Below, piece after piece: positions 1-62,582 of a DNA stretch of 62,582 nucleotides. Within the stretch, counting starts at the first letter, position 1, and each line of letters begins with the position of its first letter. The DNA is from Cyanobacteria bacterium FACHB-471 (GTDB taxonomy: Bacteria > Cyanobacteriota > Cyanobacteriia > Elainellales > Elainellaceae), in contig JACJOC010000032.1 of the NCBI GenBank assembly GCA_014695345.1, forward strand, positions 1 to 62,582. The letters run 5' to 3'. The notes beneath the pieces are model-generated. The model searched no databases. It worked only from the letters and a program-made list of their open reading frames with translations, and was not told the DNA's origin. A program made the position numbers and the translations under genes.

Positions 1-50
1 TCGTCGGTCAAAGCAGGAGTGCTAGATAATGAGAGTGGGTAGCTCGTCAT
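1..50 (-). CDS. Possible start of a gene running off the left edge
   Basis: An ATG at 50 opens a frame reading MTSYPLSLSSTPALTD to the window edge. There is no convincing Shine-Dalgarno sequence and too little protein to identify. It lies just downstream of the broken amylase gene, so it could also be mobile-element or junk sequence. Confidence 0.2.
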   Translation of the reverse strand, partial: MTSYPLSLSSTPALTD

Positions 51-59
51 GGCTTGATT

Positions 60-548
60 TCAATGTGTTTGCCCTGACACTACCCCTTTCCTTAGCATTT
101 TGCGATCTACTGAGTCTAACTTCTCAATCACGTTTGTGTAGTGACCTTGATGATTATCTTGACTGCCGCGAAAGAAGTCAGAAACTAATAACTCATAAAT
201 GACTAATTCGTGATTCTCAGGCAAGGGTTTGTCATCGTGGTGCCACACATAGTCATCAACAATGCGTTCTCCATCCTTAATTCGGACTACTCCATTGCCG
301 GTGGATGCATCAATTTCTGTCACATAAGGGTCGTTGATTTCTACCCATTCGTCCGGCTCATGCGACCAGCTTTTGGACTGTATCTGAAATTTGTATTGAT
401 AAACGCCATCATCTAGCTCAACGGATATACGAAAATAGCCTTTATCATCTTTTTGCAGCGGAATTTCATTCCAGTCGGAGAATGAACCCATGAATACGGC
501 AGCGTTGTTGTGAGGCGCTAATAGTTTGAACTCAACTGAGGTTGACAT
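60..548 (-). pseudogene. N-terminal fragment of an alpha-amylase (CBM48-like domain plus start of the GH13 barrel)
   Basis: The product is 162 residues. Residues about 5-85 form a glycogen-binding/CBM48-like beta domain (AVFMGSFSDWN, GVYQYKFQI). Residues about 113-144 match the opening of a GH13 barrel (VIYELLVSDFFRG, GHYTNVIEKLD). GH13 enzymes then continue for about 400 more residues with the catalytic Asp/Glu/Asp. Here the match ends at EKLD and is followed by 18 unrelated residues and a stop. All catalytic residues are absent, so the protein cannot be an active amylase. The cause looks like a deletion or insertion near position 116. The fragment is convincing; whether it is still expressed is unknown. 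Confidence 0.8.
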
Positions 549-713
549 ATCCTATCTGTTAACAATGGAAGCAAATATTTATTTTTGTAGCAACGCACTC
601 AATACTATTAACTCTATATTCAGAACAGTTTCACGCCTGAACAACGTATATCTAAATGTAGTTTGTAATTTGCAATACAACCGCCTGGTCGTAGTCTGTC
701 AACAACCCACATT

Positions 714-787
714 AGGTTAAACAGATTCCACGACGCAGCAATATTTGTAAGGGCGCACCGCAGTGCGCCCCTATCCACTGCAACATC
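714..787 (+). repeat. Dispersed repeat family A, copy 1
   Basis: This segment has a central perfect hairpin (GGGCGCAC at 751-758, GTGCGCCC at 763-770) and flanks resembling the copies at 12648-12730 and 36810-36889 (CGACRCACCAATTTCTGTA-type left flank, CTGCAACAT right flank). It fills much of the space between the amylase fragment and the NTF2-like gene. Confidence 0.75.
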
Positions 788-802
788 TTCAGATTAGAAA
801 TA

Positions 803-907
803 CTATAGTGACGAATGGAAGTCGATCACAGGCTGAAGGAATAGGGCGATCGCCCCTACCACCACAAACGATAAAGTGACCCACAACAAAGTCAGATTAA
901 GTTGCAT
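803..907 (-). CDS. Possible 34-residue single-span membrane peptide
   Basis: An ATG at 907 follows an AGGAG Shine-Dalgarno with 5-nt spacing, which is stronger than for most genes here. The 34-residue product begins MQLNLTLLWVTLSF and continues as an unbroken hydrophobic stretch to about residue 26, ending PVIDFHSSL. The size and layout resemble the tiny single-helix subunits of cyanobacterial thylakoid complexes, but I do not recognise a named family. It sits 37 nt downstream of the NTF2-like gene on the same strand. Chance is possible at this length; the Shine-Dalgarno and the clean hydrophobic profile argue for a real gene. Confidence 0.5.
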   Translation of the reverse strand: MQLNLTLLWVTLSFVVVGAIALFLQPVIDFHSSL

Positions 908-944
908 TATCATCTCCTATTAGGAAAAACTACTTTTATTGCTT

Positions 945-1364
945 CTATCCATGCTTTGCGCCTTGGGGTAAAAAGGCAGCCGACTCATAGTAAGTGCGAA
1001 AGCGCTGTACCTTTCCGTGATTGAATTCCAATATGCTGACACCCCGATAAGTAATCTCATCCGATGTTGATAATGCTCCTTTTGAAACCCACTCTAAGAC
1101 TGAAGAATCGTTGGCTTCAACAACATGAGTAAATTCAGAATGGATACGGTCAAACACCGAAAGGTACTTTTGCCAAAATTGACGAGCGCCCTCTTTTCCT
1201 TTGAGGGGTTCTAGCATTGCAAGATTCGTTAGCTCTGCATCATTTGAGAATAGTTCGACGAGTGGTTCAACCTCACCTGTTTTCTCGATTTGTTGGAGCG
1301 TCTGCATAAAGTGTGAAGTTGCCTCACCGACTGTTGTTGCGTCGACTGTTGTTGTATAGGTCAT
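945..1364 (-). CDS. SnoaL/NTF2-like protein (ketosteroid isomerase fold)
   Basis: The 139-residue length and pattern fit the NTF2/SnoaL superfamily: an N-terminal helical part with ELFSNDAELTNL, then PLKGKEGARQFWQKYLSVFDRIHSEFTHVVEANDSSVLEW, then a strand near the C-terminus (GVSILEFNHGKVQRFRTYYE). Members are cone-shaped small-ligand enzymes or binding proteins, and the function of this one cannot be read from sequence. It lies about 70 nt downstream of the aldo/keto reductase on the same strand, so the two may be co-transcribed in a detoxification unit. Confidence 0.8.
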   Translation of the reverse strand: MTYTTTVDATTVGEATSHFMQTLQQIEKTGEVEPLVELFSNDAELTNLAMLEPLKGKEGARQFWQKYLSVFDRIHSEFTHVVEANDSSVLEWVSKGALSTSDEITYRGVSILEFNHGKVQRFRTYYESAAFLPQGAKHG

Positions 1365-1431
1365 ATCTGATTTCTAAGTTCTACAAAGTTCCAAAGGAAG
1401 CTGGATTTGAGTAATGTTCATGCTGTTAACC

Positions 1432-2373
1432 TTATCCTGCTGCCGACATCAGTTGTTGAAGGCGTTGAGGTTCTTCTCCCAGCCAGGCTGGATGTTGGGC
1501 AGTGCCATCAAAAATAGAGGAGGTTTTGAATGGCTCAAACTCACCTCTTGCTCCGGCTTCGGCTGTTTTGGTGAGTAACGCTTGTACCTGATCGTCTGTC
1601 ATAGGCTGAAAGGTTCGCACCGCTTCAAAGGCTTGCTCAAGATACTCCATGCTGTCCATGCCCGTGATGACAACGGAGGTGGGTAGATTTAGCGCATAGT
1701 GAAGACATTCGATCGGCGTTACTGTATTCGACCGGAGCAAAATTCCATTTGCCATACTTTTCATGCCTAAGATGCCAATGTTTTGTTTAACCAGTTCGGG
1801 CACGACGAGTTTGGCAAAACTGCGGTAATGGGCATCCATCACATTCAGTGGCATTTGAACTGTATCAAACTTGAAACCCTGCTGGTTTGCCACTTCCAAC
1901 ATGTGCAGATGAATGTAAGGGTCTTTGTGTCCAGTGAAGCCGATATAACGGAGTTTTCCTGCTTTCTGAGCTTCCAGGACAGCGGTATGAGCACCTTCCT
2001 CATCAAAAATACGATGAGGATCTTCAAATCGCAAAACTTCGTGATACTGCAATAGATCAACGTGCTCAACCTGTAATCGCTTGAGAGATTCATCAATCTG
2101 TTTGGCAGCTTCTGCTTTAGAGCGGCCGTCAATCTTAGTCATTAAGAATGCTTTGTCGCGATAGCCATCCCGAAGCGCTTTCCCCATACGAACTTCACTG
2201 GCTCCGTCGTTGTAATCCCAGCAGTTATCCATAAAGGTGATACCGCGATCGATCGCCGTGCGAACAATTCGGGTTGCCAAGTCTTCATCTACATGCTTTA
2301 AGCTGAGATGCCATCCCCCCAGTCCGATCGCAGAAACCTGCTCTCCCGTACTGCCAAGTTCTCGATATAACAT
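1432..2373 (-). CDS. Aldo/keto reductase
   Basis: This is an NADPH-dependent oxidoreductase of the aldo/keto reductase superfamily. The characteristic start MLYRELGSTGEQVSAIGLGG is followed by the catalytic tetrad in order: Asp and Tyr in DNCWDYNDG, Lys in TKIDGRS and His in LLQYHEV. I placed the start at the ATG at 2373 because the family begins with M-x-Y-R-x-L-G. In-frame ATGs at 2400 and 2457 would add up to 28 unconserved residues, and none of the three has a strong Shine-Dalgarno. The C-terminal part (TGMDSMEYLEQA) fits the cofactor-binding loop. The substrate is unknown. Confidence 0.9.
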   Translation of the reverse strand: MLYRELGSTGEQVSAIGLGGWHLSLKHVDEDLATRIVRTAIDRGITFMDNCWDYNDGASEVRMGKALRDGYRDKAFLMTKIDGRSKAEAAKQIDESLKRLQVEHVDLLQYHEVLRFEDPHRIFDEEGAHTAVLEAQKAGKLRYIGFTGHKDPYIHLHMLEVANQQGFKFDTVQMPLNVMDAHYRSFAKLVVPELVKQNIGILGMKSMANGILLRSNTVTPIECLHYALNLPTSVVITGMDSMEYLEQAFEAVRTFQPMTDDQVQALLTKTAEAGARGEFEPFKTSSIFDGTAQHPAWLGEEPQRLQQLMSAAG

Positions 2374-2538
2374 CTCTGAATTTAATCTATTTTCTATCAT
2401 TTTCTTTACCAACAAGTTTGCTGATCGCTGCCAACAGTAAGTAATTGAAGCATTCAATTATTTAGGGCAAAGTGAGCGACACACTAGAGTTAATCGCTCA
2501 CTTTACCGATCATGTACTTCCGCGATGGGCTAATTACC

Positions 2539-2669
2539 TGATTGACAAATCTTCTGATGTAGGTTGGGTAGAGCAAAGCGTAACCCAACTCCTGCCTCGA
2601 TTCTGTTGGGTTCCGCGATGCTTCACCCAACCTACGGGATATCAGTAGTTTTAGGAGTCTTGTCAATCA
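2539..2669. repeat. MITE-like palindromic element
   Basis: A 10-bp terminal inverted repeat TGATTGACAA lies at 2539-2548 and, inverted, at 2660-2669. Inside are nested palindromes: GTAGGTTGGGT near 2559 pairs with ACCCAACCTAC at 2625-2635, and an inner AACCCAAC/GTTGGGTT pair. No coding capacity is present. Elements with this GTAGGTTGGGT core are a common class of bacterial interspersed repeat. Confidence 0.7.
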
Positions 2670-2758
2670 ACCAGGGCTAACCACTGTTCATGTTCCTCAA
2701 TTCATAGCTTTTGAGCTTTATGACTTTGAAAGGTGAAGCAATGCGGTTACTTGTTGGC

Positions 2759-3553
2759 TTAGCTGGGTTCTGTCAGTTGACGATGCAGTTCAGCGTTGAG
2801 CGTATCTGGCAAAACCTTGCTCATGTTGCCCTGAAGCTTGGTCATGGTCGACCCTGCGACAATCGAATCTTTGCCGGTCATCAATGCCTCAAACCCTTGC
2901 TTGGCCACCTCAGCCGGATCGTCTTTTTTGTTGGCACCTACCCTGGTATCATCCATTCCAGCCCGGTGAAAGAAGTTGGTGTCTGTCGGACCTGGCATCA
3001 GCGAAGTAACCGTAACCCCGGTGTGCTTTAACTCGTTGCGAAGTCCTTCGGCAAAGGAGTGAATGAACGCTTTGGACGCAGCGTAGACGGCTTCAAAGGG
3101 TCCAGGCATGAGGGCAGCGATCGAGGAGGTAAACAAAACCCGTCCTTTGCCACGATCGACCATATCTTTCACTACTCGCTTAGCCAGGTGAACTGACGAC
3201 ACGACGTTTAGATTGATCAGGTTGAGTTCGTCGTTTAACTCCGTTTCATGAGAAAACTCACCCCCGACCCCAACTCCTGCATTGATGGCGATCGCCTCTA
3301 CAGGCCGCCCCATCGACCGGATTTTGCTGTAAAGCGTCTCAACCCCTTCATAGGTAGCCAGATCGGCCTGGACTGTTTCAACGTTTGCACCAAATTGCTT
3401 GAATGCTTGAGCCGCTTCATTGATACTGGCTCCAGTTGCGGTCACCAGCAAGTCAAAGCCTTTTTGAGCAAACTGCCTGGCGAGTTCATAACCGATGCCA
3501 TTAGAGGCACCCGTCACAACGGCCAGGGGGCGAGTTAGTGAACTATTCGTCAT
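2759..3553 (-). CDS. Short-chain dehydrogenase/reductase (SDR)
   Basis: The protein is a 264-residue classical SDR. The cofactor-binding motif TGASNGIGYELA is near residue 14, an NAG-type motif appears as AINAGVGVGG, and the catalytic Ser (FTSSIAAL) and Tyr-x3-Lys (YAASK) are present. The start at 3553 has GAGG 9 nt upstream. SDRs of this shape reduce or oxidise alcohols and carbonyls with NAD(P)H; the substrate is not evident. The gene stands alone, downstream of the MITE-like element and on the same strand as the aldo/keto reductase. Confidence 0.9.
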   Translation of the reverse strand: MTNSSLTRPLAVVTGASNGIGYELARQFAQKGFDLLVTATGASINEAAQAFKQFGANVETVQADLATYEGVETLYSKIRSMGRPVEAIAINAGVGVGGEFSHETELNDELNLINLNVVSSVHLAKRVVKDMVDRGKGRVLFTSSIAALMPGPFEAVYAASKAFIHSFAEGLRNELKHTGVTVTSLMPGPTDTNFFHRAGMDDTRVGANKKDDPAEVAKQGFEALMTGKDSIVAGSTMTKLQGNMSKVLPDTLNAELHRQLTEPS

Positions 3554-3906
3554 GGTCTAAATCCTCGTCTAAATTCTCTGCGGGAATTCGATCTTTAAAG
3601 GGTTGCCAGTTGTGAGGGATAGTGAAACCTGCTCTACAACCGCAAGCCAATAGCCGTGTAATAAATAGCAGTGCAATAAATTGCTTAAAGCTGTTTTGCT
3701 CTGAGCAAGATTTGAGACAGAGATATAGGCAGCAGTATGTGCCTTTAGCCTTTTGTCGATCCTAAAGAGGCAGTTGGGTTGCTGCGTCTTTCCAACGACG
3801 TATCCGTATCAATTGTGTCTTTCTCGAAAGCTGCCCTTAGCTGTCGTGCAACCTCTGCCCTAGGAATGTAGGTAAAGTTACACCCTCTGCCCTATGATGC
3901 AAGCCA
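3554..3906. other. Intergenic region, no gene seen
   Basis: These 353 bp separate the SDR start from a small plus-strand frame. They must hold the SDR promoter and possibly that of the downstream plus-strand genes. I see no convincing coding frame, RNA gene or strong terminator. Confidence 0.5.
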
Positions 3907-4080
3907 ATGTCCCTCACAAAATTCCTGCCCATTCCAGACTTGGCTTGTCACCTCCAACAGTATCTCAACTCCCAGGAGAAATCTGCTGCAGAACTAGACA
4001 TTTCCCCTAAGGCTGTGAATTGCTGGGAGCAAAGGCACTGTATGTCTTTACCGATGGCACTAACGCTGGTCAGATTATGA
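3907..4080 (+). CDS. Small helix-turn-helix-like protein (57 aa), possibly a remnant
   Basis: An ATG at 3907, just after an in-frame stop at 3895, opens a 57-residue frame. The stretch SQEKSAAELDISPKAVNCWE followed by MSLPMALTLVRL has the layout of a Cro/XRE-type helix-turn-helix (sQ-x-x-sAxELxIsxxaVxxWE, then PmALxLv). That suggests a DNA-binding domain, either a complete mini-regulator or the end of a decayed one. It lies 72 bp upstream of the hybrid kinase on the same strand. There is no clear Shine-Dalgarno. Either reading is plausible. Confidence 0.4.
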   Translation: MSLTKFLPIPDLACHLQQYLNSQEKSAAELDISPKAVNCWEQRHCMSLPMALTLVRL

Positions 4081-4152
4081 AATCGAACTTGAAATCGATC
4101 GGCGAACCCAGGAAGAACCTGTTAAGGCAGTCTTCTTCAAAAGGAGAAAGGG

Positions 4153-7100
4153 ATGTCTAAAACATCGTCCTCTGTGAGTTTAGAGGACATTCTAATTACG
4201 GAGGCGTTAGCTCAGAGATCGCTTCGAGCCGCAAACCTGGAGGCTGAGACTCAAGCCCTTCATACGCTGGCGCAGCAGCTAGCAGCACAGTCACAAACCA
4301 TGCTAAGAACGCTGGTGACTGTGGCGAGAGATTTGTGCCAGGCAGGAACCGCCGGGGTGAGCTTACTAGAGGTCACTGCTGAGGGGGAGGAAGTCTTTCG
4401 TTGGATTGCGGTTACCGGAGCTTTAGCTGACCATGAGGGAGAAATACTGTCGAAAAGCCTTTGTCCTTGCGGTGTCTGTCTAGACCACAAAGCCCCTCAA
4501 CTCTATACCTATCCTGAACGTTACTTCACCCACCTGCATTCTTTTCAACATCCTTTTGTTGAAGAACTCGTCTTGCCGCTCCGGGTAAACGATCAGCCGC
4601 TCGGTACTCTCTGGGTTTTGTCTCATACTGAGCAGCAACGGTTTGACTGGGGCGATCAGCGCTTAATGACCAGCCTTGCGGGCTTTGCAGCAGCAGCTTT
4701 GCAGAGTCTAAGCCTGTATCAGAAGGCTGAAGCAAGTTTGCTGCCACGAGAAACGGAACTGAGATCGATCACGAATGTTATCCCCGCTTCTATTGCCTTT
4801 GTTGATTCTGAGCAGAGATATCGCTTTACCACCCAGAAGTACGAAGAATGGTTTGGGGGTTTTGTAACCAACCTTTGTGGCAAGGCAATCCAGGAAGTGT
4901 TAGGTGAAACGGTGTATGCCACCCTTCGCCCTTATGTAGAGCAAGTCCTGACAGGAGAGCAAGTCACATTCGAGCGTGAGGTTTTGCTTCAAGATGGCAG
5001 AATCCGTCATGTAGAGGCAACCTACGTGCCTCAGTTTGCAGCGTCAGGCAGCGTTGAGGGTTTTGTGGCGTTGATTAGCGATATTAGCGAACAACAAAAC
5101 GCCTTGCGGGGTCGCAGGCAAGCGGAAGAGGCATTGCGAGAGAGTGAAGAGTTAAAGCAAAGCATCTTGGAGAGCAGCAAAGACTGCATCAAGGTTTTAG
5201 CGTTGACTAGTGAAATTCTCTATATCAGTAAAGGTGGGCTATGCCTTTTAGAAATTGATGATCCGTCCTCCATCCTCAATACCATTTGGACTGACCGTTG
5301 GCAGGGTGAAGACCATGAAAAAGCAAAAGCTGCGATCGCCGCTGCCAAAATGGGAAACACAGGTCAATTTCAAGGCTATCTCCCTACTGCTAAGGGCACA
5401 CCCAAATGGTGGGATACCATTGTTACACCCGTGCGTGATGCCGCTGGACAGGTTGTGCAACTGGTAGCAATTTCACGGGATATTACCGAAGCAAAGCGGG
5501 CTGAAGCCGAACGTCAGCATGCAGAAATGGCGCTGCGAGAAGCGCACGTGCAGTTAGAGTCTGCGCTGGCAGCAGGAGCGATTTACATCTGGCGTTGGAA
5601 TATCCCTGTCGATCGTGTTGTGGTAAACGGAGCGTTTGCTTATTTGTTTGGGGTTGACCCAGACATTGCGACAACTGAGGGATTGCCGCTTGAGTTCTTT
5701 GTCCAGTCCATCCATGAAGAAGACCGCCCTCGCGTTTCTGCTGCGATTCAGCAGGCAATCGAAACAGGCAGGGAATATGCGGCTGAGTACCGCATTCAAA
5801 CGACTTGTGGAGAAGAGCGTTGGCTCAGGGCACGGGGACGAGTTGAATATGATGCAACAGGCAAACCCATTTCCTTTCCGGGTGCCTTGATTGATATTAC
5901 CGATCGCAAACAGGCAGAAGAATCCTTGAAGCAGCTTTCCACCGAGCTGGAGCAACAGCTCCAAAAGTTTGATGCCGTTGCGTCTTCTGTGCCAGATTTT
6001 ATCTACACCTTTGATTTGTCAGGACGGTTCACCTACGCCAATCAGCCCTTGCTTGACCTTTGGCAAAAAACGCTGTACCAAGCGGTGGGCAAAAACTTCT
6101 TTGAACTCGATTATCCAACCGAGCTAGCCGCACGTCTGCAAAAGAAAATTCAGGACGTGATCGCTACGCGTCAGCCGCTCAAAGACGAGTCATCTTACAC
6201 AACCGCGTTTGGCACCAGAGCTTACGAAGATATCTTTGTGCCGATCTTCAACCCAGATGGCACTGTGCAAGCGGTAGCGGGAACAACTCGTGACATTACC
6301 GATCGCAAGCAAATTGAGATTGAGCGAGAGCAAATCTTACAGCGAGAACAAGCCGCACGAGAAGCGGCTGAACGGGTCAACCGGATTAAAGACGAGTTTT
6401 TGGCCGTCCTATCGCATGAGTTGCGATCGCCACTTAACCCAATTCTGGGATGGATTCAGATGATTCGCAGAGGCAATCTTGACACAGCCAAAACTGAAAA
6501 AGCCTGGAAGACGATCGAGCGTAATGCCAGGCTGCAAGCCCAACTGGTTGATGATCTGCTAGATGTCTCTCGAATTTTGCAAGGCAAGCTCAGTTTGAGG
6601 GTGGGTCAGGTTCCCTTAGCTGCGACCATTCGAGCCGCCATTGAAACGGTGCAACTAGCAGCCCAGGCTAAGTCAATCGAGATAGAAGCAACGCTGGACA
6701 CTAAGATTCCATCGGTTTTGGGAGACTCAACCCGTTTGCAACAGGTGATCTGGAATCTGCTCTCAAACGCAGTTAAATTTACACCGGAAGCGGGCCAGGT
6801 CACTGTGCGATTAGAACAGTTGGATCACCATGCTCAAATCAAGGTGAGCGATACAGGCGTTGGCATTCACCCAAGCTTTTTGCCGTGCGTGTTTGAATGT
6901 TTCCAGCAGGCTGACAGCGCAACGACTCGCCGATTTGGGGGACTGGGGTTAGGACTGGCGATCGTGCGTCAGATTGTCGAGGCACATGGGGGAACGGTGT
7001 TGGCAGACAGCCCTGGAGAAGGACAGGGTGCAACCTTTACCGTGAGACTGCCGCTTACGTCTGCTCAGCCCACAGCAGAGCTAGACCGGCAGCCTTTAGA

Positions 7101-7515
7101 GGATTCTTTTGATTTGCAAGGCACCCAAATTTTAGTGGTTGATAATGAGCCAGATGCTTTGGAGTTTGCTGCTTTTGTGCTGGAGCAAGCGGGTGCTGAA
7201 GTCTTATCGACGACCTCCGCAGACGAAGCCCTAGCTCTGTTATCTCAATCGACACCCGACGTGTTGCTCAGCGATATTGGAATGCCAGATATGGATGGCT
7301 ATACCCTGCTGCGGCGAGTCAGGTTACTCCCACCCGATCAGGGCGGACAGATTCCGGCGATCGCCCTAACCGCATACGCCGCAGAAATCGACCATCAGCA
7401 AGCCATCAAAGCGGGCTTTCAGCGGCATGTTGCCAAGCCCGTTGAGCCGGAGGCATTAATTAGAACCGTTGCGACTTTGGTACAGCAACAGCAGCAACAG
7501 AATGGACAGCATTAA
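4153..7515 (+). CDS. Hybrid sensor histidine kinase: GAF, about four PAS, HisKA, HATPase, receiver
   Basis: This 1120-residue sensor has a strong AAGGAG Shine-Dalgarno 6 nt before the ATG. In order: a GAF domain (about 40-190, with LCPCGVCLDH), four PAS domains with PAC tails (about 200-320, 330-450, 460-590, 605-725; recurrent DITDRKQAE-type linkers), HisKA with phospho-acceptor H755 (AVLSHELRSPLNPILGW), HATPase with N box NLLSNAVKF and G boxes DTGVGI and GLGLGLAIV, then a receiver domain with Asp1041 (LLSDIGMPDMDG). There is no membrane segment, so it should be cytoplasmic and sense small ligands or redox state. No separate cognate regulator is adjacent except the degenerate receiver encoded convergently, whose stop overlaps this one by 4 nt. 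Confidence 0.95.
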   Translation: MSKTSSSVSLEDILITEALAQRSLRAANLEAETQALHTLAQQLAAQSQTMLRTLVTVARDLCQAGTAGVSLLEVTAEGEEVFRWIAVTGALADHEGEILSKSLCPCGVCLDHKAPQLYTYPERYFTHLHSFQHPFVEELVLPLRVNDQPLGTLWVLSHTEQQRFDWGDQRLMTSLAGFAAAALQSLSLYQKAEASLLPRETELRSITNVIPASIAFVDSEQRYRFTTQKYEEWFGGFVTNLCGKAIQEVLGETVYATLRPYVEQVLTGEQVTFEREVLLQDGRIRHVEATYVPQFAASGSVEGFVALISDISEQQNALRGRRQAEEALRESEELKQSILESSKDCIKVLALTSEILYISKGGLCLLEIDDPSSILNTIWTDRWQGEDHEKAKAAIAAAKMGNTGQFQGYLPTAKGTPKWWDTIVTPVRDAAGQVVQLVAISRDITEAKRAEAERQHAEMALREAHVQLESALAAGAIYIWRWNIPVDRVVVNGAFAYLFGVDPDIATTEGLPLEFFVQSIHEEDRPRVSAAIQQAIETGREYAAEYRIQTTCGEERWLRARGRVEYDATGKPISFPGALIDITDRKQAEESLKQLSTELEQQLQKFDAVASSVPDFIYTFDLSGRFTYANQPLLDLWQKTLYQAVGKNFFELDYPTELAARLQKKIQDVIATRQPLKDESSYTTAFGTRAYEDIFVPIFNPDGTVQAVAGTTRDITDRKQIEIEREQILQREQAAREAAERVNRIKDEFLAVLSHELRSPLNPILGWIQMIRRGNLDTAKTEKAWKTIERNARLQAQLVDDLLDVSRILQGKLSLRVGQVPLAATIRAAIETVQLAAQAKSIEIEATLDTKIPSVLGDSTRLQQVIWNLLSNAVKFTPEAGQVTVRLEQLDHHAQIKVSDTGVGIHPSFLPCVFECFQQADSATTRRFGGLGLGLAIVRQIVEAHGGTVLADSPGEGQGATFTVRLPLTSAQPTAELDRQPLEDSFDLQGTQILVVDNEPDALEFAAFVLEQAGAEVLSTTSADEALALLSQSTPDVLLSDIGMPDMDGYTLLRRVRLLPPDQGGQIPAIALTAYAAEIDHQQAIKAGFQRHVAKPVEPEALIRTVATLVQQQQQQNGQH

Positions 7516-7913
7516 TAGACCGGACATAGCTGCTGGAGGATGCGCTTTAACTGTTGCCCGTCTTCTAGATAGGTCACATACTCATTGTCGCCCATCTGAA
7601 TGTTTTGCCCTTCGAGGTCTGCCCCATACCGCTCTGCCATGACGATAATGGGCGTGCGACTGTCGAGGACTGTGTTTTGACGAATCCTGTGTCCGATCGC
7701 CATCCACCGATCAATCGTTTCTCCGATCTGGCTAATCAAAATCAGGTCAAAGCGATCGCCTTTTCCCTGAGTTCGTTCAAGGGCATCCACTTCATCAAGC
7801 GCTAGCGTCACTAGATAGCCCCAGGTTTGGAGGTTATGCTTTAAGAGCGGTCGGGCATCATCGTCTGAGTCAAGGACAAAAATGCGAGGGGATGGTGTGA
7901 GTAGCTGGTTCAT
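7512..7913 (-). CDS. Stand-alone degenerate receiver (pseudo-response-regulator)
   Basis: About 133 residues with a CheY-like fold: the acidic pocket is retained (VLDSDDDARPLL), but the position that normally carries the phospho-acceptor Asp reads LILISQIG, with Ser. The conserved Thr/Lys end is also altered (IIVMAERYG, EYVTYLEDG). It probably acts as a phosphorylation-independent partner. I chose the ATG at 7913; an in-frame TTG at 7928 is also possible. It is convergent with the hybrid kinase and overlaps it by 4 nt, and is about 58 nt downstream of a Crp-like gene on the same strand. Confidence 0.7.
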   Translation of the reverse strand: MNQLLTPSPRIFVLDSDDDARPLLKHNLQTWGYLVTLALDEVDALERTQGKGDRFDLILISQIGETIDRWMAIGHRIRQNTVLDSRTPIIVMAERYGADLEGQNIQMGDNEYVTYLEDGQQLKRILQQLCPVY

Positions 7914-7970
7914 CTCTTTGGTTGCCAATGAAATGATATAACGCTGAGAAAGACGGGATGAATCGCTCCG

Positions 7971-8669
7971 TTATTGCTGTCCTAGCAAGCGATTGTATTC
8001 AGCCTTAACCGTTCTGAAACACTCGCAGGCAGAGGCTTCTAGCCCAGCCTGGTTGATAATCTGGACATTTCCTCGACGATATTGAATCAGTTTCCGCTCC
8101 TGAAGCTTTTGCGCCACCTGCGTCACACCTGCCCGTCGCACACCCAGCATCGTAGCCATAAACTCCTGTGTTAGAGGTAGATGGTCGGAGTGAATTCGCT
8201 CCTGCGTTTCAAGCAGCCAGCGCGGTAGGCGTTGTTCTAGCGTGTGCAGAGAGTTGCAGGCCGCCGTTTGAGAAACCTGTGCCAGAAATGCTTGGGTATA
8301 GCGCAACAGTAAATCGTGTAGCTCACCGTTGCGGTCAAACTCCTGCCGCAGAGCTTGAGCACCAATTTTCATCGCATCACCTGCAACCTGGACGGTGTAT
8401 TCTGTTTGGGTACTTTCCTCTTTACCCATAAAAGCGTTAACACCCAACACATCTCGGCTACCAGCCATCCCCACTTCTGCGGTTGCACCATCTTGCATCG
8501 TGATTGTGATAGAGAAAAGGCAGTTGATCGGAAAATAAAGGAGGGATATTGGTTCACCAGGGGCATGGATGAGCGTACCCTGCTTTAAGCTGACACGATC
8601 GAGATGAGGCGCGAGGCGATCGCGCACATCCGCAGAGAGAGCAGCCAATATTTGATTTTCAGCAGTCAT
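7971..8669 (-). CDS. Crp/Fnr family transcriptional regulator (copy 1)
   Basis: The 232-residue protein has an N-terminal cyclic-nucleotide-binding-like beta barrel (about 20-120, GTLIHAPGEPISLLYFPINCLFS) and a C-terminal winged helix (about 150-215, LTQEFMATMLGVRRAGVTQVAQKLQ). The cNMP phosphate-binding signature of true Crp (GE-x-A) is not obvious, so the ligand is uncertain. GAGG lies 5 nt before the ATG. It is a close paralogue of the gene at 9003-9740, with near-identical helix-turn-helix residues, implying a tandem duplication and possibly shared targets. Confidence 0.9.
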   Translation of the reverse strand: MTAENQILAALSADVRDRLAPHLDRVSLKQGTLIHAPGEPISLLYFPINCLFSITITMQDGATAEVGMAGSRDVLGVNAFMGKEESTQTEYTVQVAGDAMKIGAQALRQEFDRNGELHDLLLRYTQAFLAQVSQTAACNSLHTLEQRLPRWLLETQERIHSDHLPLTQEFMATMLGVRRAGVTQVAQKLQERKLIQYRRGNVQIINQAGLEASACECFRTVKAEYNRLLGQQ

Positions 8670-9002
8670 AATAACCTCAAAGGATTACGAAGAGGCTTTT
8701 CATAAAATGCATCTTGGTATGGGCAGGTCTAACAGCCCAGATTTTGGATAAGATCCAAGGCTCAACAGTAAAACCTGTCCTATGATAATTTTGGTTGATT
8801 AGAGAGACTCGATACAACAGGCAAGGGTTGTATTTAGGGGTGTGTTTAGTGATACAAGCTATTGTTGCAATCAACTTACCAACGTCTAACAGTTTGGATA
8901 AGTGTTTGCAAAATCCCGCTTCAAGCGCATAAGTGCGATCGCGCTTCTCAGCACATGGGTTTCCTGGCTCATTTCCTGCTTGCTTTGCCCAAAACTGTGG
9001 CG
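8670..9002. other. Intergenic region between the two Crp/Fnr paralogues
   Basis: These 333 bp hold the promoter of the downstream Crp/Fnr gene. A minus-strand frame of 65 codons inside has no recognisable features and I do not call it. No repeat or RNA gene is evident. Confidence 0.5.
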
Positions 9003-9740
9003 TTACGGTAGTACTTTGTGATGGTTACCCAGCAAGCGATCGTATTCCTCCTTAACGGTGTGGAAACACTCACACGCAGAGGCTTCTAATCCGGGTCGAT
9101 CTAGGACATGAATGTGCCCACGCTGGTAGCGAATTAGACGACGATCCTGAAGCGCTTGGGCAGTTTGGGTGACTCCAGCACGACGCACCCCCAGCATATC
9201 GGCAATAAATTCCTGGGTTAAAGCTATCTCATCTGCCTCTACGCGGTCATGCACTTCTAGCAACCAGCGAGCCAATCGCTGGTCTAACTTGTGAAGACTG
9301 TTGCAGGCAGTAGTTTGTGAGATTTGGGCAATAAAGGCTTGGGTGTAGCGTAGCATCACATCGCGCAGGTCTTTATTACTATCAAACTCTTTGAGCAAGA
9401 CCCGCGCATCAATTTTTAAGGCATCCCCTGCGTGTTGCACAATATAGGTGGTTTGCGTCGTTTCTCGACCTCCCATAAAGGCGTTGACCCCTAGCACCTC
9501 CCGATTTCCGACCAGTCCCGTTTCAGCCGTTGTGCCATTACTCATCATCAACGTGATCGACAGCACGCAATCTAGAGGGAAGTAGAGATCGTAGATGATC
9601 TCACCCGGATCATGCAGGCGATCGCCCAGTTGTAGCGAGACTTTTTTGAGAGCAGGAGTCAGTTTTTCAAATAAGGGTTGGGGTAGAGAATCAAGCAGAC
9701 GATTTCTAGCAGCCATAGCAATCTTGTAGCTCGTACCCAT
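9003..9740 (-). CDS. Crp/Fnr family transcriptional regulator (copy 2)
   Basis: This is a paralogue of the preceding regulator: effector domain with LGDRLHDPGEIIYDLYFPLDCVLS, then winged helix LTQEFIADMLGVRRAGVTQTAQALQ and a shared tail GLEASACECFHTVKEEYDRLLG. I placed the start at the ATG at 9740, which has GGAG 7 nt upstream. The paralogue alignment alone would favour the ATG at 9716, and an open frame extends to 9818. The recognition helix is nearly identical in both copies, so they may compete for the same operators while sensing through diverged effector domains. Confidence 0.9.
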   Translation of the reverse strand: MGTSYKIAMAARNRLLDSLPQPLFEKLTPALKKVSLQLGDRLHDPGEIIYDLYFPLDCVLSITLMMSNGTTAETGLVGNREVLGVNAFMGGRETTQTTYIVQHAGDALKIDARVLLKEFDSNKDLRDVMLRYTQAFIAQISQTTACNSLHKLDQRLARWLLEVHDRVEADEIALTQEFIADMLGVRRAGVTQTAQALQDRRLIRYQRGHIHVLDRPGLEASACECFHTVKEEYDRLLGNHHKVLP

Positions 9741-9942
9741 AGCATAGCTCCACAGGAGGCGATCGCACTTCGTACACAGGTGAGAGATTCCCACCATCCA
9801 GGCGCCCATTTCAACCAACAGAAGGATATCAAGATTTTCTCCTGTACGAAACTGGACAGAGCCTCAGATAGGAGAGCATCTAAGATTTAGACAGTCGTTA
9901 GCTTGTTCAGTTCAACCCACAGGCTCAGGTTAACTCCTATCT

Positions 9943-10863
9943 ATGTACCATTGTTTGCCTCCTAACATAACCGTTTCACCAACAGAAGCAACTGATTTAA
10001 CTGATTCGGCTGACCTAGAAGACTTACTGACGTATCTTAAGCAAGTTCAGCAGATTGATCTCACGGGTTACAAGCGCCCTAGCCTCTTGCGTCGAATTCG
10101 GCTGCGGATGCGGGACGTGAGAGTTGAGCATCATCAGGACTATCTTGACTATTTAAAGCAGCAACCGCATGAAGTTACTCATCTCTTAAATACTGTTTAT
10201 ATTAACTTCACTTCCTTCTTTCGCGATCGCCCCGTCTGGGATCATCTAGAGAATGAAGTGATCCCCAAAATCATTGCAAGCAAAGCACCCGACGAACCGA
10301 TTCGGATCTGGAGTGCGGGGTGTGCTTCGGGAGAAGAAACCTACTCATTGGCAATCCTATTAGCAGAAGCCTTGGGAATAAATCAATTTCAGCAACGAGT
10401 ACGAATCTACGGATCAGATGTGGATTCAGAGGCCATACTGCATGCCCAAAAAGGTTGCTACCCCTCCTATGCCGTTGAGCCAGTTCCCCCTGAGCTTTTG
10501 GAGAAATATTTTGAGCCTACAGCGGAAGGTTTCTGTTGGCGACGGCAGCTTTATCACTCCATTATCTTTCGGACTCGCAACCTGATTCAAGCCCCACCCC
10601 TGCCCCGCATCGATCTACTAGTTTGTCGAAATATGCTGATGTACCTCACGTCAGAAACTCAAATCCGAGCATTGGTTCGGTTCCATTTCAGTTTGCAGCC
10701 AACCGGTTATCTGCTAATAGGACAAGCAGAAAATTTGGTGTCCCACATTCAAACTTCACTTTTTCAATCTGTCCATCGGCAAGCCAGAATATTCACAAAA
10801 GTGCCAAATGCTCATCGGAATAGACGCTTGCTCCCGTTAGCTTTTGGCTCGATGACCAGCTAG
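9943..10863 (+). CDS. CheR-type protein-glutamate methyltransferase
   Basis: The 306-residue protein has a CheR N-terminal helical domain (about 25-90, TGYKRPSLLRRIRLRM) and a SAM-dependent methyltransferase domain with motif I IWSAGCASGEETYSLAI, an acidic loop (YGSDVDSEAI) and the FRTRNLIQAPPLPRIDLLVCRN segment typical of CheR. CheR proteins methylate glutamates of chemoreceptors with S-adenosylmethionine. No cheB, receptor or kinase gene of a chemotaxis set is nearby, so this is an orphan and may methylate another sensory protein. No Shine-Dalgarno is clear. Confidence 0.9.
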   Translation: MYHCLPPNITVSPTEATDLTDSADLEDLLTYLKQVQQIDLTGYKRPSLLRRIRLRMRDVRVEHHQDYLDYLKQQPHEVTHLLNTVYINFTSFFRDRPVWDHLENEVIPKIIASKAPDEPIRIWSAGCASGEETYSLAILLAEALGINQFQQRVRIYGSDVDSEAILHAQKGCYPSYAVEPVPPELLEKYFEPTAEGFCWRRQLYHSIIFRTRNLIQAPPLPRIDLLVCRNMLMYLTSETQIRALVRFHFSLQPTGYLLIGQAENLVSHIQTSLFQSVHRQARIFTKVPNAHRNRRLLPLAFGSMTS

Positions 10864-10876
10864 AGACGGAATTGGC

Positions 10877-11626
10877 TCACAGCACCAACTCACTCAAATC
10901 TTGAACTACAATATCGGCTCCATGTTGCAGCAGGGCATCAGCCTGTTGAGCGCGATCGACCCCCACAACCAGACCAAACTGACCTGCCTGACTTGCCTGA
11001 ACTCCTGAAAGCGCATCTTCAAACACCACCGTTCGGCTTGGTTCAACCTCAAGCTGTTGGGCTCCTAGCAAGAAAGCATCTGGAGCAGGCTTGCCAGCCA
11101 GGTGCAGTTCGTCAGCAAGATTGCCATCGACGATTGCACTAAAGCAGTCTTCAATATCAGCTACTTTAAGCACTTCCTTGCAGTGATGGCTAGAGGATAC
11201 AACCGCTGTCTTCAATCCCTGCTGGCGCAAATGGCGAACCAGAGCAACTGAACCGTCGTACACCTCAATACCCTGGGAACGCAGCACCTCACCAAAATAA
11301 ATGTCCTTAAAGTTGCCCAGCCCACACACAGTATCGTAATTGGGTGACTCAGTCGGGTCGCCATGAGGGAGCTGGATGCTTCGCGATTCCAAAAAACTCT
11401 CCACACCGACATACCGCATCTTGCCATCGACATAAAGCTTGTAGTCATTCGCCAGATCAAACGGTACAAAAGGCTTACTCATCTTCTCGGCGTGCTGTTT
11501 GAGAAACTGATCAAATAAGCGCTTCCAGCAGTCCGCATGAAGCTTAGCCGTTGCCGTCAACACCCCATCTAAATCAAATAGAGCCGCGTCAAAGCGATCG
11601 GCTGTAATGCGGTGGGTCTGGTTCAT
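10877..11626 (-). CDS. HAD phosphatase, beta-phosphoglucomutase-like
   Basis: The HAD superfamily motifs are all present: DxDGV (FDLDGVL, nucleophile Asp), a Ser motif (VVSSSHHC), Lys in AGKPAPDAF and acidic motif IV VVFEDALSGVQA. The cap domain starts after LHADCWKRLFDQFL. The closest relatives I recognise are beta-phosphoglucomutase-family enzymes, which often act beside GH65 phosphorylases by isomerising the beta-glucose-1-phosphate released. The GH65 gene in this window is 31 kb away, so a link is only possible. The NmrA-like gene upstream ends 12 nt before this start, suggesting an operon. Confidence 0.85.
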   Translation of the reverse strand: MNQTHRITADRFDAALFDLDGVLTATAKLHADCWKRLFDQFLKQHAEKMSKPFVPFDLANDYKLYVDGKMRYVGVESFLESRSIQLPHGDPTESPNYDTVCGLGNFKDIYFGEVLRSQGIEVYDGSVALVRHLRQQGLKTAVVSSSHHCKEVLKVADIEDCFSAIVDGNLADELHLAGKPAPDAFLLGAQQLEVEPSRTVVFEDALSGVQASQAGQFGLVVGVDRAQQADALLQHGADIVVQDLSELVL

Positions 11627-11638
11627 GACAGTTTGCTC

Positions 11639-12571
11639 TCAATTAGGTATCGTCAACGTTTTGTCTGCCCAATGGCTTTCTTCCAAAAACTCCTGGAAAG
11701 TTGTTAGTAAGCCGGGAAACTCCTGATCCCGCAGGTGGGGCACGTCTGCCTGATAGCCATGATTGCGATACCACTGAATCAGGTCAAACAGTGACTTGCG
11801 AAACAGGAGTAAAAAGATCCACGGCGGCACTTCCTTATAGACGACTGGTTTTCCCTGAGCTTTGGCAAATGCGTCTGCCATTTGTCGGGGTGTCAACACA
11901 TCTCCAGCTAGCTCGATCGCTTTGCCAATGTATTGTTCAGGATGTTTCATCACATAAGCAGCCACACGCCCCATATCCTTAGTGGTGATCAGATGAAGGG
12001 GCTTAGTCGGTTGCACTGCGAAGGAGAATGAGCCTTTGAGAACAGATGGACGGGTATACCGCTTCCAAAATTCCTCCATAAACAGGCAGGCTCGCAGCAT
12101 GGTAGTCAGGAGTCCAGCTTGTTGAAGGATTTGCTCTACCTGATACTTTTGCTCGATATGTCCAATTCCTGAATGGCGATCGGCTCCTCCAGCAGAGTTG
12201 TAGACGAAATGGCGAATCCCGCTTGCTTGAGCAACCTGGGCTAATACTCTGGCTCTAGAAACCTCACGAGGGTCAGGCTTAGCAGAATCTCCGGCTGTCG
12301 CATGGCAGTAAACTCGCTCAACTCCTGCAAAGGCTTTAGCTAGAGAAGTGGCGTCATCCAGATCGGCTTCCACTAGCTCTAATCCGGCTTGGCTGAGTTG
12401 AGCCAAAGAGGGTCGGCTTAAATCAATTTTGCGGGTAAGAATTCGCAGGTCTGTGATGCCTTGCTCCAGTAACCCCTGAATCGCATGGTGCCCCGTGCCT
12501 CCAGTGACTCCAATCAGAAGAACCTTGCCAATCTGACCCTCTACACCGCTGGACGAATCAGAACTGTTCAT
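11639..12571 (-). CDS. NmrA-like NAD(P)-binding protein (atypical SDR)
   Basis: The 310-residue protein begins with a Rossmann fold (VLLIGVTGGTGHHAIQGLLEQG near residue 18), followed by VEADLDDATSLAKAF and FVYNSAGG, a pattern of atypical SDRs that bind NAD(P)(H). The C-terminal half carries ELAGDVLTPRQMADAFAKAQG, usual in this family. Members reduce quinone-like compounds or act as redox sensors. It is 12 nt upstream of the HAD gene on the same strand. Confidence 0.85.
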   Translation of the reverse strand: MNSSDSSSGVEGQIGKVLLIGVTGGTGHHAIQGLLEQGITDLRILTRKIDLSRPSLAQLSQAGLELVEADLDDATSLAKAFAGVERVYCHATAGDSAKPDPREVSRARVLAQVAQASGIRHFVYNSAGGADRHSGIGHIEQKYQVEQILQQAGLLTTMLRACLFMEEFWKRYTRPSVLKGSFSFAVQPTKPLHLITTKDMGRVAAYVMKHPEQYIGKAIELAGDVLTPRQMADAFAKAQGKPVVYKEVPPWIFLLLFRKSLFDLIQWYRNHGYQADVPHLRDQEFPGLLTTFQEFLEESHWADKTLTIPN

Positions 12572-12647
12572 TGCGATCGCTCCTACCCCACGATTACTTC
12601 AGTCTATCCAAGCAAAGAGATTTTACTCCTTGGACCAGGAATTGTTT

Positions 12648-12730
12648 AATACCGATTTCAATAGATTTCGCGACACACCAATTTCTGTAAGGGCGCACTG
12701 CGGTGCGTCCCTACCTATATCTGCAACATG
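12648..12730 (+). repeat. Dispersed repeat family A, copy 2
   Basis: About 80 bp, closely matching the reverse complement of 36810-36889 (shared blocks AATACCGATTT, TTTCGCGACACACCAATTTC, GCGCACTGCGGTG, CTGCAAC) and more loosely 714-787. It overlaps the 3' end of the SufR-like gene, so the last codons of that protein lie inside the repeat. Confidence 0.85.
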
Positions 12731-13404
12731 CTTAAGCTGACTTGATAAGCGCAACGCCGTTCTCCGGCAATGATATGTTCTACACGCTCAATGTTAATTT
12801 CATTTCCCAAGATAGATTGAAAGATTTCTAACTCCTTGGCGCAGAGTCCAGTGCAGGCAGTAGCAGCAGCGCAAATCGGGCAGTGATTCTCCACAAACAA
12901 AAATGAGCCATCTGGTTGAGCCTGCACCTCTGCCATGTAGCCTTCATGAGTGCGAATTTCAGCTAATTTGTGTAGACGTTGCTTGAGCGTTTGCTCCGCA
13001 GTTGTGTCGGGTGCTAGCTTACCTTCCATTTGCTGGGTGTAAGTTTCAAGCTGTTGCCGAGTGCGAACTTCTAACAAGCGGTCTAGCCCTGCTTCACCAA
13101 ACGCTTCTTTGACAGAATTCAGCAAACTTAAAGTGAGTTCTGCATAACCATCAGGAAAGAGGCGATCGGCGGCCGGGGTCAACTGCCACAGTTTTGCAGG
13201 TCGTCCCATGCGTCGCGGTTGTTCCTGGTAGGTCACCAGTTGTTCATCCTGCAAGGCGTAAAGGTGCTGCCGCACTGCCATCGCTGTAATTCCCAGACGA
13301 GCAGCAAGGGTTTCTGCATCCAAGCTGCCCTCCTGCTTTAAGAGTTGAACGATCGCCCGCCGCGTCCGAACAGCCGTTTCTTGAGTTTGCGTTTTCTTTA
13401 CCAT
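12715..13404 (-). CDS. SufR-like metal/redox-sensing transcriptional regulator
   Basis: The 229-residue protein has a DeoR/ArsR-type winged helix (about 12-75; LGITAMAVRQHLYALQDEQLV, RRMGRPAKLWQLT). The C-terminal domain carries Cys175, 178, 184, 188 and 218 in HCPICAAATACTGLCAKEL, the arrangement of cyanobacterial SufR, which binds an iron-sulfur cluster and represses sufBCDS. No suf genes are here. The gene is divergent (146 bp) from the MFS/azoreductase operon, so it more likely controls that operon in response to oxidative or electrophile stress. Phased TACAAAGT-like repeats lie between the two. It may be a specialised SufR paralogue. Confidence 0.85.
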   Translation of the reverse strand: MVKKTQTQETAVRTRRAIVQLLKQEGSLDAETLAARLGITAMAVRQHLYALQDEQLVTYQEQPRRMGRPAKLWQLTPAADRLFPDGYAELTLSLLNSVKEAFGEAGLDRLLEVRTRQQLETYTQQMEGKLAPDTTAEQTLKQRLHKLAEIRTHEGYMAEVQAQPDGSFLFVENHCPICAAATACTGLCAKELEIFQSILGNEINIERVEHIIAGERRCAYQVSLSMLQI

Positions 13405-13424
13405 AGCTAGCTCTCTACCACACC

Positions 13425-13484
13425 TACAAAGTAAAAAAATCTCTTTACAAAGTCAATGGCGATCGCCTACTCTCTTTATAAAGG
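13425..13484. promoter_or_regulatory. Phased TACAAAGT-like repeats in a divergent promoter region
   Basis: TACAAAGT occurs at 13425-13432 and 13446-13453, and TATAAAGG at 13477-13484. The spacings are 21 and 31 bp, close to two and three helical turns, so all three lie on one DNA face. The last two sit in near-identical 12-mers (CTCTTTACAAAG and CTCTTTATAAAG). Position between the SufR-like gene and the MFS gene makes them candidate operators. Confidence 0.5.
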
Positions 13485-13550
13485 TTTTTCTTTAGAAACC
13501 AAGGCTTCTAAAATTCAACGTAAAAAATTTCCTGTATGTAGGAACTAGCG

Positions 13551-14702
13551 ATGAAACGACCTGCTTTAATTGTCGCGATCGCCATTTTTCTGATCACCCA
13601 TGCCACCAATCTACAAATTCCTTTGTATGGTACTTATGCAAGACTAGCGGGATTTGGTAGTAGCATCTCGGCGATCGCCTTCTCGACCTATGTGGCGGGG
13701 CTGCTACCCACATTAATTTTGCTAGGTGGAGCGTCTGACCGAATTGGACGCAAAACGGTGATTCTCACCAGCTTGTTATTGATCTGTGTTGCCACGTTTT
13801 TGATGATTGCCCAACCCACAATTTACACCCTGTTAATAACACGGGTGTTGCAAGGAATCGGGGTGGGGTTAATTACGGGAACCGGAACCGCTTATTTATC
13901 TACTCTGATGCCTCAGCACTCCGCTAAAGTTGCTGCTTACGTCAGCTTAACCACTGCTCTAGGATTTTCTAGCGGTGCCCTGTTTACCAATGCAGTTCTC
14001 TCCATTCAGGATTCATTGGTTCCATTTAGCTATTGGGTTGTCTTTGGTTTGATTCTCGGTTGCATCGGCTTAACTTTTGGCATTCCTGAACAGGCAACTA
14101 CATCAACTCCCCTGATTCGACTGCCTGTATTTCCTTCAGCGACAATCTGGGCAGGACTAGCAATCGCCCTTGCCTGGTCATTAGCAGGCATTGTAGGCAT
14201 CATCTTACCCGCTCAACTCACGCATTATGGGCTACCCAACTGGTCGGGTCCAATGTTATTCATCATTGTGATTGCAGGAGTTTTTTTTCAACCTGCTGCC
14301 CGACACATGGAAGCACGGCGGTCGCTCCAGCTCGGTTCATTGCTACTGGTAATTGGATATGCCTTGTTTACGTTGGGTACAGCATTTAAAATTTTGAGTT
14401 TGGTGTTGATTGGGGTGGCGATCGCAGGTACAGCTTGTTACGGATTTACTTACCTGGGTGGATTGGCTGAAGTCGTGCGACTAGATAGCGCTCAACCAGC
14501 ACGAGCCATTTCTGGCTATTTTGTCTGTGCCTATCTGGGATATGGCATTCCTGTGATTTTAATTGGCTTGCTCTCCGATCGCTTTGGTATTGTCAACACC
14601 CTTATCGGATTTGGAGCCCTTTTGTTGGTCAGCAATGTCTCACTCATTGCCATTTATCAAACCCTCAAGCAGAAGAAACGCCAACCTCATGAGCTTCTGT
14701 AG
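13551..14702 (+). CDS. MFS transporter, drug-efflux type
   Basis: The 383-residue protein is almost wholly hydrophobic with about 12 spans. The signature loop between spans 2 and 3 reads GGASDRIGRKTVIL, and span 5 has the motif ITGTGTAYLSTLMP. AGGAA lies 6 nt before the ATG. It heads an operon with a small membrane protein, a XapX protein and an azoreductase, divergent from a SufR-like regulator. A likely job is export of a quinone-like or other redox-active toxic compound; the substrate is inferred only from context. Confidence 0.9.
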   Translation: MKRPALIVAIAIFLITHATNLQIPLYGTYARLAGFGSSISAIAFSTYVAGLLPTLILLGGASDRIGRKTVILTSLLLICVATFLMIAQPTIYTLLITRVLQGIGVGLITGTGTAYLSTLMPQHSAKVAAYVSLTTALGFSSGALFTNAVLSIQDSLVPFSYWVVFGLILGCIGLTFGIPEQATTSTPLIRLPVFPSATIWAGLAIALAWSLAGIVGIILPAQLTHYGLPNWSGPMLFIIVIAGVFFQPAARHMEARRSLQLGSLLLVIGYALFTLGTAFKILSLVLIGVAIAGTACYGFTYLGGLAEVVRLDSAQPARAISGYFVCAYLGYGIPVILIGLLSDRFGIVNTLIGFGALLLVSNVSLIAIYQTLKQKKRQPHELL

Positions 14703-14731
14703 AAACATACGATTTGGAGTAATGGTTTCTC

Positions 14732-14929
14732 ATGCCTTCTTACAGCGTATTGGGTAATTTCCTGTTTTTGCTTGGCTCACTTCTATTCACATGGGATGCG
14801 ATTAACAATACTTGGATAAGTTTTTCGCCAAAATCATTTCTCATTTTAATGGCATGTTGTCTTTTCACGACTGGCTGCGTTCTATTTCTGCTAGACGCTC
14901 TGATAAAAACGAATTCTTCAACTCGTTAA
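14732..14929 (+). CDS. Small two-span membrane protein, possibly YrhK-like
   Basis: The product is 65 residues with two hydrophobic segments (LGNFLFLLGSLLF at about 7-19 and FLILMACCLFTTGCVLFLLD at about 35-54), a hairpin layout like the YrhK domain. It begins 29 nt after the MFS stop on the same strand. The Shine-Dalgarno (GGAG) is 13 nt away, rather far. The function is unknown; an accessory to the transporter is possible. Confidence 0.65.
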   Translation: MPSYSVLGNFLFLLGSLLFTWDAINNTWISFSPKSFLILMACCLFTTGCVLFLLDALIKTNSSTR

Positions 14930-14970
14930 GATACATAGGTTTGTCATCTAATCAATCAGAGGTTCAAATC

Positions 14971-15138
14971 ATGAAGGAGTTTATTCTCTCGTTAGTTGCA
15001 GGTTGGATTGTGGGTGTTTTATTTGGGTGGTTAAAGCTGCCGTTACCTGCACCTCCGCTGATGGGATTTGTCGGGGCACTCGGAATTTTATTAGGTGCCT
15101 GGTCGATTGATCAGGTCAAACACATCTTTCACTACTAA
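14971..15138 (+). CDS. XapX-type small membrane protein
   Basis: The 55-residue product MKEFILSLVAGWIVGVLFGW... followed by KLPLPAPPLMGFVGALGILLGAW matches the XapX domain: two short hydrophobic helices around a Pro-rich LPLPAPPxMxG turn. GAGG at 14958-14961 precedes the ATG. A longer frame upstream is open but the XapX start fits the ATG at 14971. XapX proteins are uncharacterised; here the gene lies between a transporter and an azoreductase. Confidence 0.8.
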   Translation: MKEFILSLVAGWIVGVLFGWLKLPLPAPPLMGFVGALGILLGAWSIDQVKHIFHY

Positions 15139-15173
15139 TTCAAGTATCAAACTTACACAAAGGATGTCTAAAC

Positions 15174-15803
15174 ATGGCACATATTCTACAAGTAGATTCA
15201 AGTCCGAGAGGAAAACGCTCTATCTCTCGTGCATTAACTAAACAGTTTGTTCAGGCATGGCAACACACTTATCCAGAAGGACACATCACCTATCGGGATG
15301 TAGGAAGACACCCCGTTCCACCCATTGATGAAGCTTGGATTGCAGCAGCATTTACCCCTCCCACTGGGATGACTCCAGCCTTAGAATCTGCTTTGGCGAT
15401 CTCGAATGAGTTAATTGATGAAGTGTTGGCAGCGGACTTTCTGGTTTTTGGTGTTCCTATGTATAACTACAGCGTTCCTGCCAATTTCAAAGCCTATCTG
15501 GATCAAATTGTTCGGGTAAGGCGAACCTTTGTGGTTAGTTCTGATGGCTATGAGGGACTCGTGAAAGGTAAAAGAGCATTAGTGATCACCACGCGAGGTG
15601 GCAGTTATGCAGGTGAGCCACTGGATTTTCAGGAGCCATATCTGCGGGCAATATTTGAATTGCTTGGCATCACTGAGGTTGCCTTTATCCATGCAGAAAA
15701 TTTGGCGATGGGAACGGAAGAACGACAATTGGCGATCGCCGCTGCCCAAAAATCTATTCATCAACTCATCACATCTTGGCAACCGTCCATGCGGCACTCA
15801 TAA
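15174..15803 (+). CDS. azoR: FMN-dependent NADH-azoreductase
   Basis: The 209-residue protein has a flavodoxin-like fold. The FMN phosphate loop is SSPRGKRSISRALT near residue 9, followed by VFGVPMYNYSVPANFKAYLDQ and VITTRGGSY, all typical of AzoR. AzoR reduces quinones and azo bonds by two-electron transfer from NADH, protecting against thiol-reactive electrophiles. AAGGA precedes the ATG by about 9 nt. It is the last gene of the MFS operon, which makes that unit look like a detoxification module: reduce and export. Confidence 0.9.
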   Translation: MAHILQVDSSPRGKRSISRALTKQFVQAWQHTYPEGHITYRDVGRHPVPPIDEAWIAAAFTPPTGMTPALESALAISNELIDEVLAADFLVFGVPMYNYSVPANFKAYLDQIVRVRRTFVVSSDGYEGLVKGKRALVITTRGGSYAGEPLDFQEPYLRAIFELLGITEVAFIHAENLAMGTEERQLAIAAAQKSIHQLITSWQPSMRHS

Positions 15804-15850
15804 TTCAAACCGACTTGTTACCTGTGTTGCTGTAATAATTTGGAGGATTT

Positions 15851-15949
15851 CTTACAGCCATTTTCGCATAGGTTAAGCCATAGCGTAGGGCAGTTCGCGA
15901 ACTGCCCCTACAGGGATTTGTGGTTTATTCAATTGGAAATGGCTGTAAG
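15851..15949. mobile_element. 99-bp MITE-like element with perfect 13-bp terminal inverted repeats
   Basis: CTTACAGCCATTT (15851-15863) is repeated inverted at 15937-15949. A perfect 20-bp palindrome GGGCAGTTCGCGAACTGCCC lies inside at 15888-15907. A related copy occurs at 40276-40348 in the opposite orientation, sharing blocks such as ATAAACCACAAATC and CTGTAGGGGCA. No coding capacity; no target-site duplication is obvious. Confidence 0.8.
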
Positions 15950-15958
15950 GATAAATTT

Positions 15959-16516
15959 CTACCGCATCCCCCATATAGTTTCTACATGTTGCCGAAATGG
16001 AGTGGTAATTTCTGGTGGGGTGTTTTGAATGTATTCCACGACGCTATCTTGGTCAGATTTAGGAACCTGCTCAAGGTACTGCATTGCCGTCTCAACAGAA
16101 AACTCAACTCCTAACTCTTCGGTAAAGTTAGGAGGAATTGCTGTCCAAACTGCGGCGGGAATTTGCTGTTTATGACACCATTGCCGCACAATGCGATCGA
16201 CATTAACTTGTTCGGGATAGTCTTCGATAGAACTCAGATTTTGCTGTAAGTCGATGTAACCAGTTTCTTCTGGACTTGCATTTTCTCGATCTTGAATGTC
16301 TTGAATCACATCAGCAAGATTTGTCCGCGAACTCCAAACAAACTGTGTAGGACAATCAGCACCATTCACTGGATCAAGGACCAATGTGAGTGGACGGGCA
16401 GTTTTGACCCGTGTGAACTCCAGCGGAAGCACAGGGCCACCCTGCTGCCAAGTTCCCTCATAAGGAAGATCTTGAGGCTTCCAAATCAACGAACTCCAAC
16501 CCAAAATTGCGATCAT
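15959..16516 (-). CDS. Uncharacterised protein with a gamma-glutamylcyclotransferase-like start
   Basis: The 185-residue product starts MIAILGWSSLIWKPQDLP, then GGPVLPLEFTRV and RPLTLVLD. This pattern (x-G-S-L-I-W, then leP-x-E-F-x-R) recalls the gamma-glutamylcyclotransferase-like fold. The rest is less clear, with acidic helices (about 75-110) and a Trp/Cys patch (VRQWCHKQQIP). The gene is convergent with azoR and its stop lies 10 bp beyond the MITE-like element. Enzymatic activity is not established. Confidence 0.65.
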   Translation of the reverse strand: MIAILGWSSLIWKPQDLPYEGTWQQGGPVLPLEFTRVKTARPLTLVLDPVNGADCPTQFVWSSRTNLADVIQDIQDRENASPEETGYIDLQQNLSSIEDYPEQVNVDRIVRQWCHKQQIPAAVWTAIPPNFTEELGVEFSVETAMQYLEQVPKSDQDSVVEYIQNTPPEITTPFRQHVETIWGMR

Positions 16517-16683
16517 GCTTTTAACTAAACACGGAAAACGAACAGCTTCCCTATCCTAACGAATGCTCAAAGGTTGGACGGACTGGCTCCCTAGCCATTT
16601 TTCCAGGGGCGTGGCTACCGATTTGCCTGATGCTGCTAACCAGGACGGTTTGGCATTCTGAAGAAAAGCATTGGAGAATTGCC

Positions 16684-17574
16684 ATGACGACCTTATCAGA
16701 CTTCTCAGATGAACTGGCAAATGCGATCACCCAAGCTGCTCCGATGATTGTCACCTTACCATCGGGACGCTTTGCCATTAGTGGAGTTCATTGGCGATCG
16801 GGACTTGTTGTCACCACTGTTGATGCGGTGCGCTGCAAAAGAGATATGACGCTGATGACTCCAGAGGGTGCGTTGTCTGCAACTGTTGTGGGCACAGATC
16901 CGGGAACAGATCTTGCAGTGCTGCGCGTTGATGCGCCTGATCTACCGACTGCTGAGTTGGGCGACCTGGATACACTGCGAGTTGGGCATTTAGTGTTAGC
17001 GCTTGGACGTTCGGATGATGGTAATATTCGCGCTAGCTGCGGCATTCTGGCATCACTGGGAGGAGAGTGGCAAAGCTGGACAGGCGGTCGAATTGATCGC
17101 TTAATTCGTCCTGATATTCGACCGTTTCCAGGATTTTCTGGCAGTCCGCTGCTCGATACTCAGGGTCATGTTTTGGGAATCAATACGACGCATTCACGCG
17201 GTCGCTTTGCCATTACCATTCCGATCACAACGGTGAATCGCGTCGTGGATCAGTTGGTGCAGCACGGACGAATTACACAGGGCTATTTGGGCGTGGGACT
17301 ACAGCCTGTGGAGTTGACGACACAGTTGAAACAGTCACTCAACCTCACTCAAGAGGTGGGTGTGTTAATCGTGAGTGTGGAAGCAGATAGCCCCGCCGAT
17401 CGCGCTGGAGTACTCATTGGAGATATTTTATTAACGTTGAGGGGTGAGGCGATCGCCAATGTGCAAGCGCTGCGATCGCAGCTTCGGTCAGAGCAGGTCG
17501 GTCAGCCCATTACTGCACAAATGATTCGGGGCGGACAGCTAATCGAGTTGACTCTAACCGTCGGTGAACGTTAA
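16684..17574 (+). CDS. HtrA-like protein with PDZ domain, probable pseudo-protease
   Basis: The protein has an S1C (HtrA/Deg) chymotrypsin-like fold followed by a PDZ domain (about 195-290; QGYLGVGLQPV, DSPADRAGVLIGDILLTL). The Asp motif is present (GTDPGTDLAVL) and the Ser motif is FPGFSGSPLL. The segment aligning with the catalytic-His motif TNNHVV reads TTVDAV, so the His is missing and proteolysis is unlikely. There is no signal peptide, unlike periplasmic HtrA. I chose the ATG at 16684 (GGAG upstream); the frame is open back to 16630. The stop lies 22 nt upstream of the LuxR gene GTG. Together they look like a binding/sensing pair. Confidence 0.85.
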   Translation: MTTLSDFSDELANAITQAAPMIVTLPSGRFAISGVHWRSGLVVTTVDAVRCKRDMTLMTPEGALSATVVGTDPGTDLAVLRVDAPDLPTAELGDLDTLRVGHLVLALGRSDDGNIRASCGILASLGGEWQSWTGGRIDRLIRPDIRPFPGFSGSPLLDTQGHVLGINTTHSRGRFAITIPITTVNRVVDQLVQHGRITQGYLGVGLQPVELTTQLKQSLNLTQEVGVLIVSVEADSPADRAGVLIGDILLTLRGEAIANVQALRSQLRSEQVGQPITAQMIRGGQLIELTLTVGER

Positions 17575-17596
17575 CCCTGCCTGTGAGGAAGCTCCG

Positions 17597-18232
17597 GTGA
17601 TTCGTGTTTTGATCGTGACTCGCTCATTAATCATGCAAGCAGGGCTGGAGGCAATGCTAGTCCGCGAGCCAACGATTCAAGTCGTCGGACGTACAGTCGA
17701 TCTGACGACGCTGGAGCAATTCTTCCGCTCTCAACAGACCGATGTGGTGGTACTGGAGTTTGCCCTGCTGACAGATACCAACCTGGAGATGCTGACCAGT
17801 CAAGAGGAGGTAGCGATCGCTCTCTTGGTAAGTCCAACTGAAGCCTACTCCGCCATACCCCTGCTGAAATCAGGTGTTCGGGCGATTCTACCCCTGGATA
17901 TTACAACGGATGAAATGATTCTCACGGTTGAGGCGACCGCGGCGGGTTTGGTGGTTTTGCATCCTGATGTATCTGACGTTTTGCTTCAGGAATTGCCTGA
18001 ATCGAATGAACCCGTACATTCTGAGGAGCTGGATGCCCCTCTCACCCCCCGCGAAGTAGAAGTGCTGCAACTGATGGCAACGGGTTTGGGGAATAAGGCG
18101 ATCGCCCGTCAGCTCAACATCTCTGAACACACCGTCAAGTTTCACATTAGCTCGATCTTCTCTAAGCTCAACGCTTCTAGTCGCACCGAAGCAGTTACGC
18201 TGGGAATGCGGCAGGGACTTATTTTTATTTAA
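17597..18232 (+). CDS. LuxR/NarL-type regulator with a degenerate receiver
   Basis: The N-terminal receiver-like domain (about 1-120) lacks the acidic pocket (VLIVTRSL) and has Glu where the phospho-acceptor Asp should be (VVVLEFALL). The C-terminal LuxR helix-turn-helix is intact (LTPREVEVLQLMATGLGNKAIARQLNISEHTVKFH). The start GTG at 17597 follows GAGGAA with 6-nt spacing; an alternative GTG at 17564 would overlap the protease-like gene by 11 nt. Activity is therefore probably phosphorylation-independent and could be set by the upstream HtrA-like partner. Confidence 0.9.
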   Translation: MIRVLIVTRSLIMQAGLEAMLVREPTIQVVGRTVDLTTLEQFFRSQQTDVVVLEFALLTDTNLEMLTSQEEVAIALLVSPTEAYSAIPLLKSGVRAILPLDITTDEMILTVEATAAGLVVLHPDVSDVLLQELPESNEPVHSEELDAPLTPREVEVLQLMATGLGNKAIARQLNISEHTVKFHISSIFSKLNASSRTEAVTLGMRQGLIFI

Positions 18233-18268
18233 TTCAGCTTCAATTCAGAGCTAATTCAAGTAGTGGTA

Positions 18269-19045
18269 TTATGACACCAGTGTATTCTCTGCCCCTATTC
18301 TCGGTCTTGACGGTGTTTGCACTTTTTGAAGCAGTCGTAATAGATTTCTACCCAAAATCAATGCTTCCTGTTTAGGAGGTAAACCGAGCAAACGAATTTT
18401 GTGTAACTCTAGACCGGGATGTAACCAGGGACCATCCGAACCAAAGAGAACTTTGTGAGCACCGCCGCGCTTCACTGCTTGTACCACATAATCGAACCGT
18501 CGAACGCCTGATGTATCAGCGTAAACATTGGGAAATCGAGCAATTTGATCAATGACTCTCAGATGAGCACGCCAGTCATCAGCAAAACTGCCAAGATGGG
18601 GCAAGATGAAATTCACGTCTGGGTATTGTGGAGCCAACAGTTCAATGACATCTGTTTTGCCAGCAACATCGTAGAGGAGGGGAAGCCGAAAGCGATGGGC
18701 AACCTCACACACTTCGCGAGTAGCAGGGGCTTCATGTCCGTGAACTTTGATGCCGCAAAATCCCCACTGGTTAACTGCTTGCTGAATAATTTGATAGACA
18801 CGACCGCGATCGCGCTGAGCATGAATAAAAGCAAAACCAATAAAGCGATCGGGATACCTGGCGACGATTCGAGCCGTATGGGCGTTCGCCTGTCCATAGT
18901 TACTGTGAAAGGGCGAAAAGATGACTGTTTTGTTAATTCCCACAGTATGTGCCCGCTTCAAGTAGAGTTCAACAGGTGCATCTGTATCCCAGGGGCCCGT
19001 GAGTAAATCACCTTTTCCAGCATGACAGTGGCAATCAATGATCAT
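18269..19045 (-). CDS. Amidohydrolase family metal-dependent hydrolase
   Basis: This is a 258-residue TIM-barrel hydrolase. The metal-site motifs are in order: H-x-H (MIIDCHCHAG), Lys/His region (GIKVHGHEA), His (ILPHLGSF) and the late Asp (LFGSDGPW). It fits the amidohydrolase-2 group of decarboxylases and lactonases; the substrate is unknown. Its ATG overlaps the upstream stop (ATGA), so it is translationally coupled to the WLFEAP-motif gene, which ties it to the unusual cluster at 19.9-26.2 kb. Confidence 0.85.
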   Translation of the reverse strand: MIIDCHCHAGKGDLLTGPWDTDAPVELYLKRAHTVGINKTVIFSPFHSNYGQANAHTARIVARYPDRFIGFAFIHAQRDRGRVYQIIQQAVNQWGFCGIKVHGHEAPATREVCEVAHRFRLPLLYDVAGKTDVIELLAPQYPDVNFILPHLGSFADDWRAHLRVIDQIARFPNVYADTSGVRRFDYVVQAVKRGGAHKVLFGSDGPWLHPGLELHKIRLLGLPPKQEALILGRNLLRLLQKVQTPSRPRIGAENTLVS

Positions 19046-19578
19046 CGATAAGCCCCCGCCGTATTTTTCGAGGTAACCTCCTGAGTTGTCAATATCCTAA
19101 TTCTAAGCTTGTCAAACTTCTTCTTATCTGCTCTAACCAGCCCCTGTGCGCTCTTGCCAATTGTGTCAAGGGTCGATTGGAGCCTACGGGATAAATTTGG
19201 TGTAACCACTAAAACTTTGCCAAATGTTGCTAAATACCTTGTAATCTGCGCCATCTTGCGACCGTTCATTTTCTCAGCAAGTGTAATTTCGACAGGGGTA
19301 CCTCTGTATTGAGAGTCTGGGTGCCCTGTACCTATTACTTTCTCTCCTGGTTTGAGCCTGAACTGCGCCCTTACAAGCCGTTCGTAGTCACAACCTGCAC
19401 AGTTCTGATCAGTTTTTGCTAACTTTATTATTTCAGCTTGTAATTTAGCCGCTTCACCAGTAAAGGGTTTAGCTCCCTTGGTAATCTCAACTAGTGGTGG
19501 AGCTTTAACGGGCGCAGCCATGTATTCTGTATCAGGGCGAAGAGGTGCTTCGAACAACCATTGATTTTGCAGCGTCAT
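19042..19578 (-). CDS. Uncharacterised protein with N-terminal WLFEAP motif
   Basis: The start is the ATG at 19578, which has a perfect AAGGAG 6 nt upstream. The 178-residue product begins MTLQNQWLFEAPLRPDTEY. The short F-E-x-P motif recurs near the N-termini of the two repeat proteins upstream (VFEIP and FESP). The central part has a Cys pair (NCAGCDYERLVRAQF) and GEKVIGTGHPDSQYRGTP; the C-terminal third is Lys/Arg-rich. I do not recognise a domain. A 330-nt gap with repeats separates it from the HESVH gene, and its stop is coupled to the amidohydrolase. The N-terminal motif may be a targeting tag shared by the cluster. Confidence 0.75.
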   Translation of the reverse strand: MTLQNQWLFEAPLRPDTEYMAAPVKAPPLVEITKGAKPFTGEAAKLQAEIIKLAKTDQNCAGCDYERLVRAQFRLKPGEKVIGTGHPDSQYRGTPVEITLAEKMNGRKMAQITRYLATFGKVLVVTPNLSRRLQSTLDTIGKSAQGLVRADKKKFDKLRIRILTTQEVTSKNTAGAYR

Positions 19579-19930
19579 TGTTTTCTCCTTATCCAACAAT
19601 CTCTGGAGATGGCATCAGTTTCTTCGCGGGTACTTATAGAAATTGAGTGATTCAGTAAGGCGGTAAAGCCTGCTCAAAGAGCTGCCTTTGCAGGCTCAGA
19701 TACCTGATCAAACAAGAATGAGTCTTTGAGGCTCGTGGATGAGATAGCTGAGGCTCATGAATGAGGCACGAAGATTCATTAGCTCGAAGATTCATTAATA
19801 AGTGTCTGAATCTCGCTGACGAATATCTGAGACTCGTCAGCGATCGCCAAGCTATTACGCATGGGACTTAAAGATTCAAACTGGACACTCAGAGCTTGGT
19901 GTTTCGGACCCGCATATTGAACACGCTGCC
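19579..19930. other. Gap with short repeats and a hairpin inside the minus-strand cluster
   Basis: The region holds tandem copies of CGAAGATTCATTA at 19769-19781 and 19785-19797, and a perfect inverted repeat CGCTGACGA/TCGTCAGCG at 19814-19822 and 19834-19842. The hairpin is not followed by a U run on the minus strand, so it is more likely a processing or attenuation site than a terminator. No coding frame is convincing. Confidence 0.55.
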
Positions 19931-21088
19931 CTAGCCCATCATTTTTGGGCCAGGCATCATTCCCCTGGGTCTGCCAATTATCGGTTCGCGACGCATTCCA
20001 GAGGGCGGCGCACCGGGCATGTAAACCTGACGCGGTGGCGGAGTTGGGCGGCTAACGCGCATTCCCTCTTCGCTCGAAATCCACTCTTCGGCGTATTCGG
20101 CGATCCGCAGCAGCAGAGCTTCAAACTCGCTGCGGTTTTTCTGAAGCACAAACGGTTCTGCTAACCAGCGAATAATCTCACGTCCAGCAACCGCCATCCG
20201 GTTCATCGTACTAGCATGAACTGATTCGTGGAAGTACTGCCACAAAACGAGTTCAATCAGTTCCCAGGCGTTGTCGGCTCCAAATTGAGCGCGAACATCA
20301 GACGATTCCAGGATCTTAAAGCATTCAGCTAGTGCTTGACTGGTTTCAACGCGCAAGACGTTGATGTAGCCGTAGGATGAGTTCTTCAGGTTGTTACGGA
20401 GGTCTAGTCCAGAGCGGCGAACGATCGCAATCGAGCCAAATGTTGGATCGGTAGCGCGTTCGCGAATTACCTCACTGATGCGCTTATCACGCCAATATTT
20501 TGCCGCTTCGCCAATGAAGTGTGAGAATAATCCGTGAAACTGGGGATTGGGACGCGCACCGGGTCCAGGATCAACCGTGGTGTAGCCAAATACGCGCCGA
20601 TAGGCTCGCATCCGTTCGCGTTTGTGATAGCGCAAGATGTTGTGCTTGTCGAAGCGGTAGAGCCCATAAGCACCCTCACCGCTAGAAATTCGCAGTGTAC
20701 CGGCTTGAAAGAGTTCTTGCAGTTTGTCGATCACGCGGAACACGCCGAGCCGTTCGTGCATGTAGAGGTAATAGAGGTCGGCGCTCGCCAGGATACGCTC
20801 ACTCCTGACCGTATCATCATAATCCACTACCCCACTTGATACTCGTGCATCACCAAGATCGGTGGTGGCATCTTTACCGAATCCAATTAAATCAGCCAGT
20901 CCTCCATCTGCCGGAGCGCTTTTTCCATTTTGAGAAGCGTCATATTTTTGTAGCTGGTCATCGACCATGCGGTTGAGTACTTCTGCCAACTGCGGGTTAG
21001 CAACCAGTTCTGGTCCAAGTTGTTCGATCGTGTTTTGCAACAGTGCCGCGATTTGGTCATTGCGGCGATCGTAGTCGCGTGCTTTCAT
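19931..21088 (-). CDS. Uncharacterised protein with an HESVH motif and Pro/Gly/Met-rich tail
   Basis: The start at 21088 (MKARDYDRRN) is chosen because AAGGA lies 8 nt upstream; the frame opens at 21106. The protein has about 385 residues. A conserved-looking core (LYYLYMHERLGVFRVIDKLQELF) is followed by a helical region containing WQYFHESVHASTMNRM, an H-E-x-x-H sequence that could bind zinc, though no third ligand is certain. The last 45 residues are rich in Pro, Gly, Met and Arg (PTPPPRQVYMPGAPP, GRPRGMMPGPKMMG). I do not recognise a family. It is the last gene of a closely spaced five-gene run. Confidence 0.8.
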   Translation of the reverse strand: MKARDYDRRNDQIAALLQNTIEQLGPELVANPQLAEVLNRMVDDQLQKYDASQNGKSAPADGGLADLIGFGKDATTDLGDARVSSGVVDYDDTVRSERILASADLYYLYMHERLGVFRVIDKLQELFQAGTLRISSGEGAYGLYRFDKHNILRYHKRERMRAYRRVFGYTTVDPGPGARPNPQFHGLFSHFIGEAAKYWRDKRISEVIRERATDPTFGSIAIVRRSGLDLRNNLKNSSYGYINVLRVETSQALAECFKILESSDVRAQFGADNAWELIELVLWQYFHESVHASTMNRMAVAGREIIRWLAEPFVLQKNRSEFEALLLRIAEYAEEWISSEEGMRVSRPTPPPRQVYMPGAPPSGMRREPIIGRPRGMMPGPKMMG

Positions 21089-21140
21089 AATCAGATTCCT
21101 TATCAATAGTGCAAACGAAATTCACGAGTGCAAACAAAAC

Positions 21141-22595
21141 TTACATCAAGGTCCCTCCCAAGGGACGCTCTGATGAAATGCTGCCTACGCCTAGGCTGGC
21201 TAGCGTGTCGAGCTGATAGATCAGTTCGCTCAAGCTTTGCTGTACGCGCTCAAACGCCAGTACTTTGCCGAGCAGCTTGCCTTGGTTTCTATTGCTGAGC
21301 AGTCTGCCAGCCGGATCCTTCTGTGGCAGAACTGCATACAGAACTACACCAATCGTCCAAAACAGCGTGTCAGCCTGGTCGGTGACGAAATCCAAGCCAA
21401 ACTGTCCAGCGGTTGACAGCACCGAAGGAGCCTCTAGGCTGGTGAAGCGATCGACCCACTCATCAAAATCATTCACAGTAATGTCGGGTAAGATGATCGC
21501 GGCTTGGGTATTTCCCAGGGTAATCTTACCTGGAATGTTTGGATCTTCCGTTGGAGCTTGCAGATTACTAAATAGGGCTGAATCTGAGCGTCGCTCGCTT
21601 TGGGTAAAGCCGATCGAATCCATTGCTGACATTAAGCTGGCGTTGCTGTCGGCAATTACAGGCAACATAATGCTGGTACGCGATAAACGATCGCTGTAGC
21701 GTCCGGCGATTGGGCTGGTGCTTGTCTTGGCAGCTTCGTAATTTCTCCAACTCTGAAGCAGCGTTGTAACATATCCAATCAACAGTTCAAAGCCTGCAAC
21801 CTGTGTCTCATCCTCAAGCGTAACCGGGACAACTTTGAGTTCCAGACCAAACGCCTCACCCCGTCCCAAGTGAGCTTCTTCGCCTAAGCGATACAAGTAA
21901 CCATCTTCCCGTCCAGTTTCATCTCTGCCAAGCAGCGTTTTGAAATAAGTATCGACTCGCTGTTTGCGGGGTTCATCAAGCCGTCCAAATTCGTCGATTA
22001 AGCTGCGAATTTGTGATCGCACCAAAGCACGTAAGGCTTCCACAGCATCAATGTCTGCCTTGGGGTCAAACGGAGTCAGTCCGTCTAGCACTTTCAAGGT
22101 ATCACTACCAATAATTGAAGCTTGACGATAGAGATTTGCTTGCTCAACCGAAAGCTGTCCGGTTGATCCCTCAGTGATGGGTGAGTGCAGAGATACTAAG
22201 CTGCGGGCAGGCTGCATCATCACTTGCCCATCTTTTGCCGTAGGGAAGGCACTGTTCAGCGCACTAATAAACCCATCGGGACCACGACCGGGCGATCGCC
22301 CCAGCACTTGCGTTAGTGCTCGTTCCACTTGCAAAGTGAGTGAACTTGCAGCGCTGGATGCCCCTGATCGAACTGAGCCATTGTCATAAACAGTAGTTTC
22401 ATTGGTGGCAGAACGCCCCAGAACGCGCGTGATTTGCGCGAGTTGGTCGGCAATCAAAGCTTCCCTGGGAAGCGTACCTGCAATAGTGGCAGACGGTCCA
22501 AATAACTTATCGATGAAGCTCTGACGCAGTTCTTGTAAATTCTCAGGAGTGAGGCTTATTTCGGAACCTGCTGTGTCCTTGAAAGGAAATGCCAT
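21141..22595 (-). CDS. Uncharacterised 484-residue protein of the repeat-protein cluster
   Basis: GAGG lies 8 nt before the ATG. The N-terminal 100 residues are mostly helical with a Ser/Ala linker (SGASSAASSLTLQVERALTQVLG). The middle has charged helices (DIDAVEALRALVRSQIRSLIDEFGRLDEPRKQRVD), and a C-terminal hydrophobic stretch TLFWTIGVVLYAVLP may touch a membrane. There is no recognised enzyme motif. It is spaced 59 nt from the HEVSH gene and about 50 nt from the HESVH gene, both on the same strand. The function is unknown; a scaffold or partner of the two H-E-x-x-H proteins is possible. Confidence 0.8.
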   Translation of the reverse strand: MAFPFKDTAGSEISLTPENLQELRQSFIDKLFGPSATIAGTLPREALIADQLAQITRVLGRSATNETTVYDNGSVRSGASSAASSLTLQVERALTQVLGRSPGRGPDGFISALNSAFPTAKDGQVMMQPARSLVSLHSPITEGSTGQLSVEQANLYRQASIIGSDTLKVLDGLTPFDPKADIDAVEALRALVRSQIRSLIDEFGRLDEPRKQRVDTYFKTLLGRDETGREDGYLYRLGEEAHLGRGEAFGLELKVVPVTLEDETQVAGFELLIGYVTTLLQSWRNYEAAKTSTSPIAGRYSDRLSRTSIMLPVIADSNASLMSAMDSIGFTQSERRSDSALFSNLQAPTEDPNIPGKITLGNTQAAIILPDITVNDFDEWVDRFTSLEAPSVLSTAGQFGLDFVTDQADTLFWTIGVVLYAVLPQKDPAGRLLSNRNQGKLLGKVLAFERVQQSLSELIYQLDTLASLGVGSISSERPLGGTLM

Positions 22596-22654
22596 CTTTG
22601 CAACCTCATTAATATTGAAAGGAATGTTTTGAGAAACCGCTTGAAAGTTAACGC

Positions 22655-24043
22655 TTAACGTCGTCCCAAGATGCGGTAGAAATTGTCAGTAATCGTTTGG
22701 GGTGGGGCGAGACGCTGATCGAGCGCAAACCGAGCAGCGCTAATCATTAATCGAATCGGAACGGTTCCCGGATCTTCACCCTTTGCCAGTCGCCGACCTG
22801 CCAGCTCAATTAGCCCCATTTGTGCCGGGTCAAAGTTCACCACCTGCACCATTGACTTGTTGCCAAACTGTTTGTAAGGCTGAAACACCAGTGTATCCAC
22901 CACCATTTCAGCCGCCGGATAAAAGGTCTTCATGAAACTGGGGGGAATGTCATTTGGCGTAATCCGAGGATAAAGTCGCTGCCACACTCGCTCTAACTCG
23001 GTTGCCATCTTGGTGAACCCCAGCCGCTTTAGCAAAATCAAATTGATCAGCACTCGCAGATAAGGCGTTGGATGCACCGACAGTGGGTTGAATTGGACTG
23101 TGTCAGCAGGCGATCGCCCCACCACATCCATCAATGACTCCACCGCAGCAGGACCACCTAGCACCAGCGCAAACATATCTGCCATGGTTTCCTTGTGCCA
23201 TCGCGCCCACACCTGAGCAATCTGAGAGGGAAAACGTCCCTCTGTTGTCAAGCGGTGATAGAGACGGGCAGGAACGACCTCCCACAAACCCAAATCTGCC
23301 TGGAGGTTGTGAGACACTTCATGCAACACGCTAGAGAGTGCCCACACATTATCCAAACGATGCTGGGGCAGCATAATCAGCGGAAACAGATTTGAGTTGC
23401 GACGTAGTTTTGACAGCGGCACTCCCCGGCGGAAGGTGGCTGGACTGAAACCGCTGTCAGCATAGCTAAATGGCAACAAGCTAGGGGTGGGCTGAGCCGT
23501 ACCGAGACCACTGTAAACTCTTTCGTAGCAACCGATCGCAATGCGATCGATCGTTCGCAACCGTTCCCCAAATGACGAAAGCCGCTGCACAAATAAATCA
23601 AAGTAAAAATCCCAAATTCCTTCCAAATAAAGGACTTGGTTACTCACTGTTTGTTTACGCTCCAGCAGCACCCGCAACTGCTGGCTTGCAGGTTCACGGC
23701 GTGCTGCATTAGCAGCAGCTTCCACCCAACGCGCATTTTCGGTCAGTCGGCTGCGAAACTTTTCAATGAACCGATTTACGGCTTCAATGTGAGCCTCGCT
23801 AGGGGCTGCTGGTCCAGTCCCAAACTCATCTTTAGCAAACGGACGCAGCGATTTGGAATGCCGCATCAGGTTAATGGCTTGGACGTTTAGCCAATTATCC
23901 ATCAGGCGCTGCTCGCTGGAAGTGGCAGCTCCTTGGAGGTTATTACCAGAAACAACCTTCAGGGGTGGGATAGGCTTTGCTGAAGTGGTTTTTAGAGTGG
24001 CGGGTGCAGATGCCACCTTAGATGAAGCAGGTGAGGATACCAT
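22655..24043 (-). CDS. Putative zinc metallopeptidase (HEVSH)
   Basis: The 462-residue protein contains SSVLHEVSHNLQADLGLW, an H-E-x-x-H zinc motif (H241, E242, H245), and 39 residues later HKETMADMFALVLGGPA, with E285-x3-D289 as a plausible third-ligand motif of a gluzincin. A later LSVHPTPYLRVLINLILL resembles the conserved HP-x-x-x-R segment of some membrane-associated peptidases. There is no signal peptide; the N-terminus is Ser/Ala/Pro-rich and disordered-looking. It is downstream of the two repeat proteins, which are natural candidates for its substrate. Peptidase activity is inferred. Confidence 0.75.
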   Translation of the reverse strand: MVSSPASSKVASAPATLKTTSAKPIPPLKVVSGNNLQGAATSSEQRLMDNWLNVQAINLMRHSKSLRPFAKDEFGTGPAAPSEAHIEAVNRFIEKFRSRLTENARWVEAAANAARREPASQQLRVLLERKQTVSNQVLYLEGIWDFYFDLFVQRLSSFGERLRTIDRIAIGCYERVYSGLGTAQPTPSLLPFSYADSGFSPATFRRGVPLSKLRRNSNLFPLIMLPQHRLDNVWALSSVLHEVSHNLQADLGLWEVVPARLYHRLTTEGRFPSQIAQVWARWHKETMADMFALVLGGPAAVESLMDVVGRSPADTVQFNPLSVHPTPYLRVLINLILLKRLGFTKMATELERVWQRLYPRITPNDIPPSFMKTFYPAAEMVVDTLVFQPYKQFGNKSMVQVVNFDPAQMGLIELAGRRLAKGEDPGTVPIRLMISAARFALDQRLAPPQTITDNFYRILGRR

Positions 24044-24125
24044 ATTCGATTAGTGGCTGGAAGTGGGGACGGTTTGATGCATTCTGTTACGAGCTACATT
24101 TCAAAACTTAGAACTCGTAACCTTG

Positions 24126-25190
24126 TTAGCGAACAGCCCTTTTGCTGGCGCAACTAGGACAGCGGGCAGCCTGAGCAGCAGCGCGGCGGGGATTTGACGG
24201 AGCAACACGCTGACGCAAGACTGCATTCCGGGTGATAGAGCGCTGTACAGTCCGAGGATTGTTTAATACCTGTTGTGCTGAGGCTGCCATTGCTTTGACT
24301 GCCATTGCTCCAGTAATGGGCTTACCGGCACGGGAGGCCGCCTTTAGAGTGGCAACTGTTCGCCGTTGAATGGCAGGAACCGTCCGCAAGAGCTGTTTGC
24401 CGACCTTACCCTGCTGGCGTAGTGTCTTCACTAATCGACCATTGGCTTGAGCCAGAATAGGGGTTACGGGTCTGAGTGCCCGCTGTCCACCCATAATCGT
24501 AATTGTGATCGGCAACGCCGCAGCCGCAGCCGCTTCTGCCTCTGCCTCTGTTGCGGCTTCTGCCGCTTGTGCTGCTAAAACCTCAGTTAGAGCGGCTTCA
24601 TGAGCAATTTCAGTGTTAGCAACTTCTGCTTCAAACTCATTTGTGCCAAATAGTTGAGCTTCTAGTTGAGCCGCCTCCATTTCACCCTCTTTTAATAAGG
24701 CGCTGGTGAGTTTTCCGGCTAGTGGTCCTGCAACCGCTCCTACACCCGGTATCATTCCCACTAATGTTCTTGCTGCAATGGGGGCAAGCCTTTTAGCGAT
24801 CGGGGCTGCCACTTTGGCTAGTGATTTCAGCCCTCTGCCCAACTTCTTGAAGAAATACTCACCCTCATCCTCAAATTCAGGATTGTATAAAGCAGCTTCC
24901 TGCTCCCACTCACTTTCATATTCGGGATTGTATAAGGAAGCTTCCTGCATTTCCCACTCATTCTCGTATTCAGGGTTGTACTGGGAAGCTTCCTGCTCCC
25001 ACTCACTTTCGTACTCGGGATTGTACTGGGAAGCTTCCTGCTCCCACTCACTTTCGTATTCGGGATTGTACTGAGAGGCTTCTTGCATTTCCCACTCATT
25101 CTCGTATTCAGCAGTAGAGAAGGGATTGCTGTACTGAGAAACTTCATGGGAAGCAGGTATTTCAAATACGGCCTCGTTTTGCATCACCAT
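24126..25190 (-). CDS. Bipolar protein with acidic aromatic tandem repeats (paralogue 2)
   Basis: The 354-residue product has four parts. (1) An N-terminus with FEIP at 9-12. (2) Five 14-15-residue repeats of the type EYESEWEQEASQYNP at about 28-105. (3) A cationic, glycine-rich amphipathic segment at 114-166 (KSLAKVAAPIAKRLAPIAAR, then MIPGVGAVAGPLAGKL). (4) An acidic Ala-rich linker, then an Arg/Lys-rich C-terminus ending in CPSC (344-347) and KRAVR. The layout resembles a masked membrane-active peptide, but no function is known. AAGGAG lies 12 nt before the ATG. It is 31 nt downstream of its paralogue. Confidence 0.85.
   Translation of the reverse strand: MVMQNEAVFEIPASHEVSQYSNPFSTAEYENEWEMQEASQYNPEYESEWEQEASQYNPEYESEWEQEASQYNPEYENEWEMQEASLYNPEYESEWEQEAALYNPEFEDEGEYFFKKLGRGLKSLAKVAAPIAKRLAPIAARTLVGMIPGVGAVAGPLAGKLTSALLKEGEMEAAQLEAQLFGTNEFEAEVANTEIAHEAALTEVLAAQAAEAATEAEAEAAAAAALPITITIMGGQRALRPVTPILAQANGRLVKTLRQQGKVGKQLLRTVPAIQRRTVATLKAASRAGKPITGAMAVKAMAASAQQVLNNPRTVQRSITRNAVLRQRVAPSNPRRAAAQAARCPSCASKRAVR
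24870..25105 (-). repeat. Tandem 42-45-bp coding repeats
   Basis: Five copies encode E-Y-E-[NS]-E-W-E-(M)Q-E-A-[SA]-[QL]-Y-N-P. The DNA copies are nearly identical (for example GAAGCTTCCTGCTCCCACTC recurs on the plus strand), indicating recent slippage or duplication. Copy number is likely to vary between strains. Confidence 0.85.
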
Positions 25191-25221
25191 AATTCAACAG
25201 TCTCCTTATTGTTTGAATGAA

Positions 25222-26184
25222 CTATGCGGAACGGGAAATCGATCGACCCGGAGCAACAGTACGCTGACGAATAATGGCATTGCGAATCATTGCCTTAGTC
25301 AAAGTTTTGGAGTTACCAAATACTCGTGCAGCTTGAGCCGCCATTAATCGTTGAGCTAACGCCGCATTGATTGGCTGACCTGCACGTCGAGCCGCCCGTA
25401 GACTGGCGATCGTGCGACGCATGATGGTTGGCATCAGCCGCAAAAGCTGACGACCCGCCGGACCTTGACGATGTAAGAGCCGAACAAGTCGAGCGTTCGC
25501 TTGCACTAGAACTGGGATGATGTAACGTAAGGGTCGCTGTCCGTTCATACTCTTAACCGTGCTACTGACGGCAGCTCCCAGTAATGCCTCAGCTTCACTT
25601 TCACTTTGGCTGTGGCTTGCTTCGGCAGCTAGCACTTCGGTCAAAGCAGCTTCATAGGCAGCTTCTGTATTGCTAACTTCTGCTTCTGCCTCGTTTGTCC
25701 CAAAGAATTCTGCTTCCATCTGGACTGCCTCCATTTCGCCTTCTCGCAGCAAGGCACTCACCAGTTTCCCAGCTAAGGGTCCGGCTGCTGCTCCAACGCC
25801 GGGTATGGCTCCGATGAGGGTTTTGGCAGCAATGGGGGCCAGACGCTTTGCCAGGGGAGCGGCTACTTTGGCAATTTTTCCAATTCCTCGCAAAGCTTTT
25901 TTGAAGAAATACTCACCTTCTGTTTCCCACTCACTCTCCATTTCAGGATTAGACGAATGCAGAGCTTCCTGGACTTCCCACTCATCCTCAAACTCCGGAT
26001 TGGAGTAAGGATTGGCGTAGGGAGTTGATTCTTGCACTTCCCATTCATTAGCAAACTCCGGGTTGGAGTAATTGGTGGATTCTTGCATCTCCCACTCATC
26101 TTCTAGGTCTAGGTTTGAGTAGGGTGGTGACTCAAATTCCATTTCGGCAGTACTTGCTCTGCCGTTGGCATACCCGTTTGTCAT
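25222..26184 (-). CDS. Bipolar protein with acidic aromatic repeats (paralogue 1)
   Basis: The 320-residue protein has FESP at 17-20 and degenerate repeats of the N-P-E-F-x-[ND]-E-W-E-V-Q-E type at about 26-88. Next comes a cationic glycine-rich segment at 92-146 nearly identical to its paralogue (AKVAAPLAKRLAPIAAKTL, IPGVGAAAGPLAGKL), then EGEMEAVQMEAEFFGTNEAEAEV. The C-terminus is basic (LRRLMP-type Arg clusters). It lacks the CPSC tail of the paralogue. GGGAG lies 7 nt before the ATG. This is the first gene of the cluster, 43 nt from a perfect palindrome. Confidence 0.85.
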   Translation of the reverse strand: MTNGYANGRASTAEMEFESPPYSNLDLEDEWEMQESTNYSNPEFANEWEVQESTPYANPYSNPEFEDEWEVQEALHSSNPEMESEWETEGEYFFKKALRGIGKIAKVAAPLAKRLAPIAAKTLIGAIPGVGAAAGPLAGKLVSALLREGEMEAVQMEAEFFGTNEAEAEVSNTEAAYEAALTEVLAAEASHSQSESEAEALLGAAVSSTVKSMNGQRPLRYIIPVLVQANARLVRLLHRQGPAGRQLLRLMPTIMRRTIASLRAARRAGQPINAALAQRLMAAQAARVFGNSKTLTKAMIRNAIIRQRTVAPGRSISRSA

Positions 26185-26226
26185 GTTTGATCTCCCAGTT
26201 TGATTAGGGGTGTAATTTCTTAAGTT

Positions 26227-26249
26227 TTTTCAGTACTAGGTACTGAAAA
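26227..26249. promoter_or_regulatory. Perfect 23-bp palindrome upstream of the repeat-protein cluster
   Basis: TTTTCAGTAC (26227-26236) and GTACTGAAAA (26240-26249) flank TAG. It sits 43 nt before the start codon of the first gene. It is not followed by a T run in either direction, so an operator for a dimeric regulator is more likely than a terminator. Confidence 0.6.
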
Positions 26250-26490
26250 TATCCCAAACTACGGATTTGATTAATGCAAGAAGGTACATCAATCAAACCA
26301 AAACGCCATATCAATTAGTTTCTGGAGCGCTGCGAGTTGAGCCAGAGCAGACGTTGTGGGACTTGCTCTGGATATGGCTGAATGCCATAAACACCAAGTT
26401 AGAGGATGTTTTTAGAGGTGTCAGTACCCTCGTGGGGTACTTGTCTCTTACAAAATGAGTAGCATCAACAAAAGCTAAACAGGGTTTAGC

Positions 26491-26551
26491 AACGTTTCTC
26501 TAAAAATAGGCTACAGAGGGAAGGGCACTCCGCGACGCGGAGTGCCCTTCC
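26491..26551 (+). repeat. Dispersed repeat family B, copy 1
   Basis: AACGTTTCTCTAAAAATAGG is followed by a perfect hairpin with 15-bp arms (GGAAGGGCACTCCGC, spacer GAC). The reverse complement of 32272-32340 has the same left flank and hairpin core, so both are copies of one element. Confidence 0.8.
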
Positions 26552-26726
26552 AGTGTTGCTGATTTGATGTATGAATTTCGTCGGATAACACATTGCCATC
26601 CCCCTACAAAGAGGATTGAGAGCCGTGAATCACACCCGTATATTCAGCAACGCCCAAAGTTTTTCCCTAAAGCAAACTAAAGGCTATGGTTTTAAGAGCG
26701 TATTGTCACGATTTAACAGTTTTTCA

Positions 26727-27968
26727 ATGGATCTAAAAATTACCAATGCAATTCTGCCCGGACGGCAAGGACAGTGGGATGTGGGAATTGCGGGCGATCG
26801 CATCACCCACATTGCCCCAACTCTAGCCGCATCCGCAACTCAAACTCTAGATGCTCAAGGAAACCTGCTGATTCCAGGACTGGTGGATGGGCACATTCAC
26901 CTCGACAAAGCCTTGATTCTCGATCGCTATCCAGCTTTAGATGGCACATTTGATGAAGCCCTACGCGAAACTTTGAAACTGAAGCAATCATTTACGATTG
27001 AGGATATCCAAAATCGGGCAAGACGGGTAATCGAGCAGGCGATCGCCTTTGGCACAACTGCCATGCGAACTCATGTCGAAGTCGATCCAACGATGGGGCT
27101 TGATGCGATGGAGGCATTGCTGCCTTTGCGGAAAGCTTACTCCTGGGGCATTACCCTACAGCTTGCCGTTTTTGCCCAAGAGGGAATTACAAACCACGAT
27201 GGATTAGTGGATCAACTCCGTCAGGCGTTAGCAATGGGAGGAGATGCGATTGGTTCTGCCCCTTACGTCGATCCAGATCCAAAGCAAAACATTGAAACTG
27301 TATTTGATCTGGCGCAGGAGTTTGACTGTGATGTTGACTTTCATCTTGACTTTTTAGATAACGATGAGCCGTTACTCTTACCGTTCGTGATAGAAGAAAC
27401 GGTCAGGCGAGGCTGGCAAGGACGGGTTTGCCTGGGACACATGACCAAGCTAGCAGCCTTAACACCTTCAGAACTAGAGACGTTTGCTGCTGCAATGCGA
27501 GAGGCAGGAGTGTCTGTTTTGGCGTTACCTGCAACTGACTTATACATGATGGCTCGCAAAGATACTCACAATGTTCGTCGTGGCATTGCACCTGTGCATC
27601 GTTTAGCAGAATTAGGAGTCACGGTTGGGCTGGCGACCAACAATGTCTTCAATCTGTTTACTCCATTTGGAGATGGCGATGTGCTGAAGCTATGTACCTT
27701 ACTAGCGCAAGTGCTGCACCTGGGAACCGTATCGAGCCACCAGCTTTGTCTGGAAATGGCAACCAGTCAGGCAGCAGCGGCGATCGGCATCCAGCATCAC
27801 GAAATTGAAGTCGGCAATGTAGCTGATCTGGTATTGCTGAATGTGCGTTCAGTCAGTGAGGCGATCGGTGCTGCCCCCATGGGACGCACTGTCATTAAAA
27901 ATGGAGTTGTTGTGGCACAAAGCAAAGTAGAACAACAGTGGTTTGTTCCCAAGCTAGTTTCTCTGTGA
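26727..27968 (+). CDS. Cytosine deaminase-like amidohydrolase
   Basis: The 413-residue metal-dependent hydrolase has the H-x-H motif in IPGLVDGHIHLDKAL, then TTAMRTHVEVDP, His in VDFHLDFLDND (DxHxD region) and RVCLGHMTKLAAL, the CodA-like arrangement. The late Asp motif reads VGLATNNVFNLFTPFGDGD. Cytosine deaminase and relatives hydrolyse exocyclic amines of pyrimidines and some creatinine-like compounds. I start at the ATG at 26727 (MDLKITNAILPG), the family start; the frame is open to a TTG at 26616. It begins a run of genes for taking up and breaking down nitrogen or carbon compounds. Confidence 0.85.
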   Translation: MDLKITNAILPGRQGQWDVGIAGDRITHIAPTLAASATQTLDAQGNLLIPGLVDGHIHLDKALILDRYPALDGTFDEALRETLKLKQSFTIEDIQNRARRVIEQAIAFGTTAMRTHVEVDPTMGLDAMEALLPLRKAYSWGITLQLAVFAQEGITNHDGLVDQLRQALAMGGDAIGSAPYVDPDPKQNIETVFDLAQEFDCDVDFHLDFLDNDEPLLLPFVIEETVRRGWQGRVCLGHMTKLAALTPSELETFAAAMREAGVSVLALPATDLYMMARKDTHNVRRGIAPVHRLAELGVTVGLATNNVFNLFTPFGDGDVLKLCTLLAQVLHLGTVSSHQLCLEMATSQAAAAIGIQHHEIEVGNVADLVLLNVRSVSEAIGAAPMGRTVIKNGVVVAQSKVEQQWFVPKLVSL

Positions 27969-28075
27969 TCGTGCTGTCCTAAACAGGAGCATGAATTCTA
28001 ATACAAACAATGGCAGCAGCCCTAAAATGCTGACAGGGTTGGGGAGAATAGTAGGGGAAAACAATCAACTTTGAG

Positions 28076-28612
28076 ATGGACGAATTACAACAGTTACTAC
28101 AGGACTTAGATGAACGCATTGAATCAAGGGTTCAGGCTATTCGATCTGAGCGAGACTGGTGGCCCTGCCGACGGGGATGCGACCATTGTTGCCGTCACCT
28201 TGCCCATCCTCCTGAACTCAGCGCTGCGGAATGGAAACGGGTAGATGAAGCCGTCGCGCAACTCCCAAATTTAGAACAGGCTGTCGTCGAACAGAAAATC
28301 AATGCCCTTCTGCAACAGATTGCTCAGGATACTCTCGGCTCATCCGTTGTGTGTCCCTATCTGAATGAGCAGGAGGGAGCTTGCCGAATTTATCATGCTC
28401 GCCCGATCGCCTGTCGAACCTATGGTTTCTTTGTTGCCCGTGACCACGACCAATACTGTCAGCAGATTGAGACTGAGATTACTCAGCGTGAGGAGAATGC
28501 AATTGTGTGGGGCAACGCGGAGGCAGTTCGTCATGACCTTGAGCGGATGAGTGGTGCCCCTATTGCTTTTGAGAAACACTATGGCAATCGCCTTATCAAT
28601 CAGTCGAAATGA
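28076..28612 (+). CDS. YkgJ-type cysteine-cluster protein
   Basis: The 178-residue protein carries the pattern CRRGCDHCCRH (about 31-41) and, later, VCPYLNEQEGACRIYHARPIACRTYG, the Cys arrangement of the YkgJ family thought to bind a metal or iron-sulfur centre. The N-terminus is a coiled-coil-like stretch (ELQQLLQDLDERIESRVQAI). Its molecular role is unknown. A terminator-like hairpin lies right after the stop, so it is probably monocistronic. Confidence 0.85.
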   Translation: MDELQQLLQDLDERIESRVQAIRSERDWWPCRRGCDHCCRHLAHPPELSAAEWKRVDEAVAQLPNLEQAVVEQKINALLQQIAQDTLGSSVVCPYLNEQEGACRIYHARPIACRTYGFFVARDHDQYCQQIETEITQREENAIVWGNAEAVRHDLERMSGAPIAFEKHYGNRLINQSK

Positions 28613-28635
28613 GTCCGATGCCCATTCCAAGAATT

Positions 28636-28678
28636 AGGGCTACAGTAGGTTGCCTCTCCCGCTGTAGCCCTTTTCTGT
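28636..28678 (+). terminator. Intrinsic terminator after the YkgJ-type gene
   Basis: A 10-bp perfect stem AGGGCTACAG (28636-28645) and CTGTAGCCCT (28662-28671) with a 16-nt loop is followed by TTTCTGTT. It lies 24 nt after the stop codon. Confidence 0.65.
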
Positions 28679-28736
28679 TGCAACATTAGACTCATAAAGA
28701 TGTAGGATTTGTGAAACTCTAGACGAACAAATTTAA

Positions 28737-29321
28737 ATGCGAATTTTACTTAAGTTTGCACGGGCGATCGATCGACTGATCGAGGTCTTGGGGCAAGGGA
28801 CGGATTGGCTCGTAATCCTAACTGTTGCCGTTGGTTTTTATAACGTGGCTGTCCGCTATATTGGACGATTTATTGGATTGCAGCTTTCCTCCAATATTCT
28901 CATTGAGCTGCAATGGTATTTATTCTCAATTATCTTTTTGCTGGGCTTTGCTTACATTTTGAAGCACGACCAGAATGTACGGGTCGATTTTTGGTATGCC
29001 CACTGGAGCGAACGACGAAAAACCTGGATTAATTTGATTGGAACGCTGTTCTTTCTAATTCCGTTTTGCAGTCTGGGTCTTTATGTTGCGCTCAATCCCG
29101 TGTTGGCATCTTGGGGACAGCTTCCAGATGGAACGTGGGGAAGTTGGGAGGTTTCTTCTGATGCCAATGGTTTGCCCCGTGCCCCAATCAAAACCATGCT
29201 ACTGGTAGGATTAGCTCTGCTGTTGTTACAGGCGATCGCCCAAGCCATTAAGTATGCTGCCCTTCTATTAGGACGGCCAGTCAATGTGCAGCAAGATGCA
29301 GAACAACTTCCCTACGAATAA
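28737..29321 (+). CDS. TRAP transporter small permease (DctQ family)
   Basis: The 194-residue protein has four membrane spans, a size usual for DctQ. Landmarks are [21 protein letters not shown], then [30 protein letters not shown] (the conserved R-V-D motif) and a final span [17 protein letters not shown]. DctQ pairs with the large permease DctM in a sodium-driven uptake system that needs a periplasmic binding protein. The large permease follows 79 nt downstream. Confidence 0.9.
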
Positions 29322-29400
29322 AGTTGGCTAAAACTGCCCTTAAAATGCACACTTTTACAGCTTAAAAGATAACTAATTAATCATCGGGAGCAAGACCAGT

Positions 29401-30735
29401 ATGGGGTTTGAGTGGCTGGCGATCGCCATGTTTGTCGTCTTTTTTATTATTCTAATCAGCGGGTATCCCGTAGCGTTTTCCTTTGCGGGAACGTCTTTAA
29501 TTTTTGGGGCGATCGGTTTGGCAGTGGGTGCTTTTAACCTCAACCGCTTGCTGCTGCTGCCGAATATCTGGTTTGGCACGATGTCAAACTTCACCCTACT
29601 TGCTATTCCCTTCTTTGTATTTTTAGGAGCCATTCTAGAGAAATCTGGCATTGCTGAGGAATTGCTAGAAACAATTGGCATTTTGATGGGGCGATTGCGC
29701 GGCGGATTAGCCCTAGCAGTCGTAATTGTAGGAACCATGCTCGCTGCAACAACGGGTGTAGTTGCTGCAACCGTGATTGTGATGGGAATGATCTCACTAC
29801 CAATCATGCTGCGCTATGGCTATGACAAGCAGCTTGCCTCTGGTGTGATTGTGGCATCTGGAACTCTTGCTCAGTTAATTCCTCCCAGCCTGGTATTGGT
29901 CGTTCTGAGTGACCAGATTGGCGTGTCAGTAGGAGATTTGTTTTTAGGCGCATTAATTCCTGGACTCATGCTAGCGGGGTCTTATGCCCTATATGTTTTG
30001 GTAGTGGCGCTAATGCGTCCCCAAACGGCTCCGGCACTCCCTCCAGAAGTGCGAATGATTGGCGGCATGGCTTTATTTCAAAAACTCTTAAAGGCGGTTT
30101 TACCACCCATTCTGTTAATTTTTGCGGTGCTGGGCAGCATCTTTTTTGGCATCGCCACTCCGACTGAGGCAGGAGCCGTTGGAGCCGTTGGAGCCTGTGT
30201 GTTAGCAGCCCTTAACCGACGTTGGAATCAAAAACTTATCCGTGATGCAGCCCATTCTACGGCATCGATTACGGCTCTCGTGTTGATTATTCTTTTTTGT
30301 TCTTCCTTGTTTAGCCTTGTCTTTGATGACTTGGGCGGCAAGCGACTAATTACCGAATTGCTGGTCAGCTTACCCGGTGGTTATCTCAGCTTTTTGATTG
30401 TTAGTAATATTGTGATTTTTTTGCTAGGTGTTTTTCTAGAGTTTATCGAGATTTGCTTTATCGCGATGCCGCTACTAGTGCCCGCAGCACAAGCTTTGGG
30501 AATCGATATGGTTTGGTTTGGGGTGATTATGGCAATTAATCTGCAAACCGCCTTTATCTCACCCCCAGTTGGGTTTTCCCTGTTCTACCTGCAAACGGTT
30601 GCGCCCAAGGAAGTTAGCACGATCGACATTCACCGAAGTGCCCTTCCTTTTATGGCATTACAAGTTGTGGTGTTATTGATCGTGATTGCCTTTCCCCAAA
30701 CGGTGAGTTGGCTTGTGAATGCGTCGTTTCAGTAA
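29401..30735 (+). CDS. TRAP transporter large permease (DctM family)
   Basis: The 444-residue protein has about 12 spans. The sequence matches Dct[61 protein letters not shown], and a late [15 protein letters not shown] motif. GGAG lies 10 nt before the ATG. It forms the translocation core with the small permease. The matching binding protein is encoded convergently, 11 nt away on the other strand, instead of in the same operon. Confidence 0.92.
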
Positions 30736-30746
30736 AGCTGGTGATG

Positions 30747-31874
30747 CTATTCGTTCAACTTGCTGTAGGTGAAACGGGTAAAGCTGGATTCATTCAGATT
30801 GTCCCAGGCATAAACGCGATCGCGAAATTCTCTCCATTCCGAGTACACGGACTGAAAATCAGCATCTTGGGCAGCAAATTCGTCATAGAGTTCCAGGGCA
30901 GCTTGTTGTGCAGCCTCCATAATTTCATCACTGTAGGACCGTAACTGAACGCCCTTATCTACTAGCCGCTGCAACGCTTCATTGTTACGGGTTTCATAGC
31001 GTGAGAGCATGGTCACATTCGCTTCATAAGCGGCTGTTTGCACGGCGGACTGATATTGGGGGGGAAGGTTGTTCCATTCGTTGAGGTTGATTTGTACCTC
31101 TAAAGTTGCGCTCGGTTCCCACCAGCCTGGATGATAGTAGTATTGGGCAACTTCATTCAATCCAAGTTTTTCATCGTCATAAGGTCCAACCCATTCTGCG
31201 GCATCGATCGCCCCTGTTTGCAGGGCCTGAAAAATTTCTCCACCGGGTAGATTTTGCACGGTCACGCCCAGTTTTGCCATTACCTGCCCACCCAGTCCAG
31301 GAATACGCATTTTCAAGCCTCTCAGGTCATTCACGGATTTAATCTCTTTGCGAAACCATCCGCCCATCTGAGTGCCCGTATTACCAGCGGGAAACTGAAT
31401 CACATTAAACTTGCTGGCATAGAGTTCTTGCAGTTTTTGCAGCCCTCCGCCTTCATAGAGCCACGCGTTTTGCTGTTGCGCCGTCAGCCCAAAGGGAACT
31501 GTTGTGCCAAAAGCGAGAGCCGGACTTTTGCCAAGGTAATAGTATGAAGCCGAGTGCCCACAGGGCACCGCACCTTGAGATACAACATTCAGCACTTCAA
31601 GCGGAGGAGCCAGCTCACCCGCAGCACGAGGAGTGATCTTGAACCGATCGCCAGTGAGGCTAGCGAGGCGATCGCTAAACACTTGAGCGCCCCCAAAAAT
31701 TGTATCCAGAGCAATAGGCCAGCTCGTCGCCATTTCCCACTCGATCGTCGGTAAATCGGTGGTACTGCTGGCATTGGATGTTCCAGTAGCAGAATTAGAC
31801 TGCTGACAGGCGACAAGTCCTGCTGCGCTAGCGGTTCCAAGGGCAACCTGGTTCAAGAGTGTACGGCGTTTCAT
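30747..31874 (-). CDS. TRAP transporter substrate-binding protein (TakP-like)
   Basis: The protein is periplasmic. The start is the ATG at 31874 ([20 protein letters not shown], then VAC), which gives a twin-Arg signal and lipobox. GGAG lies upstream, and the longer frame to 32024 would bury the signal. The mature protein resembles TakP-type DctP proteins for 2-oxoacids: [55 protein letters not shown]. Related cyanobacterial TRAP systems import glutamate or pyruvate-like 2-oxoacids. Convergent, not operonic, placement relative to the permeases is unusual. Confidence 0.88.
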
Positions 31875-32382
31875 GGCGGGTTTCTCCAACGTGACGGGAT
31901 TGATTTTGATCGGCTGAATCGACTGGTTAACCGAGTTGGATGGCTCAACTATGACGAGAACCGTTTCCTCGTCGATGAGGGCTGCCCGACTCCAGAAGTC
32001 TGAAGGGATGACTTCAAGCAGCATGGGTGCAAGCAGTGAAGCGATCGCGGGAATGGTGTATTCCCTTCATCAACCTTTGTAAACGGCGATCGCCCAACTC
32101 GATTAGAGGCGGGGTCTAAATATTTTCTCAGATTATGCGCTTGTCTCAATACCAGAAAGAGTTCCGATTTCCCAGGTACAGATTATCGGGGTACAGGGTG
32201 GTACACAGGACTTCCTGCGTGAGTGGTCCGTGGCGGAGCCGTGCTACCACTCACACAATTCCAAAGATTAAGGTTACAGATGGAAGGGCACCCCGCGGAG
32301 CGGGGTGCCCTTCCATCTGTAACCTCTTTTTAGAGAAACGGTATTGCACCTCAAAAAGTGATTGATGTAGGAGGTTTACAGT
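31875..32382. other. Region with two adjacent palindromic elements before the gamma-glutamyltransferase
   Basis: It holds GTGAGTGGT/ACCACTCAC arms at 32219-32227 and 32246-32254 and repeat family B at 32272-32340. Promoters for the divergent binding-protein and gamma-glutamyltransferase genes must lie here. No gene is convincing. Confidence 0.5.
32272..32340 (-). repeat. Dispersed repeat family B, copy 2
   Basis: A perfect palindrome with 25-bp arms (32272-32296 and 32100-series partner 32300-32324, spacer GGA), with GGAAGGGCACCCCGC in the left arm, is followed by CTCTTTTTAGAGAAACG. Read on the minus strand it matches 26491-26551. Confidence 0.85.
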
Positions 32383-32412
32383 ATGAATGTTGCTTTAATG
32401 GACAGCTTGTGA
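32383..32412 (+). other. Possible leader mini-frame coupled to the gamma-glutamyltransferase start
   Basis: A perfect AGGAGG at 32369-32374 precedes ATG at 32383 by 8 nt. The frame encodes MNVALMDSL and ends in TGA at 32410, overlapping the GTG at 32409 as GTGA. It could drive translational coupling of the gamma-glutamyltransferase, or mark a small frameshift at its 5' end. Confidence 0.4.
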
Positions 32413-34004
32413 ATCCTGTAGACCTGACTCAGTACCCTTATCCCTCAACTCGTCGAGTTGTTTTATCTCAACACGGCGCGGTGGCGACTTCCCAACCGCT
32501 AGCGGCAATGGCTGGAATGGAGATGCTGGTTGCTGGGGGAAATGCTGTCGATGCTGCGATCGCCACTGCGATCGCCCTCACCGTTGTTGAACCAACCTCC
32601 AACGGCATTGGCTCTGATGCGTTTGCTTTAGTTTGGGACGGTAAGCTGCAAGGGTTGAATGCTTCTGGATACAGCCCCGCAGCCCTCAGCCTTAAAGAAT
32701 TTGATGGGATGAGAAGTGTACCTGAGCTAGGTTGGCTACCCGTCACCGTGCCAGGGGCAGTCTCAGCCTGGAGAACCCTCTGGGAAAGATATGGCAAACT
32801 TCCCTTTGAACGTTTGTTTGAGCCTGCTATTCGATGTGCAGAAGGGTTTCCGGTTTCACCTGTGACCGCCCAAGCCTGGAAGCAAGCTGAGCAGGTTTAT
32901 TTGCCTCAAACCGCTGCTGAATTTGAACCTTTTAAGGCTGTTTTTTTCCCGGAGGGGAGAGCACCTCGACCGGGTGAAATATGGCGCAGTCCCTTACATC
33001 GCAAAACTTTGGAGGCGATCGCCAACAGTGGGGGAGAGAGCTTTTATCGAGGAGAGCTAGCAGGAAAAATGGTGGCTTTTGCAGCAGCAACTGGAGGATT
33101 TCTAACGCAAGCAGATTTGGATGCTCATCAAGCAGACTGGGTAGACCCGATTTCTACAACCTATCGTGACTTAACCGTGTGGGAAATTCCACCGAATGGT
33201 CAAGGGTTAACCACACTTTTAGCGCTCAACATTCTGGAGAATTTTGACCTTGCTAACCATCCACGTGACTCAGTTGAGAGCTATCATTTGGCGATCGAAT
33301 CGATGAAACTAGCGGTTGCAGATGCCTATCGCTATATTGCTGACCCGCGGCACATGGAGTTTCCCTATGAGTGGCTTTTGGATAAGTCCTATGCTCAAGA
33401 GCGCAGCAAGTTAATCGGAACGAAGGCTTTGCCCCTCGCTCAGCCAGGTTTACCTAAAGGAGGAACTGTTTATCTGGCTGCGGCAGATGGGGAACTGATG
33501 GTGTCTTTCATTCAATCAAACTACGCAGGTTTTGGCAGCGGTATCTTGGTGCCCGATACGGGTATCGCACTGCAAAATCGGGGAACTGGATTTGTTTTGC
33601 AGCCTGATCATCCCAACTGCTCCCAACCTGGTAAACGCCCTTTTCACACTATCATTCCGGGTTTTCTCACAAGAGATGGAAAGCCTTTAGGCCCGTTTGG
33701 AGTGATGGGTGGGGCAATGCAGCCACAGGGACATCTTCAAGTGGTGGTCAACCTAGCTGATTATGTAATGAATCCGCAGGCTGCTCTGGATGCCCCTCGC
33801 TGGCGATTTATGGAAGACAACAAGGTGTTGTTAGAGCCACAAACGCCTGAAGATGTGGTGGCAGGACTGCAAAATAAGGGACACCAAATCGGTATCACTA
33901 CAGAGTCCTCATACTTCGGCAGAGGACAAATGATCTTGCGTCATGATGGTGTGTTGATGTCTGCCTCAGAACCTCGTGCAGATGGTCTTGCAATCGGTTG
34001 GTAA
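32409..34004 (+). CDS. ggt: Gamma-glutamyltransferase family protein
   Basis: The 531-residue Ntn hydrolase (residues counted from GTG 32409) has the family start HGAVATSQPLAAMAGMEMLVAGGNAVDAAIAT, the nucleophile Thr353 at the head of KGGTVYLAAADGELMVSF, and the C-terminal MGGAMQPQGHLQVVVNL. The family transfers or hydrolyses gamma-glutamyl groups of glutathione and related compounds after autoproteolysis. No signal peptide is visible. The frame is open to a GTG at 32358. Neighbouring amino-acid/2-oxoacid uptake genes suggest a scavenging role. Confidence 0.88.
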   Translation: MNPVDLTQYPYPSTRRVVLSQHGAVATSQPLAAMAGMEMLVAGGNAVDAAIATAIALTVVEPTSNGIGSDAFALVWDGKLQGLNASGYSPAALSLKEFDGMRSVPELGWLPVTVPGAVSAWRTLWERYGKLPFERLFEPAIRCAEGFPVSPVTAQAWKQAEQVYLPQTAAEFEPFKAVFFPEGRAPRPGEIWRSPLHRKTLEAIANSGGESFYRGELAGKMVAFAAATGGFLTQADLDAHQADWVDPISTTYRDLTVWEIPPNGQGLTTLLALNILENFDLANHPRDSVESYHLAIESMKLAVADAYRYIADPRHMEFPYEWLLDKSYAQERSKLIGTKALPLAQPGLPKGGTVYLAAADGELMVSFIQSNYAGFGSGILVPDTGIALQNRGTGFVLQPDHPNCSQPGKRPFHTIIPGFLTRDGKPLGPFGVMGGAMQPQGHLQVVVNLADYVMNPQAALDAPRWRFMEDNKVLLEPQTPEDVVAGLQNKGHQIGITTESSYFGRGQMILRHDGVLMSASEPRADGLAIGW

Positions 34005-34012
34005 TACCTTAC

Positions 34013-34062
34013 CTCAGGCAGGGAGTGCTCTGGGCGATCGCCCAGAGCACTCCCTGCCTGAG
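34013..34062. terminator. Perfect 50-bp palindrome after the gamma-glutamyltransferase
   Basis: The arms are 25 bp with no spacer, centred on GGGCGATCGCCC (34032-34043), which contains a HIP1 site. It starts 9 nt after the stop codon and can form a very stable hairpin, so it may end transcription or protect the 3' end, though no U run follows. Confidence 0.55.
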
Positions 34063-34090
34063 ACACAAAGAAGTAACCAAATCAAGCAGG

Positions 34091-34264
34091 TTAACTGATG
34101 CTGCTATAGTAAATGACAGCAATAAATAAGATGGGAAGCAGAACCGCTAGCGTTACAGCAAAACGAAAGATTGGATTCGGCAGCTTTTCAGGAGTAATCA
34201 CATCACGCTTGGTCGGATCAGCGGATTCCTGCTTTTGTGACTTTGTAGCATTCATATCATTCAT
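34091..34264 (-). CDS. Small single-span membrane protein
   Basis: From the ATG at 34264 the product is 57 residues: a polar N-terminus (MNDMNATKSQKQESADPTKR), then one hydrophobic helix (FRFAVTLAVLLPILFIAVIYY) and a short tail. Its start is 12 nt after the stop of the DUF1257 gene, so the two are probably co-transcribed. A second ATG at 34255 is possible. The function is unknown. Confidence 0.6.
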   Translation of the reverse strand: MNDMNATKSQKQESADPTKRDVITPEKLPNPIFRFAVTLAVLLPILFIAVIYYSSIS

Positions 34265-34275
34265 ATCTGTAGGAC

Positions 34276-34641
34276 TTATGCATTTAGATGATTTTGCAGT
34301 GAGAGTTTGACATTTGCGTGTTGTAAGCCAGGACGTTTCACCTCTAACAACGTCCTGTTGATTGCGTATTTTTGATTCACCACATCCATCAGTTTTGTCA
34401 GATCGTGCTTCTTCGCGACACCCCAAAGGTCAGCAATTATAGCAAGTGAACCATCTGAGTGACGCAACCAGCCTAGATCACAATCCCCATCCAGCACGGC
34501 AACAATGTCAGCTTGAACGGTTTGATTGCACAGTCCTCGTACCTCGGTATTCGTTTTCACCTCCATCCCTAAATCCTGTAATGATGCTTTTAAAATTTCA
34601 GCATCCGTTAGTTTGCTCCGTAATGTACTAAAGTGAGACAT
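34276..34641 (-). CDS. DUF1257 protein (Ycf35-like)
   Basis: The 121-residue product starts MSHFSTLRSKLTDAEILKAS and contains LGMEVKTNTEVRG, DCDLGW and SLAIIADLWG, then a helical KLMDVVNQKYAINRTLLEVK, the pattern of Ycf35/DUF1257 proteins conserved in cyanobacteria and algal plastids. No biochemical role is established. The small membrane-protein gene downstream is probably in the same transcript. Confidence 0.85.
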   Translation of the reverse strand: MSHFSTLRSKLTDAEILKASLQDLGMEVKTNTEVRGLCNQTVQADIVAVLDGDCDLGWLRHSDGSLAIIADLWGVAKKHDLTKLMDVVNQKYAINRTLLEVKRPGLQHANVKLSLQNHLNA

Positions 34642-34928
34642 ATCAAATTTCCTTGATGATTAATCCAATTCTTTAAAGTGAGTGACACTACCTACAGGCG
34701 TGGGATAATTCCCAAACCTGGAAGGCATGTCTATCACCAAGATAAATAAGACATTGTTAAGTTTTATTGCTCTAAAGAGAGACATTGCTGGTAATCACAA
34801 CCCTCCAAAGTACGGAGCAGTGTGATCTGTTCAAGGTGTTTCTCGTACATCGCAATGCTTGAGTGCTTAATAAATACATCCCAGGCTGCTCAATCAGAAT
34901 CAGGCTGCTTGCGTAGATAACACTCCTA

Positions 34929-36179
34929 TTACACCTTCTCCTTGGGTGGGGTAGCAATACCACGCTTGACTAGATTGGCTTCCAGATTCCTGATGAATTC
35001 AAAATCTGTTTCGGGTAAGTGCTGATTTCTGCTAATCAACAAATCTGCGTTGGTAGAAGCCTCTTTCTCTAAAAAGCTAAAAGCCTGTCGAAACTGTTGT
35101 GGGCTGGCTTTAAAAGGTGCGTCAAAGTGACAGGAGATAATTTGGCGAAAATCCCATGCTGCAACCTGATCTGCCCACTCAAGAACTTGTTTGGGTGCCT
35201 GAATCAGAATGAGTGTTTGCAAAATAGGGGCAACAAAGGGTCTTCCATCACTCCGTAAAGCCTGAAATGACTGCTTCCAGGTATCTTTCCAGCGAAATGG
35301 GAATAGCCCAAAGTATGATTTTTTGGAGCGCTCAGGTGCTTTAAATGCATCGCTTAGTGTCTGCCCCAATCCAACGGTCTCTAGTGCACCTGGACGAAAG
35401 TAAAGAGCAAATAGTGCAATCCGTTGCCACCCTTTACGGCGGTTGGCTTCGGTGTTTTCTGGTTGTTCAAGGGCACTCTCTCTGGCGTGAAACAGCAAGG
35501 GGTATGGGTCGAGTTGGGCGATCGCAGGTGGTTCCTCTGGCACAGAAAGCACGGAATCCGTCACGAGCAGCGTGTACGATCGCCGATGCAAGACTGCCAC
35601 CTCTGCAAAGGAGCCTCGCCCCAAGTTAAAATCCAGCACTGCGTAGTCAAACTCATCGGCAAAAGGCGCTTTGCTGCTGTTCTCTGGCAGCACATGAGTT
35701 CGACCTTTGGGAAAGCCAAGCCAACTGAGCGGCAGGTTCAACGGAAAACTCCATTGATTCGGTGCAACAAACACCTGCGCTTGCGGAAAGCGTCTGGCAA
35801 ACGGACCTACAAAAACCTTGTGCTCCAACCCTGAAGAAGTCGGCAGAATGATGTACTGAACCTCTCCATGAACTGCCACTAGCTCTTTAACTAACTCAAT
35901 ACACTCATTGGTCGGTGCAACCGGGGCGTAGACGAGCAGTCCACCTGCTTCCAGCTTTACGACGGTCATCCGGATTGGCACAATCGTGTAAAGGATGCCC
36001 TGAAGCTGATCAAACGTCCAAATGGTGTCTGCTACCACTTCCCGTCGAAGGGTGCGTCGCTTGCTGTAGGGGTATAGGGGTACAGCGGGCCAAAAGTTCC
36101 ATGACCAGTCTTTGGGATTAAGACTCAGATCAGGCGATCGCTCCTGCGATTGGCTTTTTGACCCATGCTCTGCGCTCAT
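34929..36179 (-). CDS. DUF4336 domain protein
   Basis: The 416-residue protein has the DUF4336 pattern: WNFWPAVPLYPYSKRRTLRREV near residue 28, then IPIRMTVVKLE, GLLVYAPVAPT and VQYIILPTSSGLEHK. This family is a metallo-beta-lactamase-like fold in which the usual zinc ligands are partly lost; HxxHxDH is not present here. An acidic loop (EFDYAVLDFNLGRGSFAEVAVLHR) follows. It is widespread in cyanobacteria and plants and uncharacterised. Confidence 0.85.
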   Translation of the reverse strand: MSAEHGSKSQSQERSPDLSLNPKDWSWNFWPAVPLYPYSKRRTLRREVVADTIWTFDQLQGILYTIVPIRMTVVKLEAGGLLVYAPVAPTNECIELVKELVAVHGEVQYIILPTSSGLEHKVFVGPFARRFPQAQVFVAPNQWSFPLNLPLSWLGFPKGRTHVLPENSSKAPFADEFDYAVLDFNLGRGSFAEVAVLHRRSYTLLVTDSVLSVPEEPPAIAQLDPYPLLFHARESALEQPENTEANRRKGWQRIALFALYFRPGALETVGLGQTLSDAFKAPERSKKSYFGLFPFRWKDTWKQSFQALRSDGRPFVAPILQTLILIQAPKQVLEWADQVAAWDFRQIISCHFDAPFKASPQQFRQAFSFLEKEASTNADLLISRNQHLPETDFEFIRNLEANLVKRGIATPPKEKV

Positions 36180-36326
36180 AACTCTTGACTATATTCACGT
36201 CCTTCTCCAAGTTTGTAACACTATGAGCAGAATGTGTGCCTTCGGGGGTTACTTGTTACTTGTTTCAACAAAATTCACGGACCTCGGTAGAGCATCCGAG
36301 GTGTGTTGTGAGGAACCGATGCTTGG

Positions 36327-36767
36327 CTACGATCGCTGAGCAAATTGTTTGGGACTAGTGCCTACTGAGCGTTTGAAATGAAAACACAAGTGACTTTGAT
36401 TAGAAAAGCCAACTTCTAGGGCAATGTCAGCAATGCTGAGTTGGTTTTGCAACAATAGCTGTTTGGCGCGTTCTATCCGCTGTTGCAGCAGATAGTGATA
36501 GGGCGATACCCCGGTTGATTGCTTAAATAGACGACAAAAATGAAATTGGCTGATGTTGACATGAGCAGCGATCGCCTCCAAAGAGAGCCCTTCATTCATA
36601 TGCAGATGGATATACTCAAGGGCTGCTCTCAACTTGCGGGGTGATAGTCCTTTGGCTGAAAGGGAATTAATCGGTAGATCACCACTAGTGGGGAGGGGGC
36701 GGTCGATCAGGATAGGGGGCTGCTGTAAGTTGTTATTCATCGTCTTTTTACTGATGATTTGCACCAT
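36327..36767 (-). CDS. AraC family transcriptional regulator (DNA-binding domain only)
   Basis: At 146 residues it is little more than the two-helix-turn-helix AraC domain: LEYIHLHMNEGLSLEAIAAHVNISQFHFCRLFKQSTGVSPYHY and LSIADIALEVGFSNQSHLCFHFKRSVGTSPKQF. There is no effector domain. A GAGAAG-like Shine-Dalgarno 5 nt upstream favours the ATG at 36767; an ATG at 36740 is possible. Repeat family A lies immediately upstream (36810-36889). Targets are unknown. Confidence 0.9.
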   Translation of the reverse strand: MVQIISKKTMNNNLQQPPILIDRPLPTSGDLPINSLSAKGLSPRKLRAALEYIHLHMNEGLSLEAIAAHVNISQFHFCRLFKQSTGVSPYHYLLQQRIERAKQLLLQNQLSIADIALEVGFSNQSHLCFHFKRSVGTSPKQFAQRS

Positions 36768-36809
36768 GAAGCTTCTCTATCGTTCTGGATGCCAATTGAT
36801 TTGAATAAG

Positions 36810-36889
36810 TTGCAGATGTAGGTAGGGGCACACCGCAGTGCGCTCCTACAGAAATTGGTGTGTCGCGAAATCTTGTTTAAATCGGTATT
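36810..36889 (-). repeat. Dispersed repeat family A, copy 3
   Basis: In reverse complement this matches 12648-12730 over about 80 bp (TTTCGCGACACACCAATTTC shared exactly). It lies between the AraC gene and a second repeat (36901-36940). Confidence 0.85.
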
Positions 36890-36900
36890 ACTAGCAAACA

Positions 36901-36940
36901 GCTTCAGCCTAAAGGCAATGCCCACTGCTGTCACCTAGAG
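36901..36940 (+). repeat. Dispersed 40-bp repeat family H, copy 1
   Basis: AGCCTAAAGGCAATGC and GCTGTCACCTAGAG occur here and, in reverse complement, at 44686-44725, with a 5-bp variable middle. Confidence 0.8.
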
Positions 36941-37039
36941 CCAAGTTAGCCCATTCCCTATCCAAAGGAGCATCAAAATTCCTGTGCTAGAGAGAAGCTT
37001 TATTCCTGATCAAACGATCAGGTCATTTGCCAAACGTCG

Positions 37040-37672
37040 TCAGGGGTTGAGTCGAGCCAGTCCCCGTTTAAGCGCAACGATGACGGCCTGGGTACGATCG
37101 CTCACATTCAACTTGTTCAAAATATTGTTGATGTGAAACTTGACGGTGCCTTCAGAAATGTTCAGGGCAGACATAATATCAGCATTGCCTTTGCCATTAA
37201 CCAATAGCTGAATCACCTGCTGTTCTCGCTGGGTGAGTGCGGTTGCACCGAGGCGATCGCTCAATTTCAGGGCAATGTTAGACGGCACATATCGCTGTCC
37301 TTGATGCACCGTATGAATGGACTGCAACAGTTCCTCAGAAGTGGTGTCTTTGAGCAAATAGCCTCGCGCTCCAGCTTGCAGCCCCCGATAGATATCCTCA
37401 TCGGTATCGTAGGTTGTCAGCACAATGATTTTTGCCTGGGAAGCAGTTGCTCGAATTTGGGCGATCGCCTCCACACCATCTAGATTGGGCATTCGCAAAT
37501 CCATCAGCGTCAGGTCAGGCTGATGCAGATCGTAGAGTTCTACTGCTTGCTGACCGTCTTCTGCCTCGGCAACAACCGTCATATCTGCTTCTCGATTGAG
37601 AATTGCTACTAAACCATCCCGAACTACAGCATGGTCTTCTGCCACGAGAATGCGAATGGGTGAAGAGGTCAT
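37040..37672 (-). CDS. NarL/LuxR-type response regulator
   Basis: The receiver domain keeps the acidic pair (VAEDHAVVRDGL), the phospho-acceptor Asp (LTLMDLRMPNLDG) and the Thr/Lys pair (VLTTYDTD, GYLLKDTTSE). The output is a LuxR helix-turn-helix (LTQREQQVIQLLVNGKGNADIMSALNISEGTVKFH). Its ATG overlaps the kinase stop by 4 nt, so the pair is translationally coupled, and the kinase is its cognate partner. Confidence 0.95.
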   Translation of the reverse strand: MTSSPIRILVAEDHAVVRDGLVAILNREADMTVVAEAEDGQQAVELYDLHQPDLTLMDLRMPNLDGVEAIAQIRATASQAKIIVLTTYDTDEDIYRGLQAGARGYLLKDTTSEELLQSIHTVHQGQRYVPSNIALKLSDRLGATALTQREQQVIQLLVNGKGNADIMSALNISEGTVKFHINNILNKLNVSDRTQAVIVALKRGLARLNP

Positions 37673-40176
37673 GTTGCTTGCCCTCCCGACGGGGGTACGG
37701 TTACTGAAATTGTAGTGCCCGATCCAGGTTGGCTGCTCAAGCTGAAACGACCGCCCAGTCGTTGCGATCGCTCTTGCATTCCGATCAGCCCAAACCCCTG
37801 ATCTACTGTAATCTGCTCTGGGTCAAAGCCCTGTCCATCATCTACCACGTCTAACTGCACCACTTCAGATCCGAAATGTAGCGTCAGGTAAACCGCTGTT
37901 GCCTGAGCGTGCCTTAAAACGTTGGTCAAAGCTTCTTGCCCGATGCGTAACAGGTTCATCTCAATCATGCGAGAGAGCGGGAAGGGAGTACCCGTCACCT
38001 CAACGGCTGCTTTCAGCCGAGTGCCTGTGGTCATGCGCTGTGCAAAATAATGGAGGACGGTCGGCAAATCCTGTGACTCTAACGCTTCTGGACGCAGTGC
38101 CCAAACCGAGCGACGGGCCTCTGCCAAACCATCACGGGCGAGGGTACGGGCTCGTGACAGGTGTTCATGGGCGACTTCGGGTTGAGTGGCCACAATACCT
38201 TTAGTCGCTTCCAGTTGCAGGATGATTCCTGTTAAAGCCTGAGCAATTGTGTCATGAATGTCGCGGGCAAAACGGTTGCGTTCCTCTAACAAGGCTGTTT
38301 CTTTTGCGGCTTCCGCAAGAGTGGTGAGCTGCATCACCAGGGCAATTTGCTGCGCCAGTGCCAGAATCAGTTCTTCATCCACCAAGCGCAGGGCAACGGG
38401 ATGGGAGAACGCCATTGCTAGGAAACCAAAGGGGCGATCGCCTACCAGCAATACGCAGCTACTCGTTCCTCGAAGTCTCTTGGCTTGAAACCATTCTGAA
38501 ACACCAGCCCACAGTCGCCCTGAAAACTCACTGATGTTGAGGGTTGCAAGTTGAGGATGTTGACAAAGGTGAGTAAAGACGGGTGTGGTGGTGACAGAAA
38601 TGGGCGATCGAAAAATGGCAGGTTCATCGTCAGCCGCTGTCCAAAACACTTGTTCATCTCGCACCCGCAGTTTCAGAGTGAGTGCATCTTGAGTGGCATC
38701 ATAGCTAAACACATGTGCTACCGATGCGCCTGCATAGCGAGTGACTTCGAGCAACAATTGCCCCAGCACGTCGTTTAAGTTAGGCTCGGTAGACAAACGA
38801 CTCAAACTGTTTCGTAGCAAGGTATTCGCTCGACTTAACTCGGCTGCTTGCTGCTGAGCAGCTTTCTCCCGCTCACGGGCGATCGCCGTTTCCACAGCGC
38901 GATCGCGAGCCTGGGCAGAAAGTCGGCTGGCTTGCATCGCGAGTGCAAGCTGTTTCGCAAGTCCCTCAGCCAGCATGATTTCTACATCTGAAAAGGGCTG
39001 ATTTATCCCTCGGTAGATTACCAGTGCCCCATCTGCTTTGCCGTCAACCAGGAGAGGTTGGTTGAGTTCCAGTCCCCAGCCCTGGGAAATCGCGAAGGCA
39101 TGAAAATCTGGCACGCTTTTAGCACAAGTGTGGTCGATAATAACGGCGTGTGTGCGGTCTCGAACGGTTGTGCCATGCAGATGCTCCAGCGGCACGGTGA
39201 ATCCAGTGGCAAGTTGATGGAGTACCTGATGATGCTCTGGGTCAAGCAGTTGCAGTTCCATAGGATTGAGGATTTTGCCACTGCTATACCAGTAGCGCAA
39301 ATACACAGTTTGATCCCATTTGTGTTCGTAGTAAGCGCAATCAGCAGCATTAAATGTCCGCGCTACAATCGCCAGCACTGCGGGGATAAAGTCATCAAAG
39401 TTATCTAAAGCACCGAGGGTATCGATGGTCTGCTGCAAGGCTTCATTCGATCGAGCTAGTTCTGTGACTCGCACCAGTTCTGCTTGTAGCAGAGCTTGCT
39501 GGGTTCGCTGCCGCTGAATGGCACTCCCTACACAGTTTGCCAAAACTCCCAATACGCTCAGTTCTGCTGGGTTGCGGTGTCTCACCTTCTGGCAGTCATC
39601 TAATCCAATGGCTCCCCACCACTGTCCTTCAACTTGAATGGGTACAAGGTAAGTTGCTTTTACACCAACGGCAAGCTGACTGCTGCGGAAAGGTTCAGGG
39701 GAATCTTCGATCAGATAAGCAACGGTTTGCCCCTGTTGCAATCGCTCAAATATCTCTGGAATCTCTTCATAGCTACCCTGAGCCGCAGTCGAATCAGAAA
39801 ATTGGCAAGGAGTGCCGGGTGAATCCCACTCGTACAACACCCGCCAATGGGGAAATAGAGTGTTTGAATCCGGGGCAAAGTTTTCAATCACGTTAACGCG
39901 ATCGCTTTCCAGAGTCTCACCGAGCAACTGTAAGGACTGTTGGATGGAGCTATCCAGGTTTGCTGCGGTCAGCAATATGTGAGCTACGGTTGCGGTGGTT
40001 TTCAGGAGGCGATCGTGCCGTATTTCCGTTTGAGAATTGTGGCTAAGCAAATTAGTCTTATCCAGCCCTGGTTGGGCAAAACCAAATTGAAGCTCATTGA
40101 ATCTGTCATTTTCTGGAGTCAGGGGACTATGCGGCAATTGGGCAATTGAATCATCCTGAAGGAATGGTTCCTGCAT
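37669..40176 (-). CDS. GAF-domain sensor histidine kinase (NarX/DegS type)
   Basis: About 835 residues with three GAF domains (about 60-235, 250-430, 460-630 by homology of layout), a HisKA_3 dimerisation domain with ERNRFARDIHDTIAQALTGI (phospho-acceptor His) and an HATPase domain with NVLRHAQATAV and DDGQGFDPEQ. I place the start at the ATG at 40176 (GGAG 9 nt upstream); a TTG at 40200 is in frame. No membrane span is seen, so sensing is cytoplasmic, probably of small ligands, light or redox state through the GAF domains. None carries an obvious bilin-binding DCF/PCF motif. Confidence 0.93.
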   Translation of the reverse strand: MQEPFLQDDSIAQLPHSPLTPENDRFNELQFGFAQPGLDKTNLLSHNSQTEIRHDRLLKTTATVAHILLTAANLDSSIQQSLQLLGETLESDRVNVIENFAPDSNTLFPHWRVLYEWDSPGTPCQFSDSTAAQGSYEEIPEIFERLQQGQTVAYLIEDSPEPFRSSQLAVGVKATYLVPIQVEGQWWGAIGLDDCQKVRHRNPAELSVLGVLANCVGSAIQRQRTQQALLQAELVRVTELARSNEALQQTIDTLGALDNFDDFIPAVLAIVARTFNAADCAYYEHKWDQTVYLRYWYSSGKILNPMELQLLDPEHHQVLHQLATGFTVPLEHLHGTTVRDRTHAVIIDHTCAKSVPDFHAFAISQGWGLELNQPLLVDGKADGALVIYRGINQPFSDVEIMLAEGLAKQLALAMQASRLSAQARDRAVETAIAREREKAAQQQAAELSRANTLLRNSLSRLSTEPNLNDVLGQLLLEVTRYAGASVAHVFSYDATQDALTLKLRVRDEQVFWTAADDEPAIFRSPISVTTTPVFTHLCQHPQLATLNISEFSGRLWAGVSEWFQAKRLRGTSSCVLLVGDRPFGFLAMAFSHPVALRLVDEELILALAQQIALVMQLTTLAEAAKETALLEERNRFARDIHDTIAQALTGIILQLEATKGIVATQPEVAHEHLSRARTLARDGLAEARRSVWALRPEALESQDLPTVLHYFAQRMTTGTRLKAAVEVTGTPFPLSRMIEMNLLRIGQEALTNVLRHAQATAVYLTLHFGSEVVQLDVVDDGQGFDPEQITVDQGFGLIGMQERSQRLGGRFSLSSQPGSGTTISVTVPPSGGQAT

Positions 40177-40275
40177 CGGTGCTGACTCCAGCTTGATCAA
40201 CTTTTCAGAAGAAATGACTTGCCTTCAGATTCAATATAAAGCGCCTGAGAGCAGACTTCCAATCATGAATAGGGA

Positions 40276-40348
40276 TTTACAGCAATTTCCACTTGGATAA
40301 ACCACAAATCTCTGTAGGGGCACGGCAATGCCATGCCCCTGCGAAAAT
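40276..40348 (+). repeat. Partial second copy of the 99-bp MITE-like element
   Basis: TTTACAGCAATTTCC, then ATAAACCACAAATC and CTGTAGGGGCA match the reverse complement of 15851-15949, while the right end (TGCGAAAAT) is shortened and the inverted repeat is lost there. The central hairpin differs (GGCA/TGCC). Confidence 0.75.
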
Positions 40349-40375
40349 CGTTCGTCAAAAGTGCAATAACCCAGG

Positions 40376-40852
40376 TTATACAGGAACTTCCAGCAAACGA
40401 AACGGGGGCTGGTCAGGAAAATGCTTCTTCAGCAGCGGCATAGAAACGTTGTAAACCGGAATGTTGCTACTGGTTCGCCCCTCGACCTGTCCGTGGTGAG
40501 CATGACCGTGTAGGGCAAACGCCACCGAAAAGCGATTTAAAGGTTCCTCCAGGCGGCTAGAGCCCAGAAACGGCAAAATATCACAAGGTTCTCCCTCCAC
40601 CGTTTCCTGAATGGGAGAATAGTGTAGTACAGCGACCCGCTGCGAGGTGTCTAGCTTTGCCAGGGCTGATTCTAGCCTGAGGGCTTCTTCTACGGCTTCA
40701 TGCACAAACTGTTTGATCGGTGCTTCTCCCCAGGCTTGCAGCATTCGGGAGCCAACCCTCCGCCAAAGCTTTTTGGGTGCATTTTTATGATTCAGTAAAG
40801 ATGGCTGAAGTTCGGTCTTTAGGTTGAGGAATCGTGTCAGGCGATCGCCCAC
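40376..40852 (-). pseudogene. C-terminal fragment of a metallophosphoesterase
   Basis: The fragment (158 residues) carries the late motifs of calcineurin-like phosphoesterases: RVAVLHYSPI and FALHGHAHHGQVEGRT (the G-H-x-H metal site). The family's early D-x-H, G-D-x-x-D and G-N-H-[DE] motifs, which need about 150 more residues, are absent, and the divergent nucleotidyltransferase begins 68 bp upstream. Residues 1-30 do not resemble the family. The apparent start is a GTG. This is probably a decayed gene; the nucleotidyltransferase next door may be its former partner. Confidence 0.75.
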
Positions 40853-40920
40853 TATAGATAATTCCTGGATGCTTCAACAAGTTATCACGGAAGCAGTTCT
40901 TCTAACTGATAAAAGAACTT

Positions 40921-41745
40921 ATGCCATTTTCTCAAGCACAACTTGATCCTCAAACTCGCGAATTTTACTGCGAAGCATTGGGCATTTTGAATCGAGCACA
41001 ATTGCCGTTTTTAGTGGGTGGTGCTTACGCCTTTGAGCGTTACACAGGAATTGCCCGCCACACTAAGGACTTGGACATTTTCGCCCGTTCTACCGATGTT
41101 CAACCGATTCTAGATGTCTTTGCTCAGGCAGGATATCAGACAGAAATTGCGGTGCCACACTGGTTAGCCAAGGCATACCACGGTGAAAATTATGTGGATA
41201 TCATTTCTAACTCTGCTCACGGTTGCTTGCCCGTGACCGATGCCTGGTTTGAACACGCGATTTCAGATGAGGTGTTAGGGATGCCAGTGCAGGTGTGTGC
41301 GCCAGAGGAAATGATCTGGTCAAAGGCATACATCATGGCGCGCGATCGCTTTGATGGCGCGGATGTTGCTCACCTGATTTTGGCGTATAGCGATCGCATG
41401 GATTGGTCACGGCTCGTAGCTCAGTTTGGGGAGCACTGGCGGGTACTATTCAGTCATCTGGTGTTGTTTGGCTTTATTTATCCAGGAGAGCGATCGCGCA
41501 TTCCTGGCTGGGTAATGCAGCAATTGGGTCAGAAACTTGGACAGGAAAGCAGCCAACCTGACCTTACTGAAAAGCTGTGCCAGGGAACATTGCTAGCCCC
41601 CTTGCAATACAGACCCGACGTGGAGCAATGGCAGTATAAAGATGCAAGATTAAAGCCTAGAGGAAATTTGACCCAAGCAGATATCAATGAGTGGATCGAT
41701 CACTTGCATCAGGAAACCGATACAAATGAACCTTGTGAAGTGTAA
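40921..41745 (+). CDS. Nucleotidyltransferase-fold protein
   Basis: The 274-residue protein has the nucleotidyltransferase signature FLVGGAYAFERYTG, then TKDLDIFAR (D-x-D metal ligands) and a third acidic residue in ENYVDIIS. The C-terminal half is helical (EEMIWSKAYIMARDRFDGADVAHLI). In other cyanobacteria, as I recall it, this family is often adjacent to metallophosphoesterases like the fragment next door. The substrate is unknown; it could act on a nucleotide, tRNA or antibiotic-like small molecule. Confidence 0.8.
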   Translation: MPFSQAQLDPQTREFYCEALGILNRAQLPFLVGGAYAFERYTGIARHTKDLDIFARSTDVQPILDVFAQAGYQTEIAVPHWLAKAYHGENYVDIISNSAHGCLPVTDAWFEHAISDEVLGMPVQVCAPEEMIWSKAYIMARDRFDGADVAHLILAYSDRMDWSRLVAQFGEHWRVLFSHLVLFGFIYPGERSRIPGWVMQQLGQKLGQESSQPDLTEKLCQGTLLAPLQYRPDVEQWQYKDARLKPRGNLTQADINEWIDHLHQETDTNEPCEV

Positions 41746-41801
41746 GAAGTGTAATCTGATGTGATATCGAATGTGATATCAAATTCTGTAACCAGGTAGA
41801 T

Positions 41802-44216
41802 TCAAATCTCCTCTAAGGCAAAAGATCTTGAAACTCCTGGTTCTAAGTTCATTGCTTCTCCCTGGTAGACAATCGTGATTGAGGATGGATTAGAGTCTGC
41901 GGCCGTGAGATGCAGATGATGATCCGTTTTCTCGATTTCCAGATCGTTGTAATGGTGTTGTAAGTTCAGTCGCAGATGGGTGAATTGTTCTGGAAATGAC
42001 GGGTTTAGGTAAATGCTGCCTTTATGGATCTCCAAACCGAGATAATGGTGCTGAAGGATATACAGCGTTCCTGCCATTGCTCCTAAATGAATACCATTCT
42101 TGACTTCACCACTGCTATCGCCTGCCAGGTCGGTATGGATAACTTTAGTAAAGAGATGCCAGGATCTTTTGCAGTCTAGTTTGGCGAATGCACCTGCATA
42201 AATCAAATGCGACAGGCTAGATTCATGAACTGTGTGCTCAAAGTAATACTCGATTGTGCGCTGCATTTGAGTGCGATCGCAGATATATCCCAACTGTTCT
42301 AATAATGCCTGAATTTCTGGCACGGATAGCAAAAAGAACAGCATCGCCACATCTGCCTGTTTCGCGACATGGTAACGGTTAATGTCGTCGCCTTTTTCCT
42401 CTAATACCCAGTTAACTCGCTCTTCGTCAAACTGCTGCCAATCTAATGGCTGTAGGCGATCGAACCCTTCATACTGGCTCAACCTGTCATCTTCAGCGAC
42501 TACGTACATCTTCTGGCTAATTGTATGCCACTGATCGATCTCATCCTGGTTTAGAGATAGAGCGTGAAAGAGTTCTACGCGACGAGAGTTTGGCAACAGG
42601 TCCAAAACTTCTTGAGTTCGACATAGCGTCCAGACCACCATTACATTTGTATAAGTGTTGTTGTCAATGCCAGGTGTGTTTGCGTCAGGGTAAGCCGTGT
42701 GATATTCATCTGGACCCATCACTCCCCGGATTTCATAGCGATCGCACTCCTCATTATAAGTTGCGAGACTTGCCCAAAATCGAGCAATCTCAATCAACAA
42801 CTCAGCACCCTGATCGCATAGGAAAATAATATCATCGGTAATGGTGTAATACTTCCAGACAGTATGGGCAATGATCACACTAATGTGATGCTGCAACCAG
42901 GTATGGTCCGGCATCCAGTTCTCAGAAAACAAACTGAACTGGTAGCGGGGCGTTTCCTCGCCACCAGAACTGGCACTGCGCCAGGGAAACATTGCGCCCC
43001 GGTAGCCATGTTGACGAGCTAAATCTCGCGCTGCATTGAGACGACGATGGCGATAGAGCAACATCGAGCGGGCAATGCTAGGAAAACGATAGATCAGGAA
43101 GGGCAGTACAAAGGCTTCATCCCAAAAAATGTGTCCGCGATAGTCTTCTCCATGCCAACCCCGTGATGGCACTCCAACATCCAGGTCTGCGGTGTGCGGT
43201 GAAATGGTTTGAAGAATGTGAAACAGATGCAGCCGTGTTACGCGCAGGTAGTCTACTGGCTCAAATTCAATATCACAGCGCATCCAGAGCCGTTCCCAGG
43301 CGTGTTGGTGATCCCCTAATAGATCAGTAAAACCAGGTGCATCCTGAACGGCTTTGTGCGACGCCTCTATGCAACTGGCGATCGCCGGATCACGCGATGT
43401 ATACAATGCAGCAACTTTCTCGATCGCCACTACATCACCCTGAGCCACTGAAATCTGCGTCTGTTCTTGAATATAAGTATTTTCTTGATCAGGTATCCAT
43501 TCTGACTCAACCCGGTTCTCATTCACAAAGACCTGAGTTCGTGCGGCTAACGAAACCTCAATTCTAGATTGGTTGGTTTGCATCACCAGCCGGAGGACTT
43601 CTGGTTTTAGAACATTTACCTCTAATAGCTCTAGATGCTGCTTGTTGTAGTGTTTGTAGCGTTCGATGTTGTTATTATTCACCCGTCCGTCGATTGCCGA
43701 ACGAATTGCCAAAGCACCCGACCAGTTTTCAGCCGTTAGCTCCAGGCGCAGTCCAGCCAGATGGGGCTGTGCCATACTGGCAAACCGCTGCTCACGTAGG
43801 GTTGTTTGTCGTCCCTGGTGATCGCAAAACTGGATATCACGCTGCAAAATTCCCGATCGCAAATACAGAATTTGACGATAGGCAAGAATTTCAACCTGAT
43901 CGATGGAAAACCAGTCGCCATCATCAATCCGAAACGTGAGCGGCAACCAGTTTGGTAGGTTAACAATAGATTCGTCCTCTACGTCCTCTCCATTGACGTG
44001 ACTCACCAGACGATTGTAAAGACCTGCCCGGTAGCAGCCCGGATAGTGAATGTCATCTGCTGTTGCATCGGGTGCAGCAGCACGAGTCACAAAATAACCG
44101 TTTCCCAATGCACAAAGAGCTTCTCGATAGCCTTCTGCTTCAGGGTCATACCCTTCAAACAGAATGCACCAGGGATCTTTCAGAATGGCTGCGTTATCAG
44201 GAAAGGACATGGGCAT
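41802..44216 (-). CDS. Glycoside hydrolase family 65 (maltose/trehalose/kojibiose phosphorylase-like)
   Basis: The 800-residue protein starts with a GH65 N-terminal beta-sandwich (NGYFVTRAAAP). The catalytic (alpha/alpha)6 barrel follows with HIFWDEAFVLPFLIYRFP and the catalytic acid Glu in GPDEYH (E510 counted from the TTG at 44234; about 504 from the ATG at 44216). The C-terminal domain has GIHLGAMAGT and the phosphate-binding region YHVAKQADVAMLFFLL. Enzymes of this family split alpha-glucosides with phosphate to give glucose-1-phosphate. Disaccharide specificity cannot be read here. The start choice is weak: a TTG at 44234 and ATGs at 44216 and 44210 are in frame. Confidence 0.9.
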   Translation of the reverse strand: MPMSFPDNAAILKDPWCILFEGYDPEAEGYREALCALGNGYFVTRAAAPDATADDIHYPGCYRAGLYNRLVSHVNGEDVEDESIVNLPNWLPLTFRIDDGDWFSIDQVEILAYRQILYLRSGILQRDIQFCDHQGRQTTLREQRFASMAQPHLAGLRLELTAENWSGALAIRSAIDGRVNNNNIERYKHYNKQHLELLEVNVLKPEVLRLVMQTNQSRIEVSLAARTQVFVNENRVESEWIPDQENTYIQEQTQISVAQGDVVAIEKVAALYTSRDPAIASCIEASHKAVQDAPGFTDLLGDHQHAWERLWMRCDIEFEPVDYLRVTRLHLFHILQTISPHTADLDVGVPSRGWHGEDYRGHIFWDEAFVLPFLIYRFPSIARSMLLYRHRRLNAARDLARQHGYRGAMFPWRSASSGGEETPRYQFSLFSENWMPDHTWLQHHISVIIAHTVWKYYTITDDIIFLCDQGAELLIEIARFWASLATYNEECDRYEIRGVMGPDEYHTAYPDANTPGIDNNTYTNVMVVWTLCRTQEVLDLLPNSRRVELFHALSLNQDEIDQWHTISQKMYVVAEDDRLSQYEGFDRLQPLDWQQFDEERVNWVLEEKGDDINRYHVAKQADVAMLFFLLSVPEIQALLEQLGYICDRTQMQRTIEYYFEHTVHESSLSHLIYAGAFAKLDCKRSWHLFTKVIHTDLAGDSSGEVKNGIHLGAMAGTLYILQHHYLGLEIHKGSIYLNPSFPEQFTHLRLNLQHHYNDLEIEKTDHHLHLTAADSNPSSITIVYQGEAMNLEPGVSRSFALEEI

Positions 44217-44245
44217 GGTGAGATAATTTTTCAAGCAGAGAATTT

Positions 44246-44383
44246 ATACGGAATCCGTTTCGTAAAGAAGCACTATTCTGGTGTACAAGCGAAGCATTCG
44301 GCAAAACAATTATGCTTCAGGGGCAGGGATTGGGACCGAATGCTTCGCCCCTACCGATACCGCTATACAAACGAATTTGGTAT
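44246..44383. mobile_element. Possible 138-bp MITE-like element with imperfect ends
   Basis: ATACGGAATCCGTTTCGT (44246-44263) is related to the reverse complement of 44367-44383 (ATACCAAATTCGTTTGT). Inside, GCGAAGCATTCGG (44289-44301) and CCGAATGCTTCGC (44336-44348) form a perfect 13-bp inverted repeat. It contains no gene. Confidence 0.6.
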
Positions 44384-44685
44384 TAGTTGCGATCGCATTG
44401 GACCAGCAGTCTGGGAGCTTTTACAGCAACATAAGCAGTACTCCTGCTCTAATGAACACTCGGCAAAGCTGGCAATTGCCTGACAGGCAATTAACCTAAT
44501 CTATCTGTTGGATTAAACACCCTTTTGCAGGTGTTTGGCATCTAACCAGAGTTAACTTTTAGAGCAGTGCTAATCAACGCAACTACTCCTTTCCCACTAG
44601 CTGCCTGACCATTTGGTAAGGCATAAAACTATCTCCAAGAATGGCAATTAGGATGATCCTTTTTAGGGGAAGCGGGCTGACTAGA

Positions 44686-44725
44686 CTCTAGGTGACAGCG
44701 GTAAGCATTGCCTTTAGGCTAAAGC
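44686..44725 (-). repeat. Dispersed 40-bp repeat family H, copy 2
   Basis: Reverse-complement match to 36901-36940 with CTCTAGGTGACAGC and GCATTGCCTTTAGGCT. It lies about 25 bp before the DsbA-like start, inside the likely promoter. Confidence 0.8.
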
Positions 44726-44749
44726 TATCCACCCAAAGCAATATGTTTA

Positions 44750-45307
44750 ATGTCTACCCATCCTTATGGTGAAACAAGCCAGGTGATTCCGCCCCTGAGC
44801 GATCGCGATCACGTGCGAGGGTTGCCTAACGCTAAGTTTGTTTTGATGAAATATGGCGACTATCAGTGTCCGCAGTCGGGGCGATCTCATCAACTGATCA
44901 AAACCATGCAGCAACAATTGGGGGATCAGTTGTGCTTTATCTTTCGCCATTTTCCACAACCTCACCGTCATCCCCAATCCTATAGAGCCGCCGAGAGTGT
45001 AGAAGCATCAGCTAATCAGGGCAAGTTTTGGGAAATGCACGACCTGCTGTTTGAAAATCAGCAAGCACTGGATGACAGCGACATTGTCACCTATGCCGCT
45101 CAACTGCACCTTGATGTTCCCCAATTTTTGAGGGAGCTATCAGAACATGTTCATGCCGAGCGGGTGGAAGCAGATATCGAAAGTGGGCAGCAAAATGGGG
45201 TTGCCGAAACTCCCACCTTTTTTGTTGGCATTCGGTGTGGTGGAGTAGACCCTCTGGAACAGGTGCTTTTGAAGGTCATCGCACTATCTCATGAGTCTGA
45301 TGCCTAA
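44750..45307 (+). CDS. DsbA-family thioredoxin-fold protein with a CPQS active site
   Basis: The 185-residue protein has the thioredoxin fold with a DsbA-like helical insert. The active site reads GDYQCPQSGRSHQL (C40-P-Q-S43), so only one Cys remains, and cis-Pro is in ETPTFFVG. There is no signal peptide, so it should be cytoplasmic. With one Cys it may act on glutathione-mixed disulfides or have lost oxidase activity. No partner gene is adjacent. Confidence 0.85.
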   Translation: MSTHPYGETSQVIPPLSDRDHVRGLPNAKFVLMKYGDYQCPQSGRSHQLIKTMQQQLGDQLCFIFRHFPQPHRHPQSYRAAESVEASANQGKFWEMHDLLFENQQALDDSDIVTYAAQLHLDVPQFLRELSEHVHAERVEADIESGQQNGVAETPTFFVGIRCGGVDPLEQVLLKVIALSHESDA

Positions 45308-45356
45308 AATTCCTGCTTACATTTTGAGGAAATCTACATGACCTATATAGAAGTTG

Positions 45357-45372
45357 AGTCAAACGTTTGACT
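45357..45372. repeat. Perfect 16-bp palindrome
   Basis: AGTCAAACGTTTGACT lies 50 bp downstream of the DsbA-like gene. It could be a small operator or termination element; no U run follows. Confidence 0.35.
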
Positions 45373-45494
45373 TCTTATACGTGGCTGGGATACAGGTAAG
45401 CCAATTATTTTTATTCTTAGTCGAAGATAAACTTGAGTTTGGCAGCAACCCATTCAGAATTGCTATACATCAGCTTTCAATCCTGTAACCTGCT

Positions 45495-45812
45495 CTACCT
45501 GCTCTTTTGCCGCCAATTCAAACTATTCTGATTTAGGGATCGCAAGTACGAATCAGGTTGAGAAATGATGCAATTAGCCAGGGCGATCGCCTCCTCTAGC
45601 TGCGCTTCAGACAATTGCTTATAAGCGGGTTCTCGCTTGCGTTCCAACACTTCATACCAGCAGCGACCAAATAAATTATCTAGAATAATGCGCTGAAAAC
45701 AATGATTTTCACGTACCGGAAAATGGCGAGAAGTTGCCAAGTTTGGCAAAACATGATTAGTTAATTCAAGATACTGACTGCGAAGTTGGATCAGGCGATC
45801 TGTATTTTGCAT
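45495..45812 (-). CDS. Conserved cyanobacterial hypothetical protein
   Basis: From the ATG at 45812 (GGAG upstream) the product has about 105 residues with LELTNHVLPNLATSRHFPVRENHCFQRIILDNLFGRCWYEVL and a C-terminal helical part ending LNQNSLNWRQKSR. I recall this pattern as a small protein conserved in cyanobacteria, of unknown function. A GTG at 45845 would add 11 residues. It is preceded on the same strand by the DUF433 gene, 70 nt away. Confidence 0.7.
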   Translation of the reverse strand: MQNTDRLIQLRSQYLELTNHVLPNLATSRHFPVRENHCFQRIILDNLFGRCWYEVLERKREPAYKQLSEAQLEEAIALANCIISQPDSYLRSLNQNSLNWRQKSR

Positions 45813-45882
45813 GTTTGAAACTCCGATCGCCTGATCATTCTGCACAATTATGAGTGAGAGAAAGTGCTGTTGGCACTGTTAA

Positions 45883-46125
45883 CTAGCTCTCTAAGTTCTC
45901 AGCTTCTGCGATCGCCGCATCAATTTCTTCTGGATTTTGAGCGTAGTAGGCAAAAGCAGCTTTCAAGTCATCGCGGGTTAGCTGGGGGTAGTCGCTGAGT
46001 AAGTTAGCGTCTGAACATCCCTGCGATCGCAAAGCAACCAACTCCCATACGGGAATTTGCGTTCGACCAATGCAAGCAGCTCCATTGCAGATTCCAGCAG
46101 TCTTTCTAATCTTTGTCGTTGCCAT
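45883..46125 (-). CDS. DUF433 small protein (antitoxin-like)
   Basis: The 80-residue product reads ICNGAACIGRTQIPVWELVALRSQGCSDANLLSDYPQLTRDDLKAAFAYYAQNPEEIDAAI, the DUF433 pattern (x-G-x-P-v-x-G-T-R-I-x-V related, then a winged-helix-like L-x-x-Y-P-x-L). DUF433 proteins often act as antitoxins with a PIN-like (DUF5615) toxin. No such toxin gene is next door: the downstream gene is a different small family. It may be a solitary or orphaned antitoxin. Confidence 0.8.
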   Translation of the reverse strand: MATTKIRKTAGICNGAACIGRTQIPVWELVALRSQGCSDANLLSDYPQLTRDDLKAAFAYYAQNPEEIDAAIAEAENLES

Positions 46126-46387
46126 ATCTCATTCTCAGGTTTTGTTATTCTCACCAGTGGCAAGAAGCTACTTCTCAACGGTAACATTAACCCCGCAACC
46201 GTTGCCTAGCACAGCTTCAACGCCAGCTAATGAGTAGGTTCTGTTTAGCAAGATGCTAGTGAGCCAGTGGTGACGGGTAATTGCCTGTTCGTCTGCTAGC
46301 ACAACCATCGATCCTGCCGATCTAACCGTCGATGCGGGGTACGGCTCGATCAAACTCGCTCTGCGATGGGAAGCTTCTAGCTCTAGA

Positions 46388-47077
46388 TCAGTAGATATAG
46401 GGAGAGGCGATCGGGGGAGCGTTGCCCGTCGCCACCAGAGCTTGATAAATTGAGACCGCAACTTCAGCGCGGGTCGAAGCGCGATTGGGACTGAGGAAAT
46501 CAAGATCGGGATAGTTCACGGTCATGTCGCGGAAGGTCGCCGCCGCTACGCCATCTTTGGCATATTCCGGGATGGCACTATAGTCACGGAATCCACCAAT
46601 GACACTCTCATTGGTTCCACTGGGTTCAAGTTGCAGACCGCTCGTCAGCGCCACTAAGACTTGAGCGCGGGGCATTGGCTGATTGGGCAGAAAGACATTG
46701 CCCGGATAGCCGCTGAGAAAGCTCTCAGTGTAAGCGCTTTGGATTGCGCCTGCTGCCCAGTAACGATCGCTCACATCGCGAAAGCGAATCGCGCTACGGA
46801 CAGTCGGGCGATCGAATGCTTGCTCGACCAGCACAGCAAATTGAGCGCGAGTGATCGGCTCATCAGGGCGAAAGCGACCATCTGTAAAGCCGCGAATCAC
46901 CTGTCGATCGACGAGCGCTTGAATGAACGGTGCTGCCCAATAGTCCGAGGGCACATCTAAAAAAGCAGGTTGGGCTTGAGTTGGAATGTGCCATGCCAAC
47001 GCGGCAAGTGTGGCAGTGGCGAAGCTCAGCGCCATCAAGCGGATAGAGCGAGCCAAAAATTGAGTGTGAATAGACAC
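46388..47077 (-). CDS. SLH-domain protein, exported
   Basis: A signal peptide (FLARSIRLMALSFATATLAALAWHIPTQAQP) is followed by two or three S-layer homology units (FLDVPSDYWAAPFIQALVDR, RFRPDEPITRAQFAVLVEQAF, FRDVSDRYWAAGAIQSAY, PMPRAQVLVAL). The start is uncertain: a GTG at 47077 gives a good signal peptide, while the frame is open to an ATG at 47185. SLH proteins of cyanobacteria bind peptidoglycan or form outer-membrane porins; at about 230 residues this one has no porin barrel, so it is a wall-associated protein. Confidence 0.85.
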   Translation of the reverse strand: MSIHTQFLARSIRLMALSFATATLAALAWHIPTQAQPAFLDVPSDYWAAPFIQALVDRQVIRGFTDGRFRPDEPITRAQFAVLVEQAFDRPTVRSAIRFRDVSDRYWAAGAIQSAYTESFLSGYPGNVFLPNQPMPRAQVLVALTSGLQLEPSGTNESVIGGFRDYSAIPEYAKDGVAAATFRDMTVNYPDLDFLSPNRASTRAEVAVSIYQALVATGNAPPIASPYIY

Positions 47078-47363
47078 GAGCGATAAATAGTCAATGCTGG
47101 GGTGGAAATGGATTGATATAAAACTTCCCTCATTATCGCTGGTTGCCGCATAAAATCTTCTATACAGTGCCAAATTAAATGACATTGAGACAAATTCGTG
47201 TCGTCGAGCAACATTTCCTCTGTTGCAGGGTTACAGGGAGATGTTGCTCAGTGGATTAGCATCTGTCCATCAGCATTGCCAATCTGACTTGAGGCAAAAA
47301 AGCAGACTAACTTTAACTTTGCTTCTTCAACGACACTGATGTGTCTCTATGTCAAATAAAAAG

Positions 47364-50300
47364 TCACTGTACATCAATTGCCCCTAACGTTTTAAGGGTG
47401 GCTTTTTGAGCGACCGTTAACCCGGTTACGCCTTGAATATTCATGCCTTCATAAAGGCGATCAGCTCTTAGCGTTTTGAGACACTCACCTGTTGTCGGAT
47501 TCCACAGCTTAATGGTTTCATCCTGACTACCACTGACTAAAATCGGACCTGCACCTGATGGCAGGCTAACATCAACCGGACTAAACTGAACAGAACAGAC
47601 TCGGCTGGTGTGCCCTTGCAGGACTTTCTGGCAGGTGCCGTCTTGGACATCCCATAGCCGGATAGTTCGATCATCACTACCACTGGCTAAAATGCGACCA
47701 TTGGGGCTGAAGGCAACGGAGCGAATGCCATTGGTATGGTTGTGTAACGTTGCCAAGCACGTTCCGTCTTGCACATGCCAAAATCGAACTGAGCCGTCCT
47801 GGCTACTAGTCGCTAGAGTCTGACCATCGGGGCTGAAGGCAGCAGACAAAACCCAACCTGTATGCCCTTGTAAGGTTCTGAGACAGCTGCCAGATCGCAC
47901 ATCCCAGAGCCGCACAGTTTGATCGTTGCTGCCACTCGCAAGAGTTTGACCATCAGGGCTAAAGGCGACTGCCCAAACCCAACTCGTATGTCCTTGTAGG
48001 GTTTTGAGGCAGGTGCCAGAGCGCACATCCCAAAGCCGCACAGTTTGATCATTGCTGCCACTCGCAAGGGTGTGTCCATCAAGACTAAATGTAACGGATA
48101 AAACCCAACCTGTATGTCCTTGTAGGGTTCTGGAGAGGGCACCAGAGCGCACATCCCAAAGCCGCACAGTTTGATCATTGCTGCCACTCGCAAGCATTTG
48201 ACCGTTCGGACAAAATTCCACCGTCCAAATCCAATTGGTGTGTCCTGGCAGATTCTTGGAGCAAGTTTCTTGCTGCACATCCCATAGCCGCACGAGGGCA
48301 TCATAACTGCCACTGGCTAGCATAGAGCCATCTGGACTAAAGCTGACTGAAGTGACTCCACTGGTTTGCCCCTGAAACGCCCTGAGGCAGGTGCCATCCT
48401 GGACATCCCACAATCGAGCTGAACGGTCTGCACTGCCACTCGCGAGGGTTTGACCATTTGGATTAAAGGCAACTTCCCAAACACAACTGCTGTGACCTTG
48501 TAGAAGTGTGAAGCACGTTCCGTCCTGCACACTCCACAACCGCACTGAGGCATCCTCACTACTACTAGCAAGCATTTGACCATTAGGACTAAAACTGAGT
48601 GAGGTGACCCAACCCGTATGCCCTTGCAGTGTTCGGCGACAGATGCCCGTCTTTACCTCCCATAGCCGAACAGTGCGATCGTCACTACTGCTGGCGAGGG
48701 TTTGACCATCCGGGCTGAAGGCAACTGCCCTCACCCAATGGGCGTGTCCTTGCAAGGTTTTGAGGGTGGTTCCGTGATCAATACTCCACAATCGGATCGA
48801 GGAGTCTTCGCTGCCACTCGCCAGAATCTGTCCATTGGGACTAAAGCTGACTGAAGTGACCCCACCCGTGTGACCCTGCAAAACTGCTAGGCAGGTGCCG
48901 TCGCGTACATTCCAGAGCCGAATCTGGTCATCACTGCCACTCGCCAGCATTTGACCATCGGGGCTGAAGGCGATCGTCCAAACCCGACTGAGATGCCCGC
49001 GCAGTGTCTTGGGACAGGCTCCTGGGAGATGGTTGGAAGCACTCGCTTGGTCCCAGTTTGCAGGATTGTGTTGCTCAAGATCGATGTTTTGCACATCCCA
49101 CAACCGAATCAACGAGTCATGACTGCAACTTGCTAGCGTTTTTCCGTCGGGACTGAAGGTGACTGCCCAGATCCAACCTGTATGTCCTTGCAATGTCAAA
49201 ACCTGTTGACCATTGACCACACGCCACAGGCAAATCTTACCATCCAAATCGCCGGTTGCCAGCAAGCTGCCATCTGGATTAAAGCTGACTGACATGATGC
49301 TACATAAAGTCTCTGCAAACACAGATGTGGCTAAATCAGCGTTGCGAAAATTGCCCCCTGCCAGGTTGACCTGCCGCAAGTCAGCTTGCCATACGGCTAG
49401 CTCAGAAAAGTCACAGCCTTGTAAATTGCTTTGCAGATGCACCAGCAGGTTGAGAAGATTACCAGCCATATAATCTGGCTGAGGTGCTTGTTGTTGCTGC
49501 TCCAACAGAGTTTTCAACTGCTGCTCAAGGGCTTGTGAATTGGCAAACTGGAGCCACAATTGTTCAGCGATTGGTTCAATAATTAACCGCTTTTGCATCT
49601 CCCGCACATAGTCTTTTGCCTGGGCTTTGAGCAGCGCATGAGTTCTTAACCGCTCTGGCGTTTGGCTGGCAATTTCCCCAGAAATACACCGCACGAACTG
49701 ATCGGTTGCATACTCCAGCACCACAGGCTGGAGAAAGAACTGTTCACCCTCCTTTTCAATCAACGAGCGTCGCAACAACGACTGCATCGCATCCGGCAAT
49801 CTGCGTCTGGAAGCCTTGGTTGCAAGATCCTCATTCAACTCGAACAGCGAGACGGGTTCCCGATCAATGGCTAACCAGAAGAGCATTTCCTGCTCAACTT
49901 CTGATAGGCGATCAAACTGGTGCTGGAGCAAGTCTCGAATATCATCAAAGACCGCTAACCCCTGCTGCACATAGTTCAATATCCCAGCAATGCTGCCACT
50001 AAAAAGGTCTTGGGTTGTGGCTGCTAGCAGCTTCAGTGCCAGGGGGTTGCCGCTGTAATGATTTACTAACTGCTCCCATTCTGAATCTGTTCCCGCAAAT
50101 GCCCCTTTATAGAGAAATAGTTCTCGTCCTGCTTCTGGGTTCAGTCCTTTGAGCAGGAATGTTCTGACTGATTGCTGCATTCCTTCTAGTGGCACAATCT
50201 CTCTAGGCTTTTCGCGACTGGTGAGCAGCAAGCAACTCCGATGGGGGACTCCCCCAATCTCTTTGAATAGCTGACCATACCCCTCATAGCTTGGTCGATA

Positions 50301-51026
50301 CTGTGTCGGTTGCCCAGCACTCAGGATTGTCTCAACATTGTCCAGGATCAGCAAACAGCGCTTTTGCCGCAACCCCTCCATCAGCTTTTGCAGTTTCCCA
50401 TCCAAGGTACTTGGCACGGCGATGTCTTTTCCCTGTGCCTGCAATAGCATCGGCAACACTGTCTCTAACCACTCTTCAAACGGTGGAGCATTTTGCAGCG
50501 ATCGCCACACCACCACCTCAAACTCGGTTTGAATTTGCTGCACCAGTCTGGCAGACAAAGTACTTTTGCCAATCCCACCAATGCCCAGCAGCAGCACGAG
50601 GCGGCATTGTTCTTCCAACACCCACTGCTTGAGGCGCATCAGTTCTTCACTGCGTCCGCAGAAGGTAGCCGTATCAATAGGACTCTCCCAATCTGGCGCG
50701 TGCGATCGGGCAGTCGATTGCTCAACGCCTAGAGCCTGGGTTTGGGTCGCACCAATCAGCGACTGACGCCACTGATGTTCTAACGCCCCGCGAAAGTTGG
50801 TTTTACTGACGTGCTCCCCGAAGGCTTGCTCTAGCAGGTTCCAGAGTTTGGGACCGACGTTGCGCTTGATATAGCTGAGCGAGTAGCCAGACACTTCAGC
50901 AATTTGCTCGTAGGTCTGCTCTTGCAAGGCTCCTAGTAGAATGGCGGCTTCTACTTCATTGAGCCGTCTACCCACTCTGGCAAAGACTACGGAATTAGCA
51001 ACTTGCAGCGCTTGCTCTAAATCCAT
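47364..51026 (-). CDS. STAND NTPase: HTH-like domain, NB-ARC, 14 WD40 repeats
   Basis: The 1220-residue protein begins with a helix-turn-helix-like domain (about 25-75, [29 protein letters not shown]), a pattern of regulator- and VMAP-type STAND proteins. The NB-ARC ATPase has Walker [13 protein letters not shown] and Walker [10 protein letters not shown] (about 140-330). About residue 570 onward there are 14 WD40 repeats (LWDVRSG-type), enough for two seven-bladed propellers. STAND proteins use ATP-driven switching in signalling or immunity. The gene stands alone, with its own 411-bp promoter region. Confidence 0.95.
48016..48194 (-). repeat. 126-bp-spaced near-identical WD40 coding repeats
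   Basis: A 53-bp block is identical at 48016-48068 and 48142-48194 (126 bp = 42 codons apart), and a very close copy lies around 47890. The three encode [15 protein letters not shown] units. Confidence 0.85.
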
Positions 51027-51438
51027 TGTCTTTTACTCCATTAACGGTAGTGACCTGATTTTACCTGAGTCAAAGTGAACTTTTTGTTTCCAGCACGACA
51101 AGGCTAGAACTGATGCAGGAAAAGGAATTTAGCCAATTCAAACCAAAATTAATGGCAAAAAAGTTCACCTCTCTTCTAGGGTTTAGATTCATCATGTTGA
51201 CCTCAAAGTAGTGAACTGGTAGGTAACGACAAACCTAAAAAACTTCCCTAATGTAGTGACATCAGGTTCAAAGGCGCAAGGGAAAGGAATGAGCAACGCA
51301 TTAGCTCCTAACCGCTGAACAACCTGCACAATTCCCCGAATTCTAGTAGTAATTCAGTCTTACGACCCCAACCCGGTTGACAGGCTAAGTTTCTGCTGCA
51401 ACGGATTCACTCAAAACAACAAACAAAAGAGGTTCGAT
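51027..51438. promoter_or_regulatory. Promoter region with GTGAACT motifs upstream of the NB-ARC gene
   Basis: GTGAACTTTTT at 51075-51085 recurs inverted at 51158-51168 (AAAAAGTTCAC), and GTGAACT again at 51211-51217. This 412-bp region serves the NB-ARC gene (minus) and the NmrA-like gene (plus). No coding frame is convincing. Confidence 0.5.
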
Positions 51439-52194
51439 ATGAAGATTGTAGTTATTGGTGGCAGCGGGCTAATCGGAACCAAGCTTGTGAACAACCTTCG
51501 TCAGCTTGGTCATGAGGTTGTGGCGGCATCACCCAGATCAGGGGTCAACACCATCACAGGTGAGGGATTGGCTGAAGTGCTTGTGGACGCTCAGGTTGTT
51601 GTTGATGTGGCGAACTCGCCTTCGTTCGAGGACAAGCCAGTTTTGGAGTTCTTCGAGACATCAGGACGTAACCTGCTTGCCGCAGAAGCGACGGCTGGTG
51701 TGGGACATCACGTAGCGCTGTCGGTTGTCAATGCCGATGGCTTGCCCGACAGCGGCTACATGCGGGCAAAGGTTGCCCAGGAGAAGCTGATTAAGGATTC
51801 CAAGATTCCTTATACGATCCTGCGTGCAACGCAGTTCTTCGAGTTTCTGAGTGGCATCGCCGAATCAAGCACCGACGGGCAAACAGTTCGCTTGTCACCT
51901 GCGCTAGTGCAGCCGATCGCATCAGATGATGTGGTTACCCTACTGACTGATCTCACAGTCGGGGCACCCCTGAACGGCACGATCGAGGTGGCTGGTCCCG
52001 AAAAGTTCCGTCTCGATGAACTCGTCCAACGATTCTTGATCGCAAACAACGACACACGCAAGGTAATCACAGACATCCACGCCCGCTACTTTGGCATAGA
52101 GTTGAACGATCACTCCCTCACCCCTAGCGACAAGCCACGTGTTGGGGCGACGAACTTCGATCTGTGGCTCGACCGTCAAGCTAAAGCGGCCTAG
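51439..52194 (+). CDS. NmrA-like NAD(P)-binding oxidoreductase
   Basis: A 251-residue atypical SDR: MKIVVIGGSGLIGTKLVNNL (nucleotide-binding), VVVDVANSP, HHVALSVVNADGLPDSGYMRAK (YxxxK-like) and ILRATQFFEF. The Shine-Dalgarno is GAGG with 6-nt spacing. Codon usage differs from neighbours: nearly every Lys is AAG, with abundant GAG, GTC and TTC codons, and no complete HIP1 octamer lies inside. This and the adjoining transposase remnant suggest acquisition by transfer. Confidence 0.85.
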   Translation: MKIVVIGGSGLIGTKLVNNLRQLGHEVVAASPRSGVNTITGEGLAEVLVDAQVVVDVANSPSFEDKPVLEFFETSGRNLLAAEATAGVGHHVALSVVNADGLPDSGYMRAKVAQEKLIKDSKIPYTILRATQFFEFLSGIAESSTDGQTVRLSPALVQPIASDDVVTLLTDLTVGAPLNGTIEVAGPEKFRLDELVQRFLIANNDTRKVITDIHARYFGIELNDHSLTPSDKPRVGATNFDLWLDRQAKAA

Positions 52195-52531
52195 CCAACA
52201 CTACGTTTCCTTCAACAGTTGCTTTTAAATATTTGCTCTGCCTCAATTCGGTCGCTTTTCCAATCACCTCATCTTGTTTGAGAGTATCCATTGCCACTGG
52301 GTAAGCGCCATTCTTGTCCACGATAATTACCCGTGGAGTTTGAGTGTGCTGAGCTTTGAGGACTTTGCGAAGGAATCGTGCTGCTGCCTTGCTATTCCGC
52401 TTTGCACTGGGCATGAAGTCCAGCGTATTGCCTTCTAAATTGACCGCTCGGTACAGGTACTTCCACACGCCCTTGATTTTGATGTAAGTTTCGTCCACGC
52501 GCCACGCGTCGTCTAATACGAGTAGAGTCAA
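52181..52531 (-). pseudogene. IS6-family transposase remnant
   Basis: The fragment reads DDAWRVDETYIKIKGVWKYLYRAV, then EGNTLDFMPSAKRNSKAAARFL and TPRVIIVDKNGAYPVAMDTLKQ. These are the D-E-T-Y and D-K-N motifs of the IS6/IS240 DDE catalytic core. The N-terminal 60-80 residues are missing and the C-terminus is cut after ELRQSKYLKATVEG, before the catalytic Glu. The frame has no ATG start. Its 3' end overlaps the NmrA-like gene by 14 bp. It is a dead copy. Confidence 0.85.
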
Positions 52532-52593
52532 GGCATTGCAAGTTATGGCTCATTAGTTTGTATCTCAATCTATACTTCAAGGTTTAGAACACA

Positions 52594-54258
52594 TTACCTG
52601 GGCTGAGATTCAAATGTTTTGAGGATGTCCGCTCGATCGCCCAATGGCACTTCAGGAGAGAGGATTTTCCATTTGTATTGCACATCCCGCTGTCCATTGG
52701 CGATCGCCTGCCGTTGCAACGCTTCTGCCCAGCCTGGATGCATGAGGTGTAAACAGAGGGCATGTAGTCGCCCAGAGTCTCGCTTTTGGGCATATTCTAC
52801 GTTTACCTGAGCAAGTGAGCGCTCGATAGCAGGCATGAGAGTGTGTTGTATCCAGCGATCGCTCCGTTCTTCCAGCAATTCGAGATACAGGTGATAGCGC
52901 ATCTCATCCAAATTAGGCACCAAACAGTATTGTTTAACCGCCAGATCAAATTCCTGCTCCATTTGCTTCATGGTCATGAGGATGTGGTTGACATGTAGCT
53001 TTTCTCCCGTCAGGTTACTCATGTCTTTTCCTTTGCGAACAAACGCCAGAATAGGAGCCTGATAGTAAAATCCGGTGACTTCTACAATGTCATTGATATG
53101 GTAGCGGTAGAGTCCAGCGGAAGTGGTTAGCAAAATGCTGTACTGTTTACCCAGCTCTAGTTCATGACTTAGGTAAATAGGTGGATTGGGTTCATTAATC
53201 TTGTCTTCTGGAATAAATTCATAGTAGTTGAGTGTTAGGTCGAGAATGCCATTGGGGGTATGGTCTTGATGCGGTAATGTAACCCGAGCTTCGCTTGCCA
53301 TATAACCCAGATCGCGAACTGGCACATTGCCGTATTCAGTGGCCAACCGTTGTGCTTGGATTCCTACACTGCCGCCCGTCCAACAGCCCAATAGTTTTAA
53401 ATCAGTCCAACAGTCTTTGGGATGCAGGGCATCGGTGGCTTCTACAATTTGTTCTAGTTGCCGCGATCGCTGCGGTTGGGGCTTCAACCGGGCTTGTAGC
53501 CGCCGTTGTAAGGGTGGTTCTGCCGCAAATCCTAATGTGCCATCGTGAATGGCGCGAATCAACCCTTCGCGATGAGTCATCATCACCTGCGCCAATCGCA
53601 TCAGCGTGCTGGGATTGGGTGTTGTCAAGAAGGAAAGCTGCCGCGCCAGGGCAAAACGGGCGATCGCCAGATATCGAGTATCGTAATCCTTTAGTTCAAA
53701 TACGGGGTAGGGAATGGCATAGGAGCGTTGAACGATCCAGGGAATCTGTTGATAAATCCGCCCAGAGACGCTGCCGTAGGGAATTCCGCAGGCGGTGTAG
53801 CCTTCGACTGCGGCACTAACAATCCCTGCGCTGGCACGATTGAGAAACTGAGGATGGTCGCTCAAGGCACGGTAGAGCCATTGCCGCATCAGGTTGGAGC
53901 CACCCCGCTCAGACGAAGGGGTAACGGGAATGTATTTGGGTTGCCCGGTTGTGCCGCTGGTGAGGGTAAACATCCGCACGGGTTCATTCACCAAAAGGTT
54001 GAGTTCTCCTCGCATCATGCGGTTGATGTAGGGACGAAATCCTTCATAGTCCTGTATGGGCACCGCATGGCGATAGTCCTCTGGTGTATGGATTTGAGCG
54101 AAATGATGTGCCTGCCCAAATACAGTGGTGTGATGACGAGTCAGCAATTGTTGAAGCAGCGATCGCTGAACCGCTTCTGGTGCCTGTGCCGCTGCATCAA
54201 ATCGTTGCCCTAGAAATTGACCGTTCCACTGAACAGCAGCCCTGAGTAGGATAGACAT
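52594..54258 (-). CDS. GH3-family acyl-acid amido synthetase
   Basis: The 554-residue protein has the GH3 signature of an adenylate-forming enzyme: MFTLTSGTTGQPKYIPVTPSS (phosphate-binding), DALHPKDCWTDLKLLGCWTGGSVG, and EFIPEDKINEPNPPIYLSHELELGKQYSILLTTSAGLYRYHINDIVEV (the YRxxxxDxV motif). GH3 enzymes activate a carboxylic acid with ATP and form an amide with an amino acid or amine; plant members conjugate jasmonate or auxin. It is 75 nt downstream of an enolase-superfamily gene on the same strand, in what looks like a biosynthetic operon. Confidence 0.93.
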   Translation of the reverse strand: MSILLRAAVQWNGQFLGQRFDAAAQAPEAVQRSLLQQLLTRHHTTVFGQAHHFAQIHTPEDYRHAVPIQDYEGFRPYINRMMRGELNLLVNEPVRMFTLTSGTTGQPKYIPVTPSSERGGSNLMRQWLYRALSDHPQFLNRASAGIVSAAVEGYTACGIPYGSVSGRIYQQIPWIVQRSYAIPYPVFELKDYDTRYLAIARFALARQLSFLTTPNPSTLMRLAQVMMTHREGLIRAIHDGTLGFAAEPPLQRRLQARLKPQPQRSRQLEQIVEATDALHPKDCWTDLKLLGCWTGGSVGIQAQRLATEYGNVPVRDLGYMASEARVTLPHQDHTPNGILDLTLNYYEFIPEDKINEPNPPIYLSHELELGKQYSILLTTSAGLYRYHINDIVEVTGFYYQAPILAFVRKGKDMSNLTGEKLHVNHILMTMKQMEQEFDLAVKQYCLVPNLDEMRYHLYLELLEERSDRWIQHTLMPAIERSLAQVNVEYAQKRDSGRLHALCLHLMHPGWAEALQRQAIANGQRDVQYKWKILSPEVPLGDRADILKTFESQPR

Positions 54259-54333
54259 GGGAATAAATGCTCTAAGGATTCGTAGGATGGATTAGCAGCA
54301 GCGCCACCGATGCAGGTGTTGTGTTTACCCTCA

Positions 54334-55515
54334 TCAGCCCAATCCGGGCACCGATGCGGTGGCTAGATTGATCGTTTGGTGAGCATATTTTTCTAAAACG
54401 GCATCTTTAACATCAACTCCTAATCCTGGTCGAGTCAACACTTTTGCCTGTCCACGATGCCCAAAGTGAATGCTGGTGCGGCTGACATCTTCACTTAACA
54501 ACAATGTGCCATAGGAGCCTTCCGCAAACACCACCTCTGGTAGCCATGCCGCCAAGTGTCGTCCTGCTGCTGAAAGAATTGCCGTTTCACCCACCTGACA
54601 GCCGACCTGAAGCCGAATTCCAGACGCTTGAGCCAGTTGAGCGATCGCAATGGTATGTGCCAATCCTCCACATTTGGAAATCCGCAGGTTGAAGAACTGA
54701 CACGCTTTTGCTGCGATCAGTGCTTGAGCATCCTCCAGGGTAATCAAAGATTCATCTGCCATTTGAGGAATGGGAGAGGCTGAGCGCACGGCTGCTAGAT
54801 CTGCCGGATTGCCGCGCGATATCATCTGTTCAGCGCTGTCAATTTTGAATTCTGCCAACGTTTGACAGGCAGCAATGGCAGACTGAACTGAATAAACCCC
54901 ATTGCCGTCAATCCGCAGAGATAGGTCATCTCCCACTACCTCACGAATGGCTGCAATGCGATCGCGATCGTTTTCTCCTGTCACTTTCACTTTGAGCTGC
55001 GAAATTCCCAGTTGCTTAAATCGCCTGGCGTTCTTTGCGGCTGACTCAACCGTGCTAGATGTGATCACGCCGCTGTAGGTGATAAGAGAACGCTGAGGAG
55101 GAAGCAATTCTCCTAGCGAGCGTTGCTGAGACTTGAGCAAACAATCGACCAATGCCAGTTCAAATCCGGTACGGGCGGCATTCCAGGCAACAACAGTATC
55201 AGAAGTCCCGGCAGGAAGGGTGGCGGCGATCGCCTTTAACCAATCCAATGACGACTCCAGATCGAGAGGAGCAGTAGAGTAATCTGCCTGCCGCACGGCT
55301 GCCCATAGCGTATCTGCCATAAACTCAAGGCAAGACTCTACCGTTTCCCCAGTCACATAAGGACGAGCCACGGCTTCTCCGTAGCCAACGGTGCCGTCTG
55401 ATGCCTTGAGGCGCACGACGATCGAATCGGAATAGGTGCGAGATTTAATGCTGTGGGCAAAGGCTTCTATAAACGGAATCCGTAGTGCAAACAGCGTTGC
55501 TTCAATGATTCTCAT
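54334..55515 (-). CDS. Enolase-superfamily enzyme, muconate-lactonizing subgroup
   Basis: All catalytic residues are readable: K175-x-K177 (QLKVKVTG), metal ligands D203 (RIDGNG), E229 (SAEQ) and D254 (ADES), and K281 (RISKCGG). The late loop is GCQVGETAILSAAG. The subgroup includes dipeptide epimerases, muconate cycloisomerases and o-succinylbenzoate synthases; a DxD specificity motif of Ala-Glu epimerases is not evident, so the reaction is open (epimerisation or cycloisomerisation of an acid). Its ATG overlaps the upstream stop by 4 nt. Confidence 0.88.
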   Translation of the reverse strand: MRIIEATLFALRIPFIEAFAHSIKSRTYSDSIVVRLKASDGTVGYGEAVARPYVTGETVESCLEFMADTLWAAVRQADYSTAPLDLESSLDWLKAIAATLPAGTSDTVVAWNAARTGFELALVDCLLKSQQRSLGELLPPQRSLITYSGVITSSTVESAAKNARRFKQLGISQLKVKVTGENDRDRIAAIREVVGDDLSLRIDGNGVYSVQSAIAACQTLAEFKIDSAEQMISRGNPADLAAVRSASPIPQMADESLITLEDAQALIAAKACQFFNLRISKCGGLAHTIAIAQLAQASGIRLQVGCQVGETAILSAAGRHLAAWLPEVVFAEGSYGTLLLSEDVSRTSIHFGHRGQAKVLTRPGLGVDVKDAVLEKYAHQTINLATASVPGLG

Positions 55516-56228
55516 GCCATTGGCTCCATCATTTGAGTTTCTGTTGCTAGGGCGATCGCACCAAAATAGCGTTTGATGAAGATGTTTTCGCGGAAGGTGA
55601 TGTCGAGAATAGCCTCTAGTTCTGATGGGTCAATCTCGTAGTAGTCCACATAGTGCGCGACTGACAGTAAGCCCTCTTCAGCATGGCGAATATCCACTTC
55701 AGAGTGGTGATAAAACCATTCCAGATGATTTGGGGATAGCTGCCGATGGGTTTCTAACGCTTTACCGATGCGGCTTGAGAGCCGAGATAACATCCACTCA
55801 AAACAGGTTACTTCTAACAGGATGGATAACCCCAACTCCTTTATCGTGCCAAACATCAGGGGATCGGTACACATCACCCGGAGCTGTTCTTGGGCGGCAC
55901 GAGTCAGCTCAGCCTGCGCTGTTTCATCAAACCCTGCTGCTGCTGCTAACTGGTACAGCAACCCTGGATGGGAGATTCCTGCTTCATCTAGTCCCAGCTC
56001 TTCCAGCATGTTGTGCCTGATTTGCGGTGCCGCTTCCGGGGGAGAAACTGCATAGAGAAATGCCAAAATCTGCGGGCTCTTTAAATGGGTTTGACACAAG
56101 TTAGCAATGAATTGATCGTAGAACTCGACAGGAGCTTTGCCAGATTCTAACTGCTGAAAGCTAGACGAATGTTCAAAGAATTTAGCCTGTGCTGCGTACT
56201 GAGATTCGATTAGGGAGTGAATAGTCAT
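55512..56228 (-). CDS. Heme-oxygenase-like diiron oxidase (HDO) family protein
   Basis: The 238-residue all-helical protein carries the diiron pattern of HDOs such as SznF: E77-x9-H87 (LEELGLDEAGISH), E139 (LLEVTCFEW) and H175-x3-D179-x2-H182 (HSEVDIRH). Enzymes of this group use Fe2 and O2 for N-oxygenation, desaturation or C-C cleavage of amino-acid-derived compounds. Its stop is overlapped by the enolase gene (4 nt). The three-gene run suggests one pathway: the enolase and oxidase modify an acid, and the GH3 ligase activates it. Confidence 0.85.
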   Translation of the reverse strand: MTIHSLIESQYAAQAKFFEHSSSFQQLESGKAPVEFYDQFIANLCQTHLKSPQILAFLYAVSPPEAAPQIRHNMLEELGLDEAGISHPGLLYQLAAAAGFDETAQAELTRAAQEQLRVMCTDPLMFGTIKELGLSILLEVTCFEWMLSRLSSRIGKALETHRQLSPNHLEWFYHHSEVDIRHAEEGLLSVAHYVDYYEIDPSELEAILDITFRENIFIKRYFGAIALATETQMMEPMA

Positions 56229-56731
56229 AATGTTGAAGCGTAGTGTTTGGGAATGCGCTGGTTGATGTATTCTCTGGTTGTGTTGCGCCTTACATTATTG
56301 AAAAATTCACCGTGGACGAGCGCAACCAGTGTTGAGCTTTTCAAGTTGTCCCAAATTTTCGTTCTTCTTCTGGATGGATAAAAGTTACTGAAACTCCAGC
56401 TTATATCCATCTGCTGTCCATTAAAGAGCTATTTGTCAGTTTTAAAGCGCCTTTCAACCCACCCGACTGCTTTCAACCCGCCCAATTCTTCACTAAATCA
56501 GGTCTCCTTTCTACTAGGAACGTCAATGGTAAAAACAGTACTTGAGCAACTGCCATTTTTGATGAGCTTATCGCTCGGGGTTAATACGGAATCTAGTCAT
56601 GATGCGCTGTAGACACAGAAGGGCAGGGCAATCGCTGCTGCCTAGAGCGTCTGCCGTACTCAAGCGCCGAATAAAGGCGATCGCAGTGCAGCCAGACGCA
56701 ACTTAAAACTTGCATCAGTGAGGAAGTCAGG
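56229..56731. other. Intergenic region, no gene seen
   Basis: These 503 bp contain the promoter of the HDO/enolase/GH3 run and of the plus-strand deacetylase. Two direct copies of CTTTCAACCC lie near 56450-56480. No coding frame or RNA gene is evident. Confidence 0.5.
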
Positions 56732-57346
56732 ATGCCACGGATTGCTTTTACCTTTGATGATGATCCTAAAACAGAACCGATTGCAGGAACCCCTGAACTG
56801 TTGCGGGTAATTCGTGAACTCAATCAGCAGCAGTACAACATAAAAGTGTCTTTTTTTGTGGTCGGTGTGAATGCTAAAAAGCACCTTGATCTGCTCAAAG
56901 CAATGGCTGAGCAAGGTCATGAAATTGGCAATCACTCCTTTAGCCATCGCAACCTGGCAAAGCTATCTGTGGATGAGGCTATTGATGATGTGCGTAGAAA
57001 TCATGATCTCATCACCCAAACGATTCAACGTTCTCCCACTTATTTCCGTGCGCCCTATGGAGCATTAACGAAGAAGCTGCATGATGAGATTGTTAGACAG
57101 TTTCCGAGCTATCGCTGCGTCGGTTGGCACACTCCCCACGATGAAAAAGATAGTGCCGATACTGCTTTTATGCAACGCATGATGGTGAGTAGAGCATTTG
57201 ATGGTCGGGTCGTGCTTGCTCACACTTGGAAGCAGCCTACTCTTTATGCGATGCGTAATATCTTTACGGCTTTACGCGATCGCAGCTATCAGTTTGTCAC
57301 TGTTCGTGACCTGAATGCTTTGCCTTCACATCCATTAGTGAATTAG
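56732..57346 (+). CDS. Polysaccharide deacetylase (CE4)
   Basis: The 204-residue enzyme has the NodB-like motifs: TFDDDP (D9-D11), HSFSH (H68-x-x-x-H72) and RAPYG (R106), and a late LAHTWKQPT. It removes N- or O-acetyl groups from polysaccharides such as chitin, peptidoglycan or capsule. There is no signal peptide, unusual for a cell-wall enzyme, so it may act on precursors in the cytoplasm. GAGGAAG precedes the ATG. The gene is alone. Confidence 0.9.
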   Translation: MPRIAFTFDDDPKTEPIAGTPELLRVIRELNQQQYNIKVSFFVVGVNAKKHLDLLKAMAEQGHEIGNHSFSHRNLAKLSVDEAIDDVRRNHDLITQTIQRSPTYFRAPYGALTKKLHDEIVRQFPSYRCVGWHTPHDEKDSADTAFMQRMMVSRAFDGRVVLAHTWKQPTLYAMRNIFTALRDRSYQFVTVRDLNALPSHPLVN

Positions 57347-57454
57347 GTTAAGAAGTTAGGTTTTCTTGTCAACATAAAACTGGGGGCGATCGCACTGATA
57401 ATCTTTCAGCGATCGATGTGTCTTGGGGTTATTGTACGCCTTCAAGTGGTTCAA

Positions 57455-57811
57455 TCAACTTTGATTTAATTCAATGTTGATTGAAGTAATTTCAGGCACT
57501 TTACCCTTGGCAAAGTGGTAAATGTCACAAGATGCAACTGTAGACAATTCATTGCCAGTCGATCCGTATTCGGCGAGGCTATCTATTACTACACAGTTCT
57601 CACTGAGAATAGTTCTGAATTTGCTAAATTTTGTTTTAACCGTTGCTAAATGCGTTGCCGACTTTTCACAGGACTGAATTACATTGTCTCTGCCGTCAAA
57701 CTGTTGACCACCTACATTATTCCGTCGAATATGATCTGACCAGTATGGATAAGTGAGTTCAAATTTGTGACTAGAAAATGCTTCTGCTATTTGCTTAGAT
57801 GTAAGTTCCAC
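57455..57811 (-). CDS. NTF2/SnoaL-like small protein
   Basis: The 118-residue product has an NTF2-like pattern: LTSKQIAEAFSSHKFELTYPYWSDHIRRNNVGGQQFDGRDNVIQSCEKSATHL, then strand segments NCVVIDSLAEYGS and ITSINIELN. The start is a GTG preceded by an unusually strong Shine-Dalgarno (GGAGGGG), which decides it. The function is unknown. It is upstream of the MAPEG gene on the same strand, separated by 182 bp. Confidence 0.65.
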   Translation of the reverse strand: MELTSKQIAEAFSSHKFELTYPYWSDHIRRNNVGGQQFDGRDNVIQSCEKSATHLATVKTKFSKFRTILSENCVVIDSLAEYGSTGNELSTVASCDIYHFAKGKVPEITSINIELNQS

Positions 57812-57993
57812 TTATCCCCTCCTGTCTTCACCCTTATCTTTTACTCTCTATTTTACTTAGAACCCAGTTATTTGACTTTAATAATCAGCTGTTTCGCGTT
57901 CCTATTTCCTCGCCAGATGTTATTCAAATTAGTACCGAACTAAGCCTTGAAGCTCAAGCAGTGACTACATATAACTACATACAAAAAGGTGCA

Positions 57994-58503
57994 TCATGAC
58001 GCATCCCACAGGATGGCGATCGCACTGGAGTATATGCAGGCAGCAGCACCAACAATGTAAACAAACCAAGTTAGGAAAAATCCGACTGCGCGACTAGGTG
58101 AGGGACCATAGGTGGTAATTAAGCCCCATGCGTGGGCTACCCGTCCTATCGTTAGCGCACTCCCTATCAGCCAAAGTATCCAAGGCGACGAATGCATCAA
58201 CTCTAAGGTTATGATAAACAACAGCCCTAATGGTACGTATTCTGTAAAATTTCCATAGGCACGTACCTTGCGCTGAAGAATGCCATCGTCAGCTTTGGTG
58301 AGCAGGGATTTTTGAGTACAGTTTTCCACAAAAGCTGCCCATTTGTTGGGACGTTCAAGGTAATTAGGCTGGTTTATAAGTGCTGCTTCAGTTTCTCCAT
58401 GCCAGATGCGAGTTCGAGTACGTTCCATAACGACAATGTAAGACAAAGCAAACGCAATAAAACCATTAAGCCCAACGAAAAAGGTTGAAATGGGGATAGA
58501 CAT
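57994..58503 (-). CDS. MAPEG-family membrane protein
   Basis: From the ATG at 58503 it has about 169 residues and four hydrophobic spans (SIPISTFFVGLNGFIAFALSYIVV; GLLFIITLELM; PWILWLIGSALTIGRVAHAWG; FFLTWFVYIVGAAACIYSSAI). The loop with QPNYLERPNKWAAFVEN then KVRAYGNFTEYVPLGL matches MAPEG, a family of membrane glutathione transferases and peroxidases. The open frame extends to 58569 without conserved residues. It is divergent from the LuxR-type regulator, 80 bp apart, which may control it. Confidence 0.85.
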   Translation of the reverse strand: MSIPISTFFVGLNGFIAFALSYIVVMERTRTRIWHGETEAALINQPNYLERPNKWAAFVENCTQKSLLTKADDGILQRKVRAYGNFTEYVPLGLLFIITLELMHSSPWILWLIGSALTIGRVAHAWGLITTYGPSPSRAVGFFLTWFVYIVGAAACIYSSAIAILWDAS

Positions 58504-58583
58504 AGAACATCTAAATTGCAGACCAGTTCTACAAAATAAAGTCTTACAACCCTTTAACCAAGTCCCCAACTGGGTATAAATCT

Positions 58584-59273
58584 ATGAAATTTGCCCCTTT
58601 GATCGAAAAAATCACTACGGTCTCAAATGAAGCACAATTACGCTCTTGCTTCATGAGCTACGCGGGTGAGCTGGTAGGAGCTACGGCTTGGGGCTTGGAT
58701 TTGCTCGATAGCCGTTTTCGAGTATTTGAGTCAGATCTTTGGGGACTGCCAGATACGTTTCGAGATCACTATCAAGATATTGGGCAAAGTGCAGATTTAG
58801 TGAGCCAACAAATGATACGGCAGCAAATTCCGGTTCACCATCTATCAGTTCAGTCTTTAGAGGATTGGCACCAAAGCGACCTTTATCAGAATGTATTCCG
58901 TATTTATGGGGTCGAACATGGCATGGTTGCACCACTAATCGGGGTAGGTCGGCTGATTGGTGGAATCTATTTTATGCGTGGGAAAGAGCTTCCTGCCTTT
59001 GGTGACCCTGATCTAATTCAAGTCAGTTCTCTATGTCAACATTTATCCGTGCGTTTAGCAACTTTGCGTCTTGCGATCGCTCCATCTATAGTCAACGGTT
59101 TAACACCACGAGAAATTGACATTGCGGAATTAGTTGCCCAAGGCTTCAGCAATCGAGAAATCGCCTTAAAGTTGAATATCAGTCGTGATGCTGTAAAACA
59201 GGTACTCAAGCGAATATTTCGGAAGCTAGACGTTTCTGCCCGTGCTGAAATGGTTGCGAAGTTAAAGGTTTGA
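58584..59273 (+). CDS. LuxR-type transcriptional regulator with a GAF/autoinducer-like sensor domain
   Basis: The N-terminal 150 residues form a ligand-binding domain resembling GAF or LuxR autoinducer folds (GATAWGLDLLDSRFRVFESDLWG, GVEHGMVAPLIGVGRLIGGIYFMRG). The C-terminal LuxR helix-turn-helix reads LTPREIDIAELVAQGFSNREIALKLNISRDAVKQVLKRIF. No LuxI synthase is present, so it may sense a host, environmental or internal signal. It is divergent from the MAPEG gene. Confidence 0.9.
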   Translation: MKFAPLIEKITTVSNEAQLRSCFMSYAGELVGATAWGLDLLDSRFRVFESDLWGLPDTFRDHYQDIGQSADLVSQQMIRQQIPVHHLSVQSLEDWHQSDLYQNVFRIYGVEHGMVAPLIGVGRLIGGIYFMRGKELPAFGDPDLIQVSSLCQHLSVRLATLRLAIAPSIVNGLTPREIDIAELVAQGFSNREIALKLNISRDAVKQVLKRIFRKLDVSARAEMVAKLKV

Positions 59274-59339
59274 TTTCACGGGTCTAACTCTAAACACGAC
59301 AAATGAGCTTTCGGCAGCTACTCTAACCAAGCCCTAGCT

Positions 59340-59873
59340 TCATTGGTTGCCGCCATAGGGGTAGAACACACCAGCGGAAAACGACCCTGATGGGCAGGGT
59401 GGTTCGGCAACAGTAGCATCAGCAGGTTCAGTTGGGGCAGATTGAGAAGGGGTGTTAGTAACACAAATAGAGCCACTAATTGGGCTGTTGCTATAGGCTT
59501 GAGTCCGACTAGCTTCAGGAATAACAAAAATCTGAGCAGATAAACTACGGAGGTTAGATTGATTAGCTATAGCCGTCATGTAAACCTTCGTTGGTGTTAC
59601 TTGAGCGATTTGGTAGCTGTAGTTATCGTCTGAGGGGGGAAGTCCTTCCCTAAATTCTCCGCCCGTGGCAGAGAATTTTACTTGGGTGTCATAAATTGAG
59701 AATTGTTCGTTAATCATCATCGATAAGTTTGCTAGGGCGGCAGACTCCGCTGCTGATAAATCTGACAGTTGCCCAGGCTCCGCTGCTGATTCTGATGCCG
59801 ATTGACTTGTACAGGCTGAGATAGTGATTACCGTGCTGATTAAACTGAGTAGCAGAAGATAAGCTTTCATCAT
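59340..59873 (-). CDS. Type IV pilin-like G/H family lipoprotein
   Basis: From the ATG at 59873 the protein starts MMKAYLLLLSLISTVITISAC, a lipoprotein signal with lipobox ISAC. The mature part has the pattern YSYQIAQVTPTKVYMTAIA, FVIPEASRTQAYSNSP and a Cys pair (GSICVTN, PPCPSGS), seen in cyanobacterial pilin-like G/H proteins. It is probably an exported lipoprotein on the inner membrane. The frame is open to 59921. Confidence 0.75.
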   Translation of the reverse strand: MMKAYLLLLSLISTVITISACTSQSASESAAEPGQLSDLSAAESAALANLSMMINEQFSIYDTQVKFSATGGEFREGLPPSDDNYSYQIAQVTPTKVYMTAIANQSNLRSLSAQIFVIPEASRTQAYSNSPISGSICVTNTPSQSAPTEPADATVAEPPCPSGSFSAGVFYPYGGNQ

Positions 59874-59945
59874 TTCTTTGATTTTAATATTTGAATAGTT
59901 TTTGAATCTCAAAGTAGACACAGCTGTTCCTATACAGATGCTCTA

Positions 59946-60497
59946 TTACATAGGCTTGCGTGAAGAAAAGATAAGAAAAAGTGGAATTCGCTTACGTCGT
60001 TCATACGTTTGCCTGTCGTCAAAGTGGTTGCGTTGTGGCTTTGCTTCACGCAGTTCTTCAACCCGAAGCCCTGCAGTCTGAAGCAGATGAAAATAGTCTT
60101 CAATGGTGCGATGATATTTTTGTACAGTATTCCCCAACCAATCGGTAACCCTTACTCCGGTTGAAAAGTAGTTGTCAACCACCCAATCTTGACGGGGCGT
60201 TCCATCAACCCAACCCCGATCGCATGATGTGATCACGGGATGTCCAACCGAAAAGACAAACTGTGCCCCAGCAGCGAGTGTACGGAAGATATTGGTGAAA
60301 ACTGGTGCAAGGTCAGCAACATAGTGGAGTGCAAGTCTTGCCAGTACTAGATCAAATGCTGCAGGTGGACCCTCTAAGATCAGTTCTGCATCAACTGCCT
60401 GGTATCCCAATGGAATAATGACCATGTGTTGAGAGTTACATATCTCGGGCAGCCCTATTAACGGTTGGCAAAAATGGGCAAGATGAATGCTACTCAT
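59946..60497 (-). pseudogene. Methyltransferase fragment lacking the SAM-binding N-terminus
   Basis: The 183-residue product has the later half of a class I SAM methyltransferase: FDLVLARLALHYVADLAPVFTNIFRTL, then FVFSVGHPVITSCDRGWVDGTPRQDW and a C-terminal tail RRKRIPLFLIFSSRKP. The glycine-rich motif I (L-G-C-G-x-G) and motif II, which should lie about 80 residues upstream, are missing; the first 30 residues do not resemble the family. The likely cause is a 5' deletion. Activity is improbable. Confidence 0.7.
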
Positions 60498-60863
60498 GAT
60501 ATTTCTTCTACAAGCAACCGAAGTATATTACTATACATAGTGTTCTGCTATTGGCGATCGCACTTCGTTAAAGGCTGATTCGCATCACGGAAGTATTAAC
60601 CCTTCGAGATACGCAGAAACTCCTTGAGACTATCTGCGCCCTCCATAGTCTCAAAAATTCACAAACCTTTGCGCTAGATGGGCTTGTGGTGTTGGAGCAG
60701 TCAAGGTAGGGTGCGTTGCTGCTAAGCAAACGCACCAACTCATAATGCTTGAATGTTCAACAGTGATTCTGACTGTAGCTACACAAAGTTAAAAGTGTGT
60801 TATTACGCACCCTGTGAGATGGCGATCGCACTGGAAAGTTACAGTTATGCCAATTGTCCTGAT
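60498..60863. other. Intergenic region with a GGTGCGTT hairpin
   Basis: GGTGCGTT (60710-60717) and AACGCACC (60729-60736) form a stem of the common TAGGGTGCGTT repeat class. A 63-codon plus-strand frame at 60753-60944 overlaps the next gene and has no features. Nothing else is visible. Confidence 0.5.
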
Positions 60864-61208
60864 CTACGAGTGCAAAAGCTTTGTGCCGAGCTTGTAGATG
60901 TAGGTATCCACAGTGGTTCTGTCTTTGAGCTTCGCTGTCGTTAGGACACGCTCATAACCTTGACCCTCAAACTGATCCAGGCGAGTCCAGTGCTCAGTCA
61001 ACCTCTCGGAGCTAAAGAGAAAACCTTCAATTCCGTCGCCATCCTTATCCAAGACAATGCCTGGGTAGCCAACCGCTGCACCCCAGCCTTCTGGAAGCAA
61101 CATGCCAGTGACAGTTGCTGGCTCCCACTCTCCCAGAACATCCGCTAGAACGTGTTCATTGGGTCGACCTGGGGCGAGCGTTCCGTAAACGAAAAGTCGG
61201 TGGTGCAT
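60864..61208 (-). CDS. AIG2/gamma-glutamylcyclotransferase-like protein
   Basis: The 114-residue product begins MHHRLFVYGTLAPGRPNEHVL (F-V-Y-G-T-L, the substrate-binding loop), then VTGMLLPEGWGAAVGYPGIVLD, EGFLFSSERLTEHWTRLDQFEGQGYER (with the Glu in LDQFEG catalytic in the family). These enzymes release 5-oxoproline from gamma-glutamyl peptides; some homologues are inactive. The gene follows the HAD gene by 18 nt, so they are probably co-transcribed. Confidence 0.88.
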   Translation of the reverse strand: MHHRLFVYGTLAPGRPNEHVLADVLGEWEPATVTGMLLPEGWGAAVGYPGIVLDKDGDGIEGFLFSSERLTEHWTRLDQFEGQGYERVLTTAKLKDRTTVDTYIYKLGTKLLHS

Positions 61209-61226
61209 TGAAATTATTACCTGTTG

Positions 61227-61898
61227 TCAACTACTCTCAAACTGCTGAAGAACGAAGGGAATTTCATTGAGTTCAGTGATAGTTGCATCTGCTCCTTTTA
61301 CCTCCTCCCAGTTCAAACTCCGTTTCCAAATCGCTCTCATTCCAGCATTCTTTGCACCCATAATATCTGCTTCAGGATGATCGCCAACAAACACACTTCT
61401 AATAGAAGTTACTCCCAATTGCTTCATAGCTCTGTGGAAAATTTCTGCTTGTGGTTTTCTCACTTGCTCAATTTCAGAAATTAAGATCACCTCAAAATAA
61501 TCTTGAATTTTTAATCCTTCAATCGCACGAGTTTGAAACGTTCCCAAACCATTACTCACGATGCCCAACAAGTAGCCTTGCTGCTTCAGTTCACTTAATA
61601 CCTCAGCGAGAAAAGGAAATGGAACACAATGAGCCTGAAACTGTGTCTCGTAATCCTGAAGTAACGCCTGCCAACCTAAACCTCTTACCCCAAACTCTGC
61701 AACCAGTTCTTGATAAACTTCATCTTTCCAAACATGACCATGACAATCTAGTTCGATGAATCTGCTAACGTAATCGGCTTTAGGAATGTGGCTTAAGTAG
61801 TTGCCGAGTCTGCCATATTGGGCTGCAATAAATCGCTGAATTGATGTATCCCGATCGAGCAACGTTCCATCGAGATCGAAAAGAACTGCTTCAATCAT
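61227..61898 (-). CDS. HAD-family hydrolase
   Basis: From the ATG at 61898 the 223-residue protein has HAD motifs I (LFDLDGTLLDRDTS), II (GIVSNGLGTFQT), III (QVRKPQAEIF) and IV (FVGDHPEADIMGAKNAG). The cap domain resembles the pyrophosphatase/noncanonical nucleotidase type. The substrate is unknown. The frame opens at 61916 without extra conserved residues. The AIG2-like gene follows 18 nt downstream. Confidence 0.9.
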   Translation of the reverse strand: MIEAVLFDLDGTLLDRDTSIQRFIAAQYGRLGNYLSHIPKADYVSRFIELDCHGHVWKDEVYQELVAEFGVRGLGWQALLQDYETQFQAHCVPFPFLAEVLSELKQQGYLLGIVSNGLGTFQTRAIEGLKIQDYFEVILISEIEQVRKPQAEIFHRAMKQLGVTSIRSVFVGDHPEADIMGAKNAGMRAIWKRSLNWEEVKGADATITELNEIPFVLQQFESS

Positions 61899-62018
61899 CC
61901 ATCGAACTCCCAACACTGTTTCTAACTATGCTCCCACGACTGAAACGAAACAGCTAACGACGGTGTTCAGAAGCTGCTACATTTGCAGGACGATTGTTAG
62001 CTGCTATGTAACATCGCG

Positions 62019-62048
62019 TTAGGGAAAGCGCTATGGCGCTTTCCCTAA
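62019..62048. terminator. Hairpin at the 3' end of the DUF6463-type gene
   Basis: TTAGGGAAAGCGC (62019-62031) and GCGCTTTCCCTAA (62036-62048) form a perfect 13-bp stem with a TATG loop. It overlaps the last codons of the DUF6463-type gene, so the stop lies within it. No U run follows. Confidence 0.4.
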
Positions 62049-62429
62049 GGATTCCTTACGGTTATGCGAATTAGCTAGAATCAATAGCGCTGGAGGAAGG
62101 ATGAGCCAAAGTCCTGAAATTGGTTCAAGAGTAATTCCAACAACAGCCGTTAGAAGGAGAATCCAGCCAGGAAAACTTGGCAAGGCAACGTTGTTTGTTT
62201 GCGCCCAACAGCACAACTGCCCAATTAAGAGAAGAAATGGTGTGATCATCATGCACCAAAATGCATCTTCTCGGTCATAAAAAGGAGCCAATGGATGTGG
62301 TGCAACTGCGTTGAACCAACCCGCCTGCACTATATCCATTAAAGGGTCAGCAAATTGCCATCCAGTGATTAAAGCATGTAAAACACCTGTACAAATTAAC
62401 CAATATCCACTCACTTGAAGCATCTTCAT
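62031..62429 (-). CDS. Four-span membrane protein, DUF6463-like
   Basis: From the ATG at 62429 (AGAGG just upstream) the product has about 132 residues: YWLICTGVLHALITGW, FWCMMITPFLLLIGQLCCW, PGWILLLTAVVGITLEP and SGLWLILPPALLILANSH are hydrophobic spans. The G-V-L-H and W-F-N-A-V-x-P-h elements fit the DUF6463 pattern. The function is unknown. An ATG at 62447 is in frame with a weaker Shine-Dalgarno. Confidence 0.7.
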   Translation of the reverse strand: MKMLQVSGYWLICTGVLHALITGWQFADPLMDIVQAGWFNAVAPHPLAPFYDREDAFWCMMITPFLLLIGQLCCWAQTNNVALPSFPGWILLLTAVVGITLEPISGLWLILPPALLILANSHNRKESLGKAP

Positions 62430-62483
62430 CTCAATCCTCTCTTGCATACGCTACCGTATGGTTATAGGTTATTAACCCGGCAA

Positions 62484-62582
62484 TCATTGAGATTGCATCT
62501 TGTTCGAAGCATAAGCAATAAATGGATGCTCAAAATACTTCTGAATGCGCGATGGCAACTTCTGCAATTTACGCAGATGAGA
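62484..62582 (-). CDS. Possible C-terminal end of a gene running off the right edge
   Basis: A minus-strand frame reads SHLRKLQKLPSRIQKYFEHP, then FIAYASNKMQSQ and stop at 62484. The mix of charged and aromatic residues looks protein-like, but 32 residues do not identify a family. Confidence 0.3.
   Translation of the reverse strand, partial: SHLRKLQKLPSRIQKYFEHPFIAYASNKMQSQ

Follow-up and report, generated by a model that had tools for sequence, protein, structure and literature searches.

The question raised by this locus is whether the minus-strand genes between positions 18269 and 26184 of the window, the whole 62,582-nucleotide stretch analysed here, form one functional set. Read along that strand, they encode RepA, RepB, HEVSH, U484, HESVH, a WLFEAP protein and an amidohydrolase, AMH (Table 1), an order that the sequence-only reading gave correctly, with strand and coordinates, as re-checking of the open reading frames confirmed. 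A 352-bp gap separates HESVH from the gene for the WLFEAP protein, which overlaps the amidohydrolase gene by 4 bp. Neither promoter-like sites (3 found, 7.9 expected) nor terminator-like sites (9 found, 10.2 expected) exceed chance.

Table 1. Features of the cassette in the window
Feature	Position	Strand	Description
RepA	25222..26184	-	320 aa; acidic aromatic repeats, cationic Gly/Ala-rich segment, Arg-rich C-terminal core
RepB	24126..25190	-	354 aa; RepA paralogue; C-terminal CxxC
45-bp tandem repeat in RepB	24875..25109	-	5.1 copies; unit type YNPEYESEWEQEASQ
HEVSH	22655..24043	-	462 aa; candidate zincin-type metallopeptidase
HEVSH motif codons	23309..23323	-	HExxH at residues 241-245
U484	21141..22595	-	484 aa; core protein, family without match
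HESVH	19931..21088	-	385 aa from better-placed ATG; core protein, family without match
WLFEAP protein	19042..19578	-	cargo candidate; ATG at 19578 behind AAGGAG; no Pfam match
WLFEAP codons	19543..19560	-	residues 7-12 counted from ATG
AMH	18269..19045	-	Amidohydro_2 family amidohydrolase; cassette partner in part of loci

A conserved cassette in several phyla

The block is a real conserved cassette. Across genomes it takes the form Rep (one to three genes)-HEVSH-U484-HESVH, with variable genes after it and, in some loci, an M20 peptidase and an amidohydrolase, and it is present in Cyanobacteria, Melainabacteria, Acidobacteria, Thermomicrobia, a Paraburkholderia megaplasmid and an actinobacterial MAG. 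Since the same block recurs in other phyla, its arrangement goes beyond chance. The sequence-only reading had proposed a candidate undescribed system, with a lack of conserved co-occurrence as one of the observations that would speak against it; the opposite was found, co-occurrence being kept in other genomes.

Among 60 relatives, the Rep core occurs in seven, all of them among the eight HEVSH carriers (a ninth call, a 52-residue match in G047, was dropped), and all 13 of its places adjoin HEVSH. In eight genomes or records, of which G031 is a repeat, the Rep core likewise occurs exclusively beside the cassette. In 23 of 25 loci the gene immediately upstream of HEVSH is a Rep gene recognised by profile match; divergent acidic proteins occupy the Rep position in L028 and L043. 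HEVSH and HESVH are both present in every one of the 20 loci that are long enough (15 found via HEVSH, five via HESVH), the other five contigs ending before the HESVH position; in L023 the two genes lie on opposite strands. Dropped before these counts were L029 (a 52-residue chance-like match), L031, L032 and L044 (S8-type relatives) and L055, the second contig of the L015 genome.

In Pfam and NCBIfam no match to the core proteins came up to the curated cut-off, and PHROGs and PADLOC gave no match to them. Among the seven proteins of the window's cassette AMH alone passed the Pfam cut-off, the six others also being without a PHROGs match, and no immunity family was found in the seven. None of the cassette genes was recognised as one for an ATPase, a pore or a known secretion function, and a literature search of open-licence PMC papers found no description of it.

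The cassette is absent from both same-genus genomes. A LuxR gene at 17564-18232 was rejected as a further member, as it is kept with its Hho-like neighbour in one of these, G001 (80% DNA identity), where a 13.4-kb stretch holds zero cassette genes. We draw no empty insertion site in G001, since the right flank was not found beside that stretch. Genes for LuxR/GerE- or receiver-like regulators adjoin 16 of the 25 loci.

The core proteins

RepA and RepB (60% identity over the alignment) carry acidic aromatic repeats with an alternating E-F/Y-E-x-E-W-E pattern. Their earlier description as bipolar agrees with the segment charges, which in fact alternate over four blocks: -24 (residues 1-94), +9 (95-149), -11 (150-190) and +19 (191-320) in RepA, and -33 (1-114), +9 (115-169), -13 (170-224) and +25 (225-354) in RepB. 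Residues 115-169 of RepB include 8 Gly and 11 Ala, and the hydrophobicity of the Gly/Ala-rich segments is mild, their best 19-residue means being 1.43 and 1.51. The C-terminal core is kept, while the repeats drift in number and sequence. RepB starts with MVMQNEAVFEIP, reading VFEIP where most clade-1 orthologues have MFEAP or LFEAP.

Two H-E-x-x-H proteins had been claimed for the locus, which holds for HEVSH but not for HESVH. In HEVSH, H241, E242, H245, E285 and D289 are invariant among 21 distinct orthologues, as is H324, and eight of eight distant homologues inspected retain HExxH. Gluzincin-type zincins (thermolysin, M48) combine HExxH with a downstream E-x-x-A-D, and HEVSH resembles them in having both. 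Judged by its invariant HExxH and a downstream candidate for the third ligand, HEVSH is a putative zincin, and by analogy E285 would be that third ligand of the zinc site. It differs from gluzincins in that Pfam gave no match above cut-off, no PDB sequence matched it with E below 0.29, and a fold match was not found: its predicted structure (pLDDT 71.5, pTM 0.72) gave no Foldseek match at E <= 0.001, and VIA-align returned chance-like helical rows, mainly over residues 39-153, with no zincin in the list. Distant HEVSH relatives (L097-L104) lie in loci without a Rep, U484 or HESVH match; VanY, PG_binding_1 or OmpA occurs in three of seven neighbour proteins scanned in these clusters (L098, L101, L102), and two of these three loci also carry AMH. 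HEVSH relatives were found neither in viral contigs nor in phage records, and HESVH relatives were not found in the viral contigs.

HESVH was rejected as a second metallopeptidase, since its HExxH is broken in three of nine orthologues (RESVH, HRSVH or HRSVN) and gone in the Paraburkholderia orthologue (L030). The protein is 65-81% identical to eight orthologues and 39% at lowest to others; its AlphaFold model is unusable (pLDDT 38.8). U484 evolves fast (26-58% identity to nine orthologues). Searches of PDB sequences with HEVSH, HESVH and U484 profiles gave no convincing match, the best (E 6e-4) pairing the first 50-odd residues of HESVH with designed helical proteins, where no stretch passes alone. 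Weak HESVH relatives lie in three loci with an S8 peptidase and without HEVSH (L031, L032, L044). These share with the cassette a distant HESVH domain, within a 600-residue protein amid uncharacterised proteins, and in L032 also a PG_binding_1 protein; they differ in being without a Rep, HEVSH or U484 match and, in L044, in apparent N-terminal motifs of a different kind, as judged by eye.

Variable genes behind HESVH

The genes at one fixed position directly after HESVH are variable. A WLFEAP or near-WLFEAP start is found in 12 of 21 of them against 1 of 210 other ORFs, that one being another tagged gene in locus L040; the p value of this enrichment (1e-13) is descriptive, since the pattern was written once the tags had been seen. 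The count left out L030, where the simple gene caller did not pick up HESVH, and L011, L015, L017, L018, L020, L021 and L023 (short contigs or GC-rich sequence). The tag characterises one clade, and nine of the 21 genes are without it, two being a Uma2-like gene and an M20 gene that are not cargo; LFEALP in a Thermomicrobial cargo candidate is a tag-like variant. Across 27 genomes the pattern occurs in nine places, five at cargo starts, two inside unrelated proteins of the window's own genome and two in G001 and G002. An acidic-aromatic stretch is modestly enriched behind HESVH (6/21 versus 11/210, p 0.002), five of the 11 background ORFs being Rep-like core proteins.

Eight of the 18 cargo candidates scanned with Pfam have a cell-wall-type domain; the domains above cut-off are PG_binding_1, SLT, Peptidase_M15_3, Extensin-like_C, DUF2272, Peptidase_M74 and OmpA, and two of the eight count through DUF2272 and Extensin-like_C, which we take to be of this type. 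The other ten, including the WLFEAP protein of the window, have no cell-wall Pfam match above cut-off; the candidate of L040 is nuclease-like (GIY-YIG) below it, and those of L019 (151 aa), L026 and L027 lay outside the scan. Neither a plasmid relative nor a PDB-sequence match was found for the WLFEAP protein. Within the first 60 residues of the 18 candidates every 15-residue hydrophobicity mean is at most 1.23, a measure that is not a signal-peptide predictor, and Pfam revealed no known trafficking domain (T2SS, T5SS, T6SS, T7SS or PVC types) in these or the core proteins.

AMH matches PF04909 at 67.8 bits (cut-off 26.4), and its best PDB sequence is 3cjp (E 1.7e-5). The proposal that the amidohydrolase is part of the set stands only for some loci: it is present in seven of the 20 extending past HESVH, and eight loci whose sequence continues far downstream do not have it (L022, L024, L026, L027, L028, L041, L042, L043). 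The M20 peptidase occurs in five of the 20.

What the cassette may do

The gene set suggests a so far undescribed way to store, export or deliver proteins. From its sequences we infer delivery, and tentatively favour a horizontally spread cassette that would make, load and deliver interchangeable, often cell-wall-active cargo to or across the envelope, most likely against neighbours, a scenario that we consider plausible but far from assured. Recognition by the core (HESVH, U484) would rest on the tag and on the acidic aromatic repeats, and the Rep proteins may serve as carrier or membrane-permeabilising subunits by means of their cationic Gly/Ala-rich segment. HEVSH would be the processing protease that trims Rep and/or cargo, and in loci that have them, the M20 peptidase and the amidohydrolase may act on the products or protect the producer. 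A bolder and quite improbable version is a delivery without tube or motor, in which a carrier resembling a fibre or gel would form as repeats and WLFEAP tags let the cargo and the Rep proteins co-assemble, together with the Rep cationic blocks; HEVSH would open this carrier, and the Gly/Ala-rich segments would breach the membrane. An alternating pattern similar to that of the repeats is described, in excerpts of PMC3512519, for P11-13 (EQEFEWEFEQE), a designed peptide that co-assembles as beta-strands.

Like polymorphic toxin systems, as excerpts of PMC3482391 present them, the proposed delivery cassette has variable effector-like proteins with a common N-terminal part, and its locus includes a putative metallopeptidase. 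The constant N-terminal region that precedes variable domains in such systems has its counterpart here, in one clade, in the WLFEAP-like starts. The candidate cargo also shares PG-binding and OmpA domains with polymorphic toxin effectors, both being noted among PVC-delivered toxins in the same excerpts. However, the common part of the systems described there is a trafficking domain that carries repeats; here a tag of six residues or an acidic stretch takes its place, the protease has a core gene of its own, no immunity family was found in the seven proteins of the window's cassette, and the core is without family matches.

It is unlikely, though not far-fetched, that the cassette acts within the own cell, with tagged hydrolases held in a condensate or fibre and released for regulated self-lysis or wall remodelling. 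The polyampholyte nature of Rep, the cell-wall-type cargo, the regulators adjoining 16 of 25 loci and the fact that no export gear was recognised in the cassette would all suit such a programme. However, patchy spread across phyla and variable cargo suit conflict better than housekeeping, as does the nuclease-like, below cut-off candidate of L040.

A masked membrane-active protein is distinctly unlikely. Here, the acidic repeats would neutralise the cationic segment of Rep until HEVSH cuts the segment free as a bacteriocin or pore-former, and the genes farther downstream would be secondary. The alternating charge blocks and amphipathic cationic segment of both Rep proteins are consistent with this, as is HEVSH being the next gene after Rep in 23 of 25 loci. 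There is precedent in the glycine zippers of the antibacterial effectors Tde1 (PMC10240207), EsxX and TelE, which, in the excerpts of the sources, share with Rep a segment rich in glycine, for which we propose a role in membrane entry; however, these are single T6SS or T7SS effectors, whereas the Rep proteins belong to a separate cassette and are polyampholytes with repeats. Yet the segment is only mildly hydrophobic, and masking leaves unexplained both the variable, often cell-wall-type genes with an N-terminal WLFEAP tag and the MFEAP/LFEAP start that ties RepB orthologues to them.

Very improbable is a RiPP-like cluster with the Rep repeats as precursor cores and HEVSH, M20 and AMH as maturation enzymes: 15-residue repeat units accompany a protease, and peptidase and amidohydrolase share the run in some loci, but YcaO, ATP-grasp and radical-SAM families were not found among the proteins scanned, Amidohydro_2 and M20 being the only enzymes seen adjoining the core, and it is the C-terminal core of Rep that is kept while its repeats drift. 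Least probable of all is an accessory of a phage-tail-derived injection system (eCIS) located elsewhere in the genome. The effectors of a Photorhabdus virulence cassette load by N-terminal signals (excerpts of PMC11495950), such systems share with the present cassette a short cargo signal, toxin-like cargo next to core genes and patchy spread, and a phage-sheath gene occurs in 11 of 15 carriers (only carriers were counted; that of the own genome lies on contig C49). However, four of the 15, including single-contig G010 (the genome of L026), have no sheath match, none of the cassette genes was recognised as coding for a sheath, tube, baseplate or AAA ATPase, and the window core proteins are without a PHROGs match.

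If the favoured delivery reading is true, four families without matches and a six-residue tag would constitute a compact loading and delivery route unlike the secretion systems considered here, and the tag would offer a handle to find effectors not yet recognised. Whatever the mechanism, a cassette that is conserved, has spread horizontally over several phyla and has core proteins matching no family of Pfam, NCBIfam, PHROGs or PADLOC represents unexplained biology.

Results

The seven minus-strand genes of the sequence-only reading are as it described them: RepA and RepB, two repeat proteins with 60% identity to each other, the HEVSH protein, U484, the HESVH protein, a protein with a WLFEAP motif and the amidohydrolase AMH. 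In the Rep proteins charge blocks alternate, with a cationic Gly/Ala-rich stretch at residues 115-169 of RepB and 95-149 of RepA, and RepB carries five 45-bp tandem units. AMH matches PF04909 (67.8 bits) and is the sole block protein above a Pfam or NCBIfam cut-off; none of the others reaches one, and at the thresholds used the block has no match in PADLOC or, AMH left out, in PHROGs.

A HEVSH scan of 84,980 species genomes returned 13 loci (best-segment identity 62-80%) from Cyanobacteria and from MAGs of Vampirovibrio, Acidobacteria, Thermomicrobiales and a Mycobacterium label, and the gene order of the window recurs in their ORFs. The full set also lies on a complete Paraburkholderia megaplasmid, where AMH and a gene for an M20 peptidase accompany it, and on a 210-kb contig of a second genome from the Acidobacteria MAG's phylum. 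Taxonomic labels of MAGs may be wrong, but the locus of the Thermomicrobiales copy has 73% GC and its contig 197 kb, and the Paraburkholderia record is closed. When 25 loci were scored with profiles, Rep stood immediately upstream of HEVSH in 23, U484 was found in 22, and 16 had a neighbouring regulator gene of GerE- or receiver-like type. HEVSH and HESVH occur together at all 20 loci with a contig long enough (15 found via HEVSH, 5 via HESVH), AMH at 7 and M20 at 5 of these. In a tree of 25 HEVSH proteins, whose long branches and midpoint rooting restrict interpretation, members of the window's own family fall in three clades, two of them shared with non-cyanobacterial sequences.

The cassette is rare. 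Among 60 relatives, HEVSH is present in 8 (a ninth match, of 52 residues only, was dropped) and the Rep core in 7, every one a HEVSH carrier; the co-occurrence as neighbours that the sequence-only reading had wanted checked is borne out, the Rep core adjoining HEVSH at 13 of 13 places. In the eighth carrier, G015, divergent acidic proteins occupy the Rep position. Eight additional genomes or records, G031 counted again among them, have the Rep core inside the cassette only. Of 386 cyanobacterial genomes, 7 contain HESVH, in one case a weak S8-type relative; HEVSH was found in 7/297 and 4/301 genomes of two other phyla, the majority distant relatives. The cassette is absent from both same-genus genomes (one 83% complete). 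The Hho-like/LuxR-type gene pair of the window is conserved in the same-genus genome G001 without it, and stretches of 30-65 bp similar to the MITE-like element occur at 8 places in G001 and 1 in G002. ORF 26616-27968 begins at a TTG within that element, which makes this start doubtful. The predicted fold of 26520-26660 has a z of -6.0.

Coordinates of the gene block, its flanks and related loci
Feature	Record	Positions	Remarks
Seven-gene block	window	18269-26184	minus strand
Hho-like serine protease gene overlapping LuxR-type regulator gene	window	16630-18232	
Perfect 16-bp inverted repeat	window	26519-26551	1-base loop; between divergent cassette and next amidohydrolase gene
MITE-like element	window	26552-26651	imperfect 10-bp terminal inverted repeats GTTGCTGAAT/AATCAGCAAC
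Converging cassette	L023	8882-16962	Rep-HEVSH on one strand, Rep-U484-HESVH-M20-AMH on the other; single contig
Caspase-like protein (by eye)	L096	4391-5230	upstream of cassette; genome from the Acidobacteria MAG's phylum
Distant HESVH domain	L031	11269-13074	600-residue protein
Distant HESVH domain	L032	11134-12981	600-residue protein
Distant HESVH domain	L044	8279-10156	600-residue protein
Distant HEVSH relative	L103	8734-10155	reads HEVGH
Distant HEVSH relative	L104	8788-10176	reads HEVGH
Phage-sheath gene	own genome (G000), contig C49	37419-37799	hint of an injection system elsewhere in the genome

Of the two H-E-x-x-H proteins proposed earlier, HEVSH keeps its site: 21 orthologues, the most distant at ~30% identity, share H241, E242, H245, E285, D289 and H324 without exception. 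The HESVH motif lacks conservation among orthologues, and that half of the claim falls. Eight distant HEVSH relatives retain HExxH and, judged by eye, a W-x-x-E-type motif further on; some lie on rhizobial plasmids adjoining S8, CHAT or patatin genes. The HEVGH genes of L103 and L104, on conjugative Bradyrhizobium and Sinorhizobium plasmids, adjoin S8, CHAT, patatin, phospholipase D or C25 peptidase genes. The predicted HEVSH model is fair (pLDDT 71.5, pTM 0.72) and fold comparison gave no match, so the label zincin is motif-based; HEVSH is probably a protease. In the distant HEVSH clusters, a scan of seven neighbouring proteins showed VanY, PG_binding_1 or OmpA in three, and two of these loci (L098, L101) carry AMH as well; no match to Rep, U484 or HESVH was obtained there.

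The genes immediately behind HESVH, the candidate cargo, vary between loci. The pattern [WQ]LFE[AVILT][PT], composed with hindsight, occurs within the first 40 residues of 12/21 such genes vs 1/210 other ORFs (18 loci where a HESVH gene was called), the single outside match being a further tagged gene of L040. In L016 the pattern comes further in, at residue 130; in the Thermomicrobial locus the cargo opens with MSTPRMALFEALP. MFEAP or LFEAP also forms the beginning of RepB in the majority of clade-1 orthologues, and VFEIP in the window's RepB. Within the window's genome, the cassette is the sole site with the tag at the beginning of a protein; the two other occurrences lie inside unrelated proteins. 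The other clades lack the tag, and some of their cargo has acidic aromatic stretches (6/21 vs 11/210, 5 of those 11 Rep-like). Cell-wall-type domains exceed the Pfam cut-off in 8 of 18 cargo candidates: PG_binding_1 (two with SLT or Peptidase_M15_3), Peptidase_M74, OmpA, and Extensin-like_C and DUF2272, which we take to be of this type. Beta-lactamase2 (L019) and GIY-YIG (L040) fall below it.

Discussion

Polymorphic toxin systems (PMC3482391) and eCIS are the nearest kinds; a known trafficking domain, which defines the former, was not found in the core proteins and 18 cargo candidates scanned with Pfam, nor were the defining features of eCIS in the block. No description of the cassette was found in the open literature; one may exist, since subscription papers and preprints lie outside that coverage. 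The L031, L032 and L044 loci, on a Burkholderia plasmid, a Tolypothrix plasmid and in a cyanobacterium, where the HESVH-related proteins are grouped with an S8 peptidase and additional unknown proteins, are possibly a second type of related system.

It is possible that the cassette makes a masked peptide, serves as a depot for its own cell, or is a RiPP system. It could also be an eCIS accessory, and eCIS genes do occur in 11 of 15 carriers; however, the 4 that lack them indicate that eCIS is not needed. A likelier reading is that the cassette loads and delivers cargo, as the core is conserved, the tag short and shared, the cargo interchangeable and often cell-wall-active, HEVSH a probable protease and the cationic Rep segment amphipathic. 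Against delivery count the lack of any recognised gene for a motor, a pore or immunity in the cassette, the 10/18 cargo candidates with no cell-wall match and the optional presence of AMH and M20. What the analysis shows is the gene anatomy, its conservation, the tag, the cargo domains and the conserved metal site of HEVSH. Were cargo loaded and delivered, the core would recognise the tag, Rep would act on the membrane, HEVSH would perform processing, and the delivery may be directed against bacteria.
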